Of a stretch of 64,000 nucleotides of DNA, positions 1 to 64,000 are shown one piece after another. The first letter of the stretch is position 1, and the number at the start of each line of letters is the position of its first letter. Location of the stretch: contig NZ_CP026652.1 in NCBI RefSeq assembly GCF_002946835.1, forward strand, positions 3,224,001-3,288,000. Reading direction: 5' to 3'. This DNA comes from Streptomyces dengpaensis (lineage in GTDB: Bacteria > Actinomycetota > Actinomycetes > Streptomycetales > Streptomycetaceae). The position numbers were made by a program, and so were the translations under genes. Below the pieces are notes generated by a model that saw only the letters and a program-made list of their open reading frames with translations, was not told the DNA's origin and searched no databases.

Positions 1-1179
1 GGTGAACCGGGCGTTCGGGTGGGCGGCCGGGGTCTCGGACCGAGGCGTCCAGTCGTTGCCCTTCCAGTCCGTCAGGTGGGCCGGAGTCTCCTCCGTCATG
101 CCCTCCCACCAGATGTCGTTGTCGTCGGTCAGCGCGACGTTCGTGAAGACGGAGTTGCCCCACAGCGTCTTCATCGCGTTGGCGTTGGTGTGCTCACCGG
201 TGCCGGGCGCGACGCCGAAGAAACCGGCCTCGGGGTTGATCGCGTACAGCCGGCCGTCCTCGCCGAACCGCATCCACGCGATGTCGTCACCGATCGTCTC
301 GACGGTCCAGCCGGAGATCGTCGGCTCCAGCATGGCGAGGTTGGTCTTGCCGCAGGCGCTCGGGAAGGCGGCGGCAACGTACTTCGGCTCTCCCTGCGGC
401 GGTGTGAGCTTGAGGATCAGCATGTGCTCGGCGAGCCAGCCCTCGTCGCGCGCCATCACGGAGGCTATGCGCAGGGCGTAGCACTTCTTGCCGAGCAGCG
501 CGTTGCCGCCGTAGCCGGAGCCGTAGGACCAGATCTCGCGGGTCTCGGGGAAGTGCGAGATGTACTTCGTGGAGTTGCACGGCCACGGCACATCCGCCTC
601 GCCCTCGGCCAGCGGCGCTCCGAGCGTGTGCACGGCACGCACGAAGAAGCCGTCGGAGCCGAGCTCGTCCAGGACCGGCTGTCCCATACGGGTCATGGTG
701 CGCATGGACACGGCGACGTAGGCGGAGTCGGTGATCTCGACGCCTATCGCGGAGAGGTCCGAGCCGAGCGGGCCCATGCAGAACGGGACGACGTACATCG
801 TCCGGCCCTTCATCGAGCCGCGGAAGACGCCCTGCTCACCGGTGAAGATCTCCCGCATCTCGGCGGGGGCCTTCCAGTGGTTGGTCGGGCCCGCGTCCTC
901 TTCCTTCTCGGAGCAGATGAACGTCCGGTCCTCGACCCGCGCGACATCGGTCGGGTCGGAAGCGGCGTAGTACGAGTTGGGGCGCTTGATCGGATCGAGC
1001 TTCTTGAAGGTGCCCTTGCGGACGAGCTCTTCGGACAGTCGATCGTATTCGGCCTCGGATCCGTCACACCAGACCACGCTGTCCGGCTGCGTCAGTTCGG
1101 CGATCTCGTTCACCCACGAGATCAGTTCCGGGTGCTTGGTGGGGACGGCCGTAGTGGGAGCCGCGATGTCGCGCGCCAC
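1..1179 (-). CDS. pckG: Phosphoenolpyruvate carboxykinase (GTP), 3' end outside window
   Basis: Converts oxaloacetate plus GTP to PEP, CO2 and GDP, the entry to gluconeogenesis, in the cytosol. The visible 393 codons run in frame off the left edge; the family is about 600 residues, so roughly two thirds is present. Family hallmarks seen: the P-loop [12 protein letters not shown] near residues 272-283, with the reactive Cys of GTP-type enzymes, then [14 protein letters not shown] (kinase-2 metal site) and a conserved N-terminal stretch ([12 protein letters not shown]). The GTG start is chosen because TAGGAGCAATC precedes it (Shine-Dalgarno AGGAG, good spacing). It is divergent from the hemolysin III gene across a 400-bp gap. 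Identity is very secure. The C-terminal nucleotide-binding half cannot be checked here. Confidence 0.96.
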
Positions 1180-1569
1180 GATTGCTCCTAAGTGAGGGTT
1201 CTGTTGTTGTGCCCCGTGGGGGCTGCGACCCGGATGCTTCACGGTGGTCGATCTCTGGCGCTCATCCGGTGCCGACCGCACTCATTTGATCATCCGACGA
1301 GAGTGCGCATATGTCCAGAGGGCGTCACACCTGAGCGGAGTGAGCATTGCCACGTGTAGGGGCGTCCCTTTGCGTCCATGCCGGATTCAGCCGAGCGCCT
1401 CTTTGCGCGGCGCCCACACGGCCACCGAGCGGCCGCCGTGCCACCACCGAGCACCGGCGCGCGACCGTCTCATTGGCCGAAAAGGGCCGCCCTCCGTCGC
1501 CGAGCGAACTGATGGGCGCCGTGAGATGATGGCCACTCTTGGCCGGTCATTTCTCCACACTGATACGTA
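1180..1569. other. Long divergent intergenic region
   Basis: This is about 390 bases between the pckG start and the operator of the next gene. I find no convincing gene: open frames here are short and lack ribosome-binding sites. A small GCCCC-GTG-GGGGC hairpin lies at about 1211-1223 in the presumed pckG leader. The region should contain the pckG promoter, but no clear -35/-10 pair stands out. Confidence 0.5.
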
Positions 1570-1587
1570 ACTTACGGTTCCGTAGGT
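1570..1587. promoter_or_regulatory. Palindromic operator upstream of hemolysin III gene
   Basis: ACTTACGGTTCCGTAGGT is an inverted repeat (arms AC-TACGG / CCGTA-GT around a TT centre). It overlaps the presumed promoter: a TACGAT -10-like hexamer at 1587-1592 ends 7 bases before the ATG at 1600. TACGG-CCGTA palindromes are typical of TetR-family operators. The cognate regulator is not obvious; the TetR gene 0.8 kb downstream has a differently sequenced operator of its own. Confidence 0.6.
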
Positions 1588-1599
1588 ACGATGCCCCCC

Positions 1600-2313
1600 A
1601 TGACTGCGTCCGTCCCCGACGCGCCCACGGACTCGCCGGACACCGGCCGCGGTCCGGTCGCGCGCTCCCGTCCGCACGAGATCAAGCCGAAGCTGCGCGG
1701 CTGGCTGCATCTCGGAATGTTTCCGGCCGTCCTGATCTCCGGCCTGGTACTCACCGCTCTCGCCGACTCGCCCCGCGGCCGCATCGCCTGCGGGATCTAC
1801 GTGCTGACGGCCTGCCTCCTGTTCGGAGTGAGCGCGCTCTACCACCGCGGCAACTGGAGCCCGCGGATGGACGGCGTCCTGCGCAGACTCGACCACGCGA
1901 ACATCTTCCTGATCATCGCGGGCACCTACACCCCGCTGACGATGCTCCTGCTCCCGGGCGCCAAGGGACAGTGGCTTCTGTGGGGCATCTGGGGCGCGGC
2001 GGCGGCCGGCATCGTCTTCCGTGTGTTCTGGGTCGGCGCCCCGCGCTGGCTGTACACCCCCTGCTACATCGCGATGGGCTGGGCGGCCGTCTTCTTCCTC
2101 CCCGACTTCATGCGCACGGGCGGGATCGCCGTCCTCGTGCTGGTGATCGTCGGCGGTCTGCTCTACAGCGCGGGCGGCGTGATCTACGGGATCAAGCGCC
2201 CCAACCCGTCACCGCGTTGGTTCGGCTTCCACGAGGTCTTCCACTCCTTCACCCTCGCGGCGTTCGTCGTGCACTACGTCGGAATCTCGCTGGTCGCCTA
2301 CCAGCACGGCTGA
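1600..2313 (+). CDS. Hemolysin III / PAQR-family integral membrane protein
   Basis: A 237-residue membrane protein of the hemolysin III (YqfA/TrhA, PAQR superfamily) type. About seven hydrophobic segments follow a polar N-terminus. Family motifs are present: SALYHR in the second helix region, LDHANIFLIIAGTYTP in the middle, and FHEVFHSFTLAAFVVHY near the C-terminus, which supplies the conserved His residues thought to bind a metal. The role in bacteria is poorly defined; TrhA-type proteins are linked to membrane energetics or lipid homeostasis, and 'hemolysin' is a historical name. An in-frame ATG at 1591 is possible. The ATG at 1600 is preferred because the TACGAT box at 1587-1592 fits a leaderless transcript and no ribosome-binding site precedes either codon. 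Regulation by the adjacent palindrome is likely. Confidence 0.88.
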   Translation: MTASVPDAPTDSPDTGRGPVARSRPHEIKPKLRGWLHLGMFPAVLISGLVLTALADSPRGRIACGIYVLTACLLFGVSALYHRGNWSPRMDGVLRRLDHANIFLIIAGTYTPLTMLLLPGAKGQWLLWGIWGAAAAGIVFRVFWVGAPRWLYTPCYIAMGWAAVFFLPDFMRTGGIAVLVLVIVGGLLYSAGGVIYGIKRPNPSPRWFGFHEVFHSFTLAAFVVHYVGISLVAYQHG

Positions 2314-2345
2314 TCTTTCCGGCCACCATGACAGTCACCATCTTC

Positions 2346-2360
2346 TGAGAGTTACTCTCA
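2346..2360. promoter_or_regulatory. Autoregulatory operator of the TetR gene
   Basis: TGAGAGTTACTCTCA is a perfect 15-bp palindrome (7-bp arms, central T) that ends 4 bases before the TetR start codon. It contains a plausible -10 (TACTCT, 2353-2358) and follows an ATGACA -35-like element at 2328-2333, so bound repressor would block RNA polymerase. The -10 position predicts a leaderless transcript starting at the ATG. Confidence 0.7.
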
Positions 2361-2364
2361 TTTC

Positions 2365-3021
2365 ATGACCGCACACCGCGCCTCCGCCGCTCCCGGATCC
2401 CCGCCGGGGCTGCGGGAGCGGAAGAAGATGAAGACCCGGATCGCGATCCGCGACGCGACGTACCGGCTGATCCAGGAGCAGGGGTACGAGGCGGCGACGA
2501 TCGAGCGGATCGCGGAGGCCGCCGAGGTCTCCCCGTCCACGGTGTTCCGCTACTTCCCGGCCAAGGAGGACATCGTCCTCACGGACGAGTACGACCCCGT
2601 ACTGGAGGAAGAGCTGCGGGCGCGGCCCGCTGACGAGCCGTGGTTCGACTCCCTGCGGTACGTGGTGACCAAGGCCATCGGCCTGGGTCTCGCCGAGGAG
2701 CCCGAGGTGACCCGGCTGCGGACGCGGCTGATGGTCGAGGTCCCCGCGGTGCGCTCCCGGATGATGGAGAGCATGTCGGTCACCGGGCGCCTGCTGTGCC
2801 GGGCCATCGGGGAGCGCACCGGCCGGGATCCGCAGAGCCTCGAGGTGCGGGTGTTCGCGATGTCGCTGATGGGCGGCCTGATGGAGACCTCCCTGTACTG
2901 GGCCGAGGGCGGCCACCAGGAGGATTACACCGACGTGGTCGACCGCGCCGTATCCGTCCTGGAGCACGGTCTGACCCCCGGAAACCCGGAAGCCGCGGGC
3001 ACCCCCCGCATGACATCCTGA
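2365..3021 (+). CDS. TetR family transcriptional regulator
   Basis: A 218-residue DNA-binding repressor. Residues ~20-66 form the TetR helix-turn-helix: RIAIRDATYRLIQEQGYEAATIE leads into RIAEAAEVSPSTVFRYFPAKED, with the characteristic recognition helix ending TVFRYF. The helical C-terminal half (~75-200) should bind an unknown ligand. The gene sits directly behind a perfect 15-bp palindrome, so it very probably represses itself. Downstream, 4 bases separate its stop from the Mut7-C gene, so both are probably co-transcribed. No transporter or enzyme target is adjacent; the regulon must be found through other copies of the palindrome. Confidence 0.9.
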   Translation: MTAHRASAAPGSPPGLRERKKMKTRIAIRDATYRLIQEQGYEAATIERIAEAAEVSPSTVFRYFPAKEDIVLTDEYDPVLEEELRARPADEPWFDSLRYVVTKAIGLGLAEEPEVTRLRTRLMVEVPAVRSRMMESMSVTGRLLCRAIGERTGRDPQSLEVRVFAMSLMGGLMETSLYWAEGGHQEDYTDVVDRAVSVLEHGLTPGNPEAAGTPRMTS

Positions 3022-3025
3022 ACCG

Positions 3026-3751
3026 GTGAACGGACCGGAGATCCACGTCGGATTCGACCCCGGACTGGGCCTGTTCGTCCCGCACGGGCGGCGCAAGGGT
3101 GCCACGGGCGTCGGGACGGACGGCTCCTCCTCGCTCGGCCATGTCGTCGAGTCGCTTGGCGTCCCGCTGACGGAGGTCGGCGCCCTGCTCGTCGACGGCC
3201 GCGAGGTGCCGTTCTCGCACGTCCCGTCGGCCGGCGAATCGGTGGAGGTCCGCGCGGTCGAGCGTCCGCAGCGGGTCCCCGGCGCCCCGCTCCGCTTCCT
3301 CCTCGACGTCCACCTCGGTACGCTCGCGCGGCGCCTGCGCCTCCTCGGCGTCGACACGGCGTACGAGTCGACGGACATCGGCGACCCGGCCCTCGCCGCG
3401 CGCTCGGCGGCCGAGCGGCGCGTGATGCTCAGCCGCGACCGCGGGCTGCTGCGCCGCCGCGAGCTGTGGGCGGGCGCCTTCGTCTACAGCACCCGGCCCG
3501 ATGACCAACTCCGCGACGTACTCGGCCGGTTCGCGCCCGAGCTGAAGCCCTGGACGCGCTGCACGGCGTGCAACGGCCTGCTCAAGGAGGCCACCAAGGA
3601 CCAGGTCGTGGACCAGCTGGAGGGCGGCACGCAGCGGTCGTACGACGTCTTCGCGCAGTGCGAGGAGTGCGGGCGCGCCTACTGGAAGGGCGCGCACCAC
3701 GACCGCCTGGTGGCGATCGTGGAGCGCGCCCTCGCGGAGTTCGGGGACTGA
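3026..3751 (+). CDS. Mut7-C RNase domain protein with N-terminal ubiquitin-like fold
   Basis: A 241-residue protein with a ubiquitin/ThiS-like N-terminus (~1-85) followed by a Mut7-C domain (~90-235). The second domain shows RFLLDVHLGTLARRLRLLGVDT, the acidic SRDRGLLRR motif typical of this PIN-like nuclease group, and a C-terminal zinc-ribbon Cys set (CTACNGLL ... CEECGRAYW). The family is named for the C-terminus of the Mut-7 exonuclease; the bacterial role is unproven but RNA processing is the usual suggestion. It starts at GTG, 4 bases after the TetR stop. Convergent with the copper-oxidase operon downstream. Function beyond the domain call is inference. Confidence 0.8.
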   Translation: MNGPEIHVGFDPGLGLFVPHGRRKGATGVGTDGSSSLGHVVESLGVPLTEVGALLVDGREVPFSHVPSAGESVEVRAVERPQRVPGAPLRFLLDVHLGTLARRLRLLGVDTAYESTDIGDPALAARSAAERRVMLSRDRGLLRRRELWAGAFVYSTRPDDQLRDVLGRFAPELKPWTRCTACNGLLKEATKDQVVDQLEGGTQRSYDVFAQCEECGRAYWKGAHHDRLVAIVERALAEFGD

Positions 3752-3774
3752 ACCCACGGCACCTCAGGACCGGG

Positions 3775-6186
3775 CTAACGCCTCTTCACGTCCTGGGCAC
3801 CGCAGGCGAGTCCATCCCTACTCGGGTCGAGCCCGAGCGGATCGTCCTTGCCGTTGACCTTCAGCCGCCCGTAGTCCTTCTCCTTCAGCCAGGCGCAGCG
3901 GCCGGCCGTCGTCTTCCGCACGCCGTCCGGGAAGACCGTCGGTACGCAGACGTTGATCGTGCCGTAGTGCCGGTCACAGCCGGAGAGGGTCGGGCTGACC
4001 TTCTGCGAGGCCCGCTTCTCGCCCGGCTTCGTGACGGTCCCCTCCAGGGAGTCGGCGAAGGAGTGGACGTGTGCGGACGCATCGGTCGCGCTGAGGGCCG
4101 TCGGGCCCTGGAGGTGGACCCACGTGGCCACCGACGGAACGCCGTTGGCGTCGACCGCGAAGAGCATGTACCAGCCGGGCGGGGCCAGGTTGGGGTTGCT
4201 CGTCACGTTCAGGTCGACGTTGTTGCCGTCCACCGACAGCGGCAGGTCCACGAACCGCTGGTTCGGGTCCGAGGAGTGCGTCACCGCGGCCGGGCGGATC
4301 AACTCGGCCTTGGCGATGGGCCGGTCGACGGTGATGCGCTGCGTGTCCCCGTACGTCCACTCGGTGTCGATCAACGAAGTGATCGTCGGGCGGGGGCCCT
4401 TGAGCAGGTAGGGCGGGGTGTAGATGGACACGTCGTGGTTCCAGGTGCCGTTGCCCGGGTTGTCGCCCGTCGTCATCACGCGGCCGTCGGGCAGCAGGAA
4501 CGCGGACGAGTGGTAGCCGCGCTCCTCCGGGTCGGCGGTCACCGGGTCGAAGGTGTTCGTCGCCGGGTCGTAGATCGACGACTCGTAGACCGGGTTGGCG
4601 CGGTTGTTCAGGGCGCCGCCCGTCTCCAGGACCTTGCCGTCGGGCAGCAGGACGGCGGAGACGTATATCTTGCCCTGGCCGCCGGTCTGGGGCACCGGAC
4701 CGTTGCCCAGGTCGACCGTGCCCTGCGGCAGAGGCGGCCCGGCGGCGTACGACGGGTCGGCCGCCTTGAGGTCGATGATGTCGGTCAGACGGTTGGCGTC
4801 CGGGTTGGAGTCGATGTTGCCGCCGCCGAGGGTGAGGACCTTCTGGTCCTGGGCCGGGGGCAGCAGCACACTGGCGGACTGGTCGCGTTCGTCCTTGTTC
4901 TGCAGCCCGGGAATCGCCGTCGTCGTGTTGGCGTCGTAGTCGTAGATCGCGGAGCCCGTGCCGGGGGTGCCGTTGCCGAAGACATGGCTGCCCGAGTAGA
5001 ACAGGCGGCCGTCCTGCATCAAGATCATCGACGGGTACAGACCCCAGTACGACCAGGTCTGGTTGACCTTCCACGTCGGCAGCCACCGCTGCTCGGCGTC
5101 CGACCACAGCTCCGCCGTCACCGAGCCGGTCGAGTCCTCGCGCAGTCCGCCGAAGGAGATGACGTCGCCGTTGCCGAGCGCGGTCGCCGACGGGTACCAG
5201 TGGCCGTCGTTCATGTCGTTGGTCTTGCTGTACGTCTCGGTGGCCGGGTCGAAGACGTACGAGTCCTTGTAGCCCTCGTAGCCGTGCCCGCCTGCAACCG
5301 GGTACGCCTTGTTGCCGCTCATCACGAGAACGCGCCCGTCCTGGAGCTGGACGTGCCCCGCGCAGAACATGTCCTTCGGCGTGGGGATGACCTTGTAGGT
5401 GCCGTTGGCCGGGTCGTACACCGCCGAGGTGAACGTGCCCGCGTTGAACTGCTCCTCGCTGTTGCCGGAGCCCGCGATCAGCAGCACCTTGCCGTTGTTG
5501 AGGACGACGGAGTGCATGGAGCGGACCGGGTTCTGCGTGGGCAGGACGTCCCACTTGCCGTCGGCGCACTCCTCGGCGGTGCCCGTGCACACGGGGTCCG
5601 GGACGGGGTCGGCGACCTGTTCCATGGTGTAGTCGTCGGTCGTCGCCGAGCCCGTGCCGTACACCGAGACGCCCCAGGTGATCCGGTCGGTGCCCGCCGG
5701 GACCTCGGGGGTGCGGACCGTGGCCTGGGTCCAGCCGCCCGCCATGTCCAGGGTCTTGAGGTCGGTCCAGTACTGCCAGCCCCCCGTCGTGTCGTGCCGG
5801 AAGAGCGTGATGGACGCGTCGGGCGTCGTCGTCCTGTACCAGAGCCCGAGGTCGTACTGCTTGCCCGCGCTGACCACCGGCGCGCAGTCGGTGGACTCGG
5901 TGATCAGCGCCTTGCGGTCGCCGTCGACGCGGCGGGTCAGCTCGACCTTCATGGCCCTGGAGCCGGAGTGGGCGTCGGCGACCGTGGAGAAGGTGAAGTC
6001 GTTGTCGCCCCAGCCGGACTTCTCCCAGCAGTACGGCATGTCGTCCGTGCCGGCTGTTTCGAAGCCGGGGTTCTTGACCCGGTTGGCGGCGGACGCGGGC
6101 TGCGGCGAGATCAGCAGCAGCCCGGCGGCGAGGCCCGCCACGGCCAGCAGTGAGGTTCTCCGTCTGGGGCGTGCCGGATATGTCAT
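3775..6186 (-). CDS. Secreted galactose/glyoxal oxidase-like copper radical enzyme
   Basis: An 803-residue exported protein and the last gene of a four-gene glycan operon. Residues 1-33 are a signal peptide (PRRR, hydrophobic core, PASA). Residues ~35-190 look like a carbohydrate-binding beta-sandwich. From ~210 there are kelch-type repeats (LPDGKVL, LQDGRVLVM), then a DUF1929-like C-terminal early-set domain to ~695. Copper-radical oxidase residues can be matched to galactose oxidase: Cys275 in DMFCAGH and Tyr331 in HWYPSA (thioether pair), Tyr558-His559 in RGYHSSAF, and His637 in VTHSSDPNQRF. Residues ~735-797 add a Cys-rich, Excalibur-like tail (DPLGLDPSRDGLACG), which is not usual for the family. 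Its ATG overlaps the upstream stop as ATGA. Streptomyces GlxA, encoded beside the glycan synthase CslA, is the nearest known analogue; this may be a paralogue. Confidence 0.88.
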   Translation of the reverse strand: MTYPARPRRRTSLLAVAGLAAGLLLISPQPASAANRVKNPGFETAGTDDMPYCWEKSGWGDNDFTFSTVADAHSGSRAMKVELTRRVDGDRKALITESTDCAPVVSAGKQYDLGLWYRTTTPDASITLFRHDTTGGWQYWTDLKTLDMAGGWTQATVRTPEVPAGTDRITWGVSVYGTGSATTDDYTMEQVADPVPDPVCTGTAEECADGKWDVLPTQNPVRSMHSVVLNNGKVLLIAGSGNSEEQFNAGTFTSAVYDPANGTYKVIPTPKDMFCAGHVQLQDGRVLVMSGNKAYPVAGGHGYEGYKDSYVFDPATETYSKTNDMNDGHWYPSATALGNGDVISFGGLREDSTGSVTAELWSDAEQRWLPTWKVNQTWSYWGLYPSMILMQDGRLFYSGSHVFGNGTPGTGSAIYDYDANTTTAIPGLQNKDERDQSASVLLPPAQDQKVLTLGGGNIDSNPDANRLTDIIDLKAADPSYAAGPPLPQGTVDLGNGPVPQTGGQGKIYVSAVLLPDGKVLETGGALNNRANPVYESSIYDPATNTFDPVTADPEERGYHSSAFLLPDGRVMTTGDNPGNGTWNHDVSIYTPPYLLKGPRPTITSLIDTEWTYGDTQRITVDRPIAKAELIRPAAVTHSSDPNQRFVDLPLSVDGNNVDLNVTSNPNLAPPGWYMLFAVDANGVPSVATWVHLQGPTALSATDASAHVHSFADSLEGTVTKPGEKRASQKVSPTLSGCDRHYGTINVCVPTVFPDGVRKTTAGRCAWLKEKDYGRLKVNGKDDPLGLDPSRDGLACGAQDVKRR

Positions 6187-7385
6187 GCGGCTCTCCTTGC
6201 TGTGCGGCTCGCGCGCCCGGGCTTGCTGCTGCGGCGCGGCAGATAGACCAGCGCCTCGGTCCCCGCGAAGCGCAGGACGAAGGTCGTCACCAGGGCCAGT
6301 GCGGTGGCGGTGAGCGCGCTCATCCCGAAGCGGCCGACGAAGAGCGCGATCAGCGGGATGCGCAGCATCAGATCGGCGTTGGCGAGCAGCGCGAACCGGC
6401 CGACGCGGTCCCACCAGCTGCGGTGCTTGCGGCGCTCGCGGAAGAGCAGATGCTCGATGAGCAGGAAGTTCCAGGCCACCCCGAGCTGGTTGGCGAGGAT
6501 CTCGGCCGGTACGTAGTGCATGCCGGCGGCGGTGAGCGCGTACAGGCCGAGCAGGTTCGGTACGAAGCCGGTGGCGCCGATCAGTCCGAAGACCGCCATG
6601 CGCGCGACCGGCGAGGCGGTGCGCAGCCCGACGAGGTGGCGCAGGAACCGGAAGCCCTCCCGCGCGGTCGACTTGGATTCGCCCGCGAACCGGTCCTGGA
6701 AGACGAAGGGCACCTCGGTGACCTGGCGGGGGCGGCTGCGTACGGCGAGTTCGAGGAGGATCTTGTAGCCGAGCGGCTGGAGGATCTCCGCGGTGACCGC
6801 GCTGCGCCGGATGGCGAAGAAGCCGCTCATCGGGTCGCTGATGCCGCGCAGTGTGCGCGGGAAGAGCGTCTTGGTCAGCCAGGTCGCGCTGCGCGAGACG
6901 GCGATGCGGTAGCCGCCCGCGAGTCCGGCGCGGCTGCCGCCCTTGATGTAGCGGCTGGCGACAACGAGCCCGGCGTTCGCGCGCTCGCCGGACGCGACCA
7001 GCTCCGGTACCAGGGACGGCGGATGCTGGCAGTCTCCGTCCATGACGACGATCCAGTCCGAGGTCGCCGCCTTCAGCCCTTCGACGACCGCGCCGCCGAG
7101 CCCGCCGGCCGGCTCCTTGCGGTGCAGGACGGTGACCGGGAAGGGGCAGTCCTGCGCCGCCTCGTGGATCACGTCGGGCGTGTCGTCCGTGGAGTCGTCG
7201 ACGAAGACGACCTCGCAGGGCAGCCGGGCCGGCACCGATGCGGTGATCTGGTGCAGCAGCTCGCTGATGTTCGCGGACTCGTTGAAGGTCGGTACGACGA
7301 TGGTGACGGCGCCGGGTTCGGGAAGCTCGGCCGCGTGTGCGACCGGGTCGCCCAGCTCGTCGGGGACGGTGGACTCGTGGCTCAT
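6183..7385 (-). CDS. Polyprenol-phosphate mannose synthase-like GT2 with GtrA membrane domain
   Basis: A 400-residue two-domain protein. Residues ~27-235 are a GT2 glycosyltransferase of the dolichol-phosphate mannose synthase type: VTIVVPTFNESANI, VDDSTDDTP, the metal site MDGDCQHPP (D116-D118), and ISDPMSGFFAIRR near the end of the catalytic domain. Residues ~265-390 form a four-helix GtrA-like membrane domain ending in a basic tail. Such enzymes charge a polyprenyl phosphate with a sugar on the cytoplasmic face, and GtrA modules are associated with flipping. The preceding gene (GT39-like) would be the natural user of such a lipid-linked sugar. Both ends overlap neighbours as ATGA, implying translational coupling. 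The sugar donor is not visible from sequence. Confidence 0.9.
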   Translation of the reverse strand: MSHESTVPDELGDPVAHAAELPEPGAVTIVVPTFNESANISELLHQITASVPARLPCEVVFVDDSTDDTPDVIHEAAQDCPFPVTVLHRKEPAGGLGGAVVEGLKAATSDWIVVMDGDCQHPPSLVPELVASGERANAGLVVASRYIKGGSRAGLAGGYRIAVSRSATWLTKTLFPRTLRGISDPMSGFFAIRRSAVTAEILQPLGYKILLELAVRSRPRQVTEVPFVFQDRFAGESKSTAREGFRFLRHLVGLRTASPVARMAVFGLIGATGFVPNLLGLYALTAAGMHYVPAEILANQLGVAWNFLLIEHLLFRERRKHRSWWDRVGRFALLANADLMLRIPLIALFVGRFGMSALTATALALVTTFVLRFAGTEALVYLPRRSSKPGRASRTARRAA

Positions 7386-9022
7386 CGGGAGCCTCCCGCA
7401 CTCTGGATCTGCCGGATCTCGATCCGGTCGGCGCCCTTGCCGAAGGTGGCGACCGGCGTCGAGTGCTCGATCGCGGCCTTGACGTTGGGCAGGTCGACCG
7501 CGTCGCGCCGTACGGTCGGGGAGGCGACGACATAGTCGAGGTCGCGCCAGCCGCGCGGCATCGTCCTGCTCAACGCGGGGTCGAGGTCCGCCTTGTAGAA
7601 CCAGATGACGCCGAGCCCGGGCTCGTAGCCGTGGTGGACGAGGTCGAGCCACAGCGCGTCGTCGACCAGGACCCGCGTGTCCTGCGGGTCCTTCACCTCG
7701 GTCTTCAGCCAGGAAGAGGCCGCCCGGTAGGGGGCGTTGGCGTCGGTGGTCATGGCGGTGCGGTCGCCGTCGTACCAGCGCGGCACGACATAGGCGCCGG
7801 CGGCCACCACGAGTACGGCCGCCAGCCCGCGGCGCCCCCAGGTGACGTACGTCTTCTCCTCCTCGCCGCGCCACCTGCGCAGCACCGCGTGCACGACGCT
7901 CGCGGTGCCTCCGGCTAGGACGAGCGCGAGGAACGGCAGGGCCTGGATGACGTACATCGCGGGCAGGTAGCCGCTCGGGCGCAGGGCCACCAGGGCGAGG
8001 ATCGCCACGGTGAGCGCGGGTCCGGCCAGGGCGCGCGCGGTCATCGACCAGCGCCAGGTGACCAGGAGCAGCAGGGCGCCCGCGAGGCCGCCGAGGGGCA
8101 GCACGCGGTCGTAGTACAGCCAGGACTGGAGGACGCCGTACGAGCCGGTGCCCTGGTCGAGGATGAACCCGGAGCCGGGGCGGCTCATCTGGTACTTGAT
8201 GCCGTCCCAGAGCGAGACATGTCCCGAGCCCGGGAGCATCTCGCCCTTGAGCAGGGCGAAGAGCGGGTACGCGAGGCCGATCAGCGCGCAGGCGGTGACG
8301 GCTCCGGTGAGCGCGAACTTGCGGGTGTCGCGGTGGCTGTGCCGCCACATGGTGACGAACAGCGCGGGCAGGACAACGAGCATCGTCTCCTTGGTGAGCA
8401 CGGCGGCGGCGGCCGCGATGCCCGCCCCGAAGTGGTGCCAGAGGTGGCGGCTCGGGGACGCGGCCAGGCAGAACGCGAGCAGCGTCCACATCACCGCGAT
8501 GTTGTCGAGGAAGATCTCGCGCTGGAGCACGACCGACAGCGGGGAGAGCCCGAAGAGCACCATCGCGAGCCCGGCCGCCCACCGCGGCAGCGAGAGACGG
8601 CGCGCGAGGACGTACACGAGGACCGCGCTGACGGCGCTGATCACCAGCATCGCGGCGCGCATCGCGCCGACGGTCATCAGCTCCGGGCTGAGCTGGGCCG
8701 GGATCCAGGTCAGGACGGCTATCTGGATCCAGCCGAGCGGCGGGTGGTCGTACCAGTACGTGTAGTGGGCCAGGCCCCTGCCCTCCTGGACGGCCCAGGC
8801 CTGGGCGAGGTAGGTGCCCTCGTCGTCGCTGAGGGCCGGGTAGGCGGCGATGTTCCAGCCCTGGACGACGATGATCGCCGCGAGGAGCACTGCGCACAGG
8901 ATCAGATCGGAGCGGGAGCTGCGAAAACCCAGGACCGGATGGGCGTTGGGGACGATTTTGGGCGCACGAGGCCGCTGCGCGGGGACCGTGGGTGTGGTCG
9001 CCGCGTCAAGAGTGGAGGTCAC
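7382..9022 (-). CDS. GT39/ArnT-like polytopic glycosyltransferase
   Basis: A 546-residue membrane protein with a GT-C fold. About ten hydrophobic helices follow a proline-rich cytoplasmic N-terminus. The first extracellular loop carries the catalytic acidic motif SDDEGTYLAQAW (D66-D67-E68), then YWYDHPPLGW, typical of PMT/ArnT-type transferases; LQREIFLDN matches the second conserved loop. The C-terminal ~150 residues form a soluble extracytoplasmic domain. The family takes sugars from polyprenyl-phosphate carriers and transfers them to protein or glycan outside the membrane. The next gene encodes a probable lipid-sugar synthase, so the pair forms a plausible donor/transferase module. ATGA overlaps on both sides. 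The acceptor is unknown: it could be the polymer made by the first gene, or a protein. Confidence 0.87.
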   Translation of the reverse strand: MTSTLDAATTPTVPAQRPRAPKIVPNAHPVLGFRSSRSDLILCAVLLAAIIVVQGWNIAAYPALSDDEGTYLAQAWAVQEGRGLAHYTYWYDHPPLGWIQIAVLTWIPAQLSPELMTVGAMRAAMLVISAVSAVLVYVLARRLSLPRWAAGLAMVLFGLSPLSVVLQREIFLDNIAVMWTLLAFCLAASPSRHLWHHFGAGIAAAAAVLTKETMLVVLPALFVTMWRHSHRDTRKFALTGAVTACALIGLAYPLFALLKGEMLPGSGHVSLWDGIKYQMSRPGSGFILDQGTGSYGVLQSWLYYDRVLPLGGLAGALLLLVTWRWSMTARALAGPALTVAILALVALRPSGYLPAMYVIQALPFLALVLAGGTASVVHAVLRRWRGEEEKTYVTWGRRGLAAVLVVAAGAYVVPRWYDGDRTAMTTDANAPYRAASSWLKTEVKDPQDTRVLVDDALWLDLVHHGYEPGLGVIWFYKADLDPALSRTMPRGWRDLDYVVASPTVRRDAVDLPNVKAAIEHSTPVATFGKGADRIEIRQIQSAGGSR

Positions 9023-10302
9023 GCAGGAACGTCCTCTCGGATCACTTCGGTGAGATGCGCGCCGACATGACTGGTCAACTCCCAGTCGGTGCGGCCCCGT
9101 TGCTCGCGCCAGACGGCGCGCACGGCGGCGCCCGCAAGGAGCACCTGGTAGAAGGGACCGCCCACGATGAGCTTCAGATAGTGGACGAAGCGGACGCGCA
9201 GCCCGTACTGCTTGCCGAAGTCGTGGAGTCCGACGACCTCGAAGACGAAGGTGACGAACGCCGTGACGGCCGGCAGGAAGGTGATGAAGGCGATGCCGAC
9301 CGGTACGTCGAGGAAGAACGCGATCGCCGCGTTCAGCGGGATGATGACGCCGGTGAAGGCCTGCATGAACGGCGTCATGAGGGTGTAGCGGGCGAGCAAC
9401 CGCTGGCCGAAGCCCGGGAGTTGCCTCCAGTCCTTCTTCCGGTACACCTGGAGGAAGCCCTGGTTCCAGCGGGTGCGCTGCTTCAGCAGCGACATCAGCG
9501 AGCCCGGGGTCTCCTCCTTGGTCACCATGTCGGAGTCGTAGGCGACGACGACCTTCTTGCCCACGCTGGAGAGCCTGACGCCCAGGTCGCAGTCTTCCGC
9601 GAGGCAGTCGGGGTCCCAGCCGTCGGCTTCCTTGAGTACGTCCGTCCGTACGAAGACGGTGTTGCCGCCGAGCGGAATGAACCCCTTCTGCGCGTGCAGA
9701 TGGAGCCGGGAGCGGAACCAGAAGAAGTACTCCAGGCAGTTGCGCAGGCTGTACCAGCTGGAGTGGAAGTTGATGAGCTGCACGCCGCCCTGGACGACGT
9801 CCGCGCCCGTCGTGCGGAACGCGTGATCCACGTGGGCGAGCAGCTCCGGGTGGACCTGGTCCTCGGCGTCGAAGACTCCGACGACGTCGCCGCGGCAGTG
9901 CGGCAGCGCCGTGTTCATGGCCTTCGGCTTGTTCTTCTTGTCGTGGTGGTCGACGACGACGCGGACGCGCGCGTCGCGCTCCGCGGCACCGCGCGCCACG
10001 TCGGTGGTCTCCGGATCGTCGTGCCCGACGATCACGATGATCTCGAAGTCGGTGTGACTGGATTCCAGCAGCCGCTGGATCGTGTGGTCGAGCACGGTCT
10101 GCTCGTGCCGCGCGGGCAGCAGCAGCGAGAAGGACAGACTCTCACCGCCGTCCGGACTGCTGAACCGGGTGGAGGCGAGCACTTCGGGCGTACGCCACGC
10201 GTGCATCTGCCACCACAGTGTGAAGGCTGCCATCCAGAAGAGCGCCAGAGAAACGGCAGCAATGAAGACAGACGTGACCAACAGATCCCCCCAGATCCCC
10301 AA
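9019..10302 (-). CDS. Processive GT2 glycan synthase (membrane)
   Basis: A 427-residue protein and the first gene of the operon. One N-terminal membrane helix (~8-30), a cytoplasmic GT2 domain and about four C-terminal membrane segments, as in cellulose, hyaluronan and PNAG synthases. The catalytic signature is complete: VFDAED (D145-D148), LAEDCD (catalytic acid, ~235-239) and QRTRW (Q275-W279), the last being the Q-x-x-R-W mark of processive enzymes. It probably extrudes a beta-linked polysaccharide; the sugar cannot be told from sequence. The start is TTG with AGGGG five bases upstream. That Shine-Dalgarno lies inside a perfect palindrome (10305-10322), so translation may be controlled. 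A TTG at about 10284 is an alternative start. Confidence 0.88.
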   Translation of the reverse strand: MGIWGDLLVTSVFIAAVSLALFWMAAFTLWWQMHAWRTPEVLASTRFSSPDGGESLSFSLLLPARHEQTVLDHTIQRLLESSHTDFEIIVIVGHDDPETTDVARGAAERDARVRVVVDHHDKKNKPKAMNTALPHCRGDVVGVFDAEDQVHPELLAHVDHAFRTTGADVVQGGVQLINFHSSWYSLRNCLEYFFWFRSRLHLHAQKGFIPLGGNTVFVRTDVLKEADGWDPDCLAEDCDLGVRLSSVGKKVVVAYDSDMVTKEETPGSLMSLLKQRTRWNQGFLQVYRKKDWRQLPGFGQRLLARYTLMTPFMQAFTGVIIPLNAAIAFFLDVPVGIAFITFLPAVTAFVTFVFEVVGLHDFGKQYGLRVRFVHYLKLIVGGPFYQVLLAGAAVRAVWREQRGRTDWELTSHVGAHLTEVIREDVPA

Positions 10303-10304
10303 AA

Positions 10305-10342
10305 CCCCTGTCGCGACAGGGGGTCACTGTGAGTCTCAGTGA
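10305..10342. promoter_or_regulatory. Palindromes covering the leader of the glycan operon
   Basis: CCCCTGTCGCGACAGGGG at 10305-10322 is a perfect 18-bp palindrome whose minus-strand copy contains the Shine-Dalgarno (AGGGG) of the glycan-synthase gene. A second inverted repeat, TCACTG-(7 bases)-CAGTGA, occupies 10324-10342. They could be repressor operators or an RNA structure that hides the ribosome-binding site. An AT-rich stretch at ~10395-10415 may hold the operon promoter. Confidence 0.5.
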
Positions 10343-10413
10343 GTCACACCTGTCGCGCCGCCGTGCAGACACTAAGGGGGAACTGTGAAGCCTATGAGTT
10401 ATTCAGATAAATA

Positions 10414-10429
10414 GAGTGTTTCGGCACTC
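10414..10429 (-). terminator. Weak hairpin after the DUF255 gene
   Basis: Read on the minus strand, GAGTG-CCGAAA-CACTC (5-bp stem) is followed by the AT-rich tract TATTTATCTGAATAA. It lies 60 bases past the stop of the thioredoxin-fold gene and before the glycan operon, so it is a possible but weak terminator. Confidence 0.35.
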
Positions 10430-10490
10430 TGGGTTGAAGAAAGGGATGTATCGGTTTACGCCGGAGGTTTCTGGTCCACGGGTGACGGTT

Positions 10491-12530
10491 TCAGACGGCG
10501 TTCACGCTGCCCACCGCGTCCTTGAGGCGCTGGACATCGGATGTCGGGGCGTCACACGTGAAGTTGCGGCACACGTACGCGGTCGGCTGATCGTCGGCCA
10601 GAGGCCGGCCGGAAAGCAGCGGCAGCTCGTCACTCCCGGGCGTGCCCACGGCGACGACGGCTCCCGGGGCGGTGCTCAGCAGGGCGGTGCGGTGCAGGGC
10701 CCGGGTGGCCGGATCGCCGGCCGGGCCCACGACCGCGATCTCGCGCGGCCCGTCGAGCAGCGCCTCGGCCACCGCCAGCCCCCACCCGATGAAGCGGGGC
10801 GCACGCGGACCGAGCGCCTTCACCACGCCCAACGCCCGCTCGGCGGCGGCGCGATGGGGCTCGGCGCCGGTCTGCGCCGCGTACGACAGCAGCGCACCGG
10901 CCGCCGCGCTCCACCCGGACGGCGTGGCGTTGTCGGTCGGATCCTGCGGACGGCGGATGAGCCGCTCGGCATCGGCCGCCGTGTCGTACAGCGCACCGGA
11001 CTCGGCGTCCGCGAACTGGACGATCACGTGGTCGAGCAGGAACCCGGCGAATTCGAGCCAGACCCCTTCCCCGGTGACGGACGCGAGCGCGAGGAAGCCT
11101 TCGGCGACATCCGCGTAGTCCTCCAGTACACCCGCGTTCGCGCCGACGTGGCCGTCCTTGCTGGTACGGGACAACCGCGCGCGATCGTCCATGTGCAGAC
11201 GTACGAGGAGGTCGGCGGCGCCGATCGCGGCGTCCACGAGGTCGGGCCGGTCGAAGTAGGCGCCGGTCTCCGCGAGGGCGGCGATGGCGAGCCCGTTCCA
11301 GGCGGCGACCACCTTGTCGTCGCGGCCGGGGGCGGGGCGTCCGGCGCGTGCGGCGAGGAGCCGCTCGCGGATGGAGGCGATCTTCTCGGCGTCGAAGACG
11401 CCGTCGCGCTGAGGGAGTTGCAGGACCGACTGCCCGTGCTCGAAGGTGCCCTCCTCGGTCACCCCGAAGTAGTGGGCGGCGAGTTCGGCGTCGTCGCCGA
11501 GGACGTCATGCAGCTGCCGCGGGGTCCACACGTAGTACGCGCCCTCGACATGCCGCCCGCTCCCGTCGTCACTGTCGGCGTCGAGCGCGGAGGCGAACCC
11601 GCCCTCCTCGGTGCGGAGTTCGCGCGCCAGGAAGTCGGCGGTCTCGAGGGCGACGCGGCGGGCGAGCTCGGACCCGGTGGCCCGCCAGAGGTGGGCGAAC
11701 ACGCGGCAGAGCAGGGCATTGTCGTACAGCATCTTCTCGAAGTGGGGCACGACCCACTCGCGGTCGACGGAGTACCGGGCGAAGCCCCCGCCGAGCTGGT
11801 CGTAGATGCCACCGCGCGCCATGCGCTCGCAGGTGTCGGCGGCCATCTGCAGCGCACCCTCGGAACCGGTCCGCGCATGATGCCGCAGCAGGAATTCAAG
11901 GACCATGGACGGCGGGAACTTGGGCGCCCCACCGAATCCGCCCCGCGTCGCGTCGTACTCCCGGGTGAGCCCGAGCAGCGCGCGGGCCAGCTCCTCCTCG
12001 CCGGGCGCCTGGCTGTCCCCGACGCCCAGCTCCCGCCCGGCCAGATCCCGCGTGATCTTCCCCGCCACGTCGGTGACCTCGTCCCGCCGGTCGGTCCAGG
12101 CGTTGTGCACACCCTCCAGCACCTGCAGGAAGGAGGGCATGCCGTGACGGGGCTCGGGCGGGAAGTAGGTGCCGAAGTAGAAGGGCTCGGCGTCCGGCGT
12201 GAGGAACACGGTCATGGGCCAGCCGCCCTGCCCGGTCGCCGCCTGCACGGCCTCCATGTACACAGCGTCGACGTCCGGGCGCTCCTCGCGGTCGACCTTG
12301 ATGCTGACGAAGTGATCGTTCATGTAGGCGGCCGTCGCCTCGCCCTCGAACGACTCGTGGGCCATCACATGGCACCAGTGACAGCTGCTGTAGCCGACGC
12401 TCAGCAGGACCGGCTTGTCGCTCTTGCGGGCCTCGTCGAAGGCCTCGGCCGACCAGGGCCACCAGTCGACGGGGTTGTCGGCGTGCTGGAGGAGGTAGGG
12501 GGACGTCTCATGGGCCAGTCGGTTCGGCAT
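10491..12530 (-). CDS. Thioredoxin-fold DUF255 / YyaL-type protein
   Basis: A 679-residue protein of the widespread YyaL / spermatogenesis-associated protein 20 type. The N-terminus opens with [24 protein letters not shown], the family signature, followed by a thioredoxin-like active site [15 protein letters not shown] (C50, C53) at ~48-62. The rest (~190-660) resembles an alpha/alpha-toroid of the six-hairpin glycosidase type (for example [11 protein letters not shown]). Length matches the family. Neither a redox substrate nor a glycosidase activity is established. The ATG at 12530 is chosen because the family begins MPNRLAHE; an upstream extension is possible but atypical. Probably monocistronic. 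Confidence 0.9.
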
Positions 12531-12696
12531 ACGTCCATCCTGCCGCAGTACCCGGCACCTCACCCGTCAGGCATGTCCGGCAGGGCCCCGGCGAACGATC
12601 GCCGGCCCATGCGAATGATCGCCGGTCCTCTCGCCTTCACGTGCGGAACGAAGGACACTCGTCTGCAAAGGAGTTGCTGACGGAGGGGGACGTCAC

Positions 12697-15600
12697 ATGC
12701 GGGACAGCCATCGGGCGGAGGCCGAGGGGCTGTTGGCCCGGGCCGTGGAGGAAGAGGCACGGCGGACGGGTGGGCGGATCGACGAGGGTGTGCTGCTGTC
12801 GCGGGCGCGGGCCGCGCTGGACGCGATGGCGCAGACCGCCGCCGAGGAGTACGCGGCGTACACGCGGGCACTCGACGAGGCGGAGGCGGGACGGCTGACG
12901 TTCGGGCAGCGGTATGCCCGGCAGGGCGGCGGAACGCCCTTACTGGTGACGGCTGTTGCAGCCGTCGCCGCCGTGGTCGCGGACCTGGCGTTCGGTACGG
13001 ACACGGGGACGGCGATCGGCGCGGGCGCCACGGTGGCGGTGGCGGGCGCCGCGGCCACCGTGCTCAAGGTGACCGCCGCGCATGTGCCGGCCGCGAGCCG
13101 CCGGGCCGGCGCCCTGGGGCAGCCCGGCGGCCCGGAGCAGCTGCGCCTGCAGTGGCTGACGGCCCTGGACGTACGGGGCATCCGTCCCTTCCTCGACCAG
13201 CAGCGGGTGCTCAGCGCCTCCACGGGCGCGAAGCAGGGCGCGCCCCAGTTGCGGCGCACCGACAAGAGCGCGGCCGCGCGGCGGCGCAGCGTCCTGGAGC
13301 AGTCGTTCGGTCAACTGCCCGAGCCGGACGGCCCGTTCGCGGGACGCCGCACCGAGATGGCACGCGTCGCGCAGTGGGTGCACGCGGCGCGCGCGAGCAC
13401 GGAGACGAAGCCGACGGTGGTCGTGCTGTACGGCGCGCCCGGCTCCGGCCGCAGCACTCTCGCCGTCCGGGTGGCGCACGACCTCAGGGACCAGTTCCGG
13501 GGCGCGTGCGTGGTGGACCTGCGCGGGGACAGCCCGGACGACCCGCCGCTGACCACCCGCGACGCGCTGCTCCACCTGCTGAACCGGCTCGGCGCACCGC
13601 GCGAACAGCTCCTCTTCCGCGAGCGTTCCTCACAGGACCAGCAGGTCAGGAGGCTGGGCGAGCTGTACCACCAGCATCTGACGGGTCTGGCGGTGACGAT
13701 CGTCCTGGACGACGCGAGCGACGCCGAGCAGGTGCGCACCCTGATCCCCGAGCGCTCGGAGAGCCTGGTCCTGGTCACCGCCCGCCGGCCGCTCGACCTG
13801 CCCGCCGACCTCCCCGCCTGGGTGCACCAGCTGCCCGTCGAGGCGCTGGACGCGGCGGGCGCCGAGGAGCTGCTGAACGCGACAGCGCAGGACGCCTCGG
13901 GCCCGTACGACGCCGAATCCGCCGACCGGGTACGGGAGTTGTGCGGCGGCCTGCCGCTGGCCCTGCGCATCGCGGGTTCCTCCCTCGGCCCCCGCACACC
14001 GCGCCTGCTGGCCTCCGACCTGGCGGCATACGGCCCCGTGGAACCGGTCGAGCGCGTGCTGTGGCTGCGCTATACGGACCAGTCCGACATGGCGCGCCGG
14101 CTCCTGCGCCGTCTGGCCCTGGCGGGCCGAGCCTCCCTCGGCGCGGCCGCGGCGGCGTCCCTGCTGGCCACGGACGAGCCCGAGGCGGGCCGCCATCTGA
14201 CCGCGCTCTGGCAGGCGGGCCTGATCGACCACGTCCGCGGCAGCCGCTACCGGCTGCACGACCTCGTACGGGCCTTCGCGGGCGCCCGCCTCCTCGACGA
14301 GGAGGAGCCGTCCGAGCGTACGGCGGCGCAGGAGCGTCTGATCGTGAACTACGCGGAGCTCGCCGACTCGGTGATCCGCCTGGTCGACGGCAAGACGTCC
14401 ACGCGAGCGGACACCGCTTTTCATTCGAGCACCGTGGGCCCGCACGGATTCACCTCGCTCGACGCGGCTCTGCGCTGGCTGGACGACGAGTCGAGCTTCA
14501 TCACGGCGGCCCTGCGCCACGCGGAGGGCGTGAACCAGGCGGCGGTCCTGAACCTGCTGGGCGCCCTGTGCGACTACTGCCTGCTCCGCGGAGACCTCTA
14601 CCGCCTGGGCGAGATCAGCGAGCTGACGCAGGCCGTGGACCAGGGTCTGCTGGTCCGCTCGGTCCAGTGGCGTACGGGCATCGCGGCCCGCCAGCTCGGT
14701 GAGCTGGACAAGGCGCGCACGACCCTGACCTCCGTCGTGGACCTGTACTTCGAGGCCCATCACGACGCGGGCGCGGCCAGGGCGCTCTGTTCCCTCGGCA
14801 TCACCCTCCACCACCAGGGCAACCTCACCGAGGCGGCGGCCAAGCTCCAGGAGGCCATGGACCTCCAGGCCTCCCCCGGCCTGGCGGCCGACCGCGCCTG
14901 GACGATGCACGCGCTCGCGGCGGTGGAGCGCGACCGCTCCCGCCTGGCCCAGGCCCTGGACCTGCTCACCCAGGCCCTGGTCCTGCACCGCGAGAGCGGG
15001 TCCGTGCACGGCGAGGCGTGGGCCCACTTCCAGCTCGGCCAGCTGGGCCTGCGCATGGGCGACGTACCGCGCGCGGAACGGGAACTGCGCGAGGCCCTCG
15101 ACCTGTACGGCCGCACCCGCGACGCCCGCGGCGAGGCCTGGGCCCTCACCCAGCTGGCCCGCGCCCGCCTCGTCGACGGCGACCCGTCCACCGCGGTCGC
15201 GGGGCTGCGCCAGGCGGCCTCCCGGCACCGCGAGAACGAGGACGCGCGGGGCGAGGCGTGGACGATCTACTACCTGGGCCAGGCCCTGGAGGAGGGCGGC
15301 AACCTGGACTCGGCGGTCCGCGAACTGGAGCGCTCGCGCACGATGTTCTCCCGCATGCGCGACGTCTACGGCCTCGCCTGTGCCCGTCACCACTCGGCCC
15401 GCGTCACCCGCGACCAGCGTGCCGCCCAGACCGGCTCGCTGCGCAACTCCGGCTTCGCCCGCCAGCTCCTGGTCGACGCCCGCGCCGACTTCCAGCGCAT
15501 CGGCGTGGCCCACGGCGAGGCCTGGACCTGCCTGGAACTTGCGGTGGTGGACGCGGGAAACGCCCGTACACAGCAGGCGCTGGCGCTGTGCGACGAAGCG

Positions 15601-15918
15601 ATCGGCCTCTTCACGTCGTACGGCGACCGCCGCGGCGAGGACTGGGCGCGCTTCCTTCGCTGCACCCTGCTCCCGTACGCGGCCCCGGGCGGCTACGAGG
15701 TCGGCGCCGCCGTCGCCCAGGAGGAACTGACCCAACTCTCCCGCACCGGCCACCCGTCCCGCGACGCCAAGCTGGACGACTACATCGAGGCGTACCAGCT
15801 GCTGCTGGAGCGAGGAGTCGACCTGGACGCCGGCTGGCAGGCCTGGCGCCTGGGAATGGTGCCGGGGCGGTATGCACGGGACGTGATGGGGGTGGCGGTG
15901 GCTTCGGCCAACTCCTAG
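12697..15918 (+). CDS. Membrane-anchored STAND (NB-ARC) NTPase with C-terminal TPRs
   Basis: A 1073-residue signalling-type ATPase. Order: helical N-terminus (~1-75); two hydrophobic segments (~79-100 and ~103-128); NB-ARC domain (~205-430); winged-helix region ending RLHDLVRAFA; TPR array (~620-1020). NTPase motifs: Walker A GAPGSGRST (246-254), where Arg replaces the usual Lys; Walker B VTIVLDDA (333-340); sensor LVLVTARR (357-364); GLPLAL (418-423). At least four ~40-residue repeats carry GEAW near their start (HGEAWAHFQLGQL, RGEAWALTQLA and others). Such proteins switch on oligomerisation after ligand sensing; known relatives act in regulation or phage defence. No effector domain is recognisable and no partner gene is adjacent. 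GGAGGGGGACGTCAC precedes the ATG. Confidence 0.85.
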   Translation: MRDSHRAEAEGLLARAVEEEARRTGGRIDEGVLLSRARAALDAMAQTAAEEYAAYTRALDEAEAGRLTFGQRYARQGGGTPLLVTAVAAVAAVVADLAFGTDTGTAIGAGATVAVAGAAATVLKVTAAHVPAASRRAGALGQPGGPEQLRLQWLTALDVRGIRPFLDQQRVLSASTGAKQGAPQLRRTDKSAAARRRSVLEQSFGQLPEPDGPFAGRRTEMARVAQWVHAARASTETKPTVVVLYGAPGSGRSTLAVRVAHDLRDQFRGACVVDLRGDSPDDPPLTTRDALLHLLNRLGAPREQLLFRERSSQDQQVRRLGELYHQHLTGLAVTIVLDDASDAEQVRTLIPERSESLVLVTARRPLDLPADLPAWVHQLPVEALDAAGAEELLNATAQDASGPYDAESADRVRELCGGLPLALRIAGSSLGPRTPRLLASDLAAYGPVEPVERVLWLRYTDQSDMARRLLRRLALAGRASLGAAAAASLLATDEPEAGRHLTALWQAGLIDHVRGSRYRLHDLVRAFAGARLLDEEEPSERTAAQERLIVNYAELADSVIRLVDGKTSTRADTAFHSSTVGPHGFTSLDAALRWLDDESSFITAALRHAEGVNQAAVLNLLGALCDYCLLRGDLYRLGEISELTQAVDQGLLVRSVQWRTGIAARQLGELDKARTTLTSVVDLYFEAHHDAGAARALCSLGITLHHQGNLTEAAAKLQEAMDLQASPGLAADRAWTMHALAAVERDRSRLAQALDLLTQALVLHRESGSVHGEAWAHFQLGQLGLRMGDVPRAERELREALDLYGRTRDARGEAWALTQLARARLVDGDPSTAVAGLRQAASRHRENEDARGEAWTIYYLGQALEEGGNLDSAVRELERSRTMFSRMRDVYGLACARHHSARVTRDQRAAQTGSLRNSGFARQLLVDARADFQRIGVAHGEAWTCLELAVVDAGNARTQQALALCDEAIGLFTSYGDRRGEDWARFLRCTLLPYAAPGGYEVGAAVAQEELTQLSRTGHPSRDAKLDDYIEAYQLLLERGVDLDAGWQAWRLGMVPGRYARDVMGVAVASANS

Positions 15919-15967
15919 CCCGCTCTCAGCCCCGGCCGGCAAAATTTCAGCCCCGGCCGGCGAAGTT

Positions 15968-16119
15968 CAGCCCCTCCGGCGTTTGAGGAGCGGGGGTTTG
16001 GAGGCGGAGCCCCCAAGTGACAATGGGGGTCCCCCCGCTCTGGGGGTACCTCCCAGGCCCTTAAGGCACTGGGGGAGAAGCCGAGAGTGGGGGAGGGCAG
16101 GGGCGGCGGGGGCGAAAAG
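15968..16119 (+). repeat. Streptomyces dispersed repeat, copy A, with nested element
   Basis: This stretch begins CAGCCCCTCCGGCGTTTGAGG and ends GGGGCGGCGGGGGCGAAAAG, the same boundaries as copies near 30.1, 47.4 and 59.7 kb. A second element (16021-16077) interrupts it. The repeat fills most of the 345-base gap between the STAND gene and the small membrane gene; the remainder (16120-16263) is GC-rich with no gene that I can support. Confidence 0.75.
16021..16077. repeat. Nested GGGGGTACCTCCC repeat element
   Basis: This is a palindrome-rich segment: GGGGGTCCCCCC, then CTGGGGGTACCTCCCAG, then GCCCTTAAGGC, ending ACTGGGGGAG. It breaks the otherwise recognisable copy A repeat, so it looks like a second, inserted, dispersed Streptomyces element. 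Its stems could also act as a transcription terminator. Confidence 0.55.
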
Positions 16120-16263
16120 CCCTTTAACCCACCCAGCTTCGCCGGGGGGTCGACGCACACACGAGCGGCGCGGCGGGCGCGAACCCGCCCCGCCGCGCGC
16201 GCACTCCGCGCACCTGCCGCCACCCCTGGCGGACCAAGGTACGAGCCCCTCGGCAGGAGAAGC

Positions 16264-16551
16264 TCAGCCCTTCGAGGGCGAGGCCTTTCGACCGGAGGCG
16301 GGCCCGGAGGCCGCCCCGGCCCCGGAGTCGCGACTCACCGTGCCGGAGGCCACCGCATCCGCCTCCGGCTCCTCCTCAAAGGCAACCTTGCCCATGTGCC
16401 GGTTCATCGACTTCATGAGACCCCAGACGGCCAGGGCCATCACCGCGAAAACGATGAAGCCGAGGACACCGGGAGTGACCTTGTTCTCGTCGAGCTCCTT
16501 GGCAAGAGGGACGAGCTGTGTCAGTGCGAGGCTTGCGCTCATGTCAGGCAT
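16264..16551 (-). CDS. Small single-pass membrane protein downstream of mca
   Basis: A 95-residue protein (92 if the later ATG at 16542 is used). Residues ~27-46 (PGVLGFIVFAVMALAVWGLM) form one transmembrane helix, followed by a short basic segment (KSMNRHMGK) and a long acidic/Ala-Ser-Gly-rich tail that looks disordered. The first ATG overlaps the end of mca by 8 bases; the second lies 1 base after the mca stop. Neither has a clear Shine-Dalgarno, so translation is probably coupled to mca. I recognise no family. Co-transcription suggests some link to mycothiol-dependent detoxification, but nothing in the protein shows it. Confidence 0.75.
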   Translation of the reverse strand: MPDMSASLALTQLVPLAKELDENKVTPGVLGFIVFAVMALAVWGLMKSMNRHMGKVAFEEEPEADAVASGTVSRDSGAGAASGPASGRKASPSKG

Positions 16552-17425
16552 TGTCGCGGATGCCCGCGAAGAGGTCGTCCTCGGGGAGGGAGGTATCGAC
16601 GAGAGACCTGGCGAGCTCGTACTCCTCGGTCGGCCAGACCTCCTTCTGGATCTCCATGGGGACCTTGAACCAGCCGCCGTCGGGGTCGATCTGCGTGGCG
16701 TGCGCGATCAGCGCCTTGTCACGCACCTCGAAGAACTCGGCACACGGAACGTGCGTGGTCAGCGTGCGCTCCACGCGCTCGAACTCCGACCACCGCTTCA
16801 GCCACTCCCCGTACGGCGACTCCAGGCCGCGGTCGAGAAGGGCGCGGTGAAGCGCTTCGGTCCGCGGGCGGTTGAAGCCCTGGTTGTAGTAGAGCTTCTG
16901 CGGCTGGTACGCCGGGCCGAACTCCGACTCCGGGTACTTCTCGTGGTCCGCCGCGCCCTCGAACGCCACCATCGAGATCTTGTGGGTCATGATGTGGTCG
17001 GGGTGCGGGTAACCGCCGTTCTCGTCGTAGGTGGTGATCACCTGCGGGCGGAAGGAGCGGATCTGGCGGACCAGTTCACCGGCCGCCTTGTCGACGTCCT
17101 CCAGGGCGAAACAGCCCTCGGGCAGCGGCGGCAGCGGGTCGCCCTCGGGCAGACCCGAGTCGACGAAGCCGAGCCACTCCTGCTTGACGCCGAGGATCTC
17201 GCGGGCCTCGTCCATCTCCTTCTTGCGTACCTCGTGGATGTTCTCCTCGATGTACCTGTCGCCCTGAAGCTTCGGATTGAGGATGGAGCCGCGCTCCCCG
17301 CCCGTGCAGGTCACGACCAGCACGTCCACCCCCTCGGACACGTACTTCGCCATCGTGGCGGCGCCCTTGCTCGACTCGTCGTCGGGGTGGGCATGCACGG
17401 CCATCAGTCGCAGCTGGTCAGTCAA
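16544..17425 (-). CDS. mca: Mycothiol S-conjugate amidase
   Basis: A 293-residue zinc amidase that cleaves mycothiol-toxin conjugates to a mercapturic acid (exported) and GlcN-inositol (recycled). It is a cytosolic LmbE/PIG-L-fold enzyme. Zinc-site motif AVHAHPDDES (~9-18; His and Asp-Asp) and the distal HPDH motif in GGYPHPDHIMTH are both present. Length and the C-terminal PTEEYELARS region favour Mca over the shorter-tailed paralogue MshB (GlcNAc-Ins deacetylase). It lies in a two-gene unit with the small membrane gene. The upstream DUF4307 gene is divergent. Confidence 0.93.
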   Translation of the reverse strand: MTDQLRLMAVHAHPDDESSKGAATMAKYVSEGVDVLVVTCTGGERGSILNPKLQGDRYIEENIHEVRKKEMDEAREILGVKQEWLGFVDSGLPEGDPLPPLPEGCFALEDVDKAAGELVRQIRSFRPQVITTYDENGGYPHPDHIMTHKISMVAFEGAADHEKYPESEFGPAYQPQKLYYNQGFNRPRTEALHRALLDRGLESPYGEWLKRWSEFERVERTLTTHVPCAEFFEVRDKALIAHATQIDPDGGWFKVPMEIQKEVWPTEEYELARSLVDTSLPEDDLFAGIRDNA

Positions 17426-17603
17426 GACTCAATCCTCAGTAAGTCGGCCAGTCGGTGGGTCGGCCGGCCCATTCGGCCGGCCGGCCGGTCGGCAAGTCGG
17501 TGCCCGGCGTGAATCTGCGTCCTGGGCGGCTTCTATAGTGACGGAATCGGGGGGGGAATAATTCCGGGGCCCCAACCCCGTGGGCCCCGTGGAGAGGACG
17601 ATC

Positions 17604-17999
17604 ATGAGTACGGTGCAGGTGCCCGAGGGCCGGTACGGCCGCTCCGCGGACGAGCGCGCCGACCGCACACTCAAGATCATCGGCGGTGTGCTGGGCGTCG
17701 CCCTGCTCGTCCTGATCGGCTGGTTCGCGTCCCACTACGTCGGCGGCAGCAAGATCAGCGCCGAGGTGATCACCTTCAAGGCGACCTCGGACAGCGCGGT
17801 CGAGGTACATCTGGAGGTACGCAAGGACGCAGACGTCCACGGCTACTGCACCCTGCGCTCGCAGGGTGCCGACGGCAGCGAAGTGGGCCGCGCGGACTTC
17901 CGTTTCGAGCAGAACTCGTCGCGCGTCGACCAGGTGGTTACGCTGCGTACGACGGCCCGTGGTGGCTCAGCGGAGCTGCTCGGCTGCCACGCCGAGTGA
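17604..17999 (+). CDS. DUF4307 membrane protein
   Basis: A 131-residue protein with one membrane helix (~25-45, IIGGVLGVALLVLIGWFA) and an extracytoplasmic beta-rich domain containing two Cys residues (YCTL and LLGCHAE) that could pair. This matches the actinobacterial DUF4307 pattern; function unknown. The ATG at 17604 is chosen for its GGAGAGG at ideal distance; a longer frame from 17580 lacks one. A TATAGT hexamer at 17534-17539 is a likely -10 box. It lies between mca (divergent) and greA (same strand). Confidence 0.85.
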   Translation: MSTVQVPEGRYGRSADERADRTLKIIGGVLGVALLVLIGWFASHYVGGSKISAEVITFKATSDSAVEVHLEVRKDADVHGYCTLRSQGADGSEVGRADFRFEQNSSRVDQVVTLRTTARGGSAELLGCHAE

Positions 18000-18167
18000 T
18001 GTCACCCCCGGTAGCTACCGGCTGACCTGCATAGACGTCATTCTGATGTCTTATGTCCTCCCCTTCGGGCCACTGAATTGTTAGGCTCGTGGTTTCGCCC
18101 ACCCGTGAAGGAACATTCTTCTGGGTAGGGCGATGCTTTGTATTCCCAGTACCTACGAGGAGCACCT

Positions 18168-18665
18168 GTGACCCAGACCAGCGAGAACGTCACCTGGCTG
18201 ACCCAGGAGGCGTACAGCCAGCTCAGGGCCGAGCTGGAGTACCTGTCTGGTCCTGCGCGCACGGAGATCGCCGCCAAGATCGCGGCCGCGCGCGAGGAGG
18301 GCGACCTGCGCGAGAACGGCGGGTACCACGCGGCCAAGGAGGAGCAGGGCAAGCAGGAGCTCCGTGTGCGCCAGCTGACCCAGCTTCTGGAGAACGCCAA
18401 GGTCGGCGAGGCTCCCGCGGCGGACGGTGTGGTCGCGCCGGGCATGGTCGTCACCATCGCCTTCGACGGCGACGAGGACGACACTCTGGAGTTCCTGCTG
18501 GCTTCCCGCGAGTACGCGAGCTCCGACATCGAGACGTACTCGCCGCAGTCCCCGCTGGGCTCCGGCGTGAACGGCAAGAAGGTCGGCGAGGACGCCCAGT
18601 ACGAGCTGCCGAACGGCAAGTTCGCCTCGGTGAAGATCCTCAAGGCCGAGCCGTACCAGGGCTGA
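18168..18665 (+). CDS. greA: Transcription elongation factor GreA
   Basis: A 165-residue RNA polymerase secondary-channel factor that stimulates cleavage of backtracked transcripts. N-terminal coiled coil: LTQEAYSQLRAELEYL, RTEIAAKIAAAREEGDLRENGGYHAAKEEQG (the acidic-tip DLREN-x-x-Y motif). C-terminal FKBP-like domain with SPLGSGVNGKKVGED. Starts at GTG after ACGAGGAGCACC, a strong ribosome-binding site; the longer ATG frame has none. It ends just before a very strong terminator. Confidence 0.96.
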   Translation: MTQTSENVTWLTQEAYSQLRAELEYLSGPARTEIAAKIAAAREEGDLRENGGYHAAKEEQGKQELRVRQLTQLLENAKVGEAPAADGVVAPGMVVTIAFDGDEDDTLEFLLASREYASSDIETYSPQSPLGSGVNGKKVGEDAQYELPNGKFASVKILKAEPYQG

Positions 18666-18687
18666 GCCCAGGACCAGCGACTACGGT

Positions 18688-18717
18688 GATGCCCCCGGCC
18701 GCGCGGCCGGGGGCATC
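18688..18717 (+). terminator. Strong terminator after greA
   Basis: A 13-bp perfect stem (GATGCCCCCGGCC / GGCCGGGGGCATC) around GCGC sits 22 bases after the greA stop. It also lies 12 bases past the stop of the convergent ABC permease, so it probably works in both directions. Confidence 0.85.
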
Positions 18718-18729
18718 GTCATGCCCAGA

Positions 18730-19587
18730 TCACGCCGTGGCAGATCGGTACTTGCGCACCGCCAGCGTCCTGAATATCGCGATGATCAGGACCGAGTAGA
18801 TCACCGAGGCCACGATCGGGTGCTGCATGGGCCAGGCGTCCGACGTGGACACCCCCGGGTTGCCGAAGAGCTCGCGGCTGGCCTGCACGATCGCGCTGAA
18901 CGGGTTCCAGTCCGCGATGTGCCGCAGCCAGGGCGTCATGTTGCTGGAGTCCACGAACGCGTTCGAGATGAACGTGACCGGGAAGAGCCAGATCAGACCA
19001 CCGGACGTGGCCGCCTCGGGCGTGCGCACGGAGAGGCCGATCAGCGCGCCGATCCAGGTGAACGCGTACCCGGCCAGAAGCAGCAGTCCGAAGGCGCCGA
19101 GGACCTTGCCCGCGTTGGTGTCGCCGTGGGAGCCCACGCGCCAGCCGACCAGCAGGGCGACGATCGCGAGGACCAGCAGGGTCAGCGCGGTCTGGACGAG
19201 GTCGGCGAGCGTGCGCCCGGTCAGCACCGCGCCGCGCGCCATGGGCAGCGAGCGGAAGCGGTCGATGAGGCCCTTGTGCATGTCGTCGGCGATGCCCGCG
19301 CCGGCGCCCGCGGTCGCGAAGGTGACGGTCTGCGCGAAGATGCCGGCCATCAGGAAGTTGCGGTAGTCGGCGGGGCTGGTGCTGCCGCCGATCTGCATGG
19401 AGCCGCCGAAGACATAGCTGAACAGCACCACGAACATGATCGGCTGGATCAGTCCGAAAATCACCATCTCCGGGATCCGCGACATCCTGATCAGATTGCG
19501 CTTGGCGACGACCAGCGAGTCCCGGATGGACTGGCCGAAGGGGTTCGAGGGCGCCGCGACCTGCACGGCGTCGGTCACGGCACTCAC
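18730..19587 (-). CDS. ABC-2 type permease (DrrB-like)
   Basis: A 285-residue permease with about six membrane helices. FSYVFGGSMQIGGST and the long run DRFRSLPMARGAVLTGRTLADL, the ABC-2 signature region, are typical of the daunorubicin-resistance DrrB group. With the ATPase encoded upstream it forms a lipophilic-compound or drug exporter. GTG start; GTGA overlap with the ATPase stop gives translational coupling. The substrate is unknown. Confidence 0.9.
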   Translation of the reverse strand: MSAVTDAVQVAAPSNPFGQSIRDSLVVAKRNLIRMSRIPEMVIFGLIQPIMFVVLFSYVFGGSMQIGGSTSPADYRNFLMAGIFAQTVTFATAGAGAGIADDMHKGLIDRFRSLPMARGAVLTGRTLADLVQTALTLLVLAIVALLVGWRVGSHGDTNAGKVLGAFGLLLLAGYAFTWIGALIGLSVRTPEAATSGGLIWLFPVTFISNAFVDSSNMTPWLRHIADWNPFSAIVQASRELFGNPGVSTSDAWPMQHPIVASVIYSVLIIAIFRTLAVRKYRSATA

Positions 19588-20594
19588 TTTTCGGTCCCCT
19601 TCTTGCGCTTCTGGTCCTTGCTGTCCTGCACCGCTCCGTTGCCCTCTTCCCGCTCCTCGGCCGCATGGCCCGTGAGCGAGATGAAGACGTCGTCCAGGGT
19701 GGGGCGGCGCAGGCCGATGTCGTCGATCTCGATACCGTGGGTGTCCAGCTCGCGGATGACCTCCGCGAGGAGCTTCGCGCCGCCGGTGACGGGCACGGTG
19801 AGCTTGCGGGTGTGCTCCTCGACCGTGGCCTCGCCCTTGCCGAAGCCGCGCAGCACCTCCGCGGCCGTCGCTATGTGCTCGCGCTCGTGCACGACGACCT
19901 CGACGCGCTCGCCGCCGGTCTGCGCCTTGAGCTGGTCGGCGGTGCCGCGGGCGATGACGCGGCCGTGGTCGACCACACAGATGTCGTGCGCGAGGTGGTC
20001 GGCCTCTTCGAGGTACTGGGTGGTCAGCAGCAGCGTCGTACCGCCGGAGACCAGGTCCTTGATGACGTCCCACAGCGCCTGGCGGTTGCGCGGGTCGAGG
20101 CCGGTCGTCGGCTCGTCCATGAACATCACCGGGGGCGAGACGACCAGGGCGGCCGCCAGGTCGAGCCGGCGGCGCATACCGCCCGAGTACGTCTTGGCGG
20201 TGCGGTCGGCGGCGTCCGCGAGGTTGAACTGCTCCAGCAGCTCGTCCGCCCGGACCTTCGCCGCCTTCGCCTTCATCTGGTAGAGCTGGCCGACCATCTG
20301 CAGGTTCTCGCGGCCGGTCAGGTATTCGTCGACCGCGGCGAACTGTCCGGAAAGGCCGACCCTCCGCCGTACCTCGTCGGGGTGCTTGACCACGTCGACG
20401 CCCGCGACGACCGCCTTGCCGCTGTCGGGGCGCAGCAGGGTGGTCAGGCAGCGGACGGTGGTCGTCTTTCCCGCGCCGTTCGGCCCGAGCAGGCCCAGGA
20501 CCGTGCCCTCCGGGACATCGAGATCGACGCCGTCCAGAGCCCTTACGTCACCGAAGGTCTTGACCAGACCTTCGGCATAGATGGCGCCTGGCAT
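19584..20594 (-). CDS. ABC exporter ATPase (DrrA-like)
   Basis: A 336-residue ATPase. Walker A GPNGAGKTTT, signature YSGGMRRRLDLAAALV, Walker B VMFMDEPTTGLDP and H-loop region LLTTQYLEEAD are all intact. The ~90-residue C-terminal extension, with the GLRRPTLDDVFISLTG motif, marks the DrrA/daunorubicin-resistance family. A charged Lys/Glu tail follows. It is the first gene of a two-gene exporter operon whose promoter region holds a 22-bp palindrome. Confidence 0.93.
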   Translation of the reverse strand: MPGAIYAEGLVKTFGDVRALDGVDLDVPEGTVLGLLGPNGAGKTTTVRCLTTLLRPDSGKAVVAGVDVVKHPDEVRRRVGLSGQFAAVDEYLTGRENLQMVGQLYQMKAKAAKVRADELLEQFNLADAADRTAKTYSGGMRRRLDLAAALVVSPPVMFMDEPTTGLDPRNRQALWDVIKDLVSGGTTLLLTTQYLEEADHLAHDICVVDHGRVIARGTADQLKAQTGGERVEVVVHEREHIATAAEVLRGFGKGEATVEEHTRKLTVPVTGGAKLLAEVIRELDTHGIEIDDIGLRRPTLDDVFISLTGHAAEEREEGNGAVQDSKDQKRKKGTEK

Positions 20595-20701
20595 GTGAGT
20601 ACTCCACGTCGTTGGGGACTTTCAGGAAATGAGCAGGTGCTTCTGCGGGTTCTCGCAGGTTTCGGCCGCCCACACGGGCGGCCGGATAACAGACAGAGAC
20701 T

Positions 20702-20723
20702 GTAACGCGATGTATCGCGTTAC
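20702..20723. promoter_or_regulatory. 22-bp perfect palindrome upstream of DrrAB-type exporter
   Basis: Arms GTAACGCGAT and ATCGCGTTAC around GT form a perfect inverted repeat about 110 bases before the ATPase start. The size and symmetry suit a TetR- or PadR-type repressor that releases on binding a drug. No regulator gene lies next to the operon, so the cognate repressor is encoded elsewhere. Confidence 0.7.
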
Positions 20724-20842
20724 TCAACCGGTTTTTCCACAGGAGACACAGGCCGTCCTGACTCGATCTTGACTCGGTTCAGAATCCCGTCCGGATCCCG
20801 TGCGGATCCGGTCCGGACGCGGTCCGGACGCGGTCCCTGACC

Positions 20843-22072
20843 TCAGTCGATGACCGTGTAGCCCGCCTCGCGCAGCGCCAGATTCACCTCGGCGCAGTGC
20901 TCGGGGCCCTTCGTCTCCAGGTGCAGCTCGACCTCCACCTCCGTGAGCCCGAGCCGAGGATCGGTCCGTACGTGACTCACATCGAGGACGTTAGCGTCTG
21001 CCACTGACAACACCCCGAGAAGTGTGGCCAGAGCGCCTGGGCGGTCGGTCAATCGCAGAGTGACCGCCAGGTAACGGCCACCTGCCGCCATGCCGTGGCG
21101 CAGGATGCGCTGCATCAGCAGTGGGTCCACGTTCCCGCCCGACAGCAGTGCCACGACCGGGCCCTCGAAGGCACCGGGCTCCCGCAGCAACGCCGCGACG
21201 GGGCTCGCGCCGGCCGGTTCAACGACCAGCTTGGCGCGCTCCAGGCAGAGCAGCAGGGCACTGGACAGATTGTTCTCGGAGACCGTGCGGACCTCGTCAA
21301 CCAGCTCCTCGATGATCCCGAACGGCACGTCGCCCGGCCGCCCGACCCTGATGCCGTCGGCCATCGTCACCGGGTTCTCGACCGACACCGGACGCCCGGC
21401 CGCCAGCGAGAGCGGGTACGCCGCGGCGCCCTCCGCCTGCACACCGACGATCCGTACGTCCGGACGCAGCGACTTGACCGCGAGCGCGACGCCCGCGGCA
21501 AGGCCGCCACCGCCGATCCCGACGACGATCGTGCGCACCTCGGGGCACTGCTCCAGGATCTCCAGACCGACCGTGCCCTGGCCCGCGATGATGTCGGGGT
21601 GGTCGAAGGGGTGGATGAACACCGCGCCCGTCTCGGCCGCGTACTCCTGCGCGGCGGCCAGCGTCTCGTCCACCACCTGTCCGTGCAGCCTCACCTCGGC
21701 GCCGTAGTCGCGCGTGGCCGCGACCTTCGGCAGCGGGGCGCCGGTGGGCATGAAGACCGTGGACCGCACGCCGAGCAGCGAGGAGGCCAGGGCGACGCCC
21801 TGCGCGTGGTTCCCGGCGCTCGCGGCGACGACACCCGCGGCACGCTCCTCGGGAAGCAGCCCCGCGATGCGTACGTATGCGCCGCGCAGCTTGAACGAAC
21901 CCGTGCGCTGAAGGTTCTCGCACTTGAAGTGGACCGGCGCTCCCACCAGCTGCGACAGATACCTGCTGCCCTCCATCGCGGTCACCCGCGCCACACCCGT
22001 GAGCATCTTCTGCGCGCCGCGTACGTCGTCGAGAGTCACGCTGGGAAAGGAGTCAGCCGTGCTGTAGCTCAT
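20843..22072 (-). CDS. ilvA: Threonine ammonia-lyase with ACT domain
   Basis: A 409-residue PLP enzyme that deaminates threonine (and serine) to 2-oxobutyrate. PLP lysine in TGSFKLRGA (K61), glycine-rich phosphate loop GIGGGGLAAG, and SAGNHAQGVA. Residues ~325-409 are a single ACT domain (LAVTLRLTDRPGALATLLGVL), as in the short allosteric form found in actinomycetes. It could serve isoleucine synthesis or threonine catabolism; no ilv genes are adjacent, which slightly favours the catabolic reading. ATG at 22072 is chosen; a GTG six bases upstream is possible. No strong Shine-Dalgarno. Confidence 0.92.
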   Translation of the reverse strand: MSYSTADSFPSVTLDDVRGAQKMLTGVARVTAMEGSRYLSQLVGAPVHFKCENLQRTGSFKLRGAYVRIAGLLPEERAAGVVAASAGNHAQGVALASSLLGVRSTVFMPTGAPLPKVAATRDYGAEVRLHGQVVDETLAAAQEYAAETGAVFIHPFDHPDIIAGQGTVGLEILEQCPEVRTIVVGIGGGGLAAGVALAVKSLRPDVRIVGVQAEGAAAYPLSLAAGRPVSVENPVTMADGIRVGRPGDVPFGIIEELVDEVRTVSENNLSSALLLCLERAKLVVEPAGASPVAALLREPGAFEGPVVALLSGGNVDPLLMQRILRHGMAAGGRYLAVTLRLTDRPGALATLLGVLSVADANVLDVSHVRTDPRLGLTEVEVELHLETKGPEHCAEVNLALREAGYTVID

Positions 22073-22218
22073 GACCACCAGTCTCGCAGTTCACGCGGCC
22101 GCACTCCCGCCGTGACCACGCTCCGGGATCGGTTTGCGCAGCGCCGGTACGGCTAGCGCCCCGGCCGCGTAACCTGTCCCCCAACCCAGCTCCCCACGCA
22201 TGAATTGAGCCCCCGGCC

Positions 22219-22743
22219 ATGCCCACAACACCTGAAATGTCGATGGACATGACGATCTTCGGTGACACCGGTCTGCTCGACACGTTGCAGCACGAGGTCG
22301 CGGTGTTCGCGCGCCGTGCCGAGCAGACCCGGCTCGGCGGGGCGGGGCAGGTGCGCAACTCCATGGACCGTGCCGCGTACCTGCTGCTCAACCGCCTCGA
22401 CAAGGAAGGCCCCATGGGCGTCAAGGCGCTGGCCGCGAGCATGGGCATCGACTCCTCGACGGTCACCCGGCAGGTGGCCCCGCTGGTCGACACCGGGCTC
22501 GTCAAGCGCACCTCGCACCCCGAGGACGGGCGGGCGGTGGTCCTCCAGCTGTCGCCGCGCGGACAGGCCCGCCTCAACGAAGTGCGCTCCTCCCGGCGCC
22601 AGTTGATGGCCGAGCTGACACACGACTGGACGCCGGAGGAGCGCGAGGCGTTCTGCACGCTCCTGACCCGCTTCAACGGCGCGCTCTCCGCCCGCCAGTC
22701 CGCCCAGGGCGTACCGGTGGCGGAGTCGGAGCCGGCTTCCTGA
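22219..22743 (+). CDS. MarR family transcriptional regulator
   Basis: A 174-residue winged-helix regulator. The DNA-binding core lies at ~62-125: GVKALAASMGIDSSTVTRQVAPLVDTGLVKR followed by the wing HPEDGRAVVLQLSPRG. Helical dimerisation ends flank it. The start at 22219 has no good ribosome-binding site; Met7 and Met9 are alternatives. It is divergent from the threonine lyase, with 146 bases between them, so it might control that gene. Ligand unknown. Confidence 0.9.
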   Translation: MPTTPEMSMDMTIFGDTGLLDTLQHEVAVFARRAEQTRLGGAGQVRNSMDRAAYLLLNRLDKEGPMGVKALAASMGIDSSTVTRQVAPLVDTGLVKRTSHPEDGRAVVLQLSPRGQARLNEVRSSRRQLMAELTHDWTPEEREAFCTLLTRFNGALSARQSAQGVPVAESEPAS

Positions 22744-22817
22744 ACCGCCGGGGGGCACGTCACCGTGTCCGGCATCTCCGTTGATCGAGTGTCCACGCGA
22801 GGTCCTTCTCGTATCCC

Positions 22818-22886
22818 CTCCCCACGCGCGCGTGCATGTGCTCCCCACGCGCGCGTGGAGGCGCTCCCTTCGCGCGCGTGCATGTG
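22818..22886. repeat. Three 23-bp tandem repeats with CGCGCGCG cores
   Basis: Units 22818-22840, 22841-22863 and 22864-22886 share the consensus CTCCCCACGCGCGCGTGCATGTG. The first two contain the perfect palindrome CACGCGCGCGTG. They lie 130-200 bases upstream of the sigma-like gene, on the promoter side. They could be clustered operators or an unstable minisatellite. Confidence 0.7.
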
Positions 22887-23014
22887 CGCCGAGCCCTTGA
22901 CCGAGAGGCGGCGCCTGGCCTCATATGAGACCGGGTCCTCGTCGTACGTGGTGCGGCACGGCGTACGCGGCCGGGGCCCGTTTCCCTCAGGGTCGCCCTC
23001 AGGCGGGAGGCGCG

Positions 23015-23509
23015 GTGCGAGAACGGCATGCGTCCCAAGGCGCCCGCCGGGCCCGGGAGTTCGAGGCGTTCGTCGCGGGCGCGGCAGGGCGGCTGCTGCA
23101 TGCCGCCACGCTGCTCACGGCGGAGCCCCCGGGCGCCAACCCGCGCGCGCGGCGCCTGCTGACGCTGGCCCTCGCCCACACGTACGCCTCCTGGGACCGG
23201 CTGCGCGGCGAGGACCCGTACGACCGGGCCCGCCAGCAGCTGGCCCTGCGCTTCGCGCGCGCGGCCTGGCACCAGTACGGGAGCTTCGGGCGCCTGCGCC
23301 CCTCCCCCGAGAACGTCCTGGCCCGGCTCACGCCCCAGGAGCGGCTGATTCTGGTCCTCAGGCTGTACGAGGGCGTCGCCGAGGAACAGACGGCGGCCCT
23401 GCTCGGGCTCCCCACGGAACGGGTGCGGGCGATCTGCGCCCGCGCCATGGCCACGCTGCTGCACCCGCCGCGGGGCCCGGCTCCGACGGTGGAGGTGGCC
23501 CCGTCATGA
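23015..23509 (+). CDS. Sigma-70 region 4-like protein
   Basis: A 164-residue protein. The helical N-terminal ~90 residues do not show a clear region 2. Residues ~100-150 resemble sigma region 4: LTPQERLILVLRLYEGVAEEQTAALLGLPTERVRAICARAMATL, the usual helix-turn-helix. GTG at 23015 is chosen because GGCGGGAGG precedes it; earlier starts give a low-complexity N-terminus without a ribosome-binding site. The next gene overlaps by ATGA and encodes a single-pass membrane protein, an arrangement typical of ECF sigma/anti-sigma pairs. The weak region 2 makes a regulator of other RNA polymerase forms equally possible. Confidence 0.7.
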   Translation: MRERHASQGARRAREFEAFVAGAAGRLLHAATLLTAEPPGANPRARRLLTLALAHTYASWDRLRGEDPYDRARQQLALRFARAAWHQYGSFGRLRPSPENVLARLTPQERLILVLRLYEGVAEEQTAALLGLPTERVRAICARAMATLLHPPRGPAPTVEVAPS

Positions 23510-23754
23510 ACCGGTCCGAGCGTGAGGCGGTCGTGCGGCGGATGCTGGAGCAGGCGCCGCCTCCGGTGCCGCCGGACCTGTACGCGGACGTCGTACGCCG
23601 CGGAGGGCGCATGCTGCGCCGAAGGACGGTGGCCCGGCGCCTGATGTGGCTGCTGCTGTTCGCGGCGGCCGTCGCCTTCGTCGTCTGGGCGTTGACGGCC
23701 CGCCCGTGGGTGGAGCCGCCGTCGGAGACGACTCCACCGCTGACGGGCTGGTGA
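23506..23754 (+). CDS. Small membrane protein, possible anti-sigma partner
   Basis: An 82-residue protein: cytoplasmic N-terminus with REAVVRRMLEQAPPPVPPDLYADVVRRG, a basic stretch (RMLRRRTVARR), one membrane helix (~46-64, MWLLLFAAAVAFVVWAL) and a short outside tail. It starts at ATG overlapping the sigma-like gene's stop (ATGA). Topology and coupling suggest it holds the preceding protein at the membrane. It has no zinc-anti-sigma HxxxCxxC motif. Confidence 0.7.
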   Translation: MNRSEREAVVRRMLEQAPPPVPPDLYADVVRRGGRMLRRRTVARRLMWLLLFAAAVAFVVWALTARPWVEPPSETTPPLTGW

Positions 23755-23788
23755 CCCTTTGCGGGTCTGCTGACCCTCGCGGGCCTGA

Positions 23789-24943
23789 CTAGCCCAGGGC
23801 CTGCTGGAGGTCCTGGAGGAGGTCGTCGATGTTCTCGATGCCTACGGAGAGGCGTACGAGATCGGCGGGGACCTCGAGCGCCGAACCGGCCACCGAGGCG
23901 TGCGTCATCCGGCCCGGGTGCTCGATCAGGGACTCGACGCCGCCCAGGGACTCGCCGAGCGTGAACACCTTGGCGCGGTTGCAGACCTCGACGGCCGCCT
24001 CCTCGCCGCCCTCGACCTGGAAGGAGACCATGCCGCCGAACGCCTTCATCTGCTTGGCGGCGATCTCGTGACCGGGGTGCTCCGGGAGGCCCGGGTACAG
24101 GACGCGCGTCACGCGCGGGTGCCGGGTGAGCATCTCGGCGATCTTGCCGGCGTTCTCGCTGTGCCGGTCCATGCGCACGGAGAGGGTCTTGGTGCCGCGC
24201 AGCACCAGCCAGGAGTCGAAGGGCCCGGCGACCGCGCCCATCGCGTTCTGGTGGTAGGCCAGCTCCTCGCCCAGCTCCTGGTCGCTCACGATCAGGGCGC
24301 CGCCCACGACGTCCGAGTGGCCGCCCATGTACTTGGTCAGGGAGTGCACGACGACGTCCGCGCCGAGTGCGAGCGGCTGCTGGAGGTAGGGGGTCGCGAA
24401 GGTGTTGTCGACGACCAGCTTGGCGCCCGCCTCACGCGCGATCTGCGCGACCGCGGCGATGTCGGTGATGCCGAGGAGCGGGTTGGAGGGCGACTCCACC
24501 CAGACGGCCTTGGTCTTCGGGGTGAGGGCGGCTCGTACGGAGTCGAGGTCGCTCGTGTCGGCCACGGACCATTCCACGCCCCACCGGGAGACGACCTTCG
24601 CGAAGAGGCGGAACGTGCCGCCGTACGCGTCATTGGGGATGACCACGTGGTCGCCGGGGCTGAGCAGCGTACGCAACAGGCAGTCCTCGGCCGCCAGTCC
24701 GGACGCGAACGCGAGGCCGCGGCGGCCGCCCTCCAGGGCGGCGAGGTTCTCTTCCAGGGCGGTCCTGGTGGGGTTGGCGCTGCGGCTGTACTCGTAACCG
24801 CCGCGCAGGCCGCCGACGCCGTCCTGCTTGTAGGTCGAGACCTGGTAGATCGGCGGGACGACCGCGCCGGTGAGGGGATCGGCGGTGTTGCCCGCGTGGA
24901 TCGCGAGGGTCTCGAAGTGTTGACTGATGTGCCTGTCGCTCAT
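23789..24943 (-). CDS. metB: Cystathionine gamma-synthase / gamma-lyase
   Basis: A 384-residue PLP enzyme of the Cys/Met metabolism family. PLP lysine in HSLTKYMGGHSD (K204), YEYSRSANPTR at ~50-60, and VWVESPSNPLL. The C-terminal SLGGVESLIEHPGRMTHAS is typical. It either joins O-succinyl/acetyl-homoserine to cysteine or splits cystathionine to cysteine (reverse transsulfuration, often used by Streptomyces). Sequence motifs alone do not decide between them. ATG start at 24943. No SAM riboswitch is visible upstream; instead the upstream region holds a tandem repeat array. Confidence 0.92.
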   Translation of the reverse strand: MSDRHISQHFETLAIHAGNTADPLTGAVVPPIYQVSTYKQDGVGGLRGGYEYSRSANPTRTALEENLAALEGGRRGLAFASGLAAEDCLLRTLLSPGDHVVIPNDAYGGTFRLFAKVVSRWGVEWSVADTSDLDSVRAALTPKTKAVWVESPSNPLLGITDIAAVAQIAREAGAKLVVDNTFATPYLQQPLALGADVVVHSLTKYMGGHSDVVGGALIVSDQELGEELAYHQNAMGAVAGPFDSWLVLRGTKTLSVRMDRHSENAGKIAEMLTRHPRVTRVLYPGLPEHPGHEIAAKQMKAFGGMVSFQVEGGEEAAVEVCNRAKVFTLGESLGGVESLIEHPGRMTHASVAGSALEVPADLVRLSVGIENIDDLLQDLQQALG

Positions 24944-24982
24944 GGGTCCCGAGCGTAATGGGCGCGCGGGGCCGATGACGCC

Positions 24983-25089
24983 CGCGAGGCCTTGTAATGC
25001 CGCCCCGCGAGGGCTTGTGGCGCCGCCTCGCGAGGGTTTGCGGTGCCGTCCGCCGGAGCTTGTGGCACCGTCCGCGAGAACTTGTGCGG
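24983..25089. repeat. 22-23 bp imperfect tandem repeat array (4.7 units)
   Basis: Units begin at 24983, 25006, 25029, 25051 and 25073 with consensus CGCGAGGGCTTGTGGCGCCGTC; the last is partial. Unit length shifts from 23 to 22 bases. The array fills the divergent promoter gap between the cystathionine enzyme and the next membrane gene. No unique spacers separate the units, so it is not a CRISPR. Confidence 0.75.
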
Positions 25090-25132
25090 ACCAGGTTGGC
25101 CAATTGTCGGACCCGTCTGGTTCGCTTGAGGC

Positions 25133-26251
25133 ATGGAGATTCTCTGGGTCCTCTTGGCACTGGCCATGTTCAGCATGGTCCTGCTGCCGGTTCTCATGCG
25201 CAGGCGCGCGGGTATTCAGCAGGTCATGCCCGGCGATCCGGACGCCGCGGACCCGTCGAACTACGGGTTCCTGCGGCAGGAGGAGCTGGACATCCGCATG
25301 CCGGGCCCGGACCAGGACCTGCTGGACGTGCTGGACCTGGTCCAGCGCACGCAGGACTACCGCTCGGCATCGCAGCTGCTCGCGGGCACGGAGACGGCGG
25401 GCGAGCGGCGCTGGCAGCGGGTGCAGGCGTTCGCGGGCGCCGCGTCCGTCGAGCTGCAGCAGCGCCCCGGCGGGGTCAGCGAGACGCCCGGTGGGCAGTG
25501 GCTGCGGGTGTGGCGGGCCGAGCAGCCCAAGGACGCGGGCGGCGCGGCGGTGCACGCGGAGTTCCTGGTGCAGCAGGCGTGGCGTACGTCGACGCCGGGG
25601 ACGGACGAGTTCCGGATCATCATGGAGGAGGCGCGGGCCGCGTGCGGCGAGGCGGCGCTGCTGTCCCCCGGTGACCCGGTCCCGTACATCATCGAGCTGT
25701 CGGTGGCCCGCGGACTCGGCTACGAGCAGCCGGAGTTCGAGAAGCTCTGGCTGAAGATCCTGGACCGCGCGCCGTCCCACATGGGGGCGCATCTGGCGGC
25801 CCTGCACTACTGGTGCGAGAAGTGGCACGGCTCGCGTGAGGTCGCGTACTCCTTCGCGGAGGCAGCCGCGGCCCGCGCCCCCGAGGGCTCCCTGCTGGCC
25901 GCCATGCCCCTCTTCGCGGTCTTCGAGCACCTCCCCGAGGTGAACCTGGTCCGCGGCTTCTACCAGAGCGAGGTCGTGACGAAGGCGGTCCACGGCGCGC
26001 TCTTCGCGGTGCACGCGGCCCGCCCCGACGACCCGATGCTGGCCCACGTCCGCCACCTCCTGGTCTTCTTCCTCGTCCGCAGCGAGCGCTGGGCCGAGGC
26101 GATGAACCAGCTGGTGCACGTGGACGGCCACGTCGGCGCGCTTCCCTGGACCCTGACCTCCGACCCGGCCGCGGACTACGCGATATACCGGGCGCTGGCG
26201 GTGGCGGGGTACGAGGCGAACGGGGGGAACCCGGCGACGCTGCCGCACTGA
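25133..26251 (+). CDS. Conserved hypothetical membrane-anchored protein
   Basis: A 372-residue protein I do not recognise by name. Residues ~3-22 (ILWVLLALAMFSMVLLPVLM) form a single N-terminal signal-anchor followed by RRR, which places the rest in the cytoplasm. Residues ~60-350 are helical and look TPR- or DUF4034-like (for example FLVQQAWRTSTPGTDEFRIIMEEARAACGEAALLSPGDPVPYI). The ATG lacks a good Shine-Dalgarno, so the message may be leaderless. It is followed by msrA about 140 bases later on the same strand. No catalytic motif seen. Confidence 0.8.
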   Translation: MEILWVLLALAMFSMVLLPVLMRRRAGIQQVMPGDPDAADPSNYGFLRQEELDIRMPGPDQDLLDVLDLVQRTQDYRSASQLLAGTETAGERRWQRVQAFAGAASVELQQRPGGVSETPGGQWLRVWRAEQPKDAGGAAVHAEFLVQQAWRTSTPGTDEFRIIMEEARAACGEAALLSPGDPVPYIIELSVARGLGYEQPEFEKLWLKILDRAPSHMGAHLAALHYWCEKWHGSREVAYSFAEAAAARAPEGSLLAAMPLFAVFEHLPEVNLVRGFYQSEVVTKAVHGALFAVHAARPDDPMLAHVRHLLVFFLVRSERWAEAMNQLVHVDGHVGALPWTLTSDPAADYAIYRALAVAGYEANGGNPATLPH

Positions 26252-26392
26252 GGCGCGCGCCGGCCCGCGACAGAGAGCGGTCGCGCCGCGCGCGGCCGCA
26301 CAGGCCGGGCTGGGCTGAGCGCGCGGAATGCCGGAGGCGGTTCCCATGTTGATGCGGATGACCCCCCGCAACCCGTACCCCGTGGAGAGAGC

Positions 26393-27061
26393 ATGTTCCT
26401 GCACAGCCGTACACCGCAGCTGCCCACCCCCGAGCAGGCGCTGCGCGGCCGCCCCGAGCCGTCCTTCACGGTCCCCGAACGCCACACGGTCCTCGGCACC
26501 CCGCTCCTCGGCCCCTACCCCGAGGGCATGGAGATCGCCGACTTCGGCCTGGGCTGTTTCTGGGGCGCGGAGCGCAAGTTCTGGCAGCTCCCGGCGGGCG
26601 TGTACACGACCCTGGTGGGCTACCAGGGCGGCTTCACCGAGCACCCGACGTATGAGGAGGCCTGCTCGGGCCTGACGGGCCACACGGAGGCGGTCCGCGT
26701 GGTCTACGACCCGTCCGTGATCTCGTACGAGCGGCTCCTCAAGGTCTTCTGGGAGTCCCACAACCCGACCCAGGGCTTCCGCCAGGGCAACGACGTGGGC
26801 ACCCAGTACCGCTCGGCCATCTACACCCACACCCCGGCCCAGGCCGCCACCGCGGCCGCCTCCCGCGAGGCCTACCAGAAGGTCCTCACGGCCTCGGGCC
26901 ACGGCACGATCACCACGGAACTCCTCCCCGCCGAGGGCCGCACCTTCTACCCGGCCGAGGGCTACCACCAGCAGTACCTCGACAAGAACCCGGCGGGGTA
27001 CTGCGGGATCGGCGGGACGGGCGTGTCCTGCCCGATCGGTGTGGCGAAGGCGGACGGCTAG
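26393..27061 (+). CDS. msrA: Peptide-methionine (S)-S-oxide reductase
   Basis: A 222-residue enzyme that repairs methionine S-sulfoxide. Catalytic Cys55 in [14 protein letters not shown]; the family motifs [19 protein letters not shown] and QYRSAIY follow. A C-terminal Cys pair ([11 protein letters not shown]) supplies the recycling residues, so thioredoxin or mycoredoxin is the likely reductant. The ~45-residue N-terminal extension is common in actinobacteria. A short leader with GTGGAGAGAGC precedes the ATG. Confidence 0.95.
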
Positions 27062-27405
27062 CCGCTCCCGCCGGACGTCACGGCAACGCTGAGCGCGCTG
27101 CTCGCCGGGTACGACCCGGTGAGCAGCGCTCTGTATGCCCAGAGCGCCATGCGCTGTCGGCGGCGCGATGACCCGCCGGGTGCGTTAGCTGCCGCCGAGC
27201 CCCATACGGGGTCCTGCCACGATCGCCTCGTCGGGCGCAGTTCGGCGAGCGCATGCGTCACGGCTGTGTCAGTTCCGTCCCGGCACCGTGGTCGGGCGGC
27301 ACGTCGGCGGCGCCCTGCCCAACGGGGACTTCTCCTTCGGGCATGAGGACCTCCGCGCGAGCGGCCTCGATCCGGGCCCCCTGAACAGGACCGTCGCCAG
27401 GGACG
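27062..27405. other. Convergent gap with hairpins, no gene
   Basis: This is 344 bases between msrA and the convergent VOC gene. Two overlapping hairpins lie at 27091-27145; the remainder is GC-rich with only short frames lacking start signals. I see no gene that I can support. Confidence 0.5.
27091..27131 (+). terminator. Terminator-like hairpin after msrA
   Basis: GAGCGCGCTGCTCGCCGGGT pairs with ACCCGGTGAGCAGCGCTC across ACG, with one 2-base bulge and one G-T pair. A second stem (GCTCTG / CAGAGC, 27128-27145) shares its 3' arm, so two alternative folds are possible. It starts 30 bases past the msrA stop. Confidence 0.65.
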
Positions 27406-27798
27406 TCAGTCCGTGCCGCTTCCGTACGGCCTCGTCAGGATTTCCAGGTTGTGGCCGTTCGGGTCGTCGAAGTAGGCGCCGCGGCCGCCGTCGTTGGTGT
27501 TGATCTCGTTCACGATGCGGTGGAACGGGTCCGCCCAGTACGTGAGGCCGGACTCCTGGACGCGGGCGAGGATCTCGTCGAAGTCGGCCTCCGAGACCAG
27601 GAAGGCGTAGTGCTGGGGCGTGATCGGTGCGGCCGTGTCGGTGTCCATGTAGTCCAGCGTGACCCCGTTGGGGATCTGGACCGGGATGAACGGGCCGTAC
27701 TGCGGGCTCACTTCGAGGCCCAGGATGTCGGCCAGGAACTGCGCCGACGCCTTCTTGTCGCGGGCGGCGACGATCGTGTGGTTCAGCGCTATGGACAT
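27406..27798 (-). CDS. VOC family (glyoxalase/bleomycin-resistance fold) protein
   Basis: A 130-residue single-unit VOC protein: ALNHTIVAARDKKASAQFLADILGLE, HYAFLVSEADFDEIL, and GRGAYFDDPNGHNLEIL, giving the usual His/Glu metal ligands (N-terminal His, central His, C-terminal Glu). Members include glyoxalases, dioxygenases and resistance proteins; nothing here identifies the substrate. An AGGAGG-like sequence (GCGAGGAGGTCTTCGCG) precedes the ATG. Monocistronic and convergent with msrA. Confidence 0.88.
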   Translation of the reverse strand: MSIALNHTIVAARDKKASAQFLADILGLEVSPQYGPFIPVQIPNGVTLDYMDTDTAAPITPQHYAFLVSEADFDEILARVQESGLTYWADPFHRIVNEINTNDGGRGAYFDDPNGHNLEILTRPYGSGTD

Positions 27799-28006
27799 CG
27801 CGAAGACCTCCTCGCAGGAATCCGAGCCACCTTTTCAGACTAGGCAGCCCGCCTTCCCGGCCCCAAACCCTCCGCTGTGAACCCAAGGCAAGCCCTGCCT
27901 TGGGCGAACGTCAGACGTCAAACGCGGAAGGGCGCCCGACCAGCCGTACGACCGTTACGACGGCCGGCCTACGACGGGCGGGCGCCCCCCACACAACGAC
28001 CAAGAA

Positions 28007-29047
28007 CTAGATCGTGGCGGTGTCGATCACGAAGCGGTAGCGGACGTCGCTCGCCAGCACCCGCTCGTACGCGTCATTGATCTCGGACGCTCCGATCAGC
28101 TCGATCTCCGCACCGAAGCCGTGCTCCGCACAGAAGTCCAGCATCTCCTGGGTCTCCTGGATACCGCCGATGCCGGAGCCCGCGAGGGTCTTGCGTCCGC
28201 TGATCACCGAGAAGAGGTTGAGCGAGACGGGCTCCTCGGGCGCGCCCACGTTCACGAAGGCGCCGTCCGTCTTCAGCAGGGACAGGAACTGGTCCAGGTT
28301 CAGCGGAGCCGAGACCGTGGACAGGACCAGGTCGAACGTGCCGGCCAGCTCCTCGAAGGTCTTCGGGTCACTGGTGGCGTAGTAGTGGTCGGCGCCCAGC
28401 TTCAGGCCGTCCTCCTGCTTGCGCAGGGACTGGGAGAGCACGGTCACCTCGGCACCGAGCGCGTGCGCGATCTTGACGCCCATGTGACCGAGGCCGCCCA
28501 TGCCGAGGATGGCGACCTTCTTGCCGGGGCCGGCGTTCCAGTGCTTGAGCGGGGAGTACGTGGTGATGCCGGCGCAGAGCAGCGGGGCGGCCACGTCGAG
28601 AGACAGACCGTCGGGGATGCGGACGGTGTAGTTCTCGTCGACGACGATCTTCTGGGAGTAGCCGCCGTAGGTGGGCTCCCCGTTCTTGTCGAGGGCGTTG
28701 TACGTGCCGACGTTGCCGTTGGCGCAGTACTGCTCCAGGCCGGCCTTGCAGTTCTCGCACTCGCGGCAGGAGTCGACCATGCAGCCGACGCCCACGCGGT
28801 CACCGGCCTTGAACTTGGTGACGCCGGAGCCGACCTCGGAGACGACGCCGGCGATCTCGTGGCCGGGCACCATCGGGAAGATGGCCTCGCCCCAGCCCTC
28901 GCGGGCCTGGTGGATGTCCGAGTGGCAGATGCCGGCGAACTTGATGTCGATCAGGACGTCGAACTCGCCGACCTCACGACGCTCGATGGTGGTGCGCTCC
29001 AGCGGAGCCTTGGCGGCGGGAGCGGCGTACGCAGCGACAGTGGTCAT
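28007..29047 (-). CDS. NAD(P)-dependent zinc alcohol dehydrogenase
   Basis: A 346-residue medium-chain dehydrogenase of the cinnamyl-alcohol/YahK group. Catalytic zinc ligands C41 (GICHSD) and H63-E64 (VPGHE), structural zinc cysteines C94, C97, C100 and C108 ([16 protein letters not shown]), and the nucleotide-binding [18 protein letters not shown]. It is predicted to interconvert broad aldehydes and alcohols using NADPH. GGAGAACCCCGGC precedes the ATG at 29047. Its leader contains a 9-bp inverted repeat (29075-29101), and an XRE regulator is divergent from it; such pairs usually mean local control. Confidence 0.93.
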
Positions 29048-29074
29048 GCCGGGGTTCTCCTCAGGAGAGATCTT

Positions 29075-29101
29075 GTACCTGGTTGCCTTCCGACCAGGTA
29101 C
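29075..29101. promoter_or_regulatory. Inverted repeat in alcohol dehydrogenase leader
   Basis: GTACCTGGT and ACCAGGTAC are perfect 9-bp arms 9 bases apart, 28 bases upstream of the dehydrogenase start. It is a candidate operator for the divergent XRE protein. Another repeated motif, TCTGCGTACG-(A/T)-CCG, occurs twice nearer the regulator gene (about 29145 and 29191). Confidence 0.55.
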
Positions 29102-29218
29102 GTCGTCCAGACTGCCGTGGCTCACGCGGTTTACCCAGGCCACGGTTCTGCGTACGTCCGCTGGTCCTACCACTGGCGGGGTCAGGCTTCTCTGCGTACG
29201 ACCGTGAATACTGGACGT

Positions 29219-30109
29219 ATGGACGAACAGCCGGGGCAGCCGCTGGACCGGCGTGCCGAGCTCAGTGAGTTCCTGCGCACCCGCCGGGCCCGGCTGAAGC
29301 CTGAGGACGTGGGGTTGCCGGACTACGGGCGGCACCGCCGGGTGCCCGGGCTGCGCCGCGAGGAGCTGGCGCAGCTGGCCGGGGTGTCCGTCGCGTACTA
29401 CACCCGCCTCGAGCAGGGCAACGGGCGGAACGTCTCGGCGGAGGTGCTCGACGCGATCGCGCGTGCGCTGCGGCTGACGGATGCCGAGTATGCGCACCTC
29501 ACGCACCTCGCCAAGCCGAAGCAGCACAAGAAGAAGCAGCCGGCTCGGCCGCAGCAGGTGCGAGGCGCCTTGCGGCAGCTGCTCGACACGTTCGAGGGGG
29601 TTCCGGCGTACGTCGTCGGGCGCCGGGCGGACATCCTCGCGTGGAACCGGATGGCCGCGGCCGTCTTCGGGGACTGGTCGGAGCTGCCTCCGCAGGAGCG
29701 GAACTGGGCTCGGTTGGTGTTCCTCAAGCCCGATTACCACGATCTGTTCGTGGACTGGGAGCAGAAGGCGATCGACATCGTGTGCCAGCTGCGCATGGAC
29801 GCGGGGTGCCATCCGGACGATCCGCGCCTGTCGGCGCTGGTGGGGGAGCTGTCCGTGAAGAGCGGGGACTTTCGGCGGTTGTGGGCCACGCATGACGTGA
29901 AGGAGAAGACGCACGGGGAGAAACGGCTGCGGCATCCGTTGGTGGGTGATCTGGCGCTCCAGTTCGAGTCGTTCCAGGTGACGGGTGACAGTGAGCTGGC
30001 GCTGGTCACGTATCACGCGGAGCCGGGGTCCGCCTCCGCGGAGGCGCTGCGGCTGCTGGCCTCCTGGGGCACCGACGCCACGCGCGCGGGCACGGCTTCC
30101 CCGCAGTAG
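29219..30109 (+). CDS. XRE-type regulator with MmyB-like ligand domain
   Basis: A 296-residue regulator. N-terminal helix-turn-helix (~45-75): [27 protein letters not shown]-terminal ~120-285 is the MmyB-like domain: [61 protein letters not shown], associated with binding fatty acids or similar ligands. ATG at 29219 is the first start in a convincing domain context. In this family the regulator often controls the divergent oxidoreductase, here the zinc alcohol dehydrogenase. Confidence 0.92.
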
Positions 30110-30111
30110 GG

Positions 30112-30213
30112 TTTCGCTCCCGCCGCCCCTGCCCATTCCCGTACCTGGGGGCTGCCGCTCCCAGAACCCCGCTTGTCGCGCTTCGCGCTCATCCTCAAAC
30201 GCCGGACGGGCTG
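30112..30213 (-). repeat. Streptomyces dispersed repeat, copy B
   Basis: Minus-strand copy of the repeat seen at 16.0, 47.4 and 59.7 kb: CAGCCCGTCCGGCGTTTGAGGATGAGCGCGAAGCGCGAC..., then a CTGGGAGCGGCAGCCCCCAG hairpin and the GGGGCGGCGGGAGCG end. It lies at the convergent 3' ends of the XRE regulator and the subtilisin gene. Confidence 0.75.
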
Positions 30214-30234
30214 AAACCTTCCAGCCCGTCCGGC
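30201..30234. terminator. Bidirectional terminator hairpin
   Basis: GCCGGACGGGCTG and CAGCCCGTCCGGC form a perfect 13-bp stem with an 8-base loop between two convergent genes, 8 bases from the subtilisin stop. One arm is the end of repeat copy B; the other looks like a partial second, inverted, copy end. Confidence 0.8.
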
Positions 30235-30241
30235 CGTCGCG

Positions 30242-33200
30242 TCACTTCCCGTAGTACGCGTTGTAGATCGAGATCGTCGACTTGTTCCCCTTCTTGTCGG
30301 CGATCTTGGCGTGGAACGAGATGCCCTTGCCCTTCGCCGGGTTCTTGAAGGTGATCTTTCCGTTCCTGACGTCGAGCTTGGTCCATGTCTGGCCGTAGTC
30401 GTACGACACGTACACGGACAGGGACTTGAGGTTCGAACCGGCGGCCGCGCCCTGGACGGTGACCGGGATGGTGACCTTCTCGTCGGCGGGCCCGCGGCTG
30501 TCGAGGCCGAGGGAGGCGCCGAAGCGGGCCGTGGAGACCGGCAGCTTCGCCGTGTCGGCCTTCTTGGAGCGGAACGTCCAGCTCGCGTCGATCCGGGTGG
30601 AGGCCGCGGCCACCTTCACGGAACGCTTGATGGACGTGGTCAGCTGGTACGCCGCGTCCGCGTCCGGCACCTTGAACTGGCCGCTGCCGTCGAGCGGATC
30701 GTCGGTCTCGGCGACCTTGGTGCCGTTGCGGTACAGGGTCGTCCTGACCGAGGTGTAGACGGACGAGCCGGCGTGCGACTGGCCGTCGGCGAACATCGGC
30801 AGATACCCGTTGATGTACGAGCCGTCGCGGTAGACGCCGTACAGACCGCCCGTCTTCGGGCCGAAGACACCGGTGTTGAACGTCTTCGTGTAGCTCTTGC
30901 CCGCCGAGAAGGTCTGCGGGTCGCCCAGCGTGTAGAAGGCCTCGCCGACCGGGAAGCCGTCGGCGTCCTTGCCGCCGTACTGCTCGAAGTCGAGGCTCCA
31001 CTGGACCTGGTCGCCGGTGGACACGTACAGCGTGCGCGTGCCCGGCAGCTTCCGCTCGACGCCGACTCCGAAGGAGACGTCATCGGGCAGGAAGCCGAAC
31101 GCGGTGACCGACCCCGTCTTGCCGGAGGCCGCGGCGCCCAGGTTGGTCTTCACCGTGGCCAGTTCGCTCGCCTTGTAGTGCTTGACGTGCGCGCCGCGCA
31201 GCCTGGTGACCTTGCCGCCGGTGAACACGTCGTACTCGGCGTCGTCCCCCTTGGCCCACGTGCCGGACCAGCTCTGGGACAGCCCGGAGGAGACCGCGGG
31301 GCCGATGTGGCCGACCCGCAGGTCCTGGAAGGATTCCATGCCGACGCCGTAACCGACGCCCGCGGGGTCGTACGCGTAGGAGACCATCGCCGCCAGCTGC
31401 TTCGCCCGGGTGTCCGGCACCGTGATGTCGGCGGACTTGGCGGCGTTCTGGTCGACGGTCACCGTGGTGTTCTTGGTGACGCTCAGCTTGGGCTGGACCA
31501 GCCAGTCGACGCCTCCCTCAGCATTGGTGAGGTCCTTCACCAGCTGGGAGTTGAAGAGGTAGTCGCCCCTGGGCACCCGGATGGTCTCCGTGGTCGCGGT
31601 GCCCTGCGTGAAGAAGGTCCGGCCCTCGGCCAGACCCGTGTAGGCGGACAGGTCCGTGAGGTGGATGGGCGTCTCACCCGCGCGGTGGACGTACTGCACC
31701 GTGACGTCGTACGACTCCACCTCGCGCTGCACGGCCGCCGCCGTCCGTACCGACTGGCCGCCGCCCGTGGCCGTCACGTAGGCCGCGTACGCGCCGTCCG
31801 TGGTGCCGCCCAGCTTGGTGTTGACGGTGACGTCCACCGCGGCCTTGCCGCCCGCGGGGACCTTCACCGTCTTCGCGCCGAGCGTGAAGAAGCCCGAAGG
31901 AGCCGCCTGGCCCTTGGGGTTGGTGGCGGTCGCCGTGAGGGTGAGGGTGGCGTCGGTCTTGCCGAGGTTCCGGTAGGTGAGCTGCCTGGTCACCGGCTTG
32001 TCGTCGGTGTGCGGCCACTGCTGGACGCCGAAGCTCACCGAGTCCGGGTCGGCGATCACGGACTGCTTGATCGCCTTGTCGACCTGGATCCGGCCCGAAC
32101 CCTGCTGGAACGGCGTGTACGCGCCGCCCTTCGCGGAGCCGGTCAGCGCGCCCTTGAGCTCGGCGAACGTCCAGTCGGGATGCTGCTGCTTGAGGATCGC
32201 CGCCGCGCCCGCGACATGCGGAGTCGCCATCGACGTACCGGAGATCGTCAGATAGCCCGGGGGCTTCTGGCCGACCTCCTTCTCGATGAGACTGCCCGGG
32301 GCGGCGGCCGCCGTGATGTCCACGCCGGGCGCGGTCACGTCCGGCTTGATGGCACCGTCGAGGCCGGGGCCACGGCTGGAGAAGGACGCCAGTTGGTCCT
32401 TGTCGTCGACCGCGCCGACGGTGAGCGCGTCGGCCGCGCTGCCCGGGGAGCCGACGGTCTGCTCGCCGAAGTCGCCGTCGTTGCCGGCCGCGACGGCGAA
32501 GAGGATGCCCTTTTCCTCGGAGAGCTTGTTGACCTCGGCTTCGAGCGGGTCGGTCGCCGGGGTGTCGCCGCCGCCCAGGCTGAGGTTGACGACATCGGCG
32601 CCCTGCTCGGCGGCCCACTCCATGCCCGCGAGGATGGACGAGTCGTCGCCGTAGCCGTCGTCGCTGAGGACCTTGCCGTTGAGGAGCTTGGCGCCGGGCG
32701 CGACGCCCTTGAACGTGCCGTTCGACTTCGCGCCCGTGCCCGCCGCGATCGAGGCGACGTGCGTGCCGTGCCCGAACTTGTCGGTGGCATCGGCGGACGT
32801 GGAGAAGTTCTTCGCCGCGACCACTTGGTCCTTGAGGTCCGGGTGGGTCGCGTCCACGCCCGTGTCGAGGACGGCGATCTTGACGCCCTTGCCGTCGTAC
32901 CCGGCCGCCCACGCCTTCGGGGTGCCGATCTGCGGGACCGACTTGTCGAGGCTCGCCTTGCGGACGCCGTCCAGCCAGACGTGCGCGATACCGGAGGCGG
33001 TGCTGCCGCCTTCGGTGACCGCCGACCAGAGCTCCGCCGCGTCCTGCCGCGGCGTGAGCAGCGCGTCCGCGTTCAGCGACTTCAGGGTGCGGCGGAGCGT
33101 GCCCGCCTCACGGACGTCCGCCTTGGCGGCCGTCGCTGCCCCCTGGTAGCCGACGATGAGCTTCAGGCCCCGCTTCTGGGAGTTACGGGTCTTGCTCAAC

Positions 33201-33538
33201 TCGGTGACGTCGAAGAGCCGCTGGTCGAGCTTGCCGGTGGCTATCAGGCGCTGGGCGTCGGCCGGCACGACGAGCGTGTGGCCGTCCGCCTTACGGATCG
33301 TCACCGGTATGCGGTCGCGGCCCTTGGCACGCTCGAAGCCGACGACGCGGCCCTTCGCGTCGACGGCCACCCGGTCACCGGTGATCAGCGTGATGTGCTG
33401 CTTGGCCGTGAGCCGGTGCTGTCCGGCCGCCGATGCGCCGCTCGCGCGCTCCGCCTTCGCCGACGCCGGGCTGGTCATTCCCGCCGCCAGGGCCACGGCC
33501 GCAGCCGTGGCGATGGTCGCCGCGCACGCTCTTTTCAT
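30242..33538 (-). CDS. Secreted subtilisin-type (S8) serine protease
   Basis: A 1098-residue exported protease. Signal peptide ~1-27 (MKRACAATIATAAAVALAAG ... SPASA). A pro-region runs to ~200, then an S8 catalytic domain with an intact triad: D225 (VLDTGVD), H257 (GHGTHVAS) and S436 (SGTSMATPH), with oxyanion N353 (AAGND). After ~455 come ~640 residues of beta-sandwich/Fn3-like modules, ending in YNAYYGK, which may bind substrate or cell wall. It is much longer than simple subtilisins but normal for large Streptomyces S8 proteases. ATG at 33538 is chosen because it begins the signal peptide. It has a long leader with a strong hairpin. Confidence 0.94.
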   Translation of the reverse strand: MKRACAATIATAAAVALAAGMTSPASAKAERASGASAAGQHRLTAKQHITLITGDRVAVDAKGRVVGFERAKGRDRIPVTIRKADGHTLVVPADAQRLIATGKLDQRLFDVTELSKTRNSQKRGLKLIVGYQGAATAAKADVREAGTLRRTLKSLNADALLTPRQDAAELWSAVTEGGSTASGIAHVWLDGVRKASLDKSVPQIGTPKAWAAGYDGKGVKIAVLDTGVDATHPDLKDQVVAAKNFSTSADATDKFGHGTHVASIAAGTGAKSNGTFKGVAPGAKLLNGKVLSDDGYGDDSSILAGMEWAAEQGADVVNLSLGGGDTPATDPLEAEVNKLSEEKGILFAVAAGNDGDFGEQTVGSPGSAADALTVGAVDDKDQLASFSSRGPGLDGAIKPDVTAPGVDITAAAAPGSLIEKEVGQKPPGYLTISGTSMATPHVAGAAAILKQQHPDWTFAELKGALTGSAKGGAYTPFQQGSGRIQVDKAIKQSVIADPDSVSFGVQQWPHTDDKPVTRQLTYRNLGKTDATLTLTATATNPKGQAAPSGFFTLGAKTVKVPAGGKAAVDVTVNTKLGGTTDGAYAAYVTATGGGQSVRTAAAVQREVESYDVTVQYVHRAGETPIHLTDLSAYTGLAEGRTFFTQGTATTETIRVPRGDYLFNSQLVKDLTNAEGGVDWLVQPKLSVTKNTTVTVDQNAAKSADITVPDTRAKQLAAMVSYAYDPAGVGYGVGMESFQDLRVGHIGPAVSSGLSQSWSGTWAKGDDAEYDVFTGGKVTRLRGAHVKHYKASELATVKTNLGAAASGKTGSVTAFGFLPDDVSFGVGVERKLPGTRTLYVSTGDQVQWSLDFEQYGGKDADGFPVGEAFYTLGDPQTFSAGKSYTKTFNTGVFGPKTGGLYGVYRDGSYINGYLPMFADGQSHAGSSVYTSVRTTLYRNGTKVAETDDPLDGSGQFKVPDADAAYQLTTSIKRSVKVAAASTRIDASWTFRSKKADTAKLPVSTARFGASLGLDSRGPADEKVTIPVTVQGAAAGSNLKSLSVYVSYDYGQTWTKLDVRNGKITFKNPAKGKGISFHAKIADKKGNKSTISIYNAYYGK

Positions 33539-33625
33539 TTGTCTGCGCAAGTCTCCCCCTGGAGATGTGGTCCGGATGAATTCCCGATTCATCCGGCCGG
33601 GGGACATCCCGCACGCATGCGCGTG

Positions 33626-33660
33626 CACCCCCCGGAATACGCAAGTATGCCCGGGGGGTG
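33626..33660. promoter_or_regulatory. Strong inverted repeat in protease leader
   Basis: CACCCCCCGG and CCGGGGGGTG are perfect 10-bp arms 15 bases apart; the spacer itself holds ATAC-GCAA-GTAT, so the whole folds into one long stem. It lies about 90 bases before the protease start, between it and the ABC ATPase gene end. It may be a leader structure, an operator or a terminator/attenuator. Confidence 0.5.
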
Positions 33661-33742
33661 ATCGACCGCTCAATAGAGAGGTGACAGTGAAGAGTTGACG
33701 GAGTTGTTCCGCTCCGCTCCCGCGCTCCCCTTTTGCACTCCT

Positions 33743-34426
33743 TTATGCTCCCGCGTTCTCCTTGACAGTGATCCGGCCCTTGCGGATCGTCGCAAGCCGC
33801 GGCGCCTTCTGCGCTATCGCTGAATCGTGCGTGACCATGATGAAAGTGAGCCCGTGCTCCTTCCACATGGCCTCCAGTACGTCCATGATCTCGTCGCGCA
33901 TCGACTCGTCGAGGTTTCCGGTGGGTTCGTCGGCGAGCAGCACCTTCGGCTGCTTGACCAGGGCTCGGGCGATGGCGACGCGCTGCTGCTGGCCGCCGGA
34001 CAGCTCGGCGGGCAGATGCCCGAGCCGCTCGGCCAGCCCCACCGACTCCAGTGCCGCGGCGGCCCGTTCGCGCCGTTCCCTCGTTTTCACACCGAGGGGT
34101 ACGAGGGCGGTCTCGACGTTCTCCTGGGCGGTGAGCGTGGGAATCAGGTTGAAGCTCTGAAAGACGAAACCGATGTTCTCGCTGCGCACCCTGGTGAGCT
34201 TCGCCTCGGACAGTCTCGCCATGTCCGTGCCGTCGAGTTCGACACTCCCGGCGGTCGGGCGGTCGAGCCCGCCGAGCATCTGGAGAAGGGTCGACTTTCC
34301 GCCACCGGTGGGGCCCTGGATGACAAGCCGGTCGCCGTCCCCGATCGTCAGATCGATTCCGGCGAGCGCGTCGACCGTTTCCTTGCCCCGCGTATAGCGC
34401 TTGGTGACGCCTCTGAGTTCGTACAT
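33743..34426 (-). CDS. LolD/MacB-type ABC ATPase
   Basis: A 227-residue ATPase. Walker [12 protein letters not shown] (Gly where Ser is common), signature [15 protein letters not shown], Walker [13 protein letters not shown], and H-loop FIMVTHD, all typical of the LolD/FtsE/MacB branch, which powers mechanotransmission rather than substrate passage through the membrane. It pairs with the FtsX-like permease encoded 67 bases upstream. CAGGAGTTGCACC precedes the ATG. Roles include efflux and envelope lipoprotein or peptide signalling. Confidence 0.93.
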
Positions 34427-34493
34427 GGTGCAACTCCTGGGATACGTAAGTGCGGTGCGTAAGGGGGCGGGGAGTAGGTACGGGGGGCGGGGC

Positions 34494-35969
34494 CTATTCG
34501 ACGCGGCGCAGGGCGTCCGCGGGCCGCAGCCGGGAGGCGCGCCAGCCGCCGAAGGCCCCGGCGATCAGACCGCCGGTGACGGCGAGGGCGACCGCGACGA
34601 CGATCGTGTCGATGCTGACGGGCGCGGTGAGCGCGACGTCGAGGGCCTTGGACGCGGTCTCCCGCGCCGGACCGCCGATGACGCTGACGCCGGGGCCGCC
34701 GCCCGGGCCGCCACCGCCCGGGCCGCCGCCCGAACCGCCCAGCTCCGCCTGGAGGTTCGGGCTGATCTCGGTGACGACGTACGCGCCCGTGAGGCCGAGC
34801 GCGATACCGAGGGCACCGCCGACCAGACCGTGGACGATGGCCTCACCGACGACCTGGCGGGTCACGCGGCCCGACTTCCAGCCGAGCGCCTTGAGGGTGC
34901 CGAACTCGCGTACGCGGCGGGAGACGGCCGAGGAGGTGAGCAGACCCGCCACCAGGAACGCGGCCACGAGCACCGCGATCGACAGCCACTTGCCGACGCT
35001 GGAGGCGAGGTCGGAAGCGGTGGACAGGGAGCCGGAGACGGTGTCGGCGAGGTCGGCGGAGGTGGTGACCGTCGTATCCGGGATGTTCTTCTGGATGGTG
35101 CTCTTGACGCTGTCGATCTGCTGCGAGTCGGACGCCTTGACGTAGATCGTGGTGACCTTGTCCTTGGAGTCGCTGATCGTCTGCGCCTGCTTGAGCGGGA
35201 TGTACAGGTTGGCCGCCGCGTCACCGCTGTCCGGCGTCGATATGCCGATGACCTTGTACTTGACGCCCTTGATGGTGACCGTGCTGCCGACCTTGAGCTT
35301 CTTCTCCTTGGCGTACGACGTGTCCGCGACGACGACCTTGGCGTTGGTCTCCGTCGTCTTGAACGTACGACCGCTGGTGATCTTCGAGGAGGTCAGCGGG
35401 CCGAGGGCCGGCTTGGTGACGTCGGTGCCGTAGACCGAATAGTTGTCCACGTCGAACTCGGCGCCGCCGCCCTCGACACGGCCCTGCGGGGAGGGCTGCG
35501 CCCCGCCGGGACCGCCCTGGCTGTTCTGCTTGCCGTTCTGGTCCTGCTTGAACTGGCCCTGCTTGAACTGCCCGCTGACCTTGATGACTTGGAGGCTCAG
35601 CCCGCCGACGGAGTCCGCGACGCCCTGCTGGGCGTCGACCTCGGCGACCGTCTTCGCGGACAGCGTCTGGAAGCCCTGGACCATGACGCGGTCGCTGCTC
35701 TGCTCGTCGTCGGAGTCGTCGGGGCGGGCGTCGAAGTTGAAGCGCTTGCCGCCGCCGCTGCTCGACGCGGGCTCGGCGGCCTTCGTGACCGTCATGTCCG
35801 TCCCCAGCCCGTACAGCGACTGGAGGACCTTGCCCTGCGCCTTCTCCATGCCCGAGGACACGGAACTGACGACGATGACCAGGGCGATGCCCAGGGCGAG
35901 TCCGGAGGCGACGACGAGGGCCGCCTTTCTGCGGCGGCGCAACTCGCGCCTCAGGTAGGTGAAGAACAT
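34494..35969 (-). CDS. FtsX/MacB-like ABC permease
   Basis: A 491-residue permease: one N-terminal helix (~20-40, AALVVASGLALGIALVIVVSS), a large extracytoplasmic domain (~50-310), then three C-terminal helices of the FtsX domain (~315-490) ending ADALRRVE. The FtsX motif REFGTLKALGWKSGRVTRQVVGEA is clear. Unusual feature: a Gly/Pro-rich loop (GGSGGGPGGGGPGGGPG) between the last helices, and another Gln/Asn-Gly-rich tract in the periplasmic domain. The ATG at 35969 has no Shine-Dalgarno and may be leaderless. A paired ATPase follows. A DNA target or two-component partner is not visible nearby. Confidence 0.9.
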   Translation of the reverse strand: MFFTYLRRELRRRRKAALVVASGLALGIALVIVVSSVSSGMEKAQGKVLQSLYGLGTDMTVTKAAEPASSSGGGKRFNFDARPDDSDDEQSSDRVMVQGFQTLSAKTVAEVDAQQGVADSVGGLSLQVIKVSGQFKQGQFKQDQNGKQNSQGGPGGAQPSPQGRVEGGGAEFDVDNYSVYGTDVTKPALGPLTSSKITSGRTFKTTETNAKVVVADTSYAKEKKLKVGSTVTIKGVKYKVIGISTPDSGDAAANLYIPLKQAQTISDSKDKVTTIYVKASDSQQIDSVKSTIQKNIPDTTVTTSADLADTVSGSLSTASDLASSVGKWLSIAVLVAAFLVAGLLTSSAVSRRVREFGTLKALGWKSGRVTRQVVGEAIVHGLVGGALGIALGLTGAYVVTEISPNLQAELGGSGGGPGGGGPGGGPGVSVIGGPARETASKALDVALTAPVSIDTIVVAVALAVTGGLIAGAFGGWRASRLRPADALRRVE

Positions 35970-36099
35970 GGGCCGCAAGCTAGGTACGGCGCGTGATGAA
36001 GCGTTAAGGCCGGAATAAGAGAACGATGAGAAGGCTGTGGTGGAGCGGGAGTTCACCTGTGTGATCCCGTGCGGGATTCCGGAAACCGGTGGAAACGCG

Positions 36100-36134
36100 A
36101 AGGCGGCGGCAGCCCCGAGGGCTGCCGCCGCCTT
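36100..36134 (-). terminator. Terminator after the L,D-transpeptidase
   Basis: A perfect 16-bp stem (AAGGCGGCGGCAGCCC / GGGCTGCCGCCGCCTT) with a CGA loop starts 15 bases past the stop of the L,D-transpeptidase gene. Confidence 0.85.
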
Positions 36135-36149
36135 GACGGTTCAGGTAAC

Positions 36150-37403
36150 TCAGACGGCCGAACCGGCCTTCCACGCCGCCCAGTCGAGGTTCCAGCCGTT
36201 GAGGCCGTTGTCCGGGGCGATGGTCTTGTCGCCGGTGTTCTTGACGACCACGACGTCACCGATCAGCGAGTTGTTGTAGAACCAGGCCCCGGGCGTGTTC
36301 GGGTCGCCCGCGCCCTTCGTGTCGGACAGGCCGACGCAGCCGTGGCTGGTGTTCACGGCGCCGAAGATGGACTTGGCGCCCCAGTAGTTGCCGTGGATGA
36401 AGGTGCCGGAGGTCGACAGACGCATGGCGTGCGGTACGTCCTTGATGTCGTACTCGCCCTTGCCGTCGTCGTCCGTGAAGCCGACCGTCGCGCCGTCCAT
36501 CCGGGTCTCCTCGAACTTCTCGGAGATCACCATCTGACCCTCGTACGTCGTGTTCGTGGGCGAACCGGCGGAGATCGGGATGGTCTTGACGGTCTTGCCG
36601 TCCTGGGTGACCTTCATCGTCTTGGACTTGGCGTCGACAACGGAGACCTGGTTACGGCCGATCTTGAAGGTGACCGTCTTCTGCTGCACGCCGTAGACAC
36701 CGCTGGCGCCCTCGACGCCGTCGAGCGAGAGCTTGAGGGTGACGGTGGAGCCGCCCTGCCAGTAGTCCTCCGGGCGGAAGTCCAGGCGGTTGGCGTTGAA
36801 CCAGTGGCCGACGACCTCCTGGCCGCTGCTGGAGGTGACGGTGATCCCCTTCTGCACGGCGGCCTTGTTGGTGATCGCCTTGTTGAAGTTGATCGAGACC
36901 GGCATGCCCACGCCGACGGTCGAGCCGTCCTCGGGCGTGAAGTTGCCGATGAAGCTGTTGGCCGGGGAGACCGTGGTGAACGAGGAGTTCTCATGGGCGG
37001 TGCGGCCCGCCGAGTCGGTGGCCTCGACGGCGACCTTGTATGTGGTGGCGCGCTCGAGCTGGCCGGCGGGCTTCCAGCTCTTCTTGTCGGCGGATATCTG
37101 ACCGGCGACGGCGGTGCCGGAGGCGGTCTGCATGGTGACGGACGTGAGCGTGCCCTTGCTCACGGTGACCGCCGTGCCGTTGTTGATGGAGGCGTTGTCG
37201 GAGCCGTCCTTCGGCGTGATCTTGATCTGGGCCTCGGAGGACTTCTCGGCAGCCGCCTCGTCGACCTTGGCCTGTGACGAGCTGTCGCCGCCGTCCGAGC
37301 CCTCAGCCTTGGCCTCGCCCCCGCTGCACCCAGAGAGCACCAGCACCCCGCCGAGCAGTGCGGACGCGGCCATCAGGCCCTTGCGCCGCTTACTGTCCGT
37401 CAT
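36150..37403 (-). CDS. L,D-transpeptidase lipoprotein
   Basis: A 417-residue peptidoglycan cross-linking enzyme that makes 3-3 bonds. Lipoprotein signal ~1-25 with lipobox LSGC (C26), then a Ser/Glu-rich linker. Two immunoglobulin-like domains (~55-245), then the YkuD catalytic domain (~250-390) with HGNYWG (H337) and SHGCVGL (H354, C356), the full active site. This matches the mycobacterial LdtMt2 layout. ATG at 37403 is preferred to one at 37418 because GGAGAAG lies at good distance. It is followed by a strong terminator; the neighbouring surface-protein and FtsX genes suggest a cell-envelope neighbourhood. Confidence 0.94.
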   Translation of the reverse strand: MTDSKRRKGLMAASALLGGVLVLSGCSGGEAKAEGSDGGDSSSQAKVDEAAAEKSSEAQIKITPKDGSDNASINNGTAVTVSKGTLTSVTMQTASGTAVAGQISADKKSWKPAGQLERATTYKVAVEATDSAGRTAHENSSFTTVSPANSFIGNFTPEDGSTVGVGMPVSINFNKAITNKAAVQKGITVTSSSGQEVVGHWFNANRLDFRPEDYWQGGSTVTLKLSLDGVEGASGVYGVQQKTVTFKIGRNQVSVVDAKSKTMKVTQDGKTVKTIPISAGSPTNTTYEGQMVISEKFEETRMDGATVGFTDDDGKGEYDIKDVPHAMRLSTSGTFIHGNYWGAKSIFGAVNTSHGCVGLSDTKGAGDPNTPGAWFYNNSLIGDVVVVKNTGDKTIAPDNGLNGWNLDWAAWKAGSAV

Positions 37404-37590
37404 CACACGCTTCTCCATCGTTGCCGAATCACCAAAGGACACAGGAGCCCCGTACGAGCTATCAACGCTACGACCGGTTCGTCCCGTTCCACATACCTCG
37501 AAGATGTGGGACACACCACGTCCGGACCGCCGGATCCAGTGGTGCGGACGCGGCCAGTGCCCCTCCCCCTGGGACTCCTGAGACGACAGA

Positions 37591-37618
37591 ACCCCGGGCG
37601 GCGGTTGCCGCCCGGGGT
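37591..37618 (-). terminator. Terminator after the 117-residue protein gene
   Basis: ACCCCGGGCGGC and GCCGCCCGGGGT form a perfect 12-bp stem with a GGTT loop, 20 bases past the stop of the gene ending at 37639 and upstream of the L,D-transpeptidase. It separates the two transcription units. Confidence 0.8.
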
Positions 37619-37638
37619 CACGATTTCCCCAAGCCGCG

Positions 37639-37992
37639 TCAGCCGCGGGCACCTTCCTCGTCGTCTTCGTCGTCCTCGTCAGCATCATCCTCGTCGAGGT
37701 CCCAATCCGGCGAATCGGGGTCGTAGTCGATGGGCTCGCTGCTCCAGGAGGCCTGCGCGAGGTCCACCCCGGGCACCTCGCTGACCAGGTCGAACGGGTC
37801 CACGAGATACGCGAGGGCCTCGGAGGTGTCTTCCGTCACCGCGCTCTCGGCGTGCGTCCGCTCGTCGGCCGGCATGTCGGCGTCATCGGCCACGCGGCGC
37901 AGCGCGGCCTTGGTGAGGGCGTCGGGGTCGTCGACCTGCAGCACCAGTTCGACCCGAAGCCGCACAAACTGTGATGTCTCAGGAGTACTCAT
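37639..37992 (-). CDS. Conserved small protein with acidic tail
   Basis: A 117-residue soluble protein I do not recognise. It begins STPETSQFVRLRVELVLQVDDPDALTKAALRRVADD, looks alpha/beta, and ends in an almost entirely acidic tail (DEDDADEDDEDDEEG), which suggests binding to a basic partner or metal, or nucleic-acid mimicry. Start ATG at 37992 after CCTGAGGAGTACTC on the coding strand, a fair ribosome-binding site. Divergent from the LAxTG protein gene. Confidence 0.75.
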   Translation of the reverse strand: MSTPETSQFVRLRVELVLQVDDPDALTKAALRRVADDADMPADERTHAESAVTEDTSEALAYLVDPFDLVSEVPGVDLAQASWSSEPIDYDPDSPDWDLDEDDADEDDEDDEEGARG

Positions 37993-38101
37993 GGAACGGA
38001 GCGTACGGCCCGCACGTGCGCGACTTTCCCACGACCCGCGCCTTTCATTAGCATCGCCCCACACGGCCAATTCGCCAGCGCCACAAGGGGATCGATATTT
38101 C

Positions 38102-38431
38102 GTGTCCGCCGCACGTCGATCGTTGTTGACCGCCACCGCAGCCGGGTCCCTCCTGGGGGCCCTGTGGTTCGTCCCGTCCGCCAACGCGACCCAGGACGAA
38201 CCCATCCCGAGCGTCTCGGCGTCCACCACCGCGTCGACCGTCACCACCACTGCGGTGCGGGAGTCGACGGAGGCGACCGCGGAGTCGGGTGAGGCCCAGG
38301 ACCACACCCAACTCGCCGACACCGGAAGCGTCGACACGACGCCGTACGTCTTCGGCGGCACCCTCTTCCTCGGCCTGGGAGCCGGATTCATCTTCTATTC
38401 GGTGCGCCGCGAGCGCACGATGGCCTACTGA
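38102..38431 (+). CDS. LAxTG surface protein (class E sortase substrate)
   Basis: A 109-residue exported protein. A signal peptide (~1-29; ARRSLLTATAAGSLLGALWFVPSANA), a Ser/Thr-rich spacer, then LADTG (71-75), a hydrophobic helix (~81-99) and the basic end VRRERTMAY. This is a full C-terminal sorting signal of the LAxTG type used by class E sortases in Streptomyces, so it should be covalently attached to peptidoglycan. Its mature exposed part is only ~40 residues of Thr/Ser-rich sequence with no domain. GTG start; AGGGG lies upstream. The neighbouring L,D-transpeptidase supports a wall theme. No sortase gene is present in the window. Confidence 0.78.
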   Translation: MSAARRSLLTATAAGSLLGALWFVPSANATQDEPIPSVSASTTASTVTTTAVRESTEATAESGEAQDHTQLADTGSVDTTPYVFGGTLFLGLGAGFIFYSVRRERTMAY

Positions 38432-38467
38432 GCGCGGTGCTCGGGCCGGAAAACCTGCGGGGGATCC

Positions 38468-39220
38468 ATGCGAGAGCTGAGCGAGTTGACCGAGGTCGAG
38501 GAGTCTTCCTGGCCGGTCCTGTCCGAGGCACTCGGCACCAGCATGGTGTCCATGGACGTGGTGCCGGTCGACCCGGCGCTGGGCCGCGCCACCCTGCTCC
38601 AAATGCAGATCACCACGCGCTCCTGGCTGGGCGGGATGGTGCTCAACTGCGGTGGGGTGGTGCTGGACAGCGGGTGGGTGCGGATCTACGGCAGCCCGGG
38701 TGACGCCGATTCGCCGACGGGGGTGCCCGGCGGTGCGACGGGGCTGCCCAGTCTCGCCGAGGTCAACGGATTTCCCGAGCGGCTCGATCCGGCCTGGCGC
38801 CCCTTCAACGGTCTCGTCGTCGGCCACGACGTCCTGGGCGGGGTCTACGCCATGAACGGGCCCGACCCCGAGGCGGCGGGCCGTCCCGGGCGCCCCGGCG
38901 AGATCACGTACTTCGCGCCGGACTCGCTGCGCTGGGAGAGCCTCGAAGTGAGCCACAGTACCTGGCTCGCGTGGTTCCTCTCCGAGGGCACGGAGCGGTT
39001 CTACGACACCCTGCGCTGGCCCGGCTGGCGCGGGGAGTCCGGCGCGCTGACCGGGACGCAGGGGCTGTCCGTCGTGCCGTACCTCTGGACCGCGGAGGCC
39101 CGCCGCGACGTTTCGGCCACCAGACGGCGGGCGGTCCCGCTGGCGGAAGTCCTCCGGCTCCACCGGGACACCGCGATCAAGCTCGACTCGGTGGATCCGG
39201 GGTTCTTCGGCACCGTGTGA
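38468..39220 (+). CDS. DUF2625 family protein
   Basis: A 250-residue cytosolic protein of unknown function. Family-like segments: MRELSELTEVEESSWPVL, QITTRSWLGGMVLNCGGVVLDSGWVRIYGS, DVLGGVYAMNG, ITYFAPDSLRWESLEV and ERFYDTLRWPGW. They match the DUF2625 pattern over the whole length. No catalytic motif. Its 3' end faces the DEAD helicase gene, with a repeat-borne hairpin between. Confidence 0.85.
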   Translation: MRELSELTEVEESSWPVLSEALGTSMVSMDVVPVDPALGRATLLQMQITTRSWLGGMVLNCGGVVLDSGWVRIYGSPGDADSPTGVPGGATGLPSLAEVNGFPERLDPAWRPFNGLVVGHDVLGGVYAMNGPDPEAAGRPGRPGEITYFAPDSLRWESLEVSHSTWLAWFLSEGTERFYDTLRWPGWRGESGALTGTQGLSVVPYLWTAEARRDVSATRRRAVPLAEVLRLHRDTAIKLDSVDPGFFGTV

Positions 39221-39294
39221 CGGACGGGGCGCCATGGGGCCGTGACTGGCGGGGCGCCTGGGTGCGATGGGGTCGTTCTTTCGCTGCGGGCCGT

Positions 39295-39345
39295 CCGTGG
39301 CTGATCGCGCAGTTCCCCGCGCCCCTTACGGGGCGCGGGGTCCCG
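39295..39345. repeat. GCGCAGTTCCCCGCGCCCC dispersed element with terminator stem
   Basis: GTGGCTGATCGCGCAGTTCCCC leads into a perfect 11-bp stem (CCCCGCGCCCC, 39315-39325; GGGGCGCGGGG, 39330-39340; loop TTAC). It lies between the convergent DUF2625 and helicase genes, so it probably ends both transcripts. The core resembles a very frequent Streptomyces intergenic element, recalled rather than searched. Confidence 0.7.
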
Positions 39346-39366
39346 CCCGGTGTTTGCCAGATCCCC

Positions 39367-40980
39367 TTAAGCGGCCCTGCGTCCGCTGCCGCCCTGGCCG
39401 CCTCGTTCCGTGCGGCGCTGCGGCGCGCGGCCGCGGCCGCCCGAGCGGCCGGCGGCCGTGCTGTCGCCCGTGCCGCCACGGCGCGGCTGACGGCCCTGGG
39501 ACTCCGTACCCCCGGCCGCGCTCGCGCCCGTACCCGCCGGCCTCCTGGCGCCGCCCCCGGTCCTGGGGCGCGACTTGGGACGCTGCTGTGGCTGGGCGGC
39601 CGGCTGCGGGACCTCGATCACGACGGGGACGCCGGAGGGCTCGCGGGCCCCGGTGAGGCGGGTCAGTTCCTCATCGCCGGACTTGATGCGGGCGGTGCGC
39701 GGGGTGATGCCGGCGTCCACCATCAGGCGGGTCATCTCGCGCTTCTGCTCGGGCAGTACGAGCGTGACGACGCTGCCGGACTCCCCGGCGCGGGCGGTGC
39801 GTCCGCCGCGGTGGAGGTAGTCCTTGTGGTCGGTCGGCGGATCGACGTTGACCACGAGGTCAAGGTCGTCGATGTGGATGCCGCGGGCCGCCACGTTGGT
39901 GGCGACGAGCGCGGTGACCTGGCCGTTCTTGAACTGGTCGAGGGTGCGGTTGCGCTGCGGCTGGCTGCGCCCGCCGTGCAGCGCGGACGCCCGTACGCCG
40001 TTGGCGAGCAGCCGCTTGGTGAAGCGGTCCGCGCCGCGCTTGGTGTCGACGAAGAGGATGACCCGGCCGTCGCGCGCCGCGATCCGCATCGCCACGGCCT
40101 TCTTGTCCGTCTCGTCGGCGACGTGCAGCACGTGGTGCTCCATGGTGGTCACCGCGCCGGCCGACGGGTCGACGGAGTGCACGACGGGGTCCGTGAGGAA
40201 CATCCGTACGAGCCGGTCGATGTTCTTGTCGAGCGTCGCCGAGAACAACAGCCGCTGACCGTCCGGCTCGACCTGCTGGAGCAGCGCCGTGACCTGCGGC
40301 ATGAAGCCCATGTCGGCCATCTGGTCGGCCTCGTCGAGCACGGTGATCGCGACCCGGTCGAGCGCGCAGTCGCCCCGCTCGATGAGGTCCTTGAGCCGTC
40401 CCGGGGTGGCCACGAGGACCTCGGCGCCGCGGCGCAGCGCCCCGGACTGCCGGCTGATCGACATACCGCCGACGGCCGTGGCCACGCGCAGGTTCACGGC
40501 GGTCGCGTACGGCGTCAGCGCGTCGTTGACCTGCTGCGCGAGTTCGCGCGTGGGGACGAGGACCAGCGCGAGCGGCTTCTTCGCCTCGGCACGGCGACCG
40601 GCCGTACGCGCGAGGAGGGCGAGTCCGAAGGCGAGCGTCTTGCCCGAGCCGGTGCGGCCCCGGCCGAGAACGTCGCGCCCGGCAAGGGAGTTGGGCAGGG
40701 TCGCGCCCTGGATCGGGAAGGGCTCGGTGACGCCCTGGGACGCGAGGGTCTTGGTCAGCGCGGCCGGCATGTCCAGCGCGTCGAAGGAGTCGACGGCGGG
40801 CAGCGCGGGCGTGAGGGTCTCGGGCAGCGAGAACTCCTGCGGCGGCACGACCTTGCGGGCCGCGCCCCGGCCGGCATTACGGCCGCCGCCGCGGCCCGCG
40901 CCTCGTGCGGACGAATTCGCCTGGGCGCTGCCCCGTGCATTGGCCGGCCGCTTACGGACGGGACGTTCGGATCGAGTCAT
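39367..40980 (-). CDS. DEAD-box RNA helicase
   Basis: A 537-residue ATP-dependent RNA helicase. Motifs in order: Q motif FPIQGATLP; I GRTGSGKT; II LDEADQMADMGF; III FSATL; IV to VI including VATNVAARGIHIDDLDLVVNVD and HRGGRTARAG. Both ends are basic and low-complexity: N-terminal Arg/Ala/Gly-rich and C-terminal Arg/Gly-rich (RPKSRPRTGGGARR...), suited to RNA binding. It lies 107 bases downstream of a cold-shock protein gene, with a hairpin between, which fits a cold-induced RNA-unfolding pair. Confidence 0.95.
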   Translation of the reverse strand: MTRSERPVRKRPANARGSAQANSSARGAGRGGGRNAGRGAARKVVPPQEFSLPETLTPALPAVDSFDALDMPAALTKTLASQGVTEPFPIQGATLPNSLAGRDVLGRGRTGSGKTLAFGLALLARTAGRRAEAKKPLALVLVPTRELAQQVNDALTPYATAVNLRVATAVGGMSISRQSGALRRGAEVLVATPGRLKDLIERGDCALDRVAITVLDEADQMADMGFMPQVTALLQQVEPDGQRLLFSATLDKNIDRLVRMFLTDPVVHSVDPSAGAVTTMEHHVLHVADETDKKAVAMRIAARDGRVILFVDTKRGADRFTKRLLANGVRASALHGGRSQPQRNRTLDQFKNGQVTALVATNVAARGIHIDDLDLVVNVDPPTDHKDYLHRGGRTARAGESGSVVTLVLPEQKREMTRLMVDAGITPRTARIKSGDEELTRLTGAREPSGVPVVIEVPQPAAQPQQRPKSRPRTGGGARRPAGTGASAAGGTESQGRQPRRGGTGDSTAAGRSGGRGRAPQRRTERGGQGGSGRRAA

Positions 40981-41029
40981 GCTGGATCTGGATTTCCTTC
41001 CTGGGCCCCACGGACTGCACGCACAGCGC

Positions 41030-41067
41030 GAGCCGGGACCCGCACCCGAAGGTGCGGGCCCCGGCTC
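41030..41067 (-). terminator. Hairpin between cold-shock and helicase genes
   Basis: GAGCCGGG-A-CCCGCACC pairs with GGTGCGGG-C-CCCGGCTC around CGAA, a 16-bp stem with a single A-C mismatch. It should end most cold-shock transcripts; leakage through it would give limited helicase expression. Confidence 0.8.
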
Positions 41068-41087
41068 TGGAAAAGCGCGTCCCCGAA

Positions 41088-41291
41088 TCAGGCGGGGTTG
41101 ATGTTCTCCGCCTGCAGGCCCTTCTGGCCCTGCGTGACCTCGAACGAGACCTTCTGGCCCTCGACCAGCTCACGGAAGCCGGAGCTGGCGATGTTGGAGT
41201 AGTGAGCGAAGACGTCGGGGCCGCCGCCGTCCTGCTCGATGAAGCCGAAGCCCTTTTCCGAGTTGAACCACTTCACGGTGCCAGTAGCCAT
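41088..41291 (-). CDS. cspA: Cold-shock domain protein
   Basis: A 67-residue single-stranded nucleic-acid chaperone. RNP1 KGFGFIEQ and RNP2 VFAHYS are intact, and the size is typical of CspA. ATG at 41291 follows TGTTCAGGAGAAATGC. The leader is long (at least ~140 bases to an AT-rich stretch near 41395-41430), as is common for cold-shock mRNAs, which refold with temperature. Confidence 0.96.
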
Positions 41292-41525
41292 GCATTTCTC
41301 CTGAACAGGTAGGGGCCCCATCCGGAGTATGCACCGGGAAAAGCCGGAGATGCCGGTAAAACAAAACGCGCCTGCGGAGATTCCGATCAGGCGCACAAAG
41401 TAAATGGGTACCAAAAACGTATCAATGTGACAGTAGCACACCCCCAGACGGGCACGGGCCACCGTGACGTGTGACCGGGGGCACAGCCCGACCGAACGGC
41501 GCCCCCGGTCACGTACAGCGGATCG

Positions 41526-43070
41526 CTACGCGAGCGGGCCGGTCACCGACTCCGCCGCGGCCACCACGCCACCGCCGCGCACGAACGCGTCCGCGGCCGC
41601 CAAGTCGGGGGCAAGAAAGCGGTCGGGACCGGGACCCTCAACTCCCGCCGCCCGTACGGCGTCGATGACCGCCTGCGACGCAGGGGCCGGGGTCAGCCCC
41701 TCACGCAGCTCGACGGCGCGCGTGGCGGCGTACAGCTCGATGGCGATGACGCGCGTGAGGTTGTCGACGGCCGTCCGCAGCTTGCGCGCCGCCGACCAGC
41801 CCATGGAGACGTGGTCCTCCTGCATCGCGGAGGAAGGGATCGAGTCGGCGGACGCGGGGACCGCGAGCCGCTTCATCTCGCTGACCAGCGCGGCCTGCGT
41901 GTACTGGGCGATCATCAGGCCCGAGTCGACACCGGCGTCGTCCGCGAGGAACGGCGGGAGACCGTGCGAGCGGTTCTTGTCGAGCAGCCGGTCGGTGCGG
42001 CGCTCGGCGATGGAGCCGAGGTCGGCGGCCGCGATGGCGAGGAAGTCGAGGACGTACGCGACCGGGGCGCCGTGGAAGTTGCCGTTCGACTCCACGCGAC
42101 CGTCGGGCAGCACGACCGGGTTGTCGACGGCGGAGGCGAGTTCGCGCTCGGCGACCGTGCGCGCGTGGGCGATGGTGTCGCGTCCGGCGCCGGCGACCTG
42201 CGGGGCGCAGCGCACGGAGTAGGCGTCCTGGACGCGCGGCGCGTCGTCCTGGTGGTGTCCGGTCAGGCCCGAACCCTTCAGCACGGCCAGCATGTTGGCG
42301 GCGCTGGCACCCTGGCCCGGGTGCGGGCGGATGGCATGCAGCTCGGGGGCGAGGACCTTGTCGGTACCGAGGAGCGCTTCCAGGGACAGTGCCGCGGTGA
42401 CGTCGGCTGACTTGTAGAGCGTCTCCAGGTCGGCGAGGGCCATGACCAGCATGCCGAGCATGCCGTCGGTGCCGTTGAGGAGGGCGAGGCCCTCCTTCTC
42501 GCGCAGCTCGACGGGCGCGATGCCGTGCTCGGCGAGGAGTTCGCCGGCCGGGCGTACGACGCCGTCCGGGCCCTCGGCATCGCCCTCGCCCATCAGCGTG
42601 AGCGCGCAGTGGGACAGCGGCGCCAGGTCGCCGGAGCAGCCGAGCGACCCGTACTCGTGCACGACCGGGGTGATGCCGGCGTTGAGGATGTCCGCCATGG
42701 TCTGTGCGACCTCGGGCCGTACGCCGGTGTGCCCGGAGCAGACGGTCTTGAGCCGCAGGAACATCAGGGCGCGGACGACGTCCCGCTCCACCCGCGGGCC
42801 CATCCCGGCGGCGTGCGAGCGGACGATGTTGCGCTGCAGCCGGCCGCGCAGCTCCGGGCCGATGTGCCGGGTTGCGAGGGCGCCGAACCCGGTGGAGACG
42901 CCGTAGACGGGGTCCGGCTTGGCCGCCAGCGCGTCCACGATCCCGCGGGCCGCGGCGAGGGCCGCCACCGCCTCGCCGGAGAGCTCGATCCGGGCGCCGT
43001 CGCGCGCCACGGCGAGAACGTCGGACGCGGTCACCCCGGACGTCCCCACCACCACAGTGTGCATATCCAT
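41526..43070 (-). CDS. hutH: Histidine ammonia-lyase
   Basis: A 514-residue enzyme that converts histidine to urocanate, the first step of histidine catabolism. The electrophilic MIO cofactor comes from the motif GSLGCSGDLAPLSH (C145-S146-G147). Most family members have Ala-Ser-Gly; I recall Cys-Ser-Gly from Streptomyces HutH, so this is an expected variant. Other motifs: YGVSTGFG and QDAYSVRCAPQV. ATG at 43070; a second in-frame ATG 6 bases on is possible. Three direct repeats upstream (43131-43200) may be regulatory. No other hut gene is adjacent. Confidence 0.94.
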   Translation of the reverse strand: MDMHTVVVGTSGVTASDVLAVARDGARIELSGEAVAALAAARGIVDALAAKPDPVYGVSTGFGALATRHIGPELRGRLQRNIVRSHAAGMGPRVERDVVRALMFLRLKTVCSGHTGVRPEVAQTMADILNAGITPVVHEYGSLGCSGDLAPLSHCALTLMGEGDAEGPDGVVRPAGELLAEHGIAPVELREKEGLALLNGTDGMLGMLVMALADLETLYKSADVTAALSLEALLGTDKVLAPELHAIRPHPGQGASAANMLAVLKGSGLTGHHQDDAPRVQDAYSVRCAPQVAGAGRDTIAHARTVAERELASAVDNPVVLPDGRVESNGNFHGAPVAYVLDFLAIAAADLGSIAERRTDRLLDKNRSHGLPPFLADDAGVDSGLMIAQYTQAALVSEMKRLAVPASADSIPSSAMQEDHVSMGWSAARKLRTAVDNLTRVIAIELYAATRAVELREGLTPAPASQAVIDAVRAAGVEGPGPDRFLAPDLAAADAFVRGGGVVAAAESVTGPLA

Positions 43071-43130
43071 ATTCAGGAGCGTACGCAGTGAATTCGACGA
43101 TGTCACTAGCGAGTGCCAGGTTGACCCCTT

Positions 43131-43200
43131 ACTCCGCCGTACGTCACACCGGACTCCGCGGTACGTCACACCCCGAGACTCCGCCGTACATCGTCCCGAG
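43131..43200. repeat. Three direct repeats upstream of hutH
   Basis: ACTCCGCCGTACGTCACACC at 43131, a near-copy (ACTCCGCGGTACGTCACACC) at 43153, and a diverged third (ACTCCGCCGTACATCGTCCC) at 43178. They are spaced 22 and 25 bases and lie 60-130 bases upstream of hutH. The arrangement suits repeated binding of one regulator on the same DNA face. Confidence 0.65.
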
Positions 43201-43213
43201 CGCCCGGCGTGGG

Positions 43214-44368
43214 TCACGGGCAGGGCTCGTGGCGGCCACGGAAGCGGCGGCGCTCCCCCTCCGTGGGCGAGGGCGCGTCCGCGAGGCGTACGACCGGGTC
43301 GTCGGGGCCCTCGCGTCCGGCGACCACGGGTTTCGCCGCGCGTACGGCCTTGGCCCGGTACTGGGCCGCGTCCGCGAGCCGGAACAGCCGACGGGCCGAG
43401 CGGACGGGCCCGATCGGGTCCTCGGTCGAGGCGACCCCGCACGCCACCCCTTCCCCCAGCTCCAACTCGGCGGCGCGGCGGCAGAGTTCATCGGCGATAC
43501 GGACCACCTCGTCGGCCGCAGGGCCCACCGCCAGCAGACAGAACTCGTCACCGCCGAGCCGGGCGGCGAGGGTGCCCGGGAGCATGGCCCCGCACAGGGA
43601 CAGCACGGATCCGAACCGCTCCAGGAGCCGGTCGCCGACCGCGTGCCCCCGGGTGTCGTTGACGCGCTTGAGCCCGTTGAGGTCGCAGACGACGAGACTG
43701 ATCACGACGCCGGCCGCCTTGTGCCGCTCGACGGCCTCGTCGAGGCGTACGTCCACGGCACGGCGGTTGGCGAGCCCGGTCAGGGCGTCCGTGAACGCGA
43801 GGCGCCTGACCTCCTCCAGGCGCTCGGTCTGGGCGATCCCGGCCGCGATGACGGAGGCGAGCACGGTCGCGAAGTCGGCGTCGGCCCGGTCGAAGACGGG
43901 GTCAGCGGCCGGGCGGGCCACATACAGCTCGCCCCAGGCGCGGCCGTTCAGCACGATCGGGGCGACGACGCAGCAGCCACGGCCGCGGCGGCGCAGGGCC
44001 GCGACGCGTTGATGGCAGTACCCGGCGGGGCCCGCCGCCGGCCCGTCGGCCGTCTCCACCCAGGCGTTGGGGCCGCCGCCCCCGGCCCAGCGTTCGTGCA
44101 GGAACTCGGTGATCTCCGGGAACTGGTGCACCGGGTAGGCCTCCCCCTCGGGGAATTCGACCTCGTCCGGGGCCCGCTCGCCCACATTGACGAGCACCCG
44201 CAGCCGGCCGAGTTCGCGCTCCCACATGGAGAGCGCGGCGAAGCTTCCGGCCAGCGCGTGGCACGCGCCGAGCGCCGCGGCCCGCCACGACTCGCGCGAG
44301 GTGTGCGCCGCCGCCATCCCCTGCGCGAGCGCCACCACGGCCTTCAGCCGTCTGTCCTCACCCATCAC
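43214..44368 (-). CDS. GAF-GGDEF diguanylate cyclase
   Basis: A 384-residue protein that should make cyclic di-GMP. Residues ~15-180 are a GAF sensor domain; ~190-350 a GGDEF domain with intact active site ARLGGDEFCLL (272-276). The inhibitory I-site RxxD expected 5 residues upstream is missing (PGTL instead), so product feedback may be absent. It has no membrane helix, so is cytosolic. In Streptomyces, cyclic di-GMP controls the switch from growth to sporulation through BldD. Probably corresponds to one of the Streptomyces Cdg proteins (CdgE by gene order, from memory). Confidence 0.9.
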   Translation of the reverse strand: MMGEDRRLKAVVALAQGMAAAHTSRESWRAAALGACHALAGSFAALSMWERELGRLRVLVNVGERAPDEVEFPEGEAYPVHQFPEITEFLHERWAGGGGPNAWVETADGPAAGPAGYCHQRVAALRRRGRGCCVVAPIVLNGRAWGELYVARPAADPVFDRADADFATVLASVIAAGIAQTERLEEVRRLAFTDALTGLANRRAVDVRLDEAVERHKAAGVVISLVVCDLNGLKRVNDTRGHAVGDRLLERFGSVLSLCGAMLPGTLAARLGGDEFCLLAVGPAADEVVRIADELCRRAAELELGEGVACGVASTEDPIGPVRSARRLFRLADAAQYRAKAVRAAKPVVAGREGPDDPVVRLADAPSPTEGERRRFRGRHEPCP

Positions 44369-44465
44369 TCCAGGCTAGGGATATTTGCCGCGATTTGGGA
44401 CATTGGTATGGCGAACAGGGGTCCGGGTGGGCGTACGCACCAGCTGCGGGCAGTCGTGCGTTCCC

Positions 44466-45296
44466 CTACTCCCCCGGCCACTCCGGCTTGCGCTTCTCGT
44501 TGAAGGCAGCCACGCCCTCCGCCCGGTCGCCCGAGAACGCCGTGGACCGCCAGGCGGCGTCCTCGACCTCCAGGCCGGCACGGAGATCCAGGCCGTGACC
44601 GAGACGCAGGGCACGCTTGGCGGCACGCAGCCCGACGGGCGAGTTCGCGGCGATACGGGCGCCGAGAGCAAGGGCTTCCGCCGTGTCCCGCCCTTCCTCC
44701 ACGAGCTGGTCCACGAGGCCCAACTCCCGTGCCTCGGCGGCCTCCAGGCGTCGCGCGGAGAAGATGAGCTCGGCGGCGCGGGCGGCGCCGACCCGGCGGG
44801 GCAGCAGCTGCGTACCGCCACCCCCGGGGATCACCCCGACGGACACCTCGGGCAGCCCGACGACCGCCGTACGGTCGGCCACGATCAGGTCGCACGACAG
44901 CGCCAGCTCGAAGCCGCCGCCCAGCGCGAAGCCGTGCACGGCGGCGATGGCCGGCATCGGCAGCTCCAGGACACCGGTGTACGCGGCCCGCGCGACCGGG
45001 CGCTGCCGCATCAGGTCGGCGTCGGTGAAGGAGTTGCGCTCCTTGAGGTCGGCGCCGACGCAGAACGCGCGCTCGTGGGTGGAGGTGAGCACGACCACGC
45101 GTACGTCGCGGTCGGCGGCGAGGGCCTCGCAGGCACCGGCGATCGACCGGGCCATGTCCGTGGACACGGCGTTCATGGCCTTGGGCCGGTCGAGGGCGAG
45201 CTCCGCGACGTACGCATGCCGCCGTACGACGACGAACTCCCCGAACCGCCGCTCGTCCCCTGGCTGCGACCCCTGCTCCGCCCCTAGCTGTGCCAC
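44466..45296 (-). CDS. Enoyl-CoA hydratase/isomerase family protein
   Basis: A 276-residue crotonase-fold protein. Oxyanion-hole segments: ERAFCVGADLKER and HGFALGGGFELALSCDLIVA; EVSVGVIPGGGGTQLLPRRVG carries the second catalytic Glu region. It fits enoyl-CoA hydration in fatty-acid or amino-acid catabolism; the substrate is not determined. GTG at 45296 is preferred because GGGAGGG lies just upstream. A palindrome with two GTTAAC arms sits 12-28 bases before the start. Confidence 0.9.
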   Translation of the reverse strand: MAQLGAEQGSQPGDERRFGEFVVVRRHAYVAELALDRPKAMNAVSTDMARSIAGACEALAADRDVRVVVLTSTHERAFCVGADLKERNSFTDADLMRQRPVARAAYTGVLELPMPAIAAVHGFALGGGFELALSCDLIVADRTAVVGLPEVSVGVIPGGGGTQLLPRRVGAARAAELIFSARRLEAAEARELGLVDQLVEEGRDTAEALALGARIAANSPVGLRAAKRALRLGHGLDLRAGLEVEDAAWRSTAFSGDRAEGVAAFNEKRKPEWPGE

Positions 45297-45308
45297 GACA
45301 CCCTCCCG

Positions 45309-45324
45309 GTTAACGCGGGTTAAC
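45309..45324. promoter_or_regulatory. GTTAAC-GCGG-GTTAAC inverted repeat
   Basis: Two GTTAAC arms (each itself palindromic) are separated by 4 bases immediately upstream of the enoyl-CoA hydratase ribosome-binding site. It stands out as AT-rich in GC-rich surroundings, so it may be an operator overlapping the promoter or the transcription start. Confidence 0.45.
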
Positions 45325-45502
45325 AACCGACGCCCCGATCATCGCAGCCCACGCCGCCCGACGAAACCCGTCCCCTCGCCCCGGTTGTCCTCTTTCGGGT
45401 GACATCCCGCCCAACCCCCGCCCGTCACCCTCAAACCACACATAGCCTGCGCACCGCCACGGCGCACTCGGGGGGGGTGCGGGCGCATTGGGGAGGACGG
45501 CC

Positions 45503-46123
45503 ATGACGAACCGAGAGACGACGCCACGACCTGCTCCCCTCTGGGGCGGCCCCGCCCGTGGGCGGCACCGCAGGCCCCGTCCGCGGCGGGTAGTGCTCGC
45601 CGTGGGGGGACTCGCGCTCGCGGCGGGAGCGTTGAGCCTGGCGCGGATGACACCCGAGTCGGTGGTCGCCGGTGGGGGCAGCGCGGAGGCGGAGCCGACC
45701 GGGGCCACCGTCACGGACACGGCGGGCAACGCCGTCACCACCGTCGAGGCCGCGCCCTCGGCAAACCCCGTGACCGCCACGGGGACCGTCGCGACGGGCC
45801 GGGCGAGCGCGGCCGGCGGGGCGAGCGCGACGCCCACCTCGGGCGTGGGCCTCGTACCGACACCGCCGCCGACCACGACACCGGCGGCCGTCCCGTCGCC
45901 TCGCGGGAGCGCCCCCGCGGCCGGCGCCGTACCGGACACCACCGGCATCCCCACCGGCCCCGTGACCACACCGCCCCCGGCCGCGACCGCTCCCGCCGCA
46001 CCCCGGCCCACTCCGAGCCCGACCACGCACGCCCCGGCCCCGCAGCCCGAGCCCTCAGGCATCTGCGTGCCGATCATCGGGATCTGCGTGAACGGCCTGG
46101 GGGCGCCGGTCGGCCCCCGCTAG
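45503..46123 (+). CDS. Pro/Thr/Ala-rich single-pass membrane protein
   Basis: A 206-residue protein without a known domain. An Arg-rich cytoplasmic N-terminus (RGRHRRPRPRR), one membrane helix (~30-48, VVLAVGGLALAAGALSLA), then ~130 residues dominated by Pro, Thr, Ala and Gly, and a C-terminus with two Cys (GICVPIIGICVNG). The exposed part is probably an extended, possibly glycosylated stalk. GGGGAGGACGGCC precedes the ATG. Convergent with the cyclase gene. Confidence 0.75.
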   Translation: MTNRETTPRPAPLWGGPARGRHRRPRPRRVVLAVGGLALAAGALSLARMTPESVVAGGGSAEAEPTGATVTDTAGNAVTTVEAAPSANPVTATGTVATGRASAAGGASATPTSGVGLVPTPPPTTTPAAVPSPRGSAPAAGAVPDTTGIPTGPVTTPPPAATAPAAPRPTPSPTTHAPAPQPEPSGICVPIIGICVNGLGAPVGPR

Positions 46124-46156
46124 CCCCGTCGTGTCAGGGCTCGTGGCCCCGTCGTG

Positions 46157-47320
46157 TCAGGACTCGCCCTCCCGGCGTGCCATAAGCCACGGTTCGATGA
46201 CGCCGAGGCCTCGTACCGGGCGTTGCCACATCGGCTGGAGGGCGAAGCGGTAGGAGGGGGGTTCCTCGCCCTCCTTCTCCGCGGTGGCCGCGGCCTCGGC
46301 GGCCTCCGCCTCGGAGGCGGGGGCCTCCCCGGTGCGGACAAGTTCCTCCGCGAAGGCGCCGTCCACCAGGACCGCGTCGCGTGGCGCTATCGACGTGAGG
46401 CGGCTCGCCAGGTTCACGGTCGTACCGAACACGTCACCCATACGGGTGGTCACTGTGCCGAAGGCGATGCCGACGCGCAGCTCCGGCATCGTCTCGTCGT
46501 TCGCCAGGGTCTCGATGAGCCGCAACGCGATCTCCGCGGCGACACCCGCGTCGTCCGCCGCGTACAGCACCTCGTCGCCCAGCGTCTTGATCAGACGGCC
46601 CCCGCGCGCGGCCACCAGGTCCGCGCACGTGGTCTCGAAGGCCTCGACGAGTTCGCCAAGCTCTTCCTCCTCCATGCGGCGCGTCAGCCGCGTGAAACCG
46701 ACGAGGTCCGCGAAGCCGACGGCGAGCCGGCGGTCGACCATCTCCTCGTCGTCCGCCGCCTGGACGACGCGTCCCGTCGCGGCGGCGAGCTGGCGCCGCC
46801 AGACGTAGACGATGAACTCCTCCAACTCTGGCAGCAGCAGCTCGATCAGGGGGTACGTCACCTCGGTGCGCGTCATCCCCGGTTCCGGCGGCTCGGTCAG
46901 GCCCTCCAGGAAGGAGTCGATCTGCCACTCGGCCAGGCGGGCGGTGGTCTGGCCGGTGGAACGGGCGACCTGGACCGCCATCGCCTCGCTGAGCAGGCCC
47001 GCCTCCACGAGACCGGCAAGGCGGCGCAGCGCGAGGACGTCGGCCTCCGTCAGGGCCTTGGCCTGGCCGATGTCGGCGAAGCCCATGGCCCGCCAGAAGC
47101 GGGATGCCAGTTCCATGGAGACGCCGGCGCTGCGGGCCGCCTGGAACGGGGTGTAGCGCCGCTCGGCGCCGAGGATGAGCTGCTCCAGGCGGAGCGCCAG
47201 GGGGTCCTCGCCGGAGTCCGGGTCGGTGTCCCGGTCAGTGTCCGGCCCGGCGGTACGGCCCTGCTCGCTGTCGGGGGCGGGGTGGGCACCCGTGTCGGAG
47301 CCGGTGTCGTCGACGGTCAC
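46157..47320 (-). CDS. cya: Class III adenylate cyclase
   Basis: A 387-residue cyclase making cAMP. N-terminal regulatory region (~40-190) includes a helix-turn-helix-like segment (YTPFQAARSAGVSMELASRFWRAMG) seen in actinobacterial cyclases. Catalytic domain ~196-370: metal Asp205 (FADLVGFT) and Asp249 (TLGDEVLY), base-specifying Lys245, and transition-state Asn303 and Arg307 (TTVNLASRL). All key residues are present. In Streptomyces, cAMP affects germination and antibiotic production. GTG start with GGAAGG upstream. BirA is encoded just upstream on the same strand. Confidence 0.92.
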   Translation of the reverse strand: MTVDDTGSDTGAHPAPDSEQGRTAGPDTDRDTDPDSGEDPLALRLEQLILGAERRYTPFQAARSAGVSMELASRFWRAMGFADIGQAKALTEADVLALRRLAGLVEAGLLSEAMAVQVARSTGQTTARLAEWQIDSFLEGLTEPPEPGMTRTEVTYPLIELLLPELEEFIVYVWRRQLAAATGRVVQAADDEEMVDRRLAVGFADLVGFTRLTRRMEEEELGELVEAFETTCADLVAARGGRLIKTLGDEVLYAADDAGVAAEIALRLIETLANDETMPELRVGIAFGTVTTRMGDVFGTTVNLASRLTSIAPRDAVLVDGAFAEELVRTGEAPASEAEAAEAAATAEKEGEEPPSYRFALQPMWQRPVRGLGVIEPWLMARREGES

Positions 47321-47420
47321 GCCTGCTGCCCTTCCGATCTGCCGCGGTCAGGTATCGACCGCGCTCAACTCTACGGCAGGTGTGCGCTGGCTCACTCCCG
47401 ACGCCCGGGGGGCTGATTCT

Positions 47421-47521
47421 CAGCCCGTCCGGCGTTTGAGGACGAGCGCGAAGCGCGACAGCGAGGGTCTGGGGGCGGAGCCCCCAGTTATGGGACGGGC
47501 AGGGGCGGAGGGGGCGAAAAA
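47421..47521 (+). repeat. Streptomyces dispersed repeat, copy C
   Basis: Best-preserved copy: CAGCCCGTCCGGCGTTTGAGG, GACGAGCGCGAAGCGCGAC, a CTGGGGGC-GGA-GCCCCCAG hairpin at 47469-47487, and the end GGGGCGGAGGGGGCGAAAA. It lies between birA and cya, just past the birA stop on the minus strand. Confidence 0.8.
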
Positions 47522-47528
47522 CCGCCCG

Positions 47529-48422
47529 CTACACGCCCCGCACATGCACCACATCTCCCGCCCCCACCGGCTCCTGCACACCCTCCCCGGTAGCGATGAC
47601 AAGACGCCCGTCGCCGTCCACCGCCACCGCCTCCCCGGTGATCGACTGCCCCCCGGGCAGCTCGGCCCGGACCACCCGGCCGAGCGTCGCGCAGCCGGCG
47701 GCGTACGTCTCCTGGAGGCCCGACGCGGCGGGATCGCCCCCGGCGGCACGCCAGCGTTCGTACCACTGCTCCAGGGAGCGCAGCACGGCCCGCAGCACGG
47801 TGTCCCGGTCCGTCGTGACGGCTCCCGCCAGCGCCAGCGAACCGGCCCCCGGCACGGGAAGCTCGTCCTCCTTGAGGGTGACGTTGATGCCGATGCCCAC
47901 CACCACCGCATCGGCCCCCGTCCGCTCGGCGAGGATGCCCCCGGCCTTCCGTTCCTCCCCGCCGACGGTCACCAGCAGGTCGTTGGGCCACTTGAGTGCC
48001 GTGTCGACACCGGCGGCCCGCGAGAGGGCCGTCGCGGCGGCCACGCCGGTGAGCAGCGGCAGCCAGCCCCAGCGCTCGACGGGGACCTGGGTGGGCCTGA
48101 GCAGGACGGAGAAGAAGAGGCCGGAGCGGGCCGGAGCCGTCCAGTTGCGGTCGAGGCGACCGCGCCCGGCGTTCTGCTCCTCGGCGACGAGGACGACACC
48201 CTCTCCGACGTCCTCCTTCGCGGCGTGGGCGACGAGGTCGGAGTTGGTGGACCCGGTGCGCTGGACCACCTGGACATCGCTCCAGAGCCCGCCGTCGCGG
48301 ACCAGCGCGCGGCGCAGGGCGGCTTCGTTGAGGGGTGGGCGGTCGAGGTCGGACCAGCGGCCCGGCCGCGGCTCACCGGGCTCGTCGGAGGGGCTGCCTT
48401 GTCCACCTGGTGGGGTCGTCAT
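47529..48422 (-). CDS. birA: Biotin protein ligase
   Basis: A 297-residue enzyme that activates biotin to biotinyl-AMP and attaches it to the carrier lysine of acyl-CoA carboxylase. Signature GRGRLDRNW (86-94), SGLFFSVLLRP, and KWPNDLLV with the conserved Lys. It lacks the N-terminal DNA-binding domain of E. coli BirA, so it is a group I ligase and not a repressor. It is divergent from pccB; accA, its main substrate, lies 4 kb away. Confidence 0.95.
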   Translation of the reverse strand: MTTPPGGQGSPSDEPGEPRPGRWSDLDRPPLNEAALRRALVRDGGLWSDVQVVQRTGSTNSDLVAHAAKEDVGEGVVLVAEEQNAGRGRLDRNWTAPARSGLFFSVLLRPTQVPVERWGWLPLLTGVAAATALSRAAGVDTALKWPNDLLVTVGGEERKAGGILAERTGADAVVVGIGINVTLKEDELPVPGAGSLALAGAVTTDRDTVLRAVLRSLEQWYERWRAAGGDPAASGLQETYAAGCATLGRVVRAELPGGQSITGEAVAVDGDGRLVIATGEGVQEPVGAGDVVHVRGV

Positions 48423-48673
48423 GCAACCACCCTAGGTTTGACGTCCTCCGCCCCGCGAGAAGGGGACGGATTCCGGTCCCTGCCGGGCTGAGTTTCCCGG
48501 GCGCTCAGGCCTGATCCGGAGACCTCGTTGACCGCTGAAACCAGAGGGGGAGTGTGGTAAACGCCGCACTGCCGAACCGAAGACACCCCACTACGCTACG
48601 GATGAGTAGCCGTCCCCACTTCTGAGCACCTCAACCCTCACATCCCTTAGAGCAGGCAGGGAGCCGCATCCCG
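48423..48673. promoter_or_regulatory. Divergent birA/pccB promoter region
   Basis: A 251-base gap with no gene. Promoters for both strands should lie here. A TTGACC hexamer near 48530 is a possible -35 for pccB, but no matching -10 at standard spacing is convincing. GCAGGCAGGGAGCCGC provides the pccB ribosome-binding site. Confidence 0.4.
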
Positions 48674-50266
48674 ATGTCCGAGCCGGAAGAGCTGCACCAC
48701 CCCGACATCCACACCACCGCGGGCAAGCTCGCTGACTTGCGGCGCCGTATCCAGGAGGCGACGCACGCCGGCTCGGAGCGCGCGGTCGAAAAGCAGCACG
48801 CCAAGGGCAAGTTGACGGCGCGTGAGCGGATCGAGCTGCTGATGGACGACGGGTCCTTCGTCGAGTTCGACGAGTTCGCGCGGCACCGGTCGACCGACTT
48901 CGGTCTGGAGAAGAACCGCCCGTACGGCGACGGTGTCGTCACCGGCTACGGCATGGTCGACGGCCGCCCGGTCGCGGTGTTCTCGCAGGACTTCACCGTC
49001 TTCGGCGGCGCCCTCGGCGAGGTCTTCGGCCAGAAGATCATGAAGGTGATGGACTTCGCGCTGAAGACCGGCTGCCCGGTCATCGGCATCAACGACTCTG
49101 GCGGCGCCCGCATCCAGGAAGGCGTCAGCGCCCTGGGCATGTACGGGGAGATCTTCCGCCGCAACACCCACGCCTCCGGCGTGATCCCGCAGATCAGCCT
49201 GGTCGTCGGGCCCTGCGCGGGCGGCGCGGTCTACTCCCCCGCGATCACCGACTTCACGATCATGGTCGACCAGACCTCGCACATGTTCATCACCGGCCCC
49301 GACGTCATCAAGACCGTCACCGGCGAGGACGTCGGCTTCGAGGAGCTGGGCGGCGCCCGGACCCACAACGCCACATCCGGCGTGGCCCATCACATGGCGG
49401 GCGACGAGAAGGACGCCATCGAGTACGTCAAGCAGCTGCTGTCCTACCTGCCGTCCAACAACCTCTCCGAGCCCCCGGTCTTCCCGGACGAGGCGGACCT
49501 CGCCCTCACGGACGAGGACCGCGAGCTGGACACGATCGTGCCGGACAGCGCGAACCAGCCCTACGACATGCACGCGGTGATCGAACACCTCCTGGACGAC
49601 TCCGAGTTCTTCGAGACGCAGCCGCTGTTCGCGCCGAACATCCTCACCGGCTTCGGACGGGTGGAGGGCCACCCCGTCGGCATCGTCGCCAACCAGCCGA
49701 TGCAGTTCGCGGGCTGCCTGGACATCGACGCGAGCGAGAAGGCCGCGCGTTTCGTCCGGACCTGCGACGCCTTCAACGTTCCCGTCATCACCTTCGTCGA
49801 CGTGCCCGGCTTCCTCCCGGGCGTCGACCAGGAGCACACCGGCATCATCCGCCGCGGCGCCAAGCTGATCTACGCCTACGCCGAGGCGACCGTCCCGCTG
49901 ATCACCGTCATCACCCGCAAGGCCTTCGGCGGCGCCTACGACGTCATGGGCTCCAAGCACCTCGGCGCCGACCTCAACCTCGCCTGGCCCACCGCCCAGA
50001 TCGCGGTGATGGGCGCGCAGGGCGCGGTCAACATCCTGCACCGCCGCACCATCGCCGCCGCCGAGGACCAGGAAGCCACCCGGGCCCGCCTCATCCAGGA
50101 GTACGAGGACACCCTCCTCAACCCCTACACGGCGGCCGAGCGCGGCTACATCGACGGCGTGATCATGCCGTCGCAGACCCGCTCCCACGTCGTACGCGGT
50201 CTGCGTCAGCTCCGTACGAAGCGGGAATCACTCCCTCCGAAGAAGCACGGCAACATCCCCCTCTAA
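48674..50266 (+). CDS. pccB: Acyl-CoA (propionyl-CoA) carboxylase beta subunit
   Basis: A 530-residue carboxyltransferase that moves CO2 from biotin on AccA to propionyl- or acetyl-CoA, giving methylmalonyl- or malonyl-CoA for polyketides and fatty acids. Crotonase-like N and C halves with oxyanion glycines in [11 protein letters not shown] and [10 protein letters not shown] (N half) and [16 protein letters not shown] (C half). Active-site residue Asp/Ile position 422-type selectivity cannot be judged reliably here. Followed 31 bases later by the epsilon subunit gene, as expected for actinobacterial acyl-CoA carboxylases. Confidence 0.96.
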
Positions 50267-50297
50267 GCCCCTGTAGACCCGGATCCTGGGAGCAGAC

Positions 50298-50507
50298 ATG
50301 ACGATCAAGGTCGTACGGGGAAATCCGACCCCGGAGGAGCTGGCCGCCGCCCTGGCGGTGGTCAGGGCGCGCGCCGCGGCGGCGGTCCCCACCCCGTCCG
50401 GCGCGCGCCGCGAGCCGGACTCCTGGGCGGACCCGGCCCGCATCGCCGCGCACCGGCTGCCCAAGCCGGGCCCGACGGCGTGGAGTCGCACCTTCTGGCC
50501 CGGCTAG
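50298..50507 (+). CDS. accE: Acyl-CoA carboxylase epsilon subunit
   Basis: A 69-residue protein that stabilises the alpha-beta complex. TIKVVRGNPTPEELAAALAVV at the N-terminus and the WADPARIAAHRLPKPGPTAWSRTFWPG end are family features. GGGAGCAGAC precedes the ATG. Its stop overlaps that of a convergent gene remnant in a shared CTAG. Confidence 0.92.
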   Translation: MTIKVVRGNPTPEELAAALAVVRARAAAAVPTPSGARREPDSWADPARIAAHRLPKPGPTAWSRTFWPG

Positions 50508-50743
50508 AGGACCGCTGACAGCACATCGGCCATCACCTGGTACCCCGCGTCGTCGGGGTGCAGGTGGTCGCCGAAGTCGTACGACGGGTGCAGCCGGTCC
50601 GGGTCCGCCGGATCGGCCAGTACCCGGTTGAGGTCGACGACCGCGTCATACCCCCCCGAGCACCGGATCCACTCGTTGAGCTCATGGCTCACCTTGGCCG
50701 CGCGCTCGCCCCAGTCCGCCGCAGCAGGGCGGCGAGGCCGCAC
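50504..50743 (-). pseudogene. C-terminal remnant of an SGNH/GDSL hydrolase
   Basis: About 79 codons match only the C-terminal part of SGNH/GDSL esterases: LNEWIRCSGGYDAVVDLNRVLADPADPDRLHPSYDFGDHLHPDDAGYQVMADVL, which includes the catalytic D-x-x-H (DHLHPDDAGY). The N-terminal GDS block is absent in every frame upstream to 50910. It therefore looks like a decayed or truncated gene. It is convergent with accE and shares its CTAG stop. Confidence 0.7.
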
Positions 50744-50790
50744 GGCACCTCGGCGCCGACCTCATCGGGGTCACTAATGGAATTAGCGTA

Positions 50791-50803
50791 CCGTTTAAAA
50801 CGG
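50791..50803. promoter_or_regulatory. CCGTTT-A-AAACGG inverted repeat
   Basis: A 13-bp palindrome in an AT-rich island upstream of the small membrane protein gene; a half-site-like CCGTTTAC recurs at 50814-50821. It is a candidate operator, perhaps for the lost hydrolase or for the gene downstream. Confidence 0.45.
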
Positions 50804-50910
50804 GACTGGAGTGCCGTTTACTCCGTCGAACTCAAGCTGAGCTCAAGCCGAGCACAAGTTGAGTACGCGTACTCAGGCGCCCCCCATCACGTCGCCGCAA
50901 GCTCGACACC

Positions 50911-51039
50911 ATGCTGTGGTCCGACCCAGAGAACGAGCCCCCCAAGGAACTCCGCGACATGCAGGACATGTTGCGGCGGCTGGGCGTTCTCATGGCGCTG
51001 GCCATGGTGCTGGCGATGATCGTGATCGGGGTGAGATGA
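50911..51039 (+). CDS. Small single-pass membrane protein (42 residues)
   Basis: A 42-residue protein: acidic/proline-rich start ([20 protein letters not shown]), a basic RR, and one hydrophobic helix ([17 protein letters not shown]) ending VR. Similar tiny proteins occur at this position beside maf in other Streptomyces as far as I recall. No Shine-Dalgarno is clear. It ends 34 bases before maf. It may belong to the acyl-CoA carboxylase operon, but function is unknown. Confidence 0.7.
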
Positions 51040-51073
51040 GCCCTCGGGGACCCTCCGCCGATACGCTGACCGC

Positions 51074-51694
51074 ATGACCGATCAGCCGCGCCGCCGCCTC
51101 GTGCTCGCCTCGCAGTCCCCCGCCCGGCTCAACCTGCTGCGGCAGGCCGGCCTCGACCCCGAGGTGATCGTGAGCGGGGTCGACGAGGACGCCGTCACCG
51201 CCCCGACCCCCGCCGAACTCGCCCTCGCGCTGGCCGAGGCGAAGGCCTCCCACGTGGCGGCGAAGCCCGAGGTGCAGGGCGCACTGGTGATCGGCTGCGA
51301 CTCGGTGCTCGAACTGGACGGCGAGGCGCTCGGCAAGCCCGCGGACACCGAGGAGGCCGTCGCCCGCTGGAAGTCGATGCGCGGCCGGGCCGGGATCCTC
51401 CAGACGGGGCACTGCATCTACGACACGGCGGCCAAGCGCTACGCCTCGGGGACCGCGTCCACCGTGGTCCGCTTCGGCGACCCGACCGACGCCGAGATCG
51501 CCGCGTACGTCGCCTCGGGCGAACCCCTCTACGTGGCGGGCGCGTTCACCCTGGACGGCCTGTCGGCCCCGTTCATCGACGGCATCGACGGCGACCACGG
51601 CAACGTCATCGGGATCTCGCTGCCGCTGGTCCGCCGGCTGCTGGCCCAATTGGGCATCGGCATCACGGAGTTGTGGACGCCGCAGGAGAAGTAG
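51074..51694 (+). CDS. maf: Maf-type nucleoside triphosphate pyrophosphatase
   Basis: A 206-residue house-cleaning pyrophosphatase acting on non-canonical or modified NTPs (dTTP/UTP-type or m7GTP-type). Starts [22 protein letters not shown], the S-x-S-x-R-x-x-L-L motif; other conserved motifs are [23 protein letters not shown], and the catalytic [25 protein letters not shown] box lies 6 bases before the ATG, so the transcript may be leaderless. The position near accD/accE is conserved in actinobacteria. Confidence 0.93.
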
Positions 51695-51730
51695 GGACCG
51701 CGGGGTACGTGGTACCTCGGGGGTACGTGG

Positions 51731-52231
51731 TCAGGAGGCCGACGGGGCCGGGGGTGCCGGAGGTGCGATCGGGACCCCTCCCCCGTTGTCGCCGTTCTTG
51801 CCGTCCTCGGGCGCGGCGCCTCCCGCGGGACCGGCGCCCTCGCGGCGGTCGTACGCCATCAGCGTGAACACGATCAGCCCGAGCACCACCATCATGAAGG
51901 CGAACGCGCCCCAGCCCACCAGGCCCACCGTGAACGCGCCGAGCAGCCCGTGCACCACGGCGGCGCTGATGAGGAGGATGCGGCCGACCACGCGTGGGGC
52001 GCGGTCGCGCAGCGCGATCAGCAGGGCGGCGAGGCCGCACGCCGCGAAGTAGAGGCCGAAGACCAGGCCCCCGACCTTCGACGAGACGGACATCATGTCC
52101 GGGTCGAGGCCAGCCAGGGACATGTCCTGGCGGTCGACGACCATGCCGAGGAACCAGTTCAGCGCCGCTATGCCGACCGCCTCGGCGAAGAGCACGATCG
52201 CCGCCACCCACGCAACCGGCCTGCGCACCAC
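51731..52231 (-). CDS. Conserved four-helix membrane protein
   Basis: A 166-residue membrane protein with about four helices (~8-30, ~50-72, ~80-100, ~103-125) and a Gly/Pro/Ala-rich tail. No family recognised. GTG at 52231 (or the adjacent GTG at 52228) is chosen: a longer open frame extends upstream to 52417, but it contains a TTA codon, rare in Streptomyces genes, and unlikely low-complexity sequence. GGTGGGG lies upstream of this start. Confidence 0.75.
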   Translation of the reverse strand: MVRRPVAWVAAIVLFAEAVGIAALNWFLGMVVDRQDMSLAGLDPDMMSVSSKVGGLVFGLYFAACGLAALLIALRDRAPRVVGRILLISAAVVHGLLGAFTVGLVGWGAFAFMMVVLGLIVFTLMAYDRREGAGPAGGAAPEDGKNGDNGGGVPIAPPAPPAPSAS

Positions 52232-52637
52232 CGGTCCCCACCCACTTCCCAGTGCCGTTAACCCAAGTACGCCAGATCGCCGCCCGGCCACCCCTCGACG
52301 GGGTCCTTCGAGCCGCGGACTTTCTTCAGCAGCCCGAACGCTACTAACGGGTAAACCCAGGGACAAGGGTTCTGCCACGGGCAAAGAATCGTTGGGCCAT
52401 TCGTAGGGACTCCACAAAGAAACGCTGTGGGGCGCAGCACTGAGTCACAGAGACCTTGACCACACCGGCGGGCTAGGGTTCTGGGAAGGATTCCTGCGTG
52501 CCTCGGCGCGACAAGGGATTTCGCGGGTCGGGCGAGCCTCGCATCACGCTCCGTGTGGGCAAGCTCACCACAGTGGACGGGTCGAAAGGTCGTGTCGGCT
52601 GTCCCTAAACTCGGCTTGTTTCAAGGAGGGAGCCATC
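52232..52637. other. Divergent promoter gap upstream of accA
   Basis: 406 bases with no supported gene. A TTGACC element at about 52456 and a TAGGGT downstream of it are at short spacing; TAAACT at 52603-52608 is another -10 candidate. CAAGGAGGGAGCCATC at 52622-52637 is the accA ribosome-binding site. The accA message probably has a leader of at least 30 bases. Confidence 0.45.
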
Positions 52638-54410
52638 GTGCGCAAGGTGCTCATCGCCAACCGTGGCGAAATCGCTGTCCGCGTGGCCCGGGCGTGCCGG
52701 GATGCCGGGATCGCGAGCGTTGCCGTGTATGCGGAACCGGACCGGGACGCTCTGCATGTCCGTGCGGCGGACGAGGCGTTCGCGTTGGGCGGTGACACCC
52801 CGGCCACCAGTTACCTGGACATCGCCAAGGTGCTGCAGGCCGCCAAGGACTCCGGAGCGGATGCCATCCACCCCGGCTACGGTTTTCTGTCCGAGAACGC
52901 CGACTTCGCCCAGGCCGTCCTGGACGCCGGGCTGATCTGGATCGGCCCGCCCCCGCAGGCCATCCGCGACCTCGGTGACAAGGTCGCCGCCCGGCACATC
53001 GCCCAGCGCGCCGGCGCCCCCCTGGTCGCCGGCACCCCCGACCCGGTCTCCGGCGCCGAGGAGGTCGTCGCGTTCGCCAAGGAGCACGGCCTGCCCATCG
53101 CCATCAAGGCCGCCTTCGGCGGCGGCGGACGCGGCCTGAAGGTGGCCCGCACCCTGGACGAGGTCCCCGAACTGTACGAGTCCGCCGTGCGCGAGGCCGT
53201 CGCCGCCTTCGGCCGCGGCGAGTGCTTCGTCGAGCGCTACCTCGACAAACCCCGCCACGTCGAGACCCAGTGCCTGGCCGACACCCACGGCAACGTGGTC
53301 GTCGTCTCCACCCGCGACTGCTCCCTGCAGCGCCGCCACCAAAAACTCGTCGAGGAAGCCCCCGCCCCCTTCCTGTCCGACGCCCAGGTCGCCGAGCTGT
53401 ACTCCTCCTCCAAGGCGATCCTCAAGGAAGCCGGCTACGTCGGCGCCGGCACCGTGGAATTCCTCGTCGGCGCCGACGGCACCATCTCCTTCCTCGAGGT
53501 CAACACCCGCCTGCAGGTCGAACACCCCGTCACCGAGGAAGTCGCCGGCATCGACCTGGTCCGCGAGATGTTCCGCATCGCCGACGGCGAGCCCCTCGGC
53601 TACACCGACCCCGAACTGCGCGGCCACTCCCTCGAGTTCCGCATCAACGGCGAAGACCCCGGCCGAGGCTTCCTGCCCGCCCCCGGCACCGTCACCACCT
53701 TCACCCCGCCCTCGGGCCCCGGCGTCCGCCTGGACGCCGGCGTCGAGTCCGGCGCCGTCATCGGCCCCGCCTGGGACTCCCTGCTCGCCAAACTGATCGT
53801 CACCGGCGCCACCCGCGAACAGGCCCTGCAGCGCGCCGCCCGCGCCCTCGCCGAATTCCGCATCGACGGCATGGCCACCGCCATCCCCTTCCACCGCGCA
53901 GTCGTCACCGACCCGGCCTTCGCCCCCGAACTGACCGGCTCCACCGACCCGTTCACGGTCCACACCCGCTGGATCGAGACCGAGTTCGTCAACGACATCA
54001 AGCCCTTCACGCCCCCCACCGACCTGGAGGCCGAGGAAGAGCCCGGCCGCGAGACCGTCGTCGTCGAGGTCGGCGGCAAGCGCCTGGAAGTCTCCCTGCC
54101 CTCCTCGCTGGGCATGTCCCTGGCCCGCACCGGCCTCGCCGCCGGCGCCAAACCCAAACGCCGCGCCGCCAAGAAGTCCGGCCCCGTCGCCTCCGGCGAC
54201 ACCCTCGCCTCCCCCATGCAGGGCACCATCGTCAAGGTCGCCGTCGAAGAAGGCCAGGAAGTCCAGGAAGGCGACCTCGTCGTCGTCCTGGAAGCCATGA
54301 AGATGGAACAGCCCCTGAACGCACACCGCTCCGGCACCATCAAGGGCCTCACCGCCGACGTCGGCGCCTCCATCACCTCCGGCGCCGTCATCTGCGAGAT
54401 CAAGGACTGA
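52638..54410 (+). CDS. accA: Acyl-CoA carboxylase alpha subunit (biotin carboxylase + carrier)
   Basis: A 590-residue protein. Residues ~1-445 are biotin carboxylase: [24 protein letters not shown]-grasp glycine loop [27 protein letters not shown]. Residues ~515-590 are the biotin carrier with [11 protein letters not shown] (biotinylated K555). The linker is charged and Ala/Lys-rich ([11 protein letters not shown]). It supplies carboxybiotin to PccB and other beta subunits. GTG start with an excellent AAGGAGGGAG. Followed by a strong terminator. Confidence 0.97.
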
Positions 54411-54439
54411 GCACTCAGGTCTCTGCACGACCGACACCC

Positions 54440-54482
54440 GAAGCGCCCGGCGGACTGAAGCAGTGAGTCCGCCGGGCGCTTC
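54440..54482 (+). terminator. Strong terminator after accA
   Basis: A perfect 17-bp stem (GAAGCGCCCGGCGGACT / AGTCCGCCGGGCGCTTC) with a 9-base loop begins 29 bases after the accA stop. Confidence 0.88.
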
Positions 54483-54645
54483 GTCCTGTCACCCCCACGG
54501 CGTGCGCCAAGGGCGCGCCCCAGGGACGTACGAGAAGGCCAAAGGGACGCACGAGAAGGAGGTACGGCTTTCACCCGGCCCGGGGAGACCGCTCGTGAGC
54601 GCCTGATGGCATGCTGGACGGCAGCCTCGCGGCAGGAGAGAGCAG

Positions 54646-55272
54646 GTGGATGCCATGGTGGGCGCGACCGCACAGGACCGAGCGGGGGCGCAGGGGCCCG
54701 CGGAGAGCCCCGGGGCGCCGCGCGCCATGCGTGCCGACGCCCGGCGCAACTACGAACGGCTGCTCGCCGAGGCGCGCTCCGCGTTCGCCGAGCACGGAAC
54801 CGACGCCTCCCTGGAGGACGTGGCCCGCCGCGCGGGCGTCGGAATCGGCACGCTCTACCGCCACTTCCCGAACCGCCACGCCTTGGTGAGCGCGGTCTTC
54901 GAGGACGCGGTCAGCGACTTGCTCGCCCGCTCACGCGAGCTGCTGGACGCCCCGCAGCCCTGCACCGCCCTCGTGGACTGGCTGCGCGAGATCATCACCC
55001 ACGCGAGCGAGTACCGCGGCCTGTCGCGCGCCCTCATGTCGGCCTCGCGGGACGAAGGTTCGGCCCTCGCGCGGTGCAGCACCCCGATGCGCGAGGCGGG
55101 CAACGCCCTCCTGCTCCGCGCCCAGCAGGCAGGCGCGGTACGCCCCGACGTCTCGATCACCGATCTCCTCCAACTGACCAACGCCATCGCCCTGGCGTCA
55201 GAGGAAACCCCGGACGAACCCCAACTGGCGGACCGCCTCCTGACACTGACGCTCCGCGGCTTGAAGCCGTGA
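54646..55272 (+). CDS. TetR family transcriptional regulator
   Basis: A 208-residue repressor-type protein. Helix-turn-helix at ~30-75: RRNYERLLAEARSAFAEHGTDASLEDVARRAGVGIGTLYRHFPNRHALV. The C-terminus resembles the SbtR-like group of small TetR proteins (LDAPQPCTALVDWLREIITHASEYRGLSRAL). GTG start after GGCAGGAGAGAGCAG. No divergent or downstream partner gene; no palindrome is obvious near its promoter. Confidence 0.9.
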   Translation: MDAMVGATAQDRAGAQGPAESPGAPRAMRADARRNYERLLAEARSAFAEHGTDASLEDVARRAGVGIGTLYRHFPNRHALVSAVFEDAVSDLLARSRELLDAPQPCTALVDWLREIITHASEYRGLSRALMSASRDEGSALARCSTPMREAGNALLLRAQQAGAVRPDVSITDLLQLTNAIALASEETPDEPQLADRLLTLTLRGLKP

Positions 55273-55303
55273 GGGCATGAGTGCCTCAGGCGGGCCGCCC
55301 CCG

Positions 55304-56272
55304 TCAGCGGCGGCGCAAGTCCGCCACCCGCGCCCGCTCCCCCTGGGGCTGTTCGCCCAGGGCCGTCGCGCTGCGCAGTTGCGGGCCCGTGCCGGGTACC
55401 ACCTGGCCGCGGCGCGGCCCGGGGAGTGGTACGTCCCGGCGTGGCTGGCGCCCCGCCGGGACGGGATCGCCTCCCGCGCCGCCCGAGCTGGATGAACCGG
55501 CCACCGCGATCTGTACGCCCTGGTCCGCCAGGGCCTGCAGTTCGGTGGCCGCGCGGTCGTCGTGCGGCGGCGGCTCGTCCGTGACCAGGCGCGTGATCAG
55601 GTCGGTCGGCACGGTCTGGAACATCGTGTCCGTACCGAGCTTGGTGTGGTCGGCGAGGACGACGACCTCGGCGGCGGCCTGGACCAGCGCGCGGTCGACG
55701 GACGCCGAGAGCATGTTGGACGTGGACAGACCGCGCTCGGCGGTCAGCCCGCTGCCGGAAAGGAAGGCCCGGGAGACGCGCAGCCCCTGGAGGGACTGCT
55801 CGGCGCCGGAGCCGACCAGGGCGTAGTTGGAACCGCGCAGAGTGCCGCCGGTCATCACGACCTCCACACGGTTGGCGTGGGCCAACGCCTGGGCCACCAA
55901 CAGGGAGTTGGTGACGACGGTCAGCCCGGGCACCCGCGCGAGCCGGCGAGCCAGCTCCTGCGTGGTCGTACCCGCACCCACCACGATGGCCTCGCCCTCT
56001 TCGACGAGACCCGCGGCGAGATCGGCGATGGCCGTCTTCTCGGCGGTCGCGAGATGCGATTTCTGCGGAAAGCCGGACTCCCGCGTAAACCCGCCCGGCA
56101 ATACCGCACCGCCGTGTCGGCGGTCGAGGAGTCCTTCTGCCTCCAGTGCGCGCACGTCCCGCCGTACGGTCACTTCGGAGGTCTGGACGACGCGGGCGAG
56201 CTCACGGAGCGACACCGCTCCATTCGCTCGCACCATTTCGAGGATCAATTGGCGACGTTCTGCAGCGAACAC
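55304..56272 (-). CDS. DeoR family transcriptional regulator
   Basis: A 322-residue regulator. N-terminal DeoR helix-turn-helix: RRQLILEMVRANGAVSLRELARVVQTSEVTVRRDVRALEAEGLLDRRHGGAVL. C-terminal sugar-phosphate isomerase-like ligand domain (~75-235): VVGAGTTTQELARRL, LTVVTNSLLVAQAL, GGTLRGSNYALVG. Extra ~60 residues (Ser/Gly/Pro/Arg-rich) end the protein beyond the usual DeoR length (~255), and look disordered. GTG start without clear Shine-Dalgarno. Ligands of the family are sugar phosphates; the nearby deoxynucleoside genes make it a possible regulator of them, but its own promoter does not contain their palindrome. Confidence 0.88.
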   Translation of the reverse strand: MFAAERRQLILEMVRANGAVSLRELARVVQTSEVTVRRDVRALEAEGLLDRRHGGAVLPGGFTRESGFPQKSHLATAEKTAIADLAAGLVEEGEAIVVGAGTTTQELARRLARVPGLTVVTNSLLVAQALAHANRVEVVMTGGTLRGSNYALVGSGAEQSLQGLRVSRAFLSGSGLTAERGLSTSNMLSASVDRALVQAAAEVVVLADHTKLGTDTMFQTVPTDLITRLVTDEPPPHDDRAATELQALADQGVQIAVAGSSSSGGAGGDPVPAGRQPRRDVPLPGPRRGQVVPGTGPQLRSATALGEQPQGERARVADLRRR

Positions 56273-56449
56273 GAAACTGACAGTAACCCCAACGACCGTC
56301 TGCTTTCAGCAGTTTGCGCCGAATAACAGAAGTTGTTCGCATGGCAGGGCGCGAAGTGGTATAGGCGCCTACTCGCGCCGCCTATGCCTTACGAATGGTC
56401 GACGACTCCCCGTGACCAGCGAAGACCGGCGGGGAGTCGCCCGAAGGAC

Positions 56450-57898
56450 TCAGACCTCGCCCGCGGTCTTACGGGTGTGCAGCTGCCGCGCCACCTCCGC
56501 GATCGAGCCCGACAACGAGGGATAGACGGTGAAGGCGTTCGCGATCTGTTCGACCGTCAGATTGTTGTCGACCGCGATCGAGATGGGATGGATCAGTTCC
56601 GAGGCGCGGGGGGCCACGACCACGCCGCCCACCACGATCCCGGTGCCCGGACGGCAGAAGATCTTGACGAAGCCGTCCCGGATGCCCTGCATCTTGGCGC
56701 GCGGGTTGCGCAGGAGGGGGAGCTTCACGACACGGGCGTCGATCTTGCCCGCGTCGACGTCCGCCTGCGTGTAGCCGACGGTGGCGATCTCGGGGTCGGT
56801 GAAGACGTTCGACGAGACCGTCTTGAGGTTCAGCGGGGCCACCGCGTCGCCCAGGAAGTGGTACATGGCGATACGTCCCTGCATCGCCGCGACGGACGCG
56901 AGGGCGAAGACGCCGGTCACGTCACCGGCCGCGTACACGCCGGGGGCGGTCGTCCGGGAGACCTTGTCGGTCCAGATGTGCCCGGAGTCCCTGACCTTGA
57001 CCCCGGCCTTCTCCAGGCCCATCCCGCTGCTGTTCGGGACGGCGCCGACGGCCATCAGACAGTGTGTGCCGTTGATGACCCGGCCGTCGGAGAGCGTGAC
57101 CTCGACGCGGTCGCCGACCCGCTTGGCGGACTCGGCGCGGCAGCGCGCCATGACGTTCATGCCGCGGCGGCGGAAGACGTCCTCCAGGACGGCCGCGGCG
57201 TCCGGGTCCTCGCCGGGCAGCACGCGGTCGCGGGACGAGACGAGGGTCACCTTCGACCCGAGCGCCTGGTAGGCGCCGGCGAACTCGGCACCGGTGACGC
57301 CGGAACCGACCACGATGAGCTCCTCGGGCAGCTCGTCGAGGTCGTACACCTGGGTCCAGTTCAGGATCCGCTCGCCGTCGGGCTGCGCGTCGGGCAGCTC
57401 GCGGGGATGACCGCCGGTGGCGATGAGGACGGCGTCGGCGGTGAGCGTCTCCTCGGTGCCGTCCGCGGCCCGTACGACGACCTTGCGCGAGCCGTCCAGG
57501 GCCTGCATGCCTTCGAGCCGTCCACGCCCGCGCAGGACACGCGCGCCTGCGCGCGTGACGGAGGCCGTGATGTCGTGCGACTGCGCGAGCGCGAGCCGCT
57601 TCACACGGCGGTTGACCTTGCCGAGGTCGACGCCGACCACGCGCGCGGGCTCATCGATGTGCGGCGTGTCGTCGGCGACGATGATGCCGAGTTCCTCGTA
57701 CGACGAGTCGAAGGTGGTCATCACCTCGGCCGTGGCGATCAGAGTCTTGGACGGTACGCAGTCGGTGAGCACCGACGCCCCGCCCAGACCGTCGCAGTCG
57801 ACGACGGTCACCTCCGCGCCGAGCTGGGCGGCCACCAGGGCCGCCTCGTATCCGCCGGGTCCGCCACCGATGATCACGATCCGAGTCACGTACTCCAT
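56450..57898 (-). CDS. lpdA: LpdA-type flavoprotein NAD(P)H quinone reductase / disulfide-reductase-like
   Basis: A 482-residue FAD enzyme with a pyridine-nucleotide-disulfide reductase fold: FAD site RIVIIGGGPGGYEAALVA, NAD(P) site LIVVGSGVTGAEFAGAY, second FAD motif GVYAAGDVTG, and a C-terminal dimer domain. The first of the two redox cysteines is missing: GGASVLTDCVPSK has Ser42 where Cys is expected and keeps Cys47, so no active-site disulfide can form. Mycobacterial LpdA (Rv3303c) has the same change and reduces quinones. True lipoamide dehydrogenase activity is therefore unlikely. ATG start at 57898. Confidence 0.9.
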   Translation of the reverse strand: MEYVTRIVIIGGGPGGYEAALVAAQLGAEVTVVDCDGLGGASVLTDCVPSKTLIATAEVMTTFDSSYEELGIIVADDTPHIDEPARVVGVDLGKVNRRVKRLALAQSHDITASVTRAGARVLRGRGRLEGMQALDGSRKVVVRAADGTEETLTADAVLIATGGHPRELPDAQPDGERILNWTQVYDLDELPEELIVVGSGVTGAEFAGAYQALGSKVTLVSSRDRVLPGEDPDAAAVLEDVFRRRGMNVMARCRAESAKRVGDRVEVTLSDGRVINGTHCLMAVGAVPNSSGMGLEKAGVKVRDSGHIWTDKVSRTTAPGVYAAGDVTGVFALASVAAMQGRIAMYHFLGDAVAPLNLKTVSSNVFTDPEIATVGYTQADVDAGKIDARVVKLPLLRNPRAKMQGIRDGFVKIFCRPGTGIVVGGVVVAPRASELIHPISIAVDNNLTVEQIANAFTVYPSLSGSIAEVARQLHTRKTAGEV

Positions 57899-58005
57899 TG
57901 TCCCGCACGCTCCCAAGTGCTTCCGCCCAGGGTGGTAACCGTCGTGCACCCGAGCTCCTTCTGTTACACGAGAGGCGTATGCGTCGCTGCCGTACCCTCA
58001 ACCTC

Positions 58006-58443
58006 ATGTCGCTCTACGCCGCGTACGCCGGCAATCTCGACCCGCGGCTCATGACGCGCCGCGCTCCACATTCGCCGCTGCGCGCCACCGGCTGGCTGAA
58101 CGGCTGGCGGCTGACCTTCGGGGGCGAGCACATGGGCTGGGAGGGCGCGCTCGCGACGATCGTCGAGGCACCGCGGTCCCAGGTGTTCGTGGCGCTGTAC
58201 GACATCGCACCCCTGGACGAGGACTCCATGGACCGCTGGGAGGGCGTGGGCCTCGACATATACCGGCGCATGCGGGTACGCGTGGACACGCTGGAGGGGG
58301 AGGAGCCGGCGTGGGTGTACGTGCTCAACGGGTACGAGGGGGGGCTGCCGTCGGCGCGGTACCTCGGGGAGATCGCCGACGCGGCGGAGTCTGCCGGCGC
58401 TCCACACGATTACGTGATGGAACTGCGGAAGAGGCCCTGCTGA
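58006..58443 (+). CDS. Gamma-glutamylcyclotransferase-fold protein
   Basis: A 145-residue protein. The substrate loop YAAYAGNLDPRLM (the Y-G-S-N-like loop of GGCT proteins), the central LYDIAPLDEDSMDRWEGVGLD segment with acidic residues, and the WVYVLNGYEGGLPSARYLGEI end. The family cyclises gamma-glutamyl groups, but the Gly-Ser of the loop is Ala-Gly here, so activity on glutathione-like substrates is uncertain (the organism uses mycothiol). ATG at 58006 begins the domain cleanly. Confidence 0.82.
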   Translation: MSLYAAYAGNLDPRLMTRRAPHSPLRATGWLNGWRLTFGGEHMGWEGALATIVEAPRSQVFVALYDIAPLDEDSMDRWEGVGLDIYRRMRVRVDTLEGEEPAWVYVLNGYEGGLPSARYLGEIADAAESAGAPHDYVMELRKRPC

Positions 58444-58493
58444 GGGCCGCCGCCTCTAAGCTCGAGGACACCGACGCACCAGCGGGAGTGCTC

Positions 58494-58775
58494 ATGGCCC
58501 CCACGATCACGTACGACGTCTACTACACGGTTCAGGCCGCCGCGGCCCGCGACCGGCTCGACGACCGGCAGCGCGCCGCGTTCGACAAAGGCATGGCCAT
58601 GCTGGCCCGCGACCCATTCCTCTCGGTTTCACGGCCCATAAGCTCCACCGGAGACGACCGCACGATCCGGCTGACGCAGAACATCCTGGTGGAATACACG
58701 GTCAGCCGCGGCCGCCTGCTGGTCTTCATCGTCGAGGTCTTCAACGACAAGGACGTCCTCATCACGGACGAGTGA
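58494..58775 (+). CDS. RelE/ParE-like small protein without partner
   Basis: A 93-residue protein: [37 protein letters not shown], then [30 protein letters not shown], a helix-hairpin and beta-sheet pattern like the RelE/ParE toxin fold. GCGGGAGTGCTC precedes the ATG, 50 bases after the upstream stop. No antitoxin-like gene lies next to it; the typical basic catalytic residues of RelE toxins are not obvious. It could be a domesticated toxin-fold protein. Confidence 0.65.
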
Positions 58776-58845
58776 GCGGTCCCCTCGCATCGCCCTCTCG
58801 TCGGAAACGACAAGACAACGATCGCAAGACCGTGAGCTCTGTCAT

Positions 58846-58857
58846 CTACGCGCGTAG
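58846..58857. promoter_or_regulatory. CTACGCGCGTAG operator upstream of deoD
   Basis: Perfect 12-bp palindrome 25 bases before the deoD start. An identical copy precedes deoC (63673-63684). A TACCCT -10 at 58870-58875 puts transcription at the GTG of deoD, so the palindrome covers the -35 region. Confidence 0.75.
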
Positions 58858-58882
58858 GCCTGGACCGGCTACCCTCGTGCGC

Positions 58883-59707
58883 GTGAACGCATCTCTTCTT
58901 CCGGACGACATCCAGGGCGACCCCTACGCCGCCGCCGACGCCGCCGCCACGCGCCTGCGTGAGCTCACGGGCGCCGAGACCCACGACGTCGCCCTCGTGA
59001 TGGGCTCCGGCTGGGCCCCGGCCGTGGACGCCCTCGGCTCCCCCGAGGCCGAGTTCCAGGTCACCGAACTGCCCGGGTTCCCCCCGCCGGCGGTCGAGGG
59101 CCACGGCGGCAAGATCCGCTCGTACAAGATCGGTGACAAGCGGGCCCTGGTCTTCCTCGGCCGCACCCACTATTACGAGGGCCGCGGTGTCGCCGCCGTC
59201 GCGCACGGCGTGCGGACCGCCGTCGCCGCCGGCTGCAAGACCATCGTGCTCACCAACGGCTGCGGCGGGCTCCGCGAGGGCATGCGGCCCGGGCAGCCGG
59301 TGCTGATCAGCGACCACATCAACCTGACGGCGACGTCCCCGATCGTCGGCGCGAACTTCGTGGACCTCACCGATCTGTACTCGCCGCGGCTGCGGGCGCT
59401 GTGCAAGGAGGTCGACCCCTCGCTCGAGGAGGGCGTGTACGCGCAGTTCCCCGGGCCGCACTACGAGACGCCGGCCGAGATCCGGATGGCCCGGGTCATC
59501 GGGGCCGACCTGGTGGGCATGTCGACGACGCTCGAGGCCATCGCCGCGCGTGAGGCGGGTGCGGAGGTGCTCGGTATCTCGCTCGTCACCAACCTCGCCG
59601 CCGGCATGACCGGCGAGCCGCTCAACCACGAGGAAGTCCTCCAGGCGGGCCGCGACTCGGCCGCGCGGATGGGTGAGCTTCTGACTCAGGTGCTGGATCG
59701 TCTGTAG
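58883..59707 (+). CDS. deoD: Purine nucleoside phosphorylase (trimeric type)
   Basis: A 274-residue enzyme splitting (deoxy)guanosine, inosine and analogues with phosphate into base and (deoxy)ribose-1-phosphate. Motifs: VMGSGWAP (phosphate Ser), [35 protein letters not shown] and [12 protein letters not shown]. This is the trimeric PNP-I type despite the deoD name used in actinomycetes. GTG at 58883 is preferred: a TACCCT -10 ends 7 bases before, implying a leaderless transcript. A longer frame overlaps the RelE-like gene and has no ribosome-binding site. Confidence 0.93.
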
Positions 59708-59740
59708 TCGGCGGGGTTTGCTGCGGGTTCGGCGGTGGGG

Positions 59741-59846
59741 TTTTTCGCCCCCTCCGCCCCTGCCCGTCCCGTACCTGGGGGCTGCCGCCCCCAGACCCCC
59801 GCAATCGCGCTGACGCGCTCGTCCTCGAACGCCGGACGGGCTGAAA
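59741..59846 (-). repeat. Streptomyces dispersed repeat, copy D
   Basis: Minus-strand copy: CAGCCCGTCCGGCGTTCGAGG, GACGAGCGCGTCAGCGCGA, then the CTGGGGGC-GGCA-GCCCCCAG hairpin (59775-59794) and GGGCGGAGGGGGCGAAAAA. It lies in the 158-base gap between deoD and the mutase gene, so may end the deoD transcript. The mutase ribosome-binding site follows directly (AGAGAGGTTCACCCGAG). Confidence 0.8.
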
Positions 59847-59865
59847 AGAGAGAGGTTCACCCGAG

Positions 59866-61497
59866 GTGCAGGACGAACTCATCGCGCGGGCCAAGGCGTG
59901 GCTGGCCGAGGATCCCGACGCGGACACCCGTGAGGAACTCGCCCAGCTCATCGACGCCGAGGACGTCCATGAGCTTGCCGCCCGCTTCAGCGGCACCCTC
60001 CAGTTCGGCACCGCGGGGCTGAGAGGGGAGCTCGGTGCCGGGCCCATGCGGATGAACCGCTCCGTGGTCATCCGGGCGGCGGCCGGCCTCGCCGCCTACC
60101 TCAAGGCAAAGGGCGTGACCGACGGCCTGGTCGTCATCGGCTACGACGCCCGGCACAAGTCGGCGGACTTCGCCCGGGACACGGCGGCCGTCATCACGGG
60201 CGCCGGTCTGCGCGCCGCCGTACTGCCCCGCCCCCTCCCCACCCCCGTCCTCGCCTACGCCATAAGGCTCCTGGGCGCGGCGGCGGGCGTGGAGGTCACC
60301 GCCAGCCACAACCCGCCCCGCGACAACGGCTACAAGGTCTACCTGGGGGACGGTTCACAGATCGTTCCGCCGGCCGACGCCGAGATCGCGGCCGAGATCG
60401 ACGCCGTCCGCGCCCTCGCCGACGTGCCCCGCCCGGACTCCGGCTGGCAGACCCTCGACGAGGACACGCTCGACGCCTACCTGGAGCGTACGGACGCCGT
60501 CCTGGCGGAGGACTCCCCCCGCACCGCCCGGACCGTGTACACGGCGATGCACGGCGTCGGCACGGAGGTCCTCCTCGCCGCCTTCGCCCGCGCCGGCTTC
60601 CCGGAGCCCGTCCTCGTCACCGAACAGGCCGACCCCGACCCGAACTTCCCGACCGTCGCCTTCCCCAACCCGGAAGAGCCCGGCGCCATGGACCTCGCCT
60701 TCGCGAAGGCCCGCGAGACCGACCCCGACCTGATCATCGCCAACGACCCCGACGCGGACCGCTGCGCCGTCGCGGTCAAGGACCGTGGCGACTGGCGCAT
60801 GCTGCGCGGCGACGAGGTCGGGGCCCTGCTCGCCCAGCACCTGGTCAACCACGGTGCCCGCGGCACCTTCGCCGAGTCCATCGTGTCCTCCTCCCTGCTC
60901 GGCCGGATCGCCGGGAAGGCAGGCCTGCCGTACGAGGAGACCCTCACCGGCTTCAAGTGGATCGCCCGCGTCGAGGGTCTGCGGTACGGGTACGAGGAGG
61001 CCCTCGGCTACTGCGTCGACCCCGAGGGCGTACGCGACAAGGACGGCATCACGGCGGCGCTGCTCATCACCGAGCTCGCCTCCGAGCTGAAGGAGCAGGG
61101 GCGCACCCTCGTCGACCTCCTCGACGACATCGCCGTCGAATACGGGCTGCACGCCACCGACCAGCTCTCGGTGCGCGTGGAGGACCTCTCGGTCATCGCG
61201 AACGCCATGCGGCGCCTGCGTGAGCAGCCGCCGACGGAGCTCGCGGGCCTGGCGATCACGAACGCCGAGGACCTGACGAAGGGTACGGACAAGCTGCCTG
61301 CGACGGACGGCCTGCGCTACACGCTGGACGGCGCCCGCGTCATCGTCCGCCCGAGCGGCACGGAGCCCAAGCTGAAGTGCTACCTGGAGGTCGTGGTGCC
61401 GGTGGGCACCCGGGACGGCCTCCCCGCGGCCCACGCGAAGGCCGCCGAGCTGCTGTCGGCGATCAAGCGGGACCTGTCGGCGGCAGCCGGTATCTGA
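59866..61497 (+). CDS. pmmB: Alpha-D-phosphohexomutase (phosphomannomutase/phosphopentomutase-like)
   Basis: A 543-residue mutase moving a phosphate between C1 and C5/C6 of a sugar. Phosphoserine Ser147 in VTASHNPPRDNGYKVY; metal loop NDPDADRC (D294, D296, D298); sugar-binding GFKWIARV; C-terminal RPSGTEPKLK. Length and motifs match mycobacterial PmmB, also next to deoD. Context (deoD before, deoC after) makes ribose/deoxyribose-1-phosphate to 5-phosphate conversion an attractive role, but motif reading cannot separate this from mannose or glucose substrates. GTG start. Confidence 0.9.
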   Translation: MQDELIARAKAWLAEDPDADTREELAQLIDAEDVHELAARFSGTLQFGTAGLRGELGAGPMRMNRSVVIRAAAGLAAYLKAKGVTDGLVVIGYDARHKSADFARDTAAVITGAGLRAAVLPRPLPTPVLAYAIRLLGAAAGVEVTASHNPPRDNGYKVYLGDGSQIVPPADAEIAAEIDAVRALADVPRPDSGWQTLDEDTLDAYLERTDAVLAEDSPRTARTVYTAMHGVGTEVLLAAFARAGFPEPVLVTEQADPDPNFPTVAFPNPEEPGAMDLAFAKARETDPDLIIANDPDADRCAVAVKDRGDWRMLRGDEVGALLAQHLVNHGARGTFAESIVSSSLLGRIAGKAGLPYEETLTGFKWIARVEGLRYGYEEALGYCVDPEGVRDKDGITAALLITELASELKEQGRTLVDLLDDIAVEYGLHATDQLSVRVEDLSVIANAMRRLREQPPTELAGLAITNAEDLTKGTDKLPATDGLRYTLDGARVIVRPSGTEPKLKCYLEVVVPVGTRDGLPAAHAKAAELLSAIKRDLSAAAGI

Positions 61498-61729
61498 TCT
61501 GACAGCTGGCATCGCCTGTGGGGGCTCACCGGTCCGGTGGTCCCCACAGCGGCCATCTTCCCGGGTTCCCGCAGAGCGGCCCTCCTCCCGTCTGCTCGCA
61601 GAGCGGCCCCCTGCCCGCCGCACGTACGGGTGATTTCCACACGGCAGTTGACGCAGCGCTCCCGTACGCCACTGGAAGACCGAGGAACGGTTTACCGGTA
61701 GCGCACCACCGAGTCCCAGGAGCTGCCGC

Positions 61730-62941
61730 GTGCCCTCGACCGCTTCCCGGCCGACATCCGCCCCACCCCGGAACGCCCCGAGTGCACGCGTCCCGAACAC
61801 CCGGCGCCCGCCGCGGGAAGCCACCCCCGCGGCCAGATTCCGCGCCCACCTGCGCCGTGCGGCCCCCGCGCTGCTCGCCTACGCGGCCGTACGCCTCACC
61901 GTCCTGCTCGTGGTCACCGTGTGGGCCCACCACCAGCACCACGGCCTGTGGCCGACCCTGGCGGCGCAGTGGGACGCGAACTGGTACCTGGGCATCGCCG
62001 ACCACGGCTACGCACACCGCCTGGGCACCGAGCACGACGCGAACAACCTCGCCTTCTTCCCGCTCTACCCCGTCCTCATCAAGGCGTTCGCCGTGCTGAC
62101 GCCGGGCACGCGCGCGACGACGGGCCTGGTCATCGCGGTCGTGAGCTCGTTCGCCGCCGCGTGGGGGATCTACTCGGTGGGCAGCCATCTGCACGGCCGC
62201 CGCGTAGGCGTCCTGCTGACCGTGCTGTGGGCGGCCCTCCCGGTGGGCCTCGTCCAGTGGATGGGCTACACGGAGTCGCTGTTCACGGCGTGCGCCGCGT
62301 GGTCGCTGTACGCGGTGCTCACCGGCCGCTGGCTGTGGGCGGCTTCGCTCGCCTCGCTGGCCGGCCTGACCCGCCCGACAGGCATCGCGGTGGCGGCCGC
62401 GGTCACCGCGACCGCCCTGGTCTCACTCCGCCACGGCTTCTCGGCACGCGCCCTGGCGGCCGCCGCGCTCGCCCCGGCCGGCTGGCTCGGGTATGTCGGC
62501 TGGGTGGGCCTGCGCGTGGGCCGCTGGGACGGCTACTTCGCCGTACAGCGGCTGTGGAACAACGAGTGGGACGGCGGCCTGGAGACCCTGCAGCGGATGC
62601 AGCAGGTCCTGGCGTTCGACTCGACGCCCCAGCTGTTCCTGGTGATGGTGACGGTGACGCTGCTCGCGTCGATGGCGCTCTACGTCCTCTCCGCTTGGGA
62701 CCGCCAGCCGCTGCCCCTGCTCGTCTTCACCGGGGTCCTGCTGCTGATCGTCCTGGGCAGCGGCGGTGTCTACTTCCCGCGCGCCCGTTTCCTCCTCCCC
62801 GGCTTCCCCCTCCTGCTCCCGCTCGCCCTGCACATCTCCCGCGCCTCGGCCCGCTTCCGGGCACTGAGCCTGACGGCGGCGCTGGTGGTCGCGGCGTACT
62901 GCGGCGCGTACATGGTGCTGGTGTGGCCGAGCGCGCCATGA
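61730..62941 (+). CDS. PIG-V-like GT-C mannosyltransferase
   Basis: A 403-residue membrane protein with about nine helices. The first outside loop has AQWDANWYLGIADHGY with acidic and aromatic residues typical of GT-C mannosyltransferases, followed by NLAFFPLYPVL and WMGYTESLFTACAAW, as in the PIG-V group. It should transfer a sugar from a polyprenyl carrier to a lipid or protein outside the membrane. N-terminal ~45 residues are Pro/Arg/Ala-rich and cytoplasmic. GTG start. Separate from, but related in chemistry to, the glycan operon at 4-10 kb. Confidence 0.83.
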   Translation: MPSTASRPTSAPPRNAPSARVPNTRRPPREATPAARFRAHLRRAAPALLAYAAVRLTVLLVVTVWAHHQHHGLWPTLAAQWDANWYLGIADHGYAHRLGTEHDANNLAFFPLYPVLIKAFAVLTPGTRATTGLVIAVVSSFAAAWGIYSVGSHLHGRRVGVLLTVLWAALPVGLVQWMGYTESLFTACAAWSLYAVLTGRWLWAASLASLAGLTRPTGIAVAAAVTATALVSLRHGFSARALAAAALAPAGWLGYVGWVGLRVGRWDGYFAVQRLWNNEWDGGLETLQRMQQVLAFDSTPQLFLVMVTVTLLASMALYVLSAWDRQPLPLLVFTGVLLLIVLGSGGVYFPRARFLLPGFPLLLPLALHISRASARFRALSLTAALVVAAYCGAYMVLVWPSAP

Positions 62942-62957
62942 CCGTGCGAGGCGCCGG

Positions 62958-63590
62958 TCAGCCCATGGCCAGCAGGATGGCCAGCAGGATCGCGCCGGCC
63001 GCCGCGGGGACCATCACCTCGTACGCCCATCGCACGCTGACCTCGCCCTGCGCGCTCTCCTCGGACGCCCTCGCCTCGGACAGCTCGCGCAGGTCGTCCA
63101 TGATCTGGTCGGTCGTGGCGCGGGACGGCGCGGCGGGTGCGGGGGCCGTGCGGCCGAACGCTGGCGTACGGCTGCCCCGGCCGTCCGCCGTGGCGCCCCG
63201 TGCCTGCTGCCTGGCCACCTTCTTGCGGGCGCGCAGGGAGACGGGGATCGCCCACAGCTGGTACTTCGTGCCGGAGGTGTCGACCACCTCGTTGGAGTAG
63301 CCCGAACGCAGGGAGGCGACCTTGCTCCAGGGCAGCACGATGACGCGGAACGGGTTGCGGACGCGCAACCGGTCCTCGTTCGCGTAGACCGCGGGGCGCA
63401 GGGTGAACGCGCACACCAGCGGGACGATGAGGATCAGCGCGGCGAGGGCCTGCCAGGGAGTGCGGCCCTGCCCCGCGATCAGCGCGTCGATGCCGAGCCA
63501 GCCCGCGATGACGAGCAGGAGCACACCGCCCGCCATGCCGGCGGGCGACCGGTAGATCCGGTCCTTCGACTCGGGTCGCGAGGTGGTCAT
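62958..63590 (-). CDS. PH-domain membrane protein
   Basis: A 210-residue protein: two N-terminal helices (~18-38 and ~45-62), then a bacterial PH-like domain (PAVYANEDRLRVRNPFRVIVLPWSKVASLRSGYSNEVVDTSGTKYQLWAIPVS), a disordered linker, and a C-terminal membrane helix (~188-208). The pattern matches the actinobacterial PH-domain (PF10756-like) group of unknown function. ATG at 63590. Divergent from deoC across 107 bases. Confidence 0.85.
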   Translation of the reverse strand: MTTSRPESKDRIYRSPAGMAGGVLLLVIAGWLGIDALIAGQGRTPWQALAALILIVPLVCAFTLRPAVYANEDRLRVRNPFRVIVLPWSKVASLRSGYSNEVVDTSGTKYQLWAIPVSLRARKKVARQQARGATADGRGSRTPAFGRTAPAPAAPSRATTDQIMDDLRELSEARASEESAQGEVSVRWAYEVMVPAAAGAILLAILLAMG

Positions 63591-63672
63591 GGGCCCGATT
63601 GTGCCCGACGCTCCGCAGGGGCTGAGAATGAGCCCCTCGGCGTTCTGCGTCCGACCCGGGGGTGTACAGCCG

Positions 63673-63684
63673 CTACGCGCGTAG
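63673..63684. promoter_or_regulatory. CTACGCGCGTAG operator upstream of deoC
   Basis: Perfect 12-bp palindrome identical to that before deoD. It ends 13 bases before the deoC GTG and abuts a TATGCT -10 (63686-63691), so repression by steric block is likely. Confidence 0.75.
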
Positions 63685-63697
63685 ATATGCTCGGCTG

Positions 63698-64000
63698 GTG
63701 ACCATGTCCACCACTGCACACGCACTCGGCGACGTGACCGCGTCCGACAGCACGCTGCGCCGCTTCCTCCACGGGCTCCCCGGCGTCGACACGGTCGGCC
63801 TGGAGGCGCGCGCCGCCTCGCTCGGTACCCGTTCCATCAAGACGACCGCGAAGGCGTACGCCATCGACCTCGCCATCTCGATGGTCGACCTGACGACGCT
63901 GGAAGGCGCGGACACCCCGGGCAAGGTCCGGGCGCTCGGCGCCAAGGCGGTCCACCCGGACCCGACCGACCGTACGACGCCGACGACGGCCGCGGTCTGC
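63698..64000 (+). CDS. deoC: Deoxyribose-phosphate aldolase, N-terminal part
   Basis: The first 101 codons only; the gene continues past the right edge. It should split deoxyribose-5-phosphate into acetaldehyde and glyceraldehyde-3-phosphate, the end of deoxynucleoside catabolism. Visible text (SDSTLRRFLHGLPGVDTVGLEARAASLGTRSIKTTAKAYAIDLAISMVDLTTLEG) matches the N-terminus of actinobacterial DeoC proteins with the MVDLTTLEG segment; the Schiff-base lysine lies beyond the window. GTG at 63698 fits a leaderless transcript from the TATGCT box; ATG at 63704 is possible. Confidence 0.85.
   Translation, partial: MTMSTTAHALGDVTASDSTLRRFLHGLPGVDTVGLEARAASLGTRSIKTTAKAYAIDLAISMVDLTTLEGADTPGKVRALGAKAVHPDPTDRTTPTTAAVC

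Follow-up and report, generated by a model that had tools for sequence, protein, structure and literature searches.

Radical copper oxidases of family AA5, among them galactose oxidase and glyoxal oxidase, release H2O2. In Streptomyces such an oxidase is coupled to a surface polymer, the glucan of the CslA-GlxA(-CslZ) system. GlxA works with cellulose synthase in vitro (PMC11022532), and in S. lividans its maturation requires the copper chaperone Sco (PMC4736821). In the cellulose system of BcsA and BcsZ, the associated hydrolase BcsZ belongs to family GH8 (PMC9693552).

A four-gene set (hereafter, the module) in a 64-kb stretch of the Streptomyces dengpaensis genome (the window, which is the whole stretch of DNA analyzed) has features of each of these systems and of protein or lipid glycosylation. 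It differs from CslA-GlxA(-CslZ) in that its GT2 synthase of 420 aa is not CslA, in its two additional genes, encoding a PMT-type transferase and a fused DPMS-GtrA protein, and in its separate locus without an adjoining GH6 gene; its oxidase has added N- and C-terminal domains and, judged by core lengths, lacks the GlxA insert. The oxidase shares its fold and active-site residues with galactose oxidase and glyoxal oxidase, but it is a bacterial enzyme encoded in a putative glycan operon, and its clade is distinct from, and beside, that of GlxA. With BcsA/BcsZ the module shares the GT2 fold, and related loci have GH8 beside a GT2-PMT pair; the module, however, has an oxidase instead of GH8 and PMT and DPMS-GtrA in addition, and the Pfam scan of its GT2 reported no BcsB or PilZ domain. 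Like systems for protein or lipid glycosylation by DPMS and PMT, it has a DPMS-like protein with a membrane domain and a PMT-family transferase, but these are consistently paired with a gene for a synthase-like GT2, not with a known acceptor protein. No description of the four-gene set was found in the open-licence literature. The set probably builds, decorates and oxidizes a surface sugar polymer.

Gene Organization and Leader Region

The first-pass annotation described four genes with overlapping stop and start codons between 3775 and 10302, an arrangement that stands with small corrections. The genes lie on the minus strand and, read from 10281 down to 3775, encode the GT2 synthase (9019–10281; 420 aa, TTG start), a PMT/GT-C-type transferase (7382–9022; 546 aa, GTG start), a fusion of a DPMS-like polyprenyl-phosphate sugar synthase with a GtrA membrane domain (6183–7385; 400 aa) and a secreted AA5 radical copper oxidase with a predicted N-terminal signal sequence (3775–6186; 803 aa). 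The overlaps, all three of which had been read as ATGA, are in fact one GTGA, at the GT2/PMT junction (9022–9019), and two ATGA, at the PMT/DPMS-GtrA (7385–7382) and DPMS-GtrA/oxidase (6186–6183) junctions. The upstream neighbor, on the same strand, encodes a DUF255/thioredoxin-like protein (10491–12563), and the downstream neighbor is a convergent Mut7-C gene (3026–3751).

The start of GT2, formerly placed at 10302, is most likely the TTG at 10281, as judged from start-codon conservation in 94 loci that match GT2 strongly (certain genomes being represented twice). Codon 8 of the open reading frame, at 10281, is TTG or GTG in 85 of these loci, the remaining nine have TTG or GTG at most three codons from it, and codon 1 (10302) is TTG in only 22. 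The length of 420 aa follows from starting the 427-codon frame at codon 8.

Upstream of GT2 on the minus strand lies a conserved, promoter-like candidate block (10364–10390; CTTCACAG-TTCCCCC-TTAGTGTCTGCA), which is followed by a leader hairpin (10312–10357) and then by GT2. The hairpin arms, CGCGACAG (10357–10350) and CTGTCGCG (10319–10312), form eight pairs that are conserved with compensatory changes in relatives. Among 46 of 66 upstream regions (the other 20 have long inserts in the loop or are shifted in frame), 94.3% of cells are paired, compared with 87.6% in shuffles, which ignore relatedness; pairing drops to 19 to 55% when the arms are slid by 1 to 3 columns, and two-sided changes occur in six of the eight pairs. 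The perfect palindrome CCCCTGTCGCGACAGGGG (10305–10322) is not conserved as such in relatives, whereas the wider hairpin is. Neither the leader nor the window gave an Rfam match. The hairpin suggests an RNA or attenuator-like element.

Predicted Properties of the Encoded Proteins

The oxidase has one hydrophobic stretch at its N-terminus (residues 11–29) and then an AxA-like site, features that bear on whether it would be anchored by an uncleaved membrane helix, as in the CslA-GlxA system; an Arg-Arg pair stands ahead of the stretch in many, not all, orthologs and bears on the choice between Tat and Sec. The active site is intact (C275, W330-Y331, Y558-H559, and H637), with the Cys275/Tyr331 and Tyr558-His559/His637 set at the positions first assigned to it, and these residues are kept in all module and GlxA sequences that cover the column. 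In a structure model built on 24 aligned sequences (mean pLDDT 71.6), the core, at about residues 201–693, is predicted to adopt the AA5 seven-bladed propeller plus E-set fold, and among the matches listed in the structural comparison the aligned regions span residues 203–694 only. The flanking parts, an N-terminal one (about 30–197) that includes a beta-rich domain (about 45–195) and a C-terminal one (about 693–803), gave no Pfam match; the N-terminal part also gave no PDB sequence match, and a second copy of it was not found in the genome. A carbohydrate-binding role for the N-terminal domain is a guess, and the C-terminal domain may resemble excalibur calcium-binding repeats. Among the best 120 of 1788 matches, the closest named relatives of the oxidase are all Streptomyces proteins.

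GT2 carries the complete D, D, D, Q-x-x-R-W set that had been ascribed to it, as expected for a processive membrane GT2: D88/D89, D138-A-E, E229-D230, and Q268-x-x-R-W (QRTRW, 268–272; numbering of the 420-aa protein) are invariant across 20 aligned homologs. The model (pTM 0.85; 20 aligned sequences) predicts a fold with membrane helices as in BcsA and hyaluronan synthase, one of them N-terminal and about three C-terminal. The QxxRW motif also occurs in ceramide glucosyltransferases, one of which matches GT2 at E about 9e-5 in a profile search, and when folds are compared PcManGT and BcsA have equally high scores. Both matches would suit a non-processive GT2 that makes a glycolipid for extension by PMT, with the oxidase acting on the head group or elsewhere. 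We consider that arrangement improbable because the matches to BcsA and hyaluronan synthase cover about 380 residues, membrane helices included, compared with 334 for PcManGT, because many relatives have a GH8 or GH6 gene nearby, and because GlxA, the sister of the oxidase, works with cellulose synthase (PMC11022532).

The remaining two proteins agree with their initial descriptions. PMT, described as a GT39-like enzyme with a DDE motif, matches Pfam PF02366 at 45.9 bits (cut-off 22.7) and carries D66-D67-E68; no PDB sequence match to it was found up to E 1. DPMS-GtrA, described as a DPM1-like GT2 fused to GtrA, contains PF00535 and PF04138, and its residues 26–374, comprising catalytic and membrane parts, match the P. 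furiosus DPMS 5mlz at E 3.7e-51.

Relation to cslA-glxA and Distribution in Streptomyces and Frankiaceae

The first-pass annotation proposed that the locus is a second assembly, architecturally different from CslA-GlxA, an idea that would fall if no separate cslA-glxA pair existed in the same genome. PF09118 occurs at two sites in S. dengpaensis: the module and C1:5473596, the canonical locus, in which cslA (648 aa) and glxA (645 aa) are accompanied by a GH6-like gene in convergent orientation. Because the genome holds this separate cslA-glxA-GH6 locus, the objection does not apply, and the proposal is further supported by the conservation of the gene set and by an oxidase clade that is sister to GlxA. 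With the genome's own GH6 as query, no match was found in the window. An LPMO-like gene lies about 5.5 kb from the glxA end of the canonical locus (L023).

The relationship of the oxidases was examined in a tree of 41 of 47 sequences picked from 139 open frames, fragments and three distant paralogs having been dropped. Module oxidases of Streptomyces, Frankiaceae and one member of the Pseudonocardiaceae form one clade (100/100), GlxA proteins of Streptomyces and Frankia form the other (100/99), and the split survives removal of long branches; the two types therefore diverged earlier than the Streptomyces copies parted from those of Frankia, or moved as types. Extra cslA-glxA copies have been reported in three Streptomyces genomes (PMC3543389), which lends some precedent to the module being simply a duplicated cslA-glxA locus. 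That origin is scarcely credible, and we reject it: the oxidase has its own clade and reaches 404 bits against NCBIfam GlxA, below the cut-off of 800; GT2 is only 21–27% alike CslA over part of its length (tblastn; 22–27% for CslA of the same genome); and the canonical locus is separate, as are the loci at which true extra cslA-glxA copies with GH6 sit.

In a sample of 61 Streptomyces genomes, the oxidase ortholog is full length in 25 and truncated where the contig ends in another, G028. Orthologs of GT2 and PMT occur in exactly the same 26 genomes, and DPMS-GtrA occurs in 23 of them (it is absent from G002, G021 and G035, and split into two frames in G018), which bears out the predicted co-occurrence of the gene set. 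One further genome has fragments of oxidase and GT2 only (G043), and another has a distantly related GT2-PMT pair but no oxidase ortholog (G055). In G016 and G020, DPMS-GtrA and GT2 are inverted and PMT and oxidase are forward, with all four genes together at the same chromosomal site. Named genomes were also scanned with the GT2 alignment, and the best 80 of 432 relatives were kept, some genomes being represented twice (e.g., L118 and L182); all 57 Streptomyces loci in this set carry all four genes. The strict co-occurrence of oxidase, GT2 and PMT, and their shared locus even after rearrangement, speak against an oxidase that serves as an H2O2 source for defense or for a wall peroxidase and is linked to the glycan incidentally, a role that is very doubtful despite the H2O2 chemistry of AA5 enzymes and the partnership of GlxA with the peroxidase DtpA (PMC4736821).

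GlxA-type proteins are found in 47 of the 61 Streptomyces genomes, 19 of 26 with the module and 28 of 35 without it; no association of module and GlxA was seen (19/7/28/7; p = 0.55), and thus no sign of the anti-correlation that replacement of GlxA by the module would produce. In the 7 of 26 module genomes in which GlxA was not found, the module oxidase is consequently the only oxidase of its type detected.

In Frankiaceae the gene set has another order and an inserted gene for a Sco copper chaperone (PF02630), which matters because Sco is needed for GlxA maturation in S. lividans (PMC4736821); the single Sco gene of S. dengpaensis lies away from the module. The 17 Frankiaceae loci among the best 80 of 432 relatives, several of them on short contigs, contain GT2 (17), PMT (16), Sco (15), oxidase (12) and DPMS-GtrA (11), and all 10 of those longer than 14 kb hold all five genes. 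In two genomes of the root-nodule bacterium Frankia, a further Sco-GT2-PMT-DPMS-GtrA set lies at the end of a contig (L189, L190). Separate cslA-glxA-GH6 loci of Frankia are also present (L077–L080), and one published table gives at most one glxA per Frankia genome (PMC9194555). A sco gene is described as adjoining the Frankia cslA-glxA cluster (PMC4736821), and the cluster so described may include the module.

Variable Partners and Proposed Glycan Assembly

In nine distinct loci of other actinobacterial families, whose hosts include Nocardioides, Microlunatus, Mycolicibacterium and a Mycobacteriaceae MAG, a GH8 gene (assigned by Pfam in three loci and by similarity in the rest) comes after the GT2-PMT pair, and there is no oxidase. 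Four of these loci have separate Ppm1-like and GtrA genes, corresponding to the two halves of the fused protein. GH8 was found together with the oxidase in none of 120 sequences with an oxidase match above 400 bits (168 sequences were searched, duplicates included). Neither gene was found beside the GT2-PMT pair in L130 and L188, and in L098 a GH6 gene lies about 2 kb away. The oxidase is found in Streptomyces, Frankia and one member of the Pseudonocardiaceae, and GH8 in other families. What is constant in these loci is the GT2-PMT pair; the source of polyprenyl sugar, the oxidase and its chaperone, and the hydrolase differ among them.

The main rival to a glycan pathway assigns DPMS-GtrA and PMT to protein O-glycosylation of a co-encoded secreted protein, with the GT2 glycan unrelated. 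In its favor, the Pfam family of PMT is that of the protein mannosyltransferases, which usually partner with DPMS, and each variant encodes a secreted protein (the oxidase, or GH8 with a DUF4397 protein). PMT nevertheless adjoins GT2 in the two loci where neither oxidase nor GH8 was found, and the main groups are the same in the trees of GT2 and PMT, although several deep branches are weak and long; GT2 is therefore the tightest partner of PMT, and we regard the rival as unlikely.

Retention of the GT2-PMT pairing where the oxidase is missing fits sugar decoration of a GT2 polymer, and the constant pair with variable partners fits a polymer made by GT2, modified with sugar by PMT and finished by an oxidase or a hydrolase. 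In the scheme that we infer for the polymer, side sugar, oxidase substrate, acceptor and order of steps, membrane-bound GT2 would polymerize and extrude a beta-linked glycan, perhaps beta-1,4-glucan-like in view of the GT2 fold and the cellulase-type genes beside relatives. DPMS-GtrA, to judge from its family, would load a sugar on polyprenyl phosphate and then flip it, and PMT, acting outside the membrane, would transfer the lipid-linked sugar, most probably to the growing glycan, which, as the first-pass annotation suggested, may be decorated before oxidation. The secreted oxidase, by AA5 chemistry, would turn an accessible alcohol group, on either the chain or the side sugar, into an aldehyde, releasing H2O2; in related loci, a hydrolase may finish the polymer instead. 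On balance we lean slightly toward such a modular envelope-glycan machine, in which GT2 makes the polymer, PMT adds lipid-linked sugar and the oxidase finishes it, separately from CslA-GlxA. The broader extension, an actinobacteria-wide module in which a GT2 chain is branched outside the membrane by PMT and finished by an interchangeable oxidase or GH8, is put forward tentatively as the less probable proposal.

Results that count against the favored reading are the tie of PcManGT with BcsA, the pairs without oxidase or GH8, the lack of DPMS-GtrA in 3 of 26 genomes and its splitting in G018, and structure models built on alignments of 24 and 20 sequences, with a mean pLDDT of 71.6 for the oxidase.

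If the glycan-machine reading is true, the CslA-GlxA glucan is not the sole surface polymer coupled to an oxidase in Streptomyces and Frankia, and the second one could account for some of the uncharacterized extracellular glycan. It would be unusual for a beta-glycan to be extruded, branched by means of a lipid-linked sugar and subsequently oxidized by an enzyme, and the exchange of oxidase for GH8 offers a natural experiment on the function of such finishing enzymes.

Leader and upstream neighbour of the GT2 gene

Immediately 5′ of the GT2 gene, window positions 10312–10390 hold a conserved promoter-like block and a covarying leader hairpin; this leader region matched no Rfam family. The DUF255 gene farther upstream is adjoined by a gene for an NB-ARC/TPR (STAND-like) regulator-type protein (12697–15918), which is kept beside it in many of the fetched Streptomyces loci.

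Module decay in Streptomyces, and other oxidases

The four-gene module undergoes decay in some Streptomyces, as seen in one sampled genome (G043; locus L049) that retains only remnants of the GT2 and oxidase genes. Near the module of Streptomyces apocyni (L166), an oxidase-like frame ending at ~17.6 kb encodes a further, distant AA5-like protein of 757 aa. A second GlxA type, ~53–55% identical to the GlxA of the window's own genome, is accompanied by its own CslA in loci L050, L051, L053, L058, and L059, with a GH6 match nearby in all except L059.

GT2-PMT-GH8 loci of other actinobacteria

GT2, PMT, and GH8 genes occur together in loci L118, L119, L126, L178, and L183–L187, in some of which a DUF4397 secreted protein lies in between (L186, 12419–13261); in L178 DUF4397 is fused to the PMT frame, and L119 includes a sortase gene. 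In these other actinobacteria, the loci represent a candidate beta-glycan system that is as yet uncharacterised.
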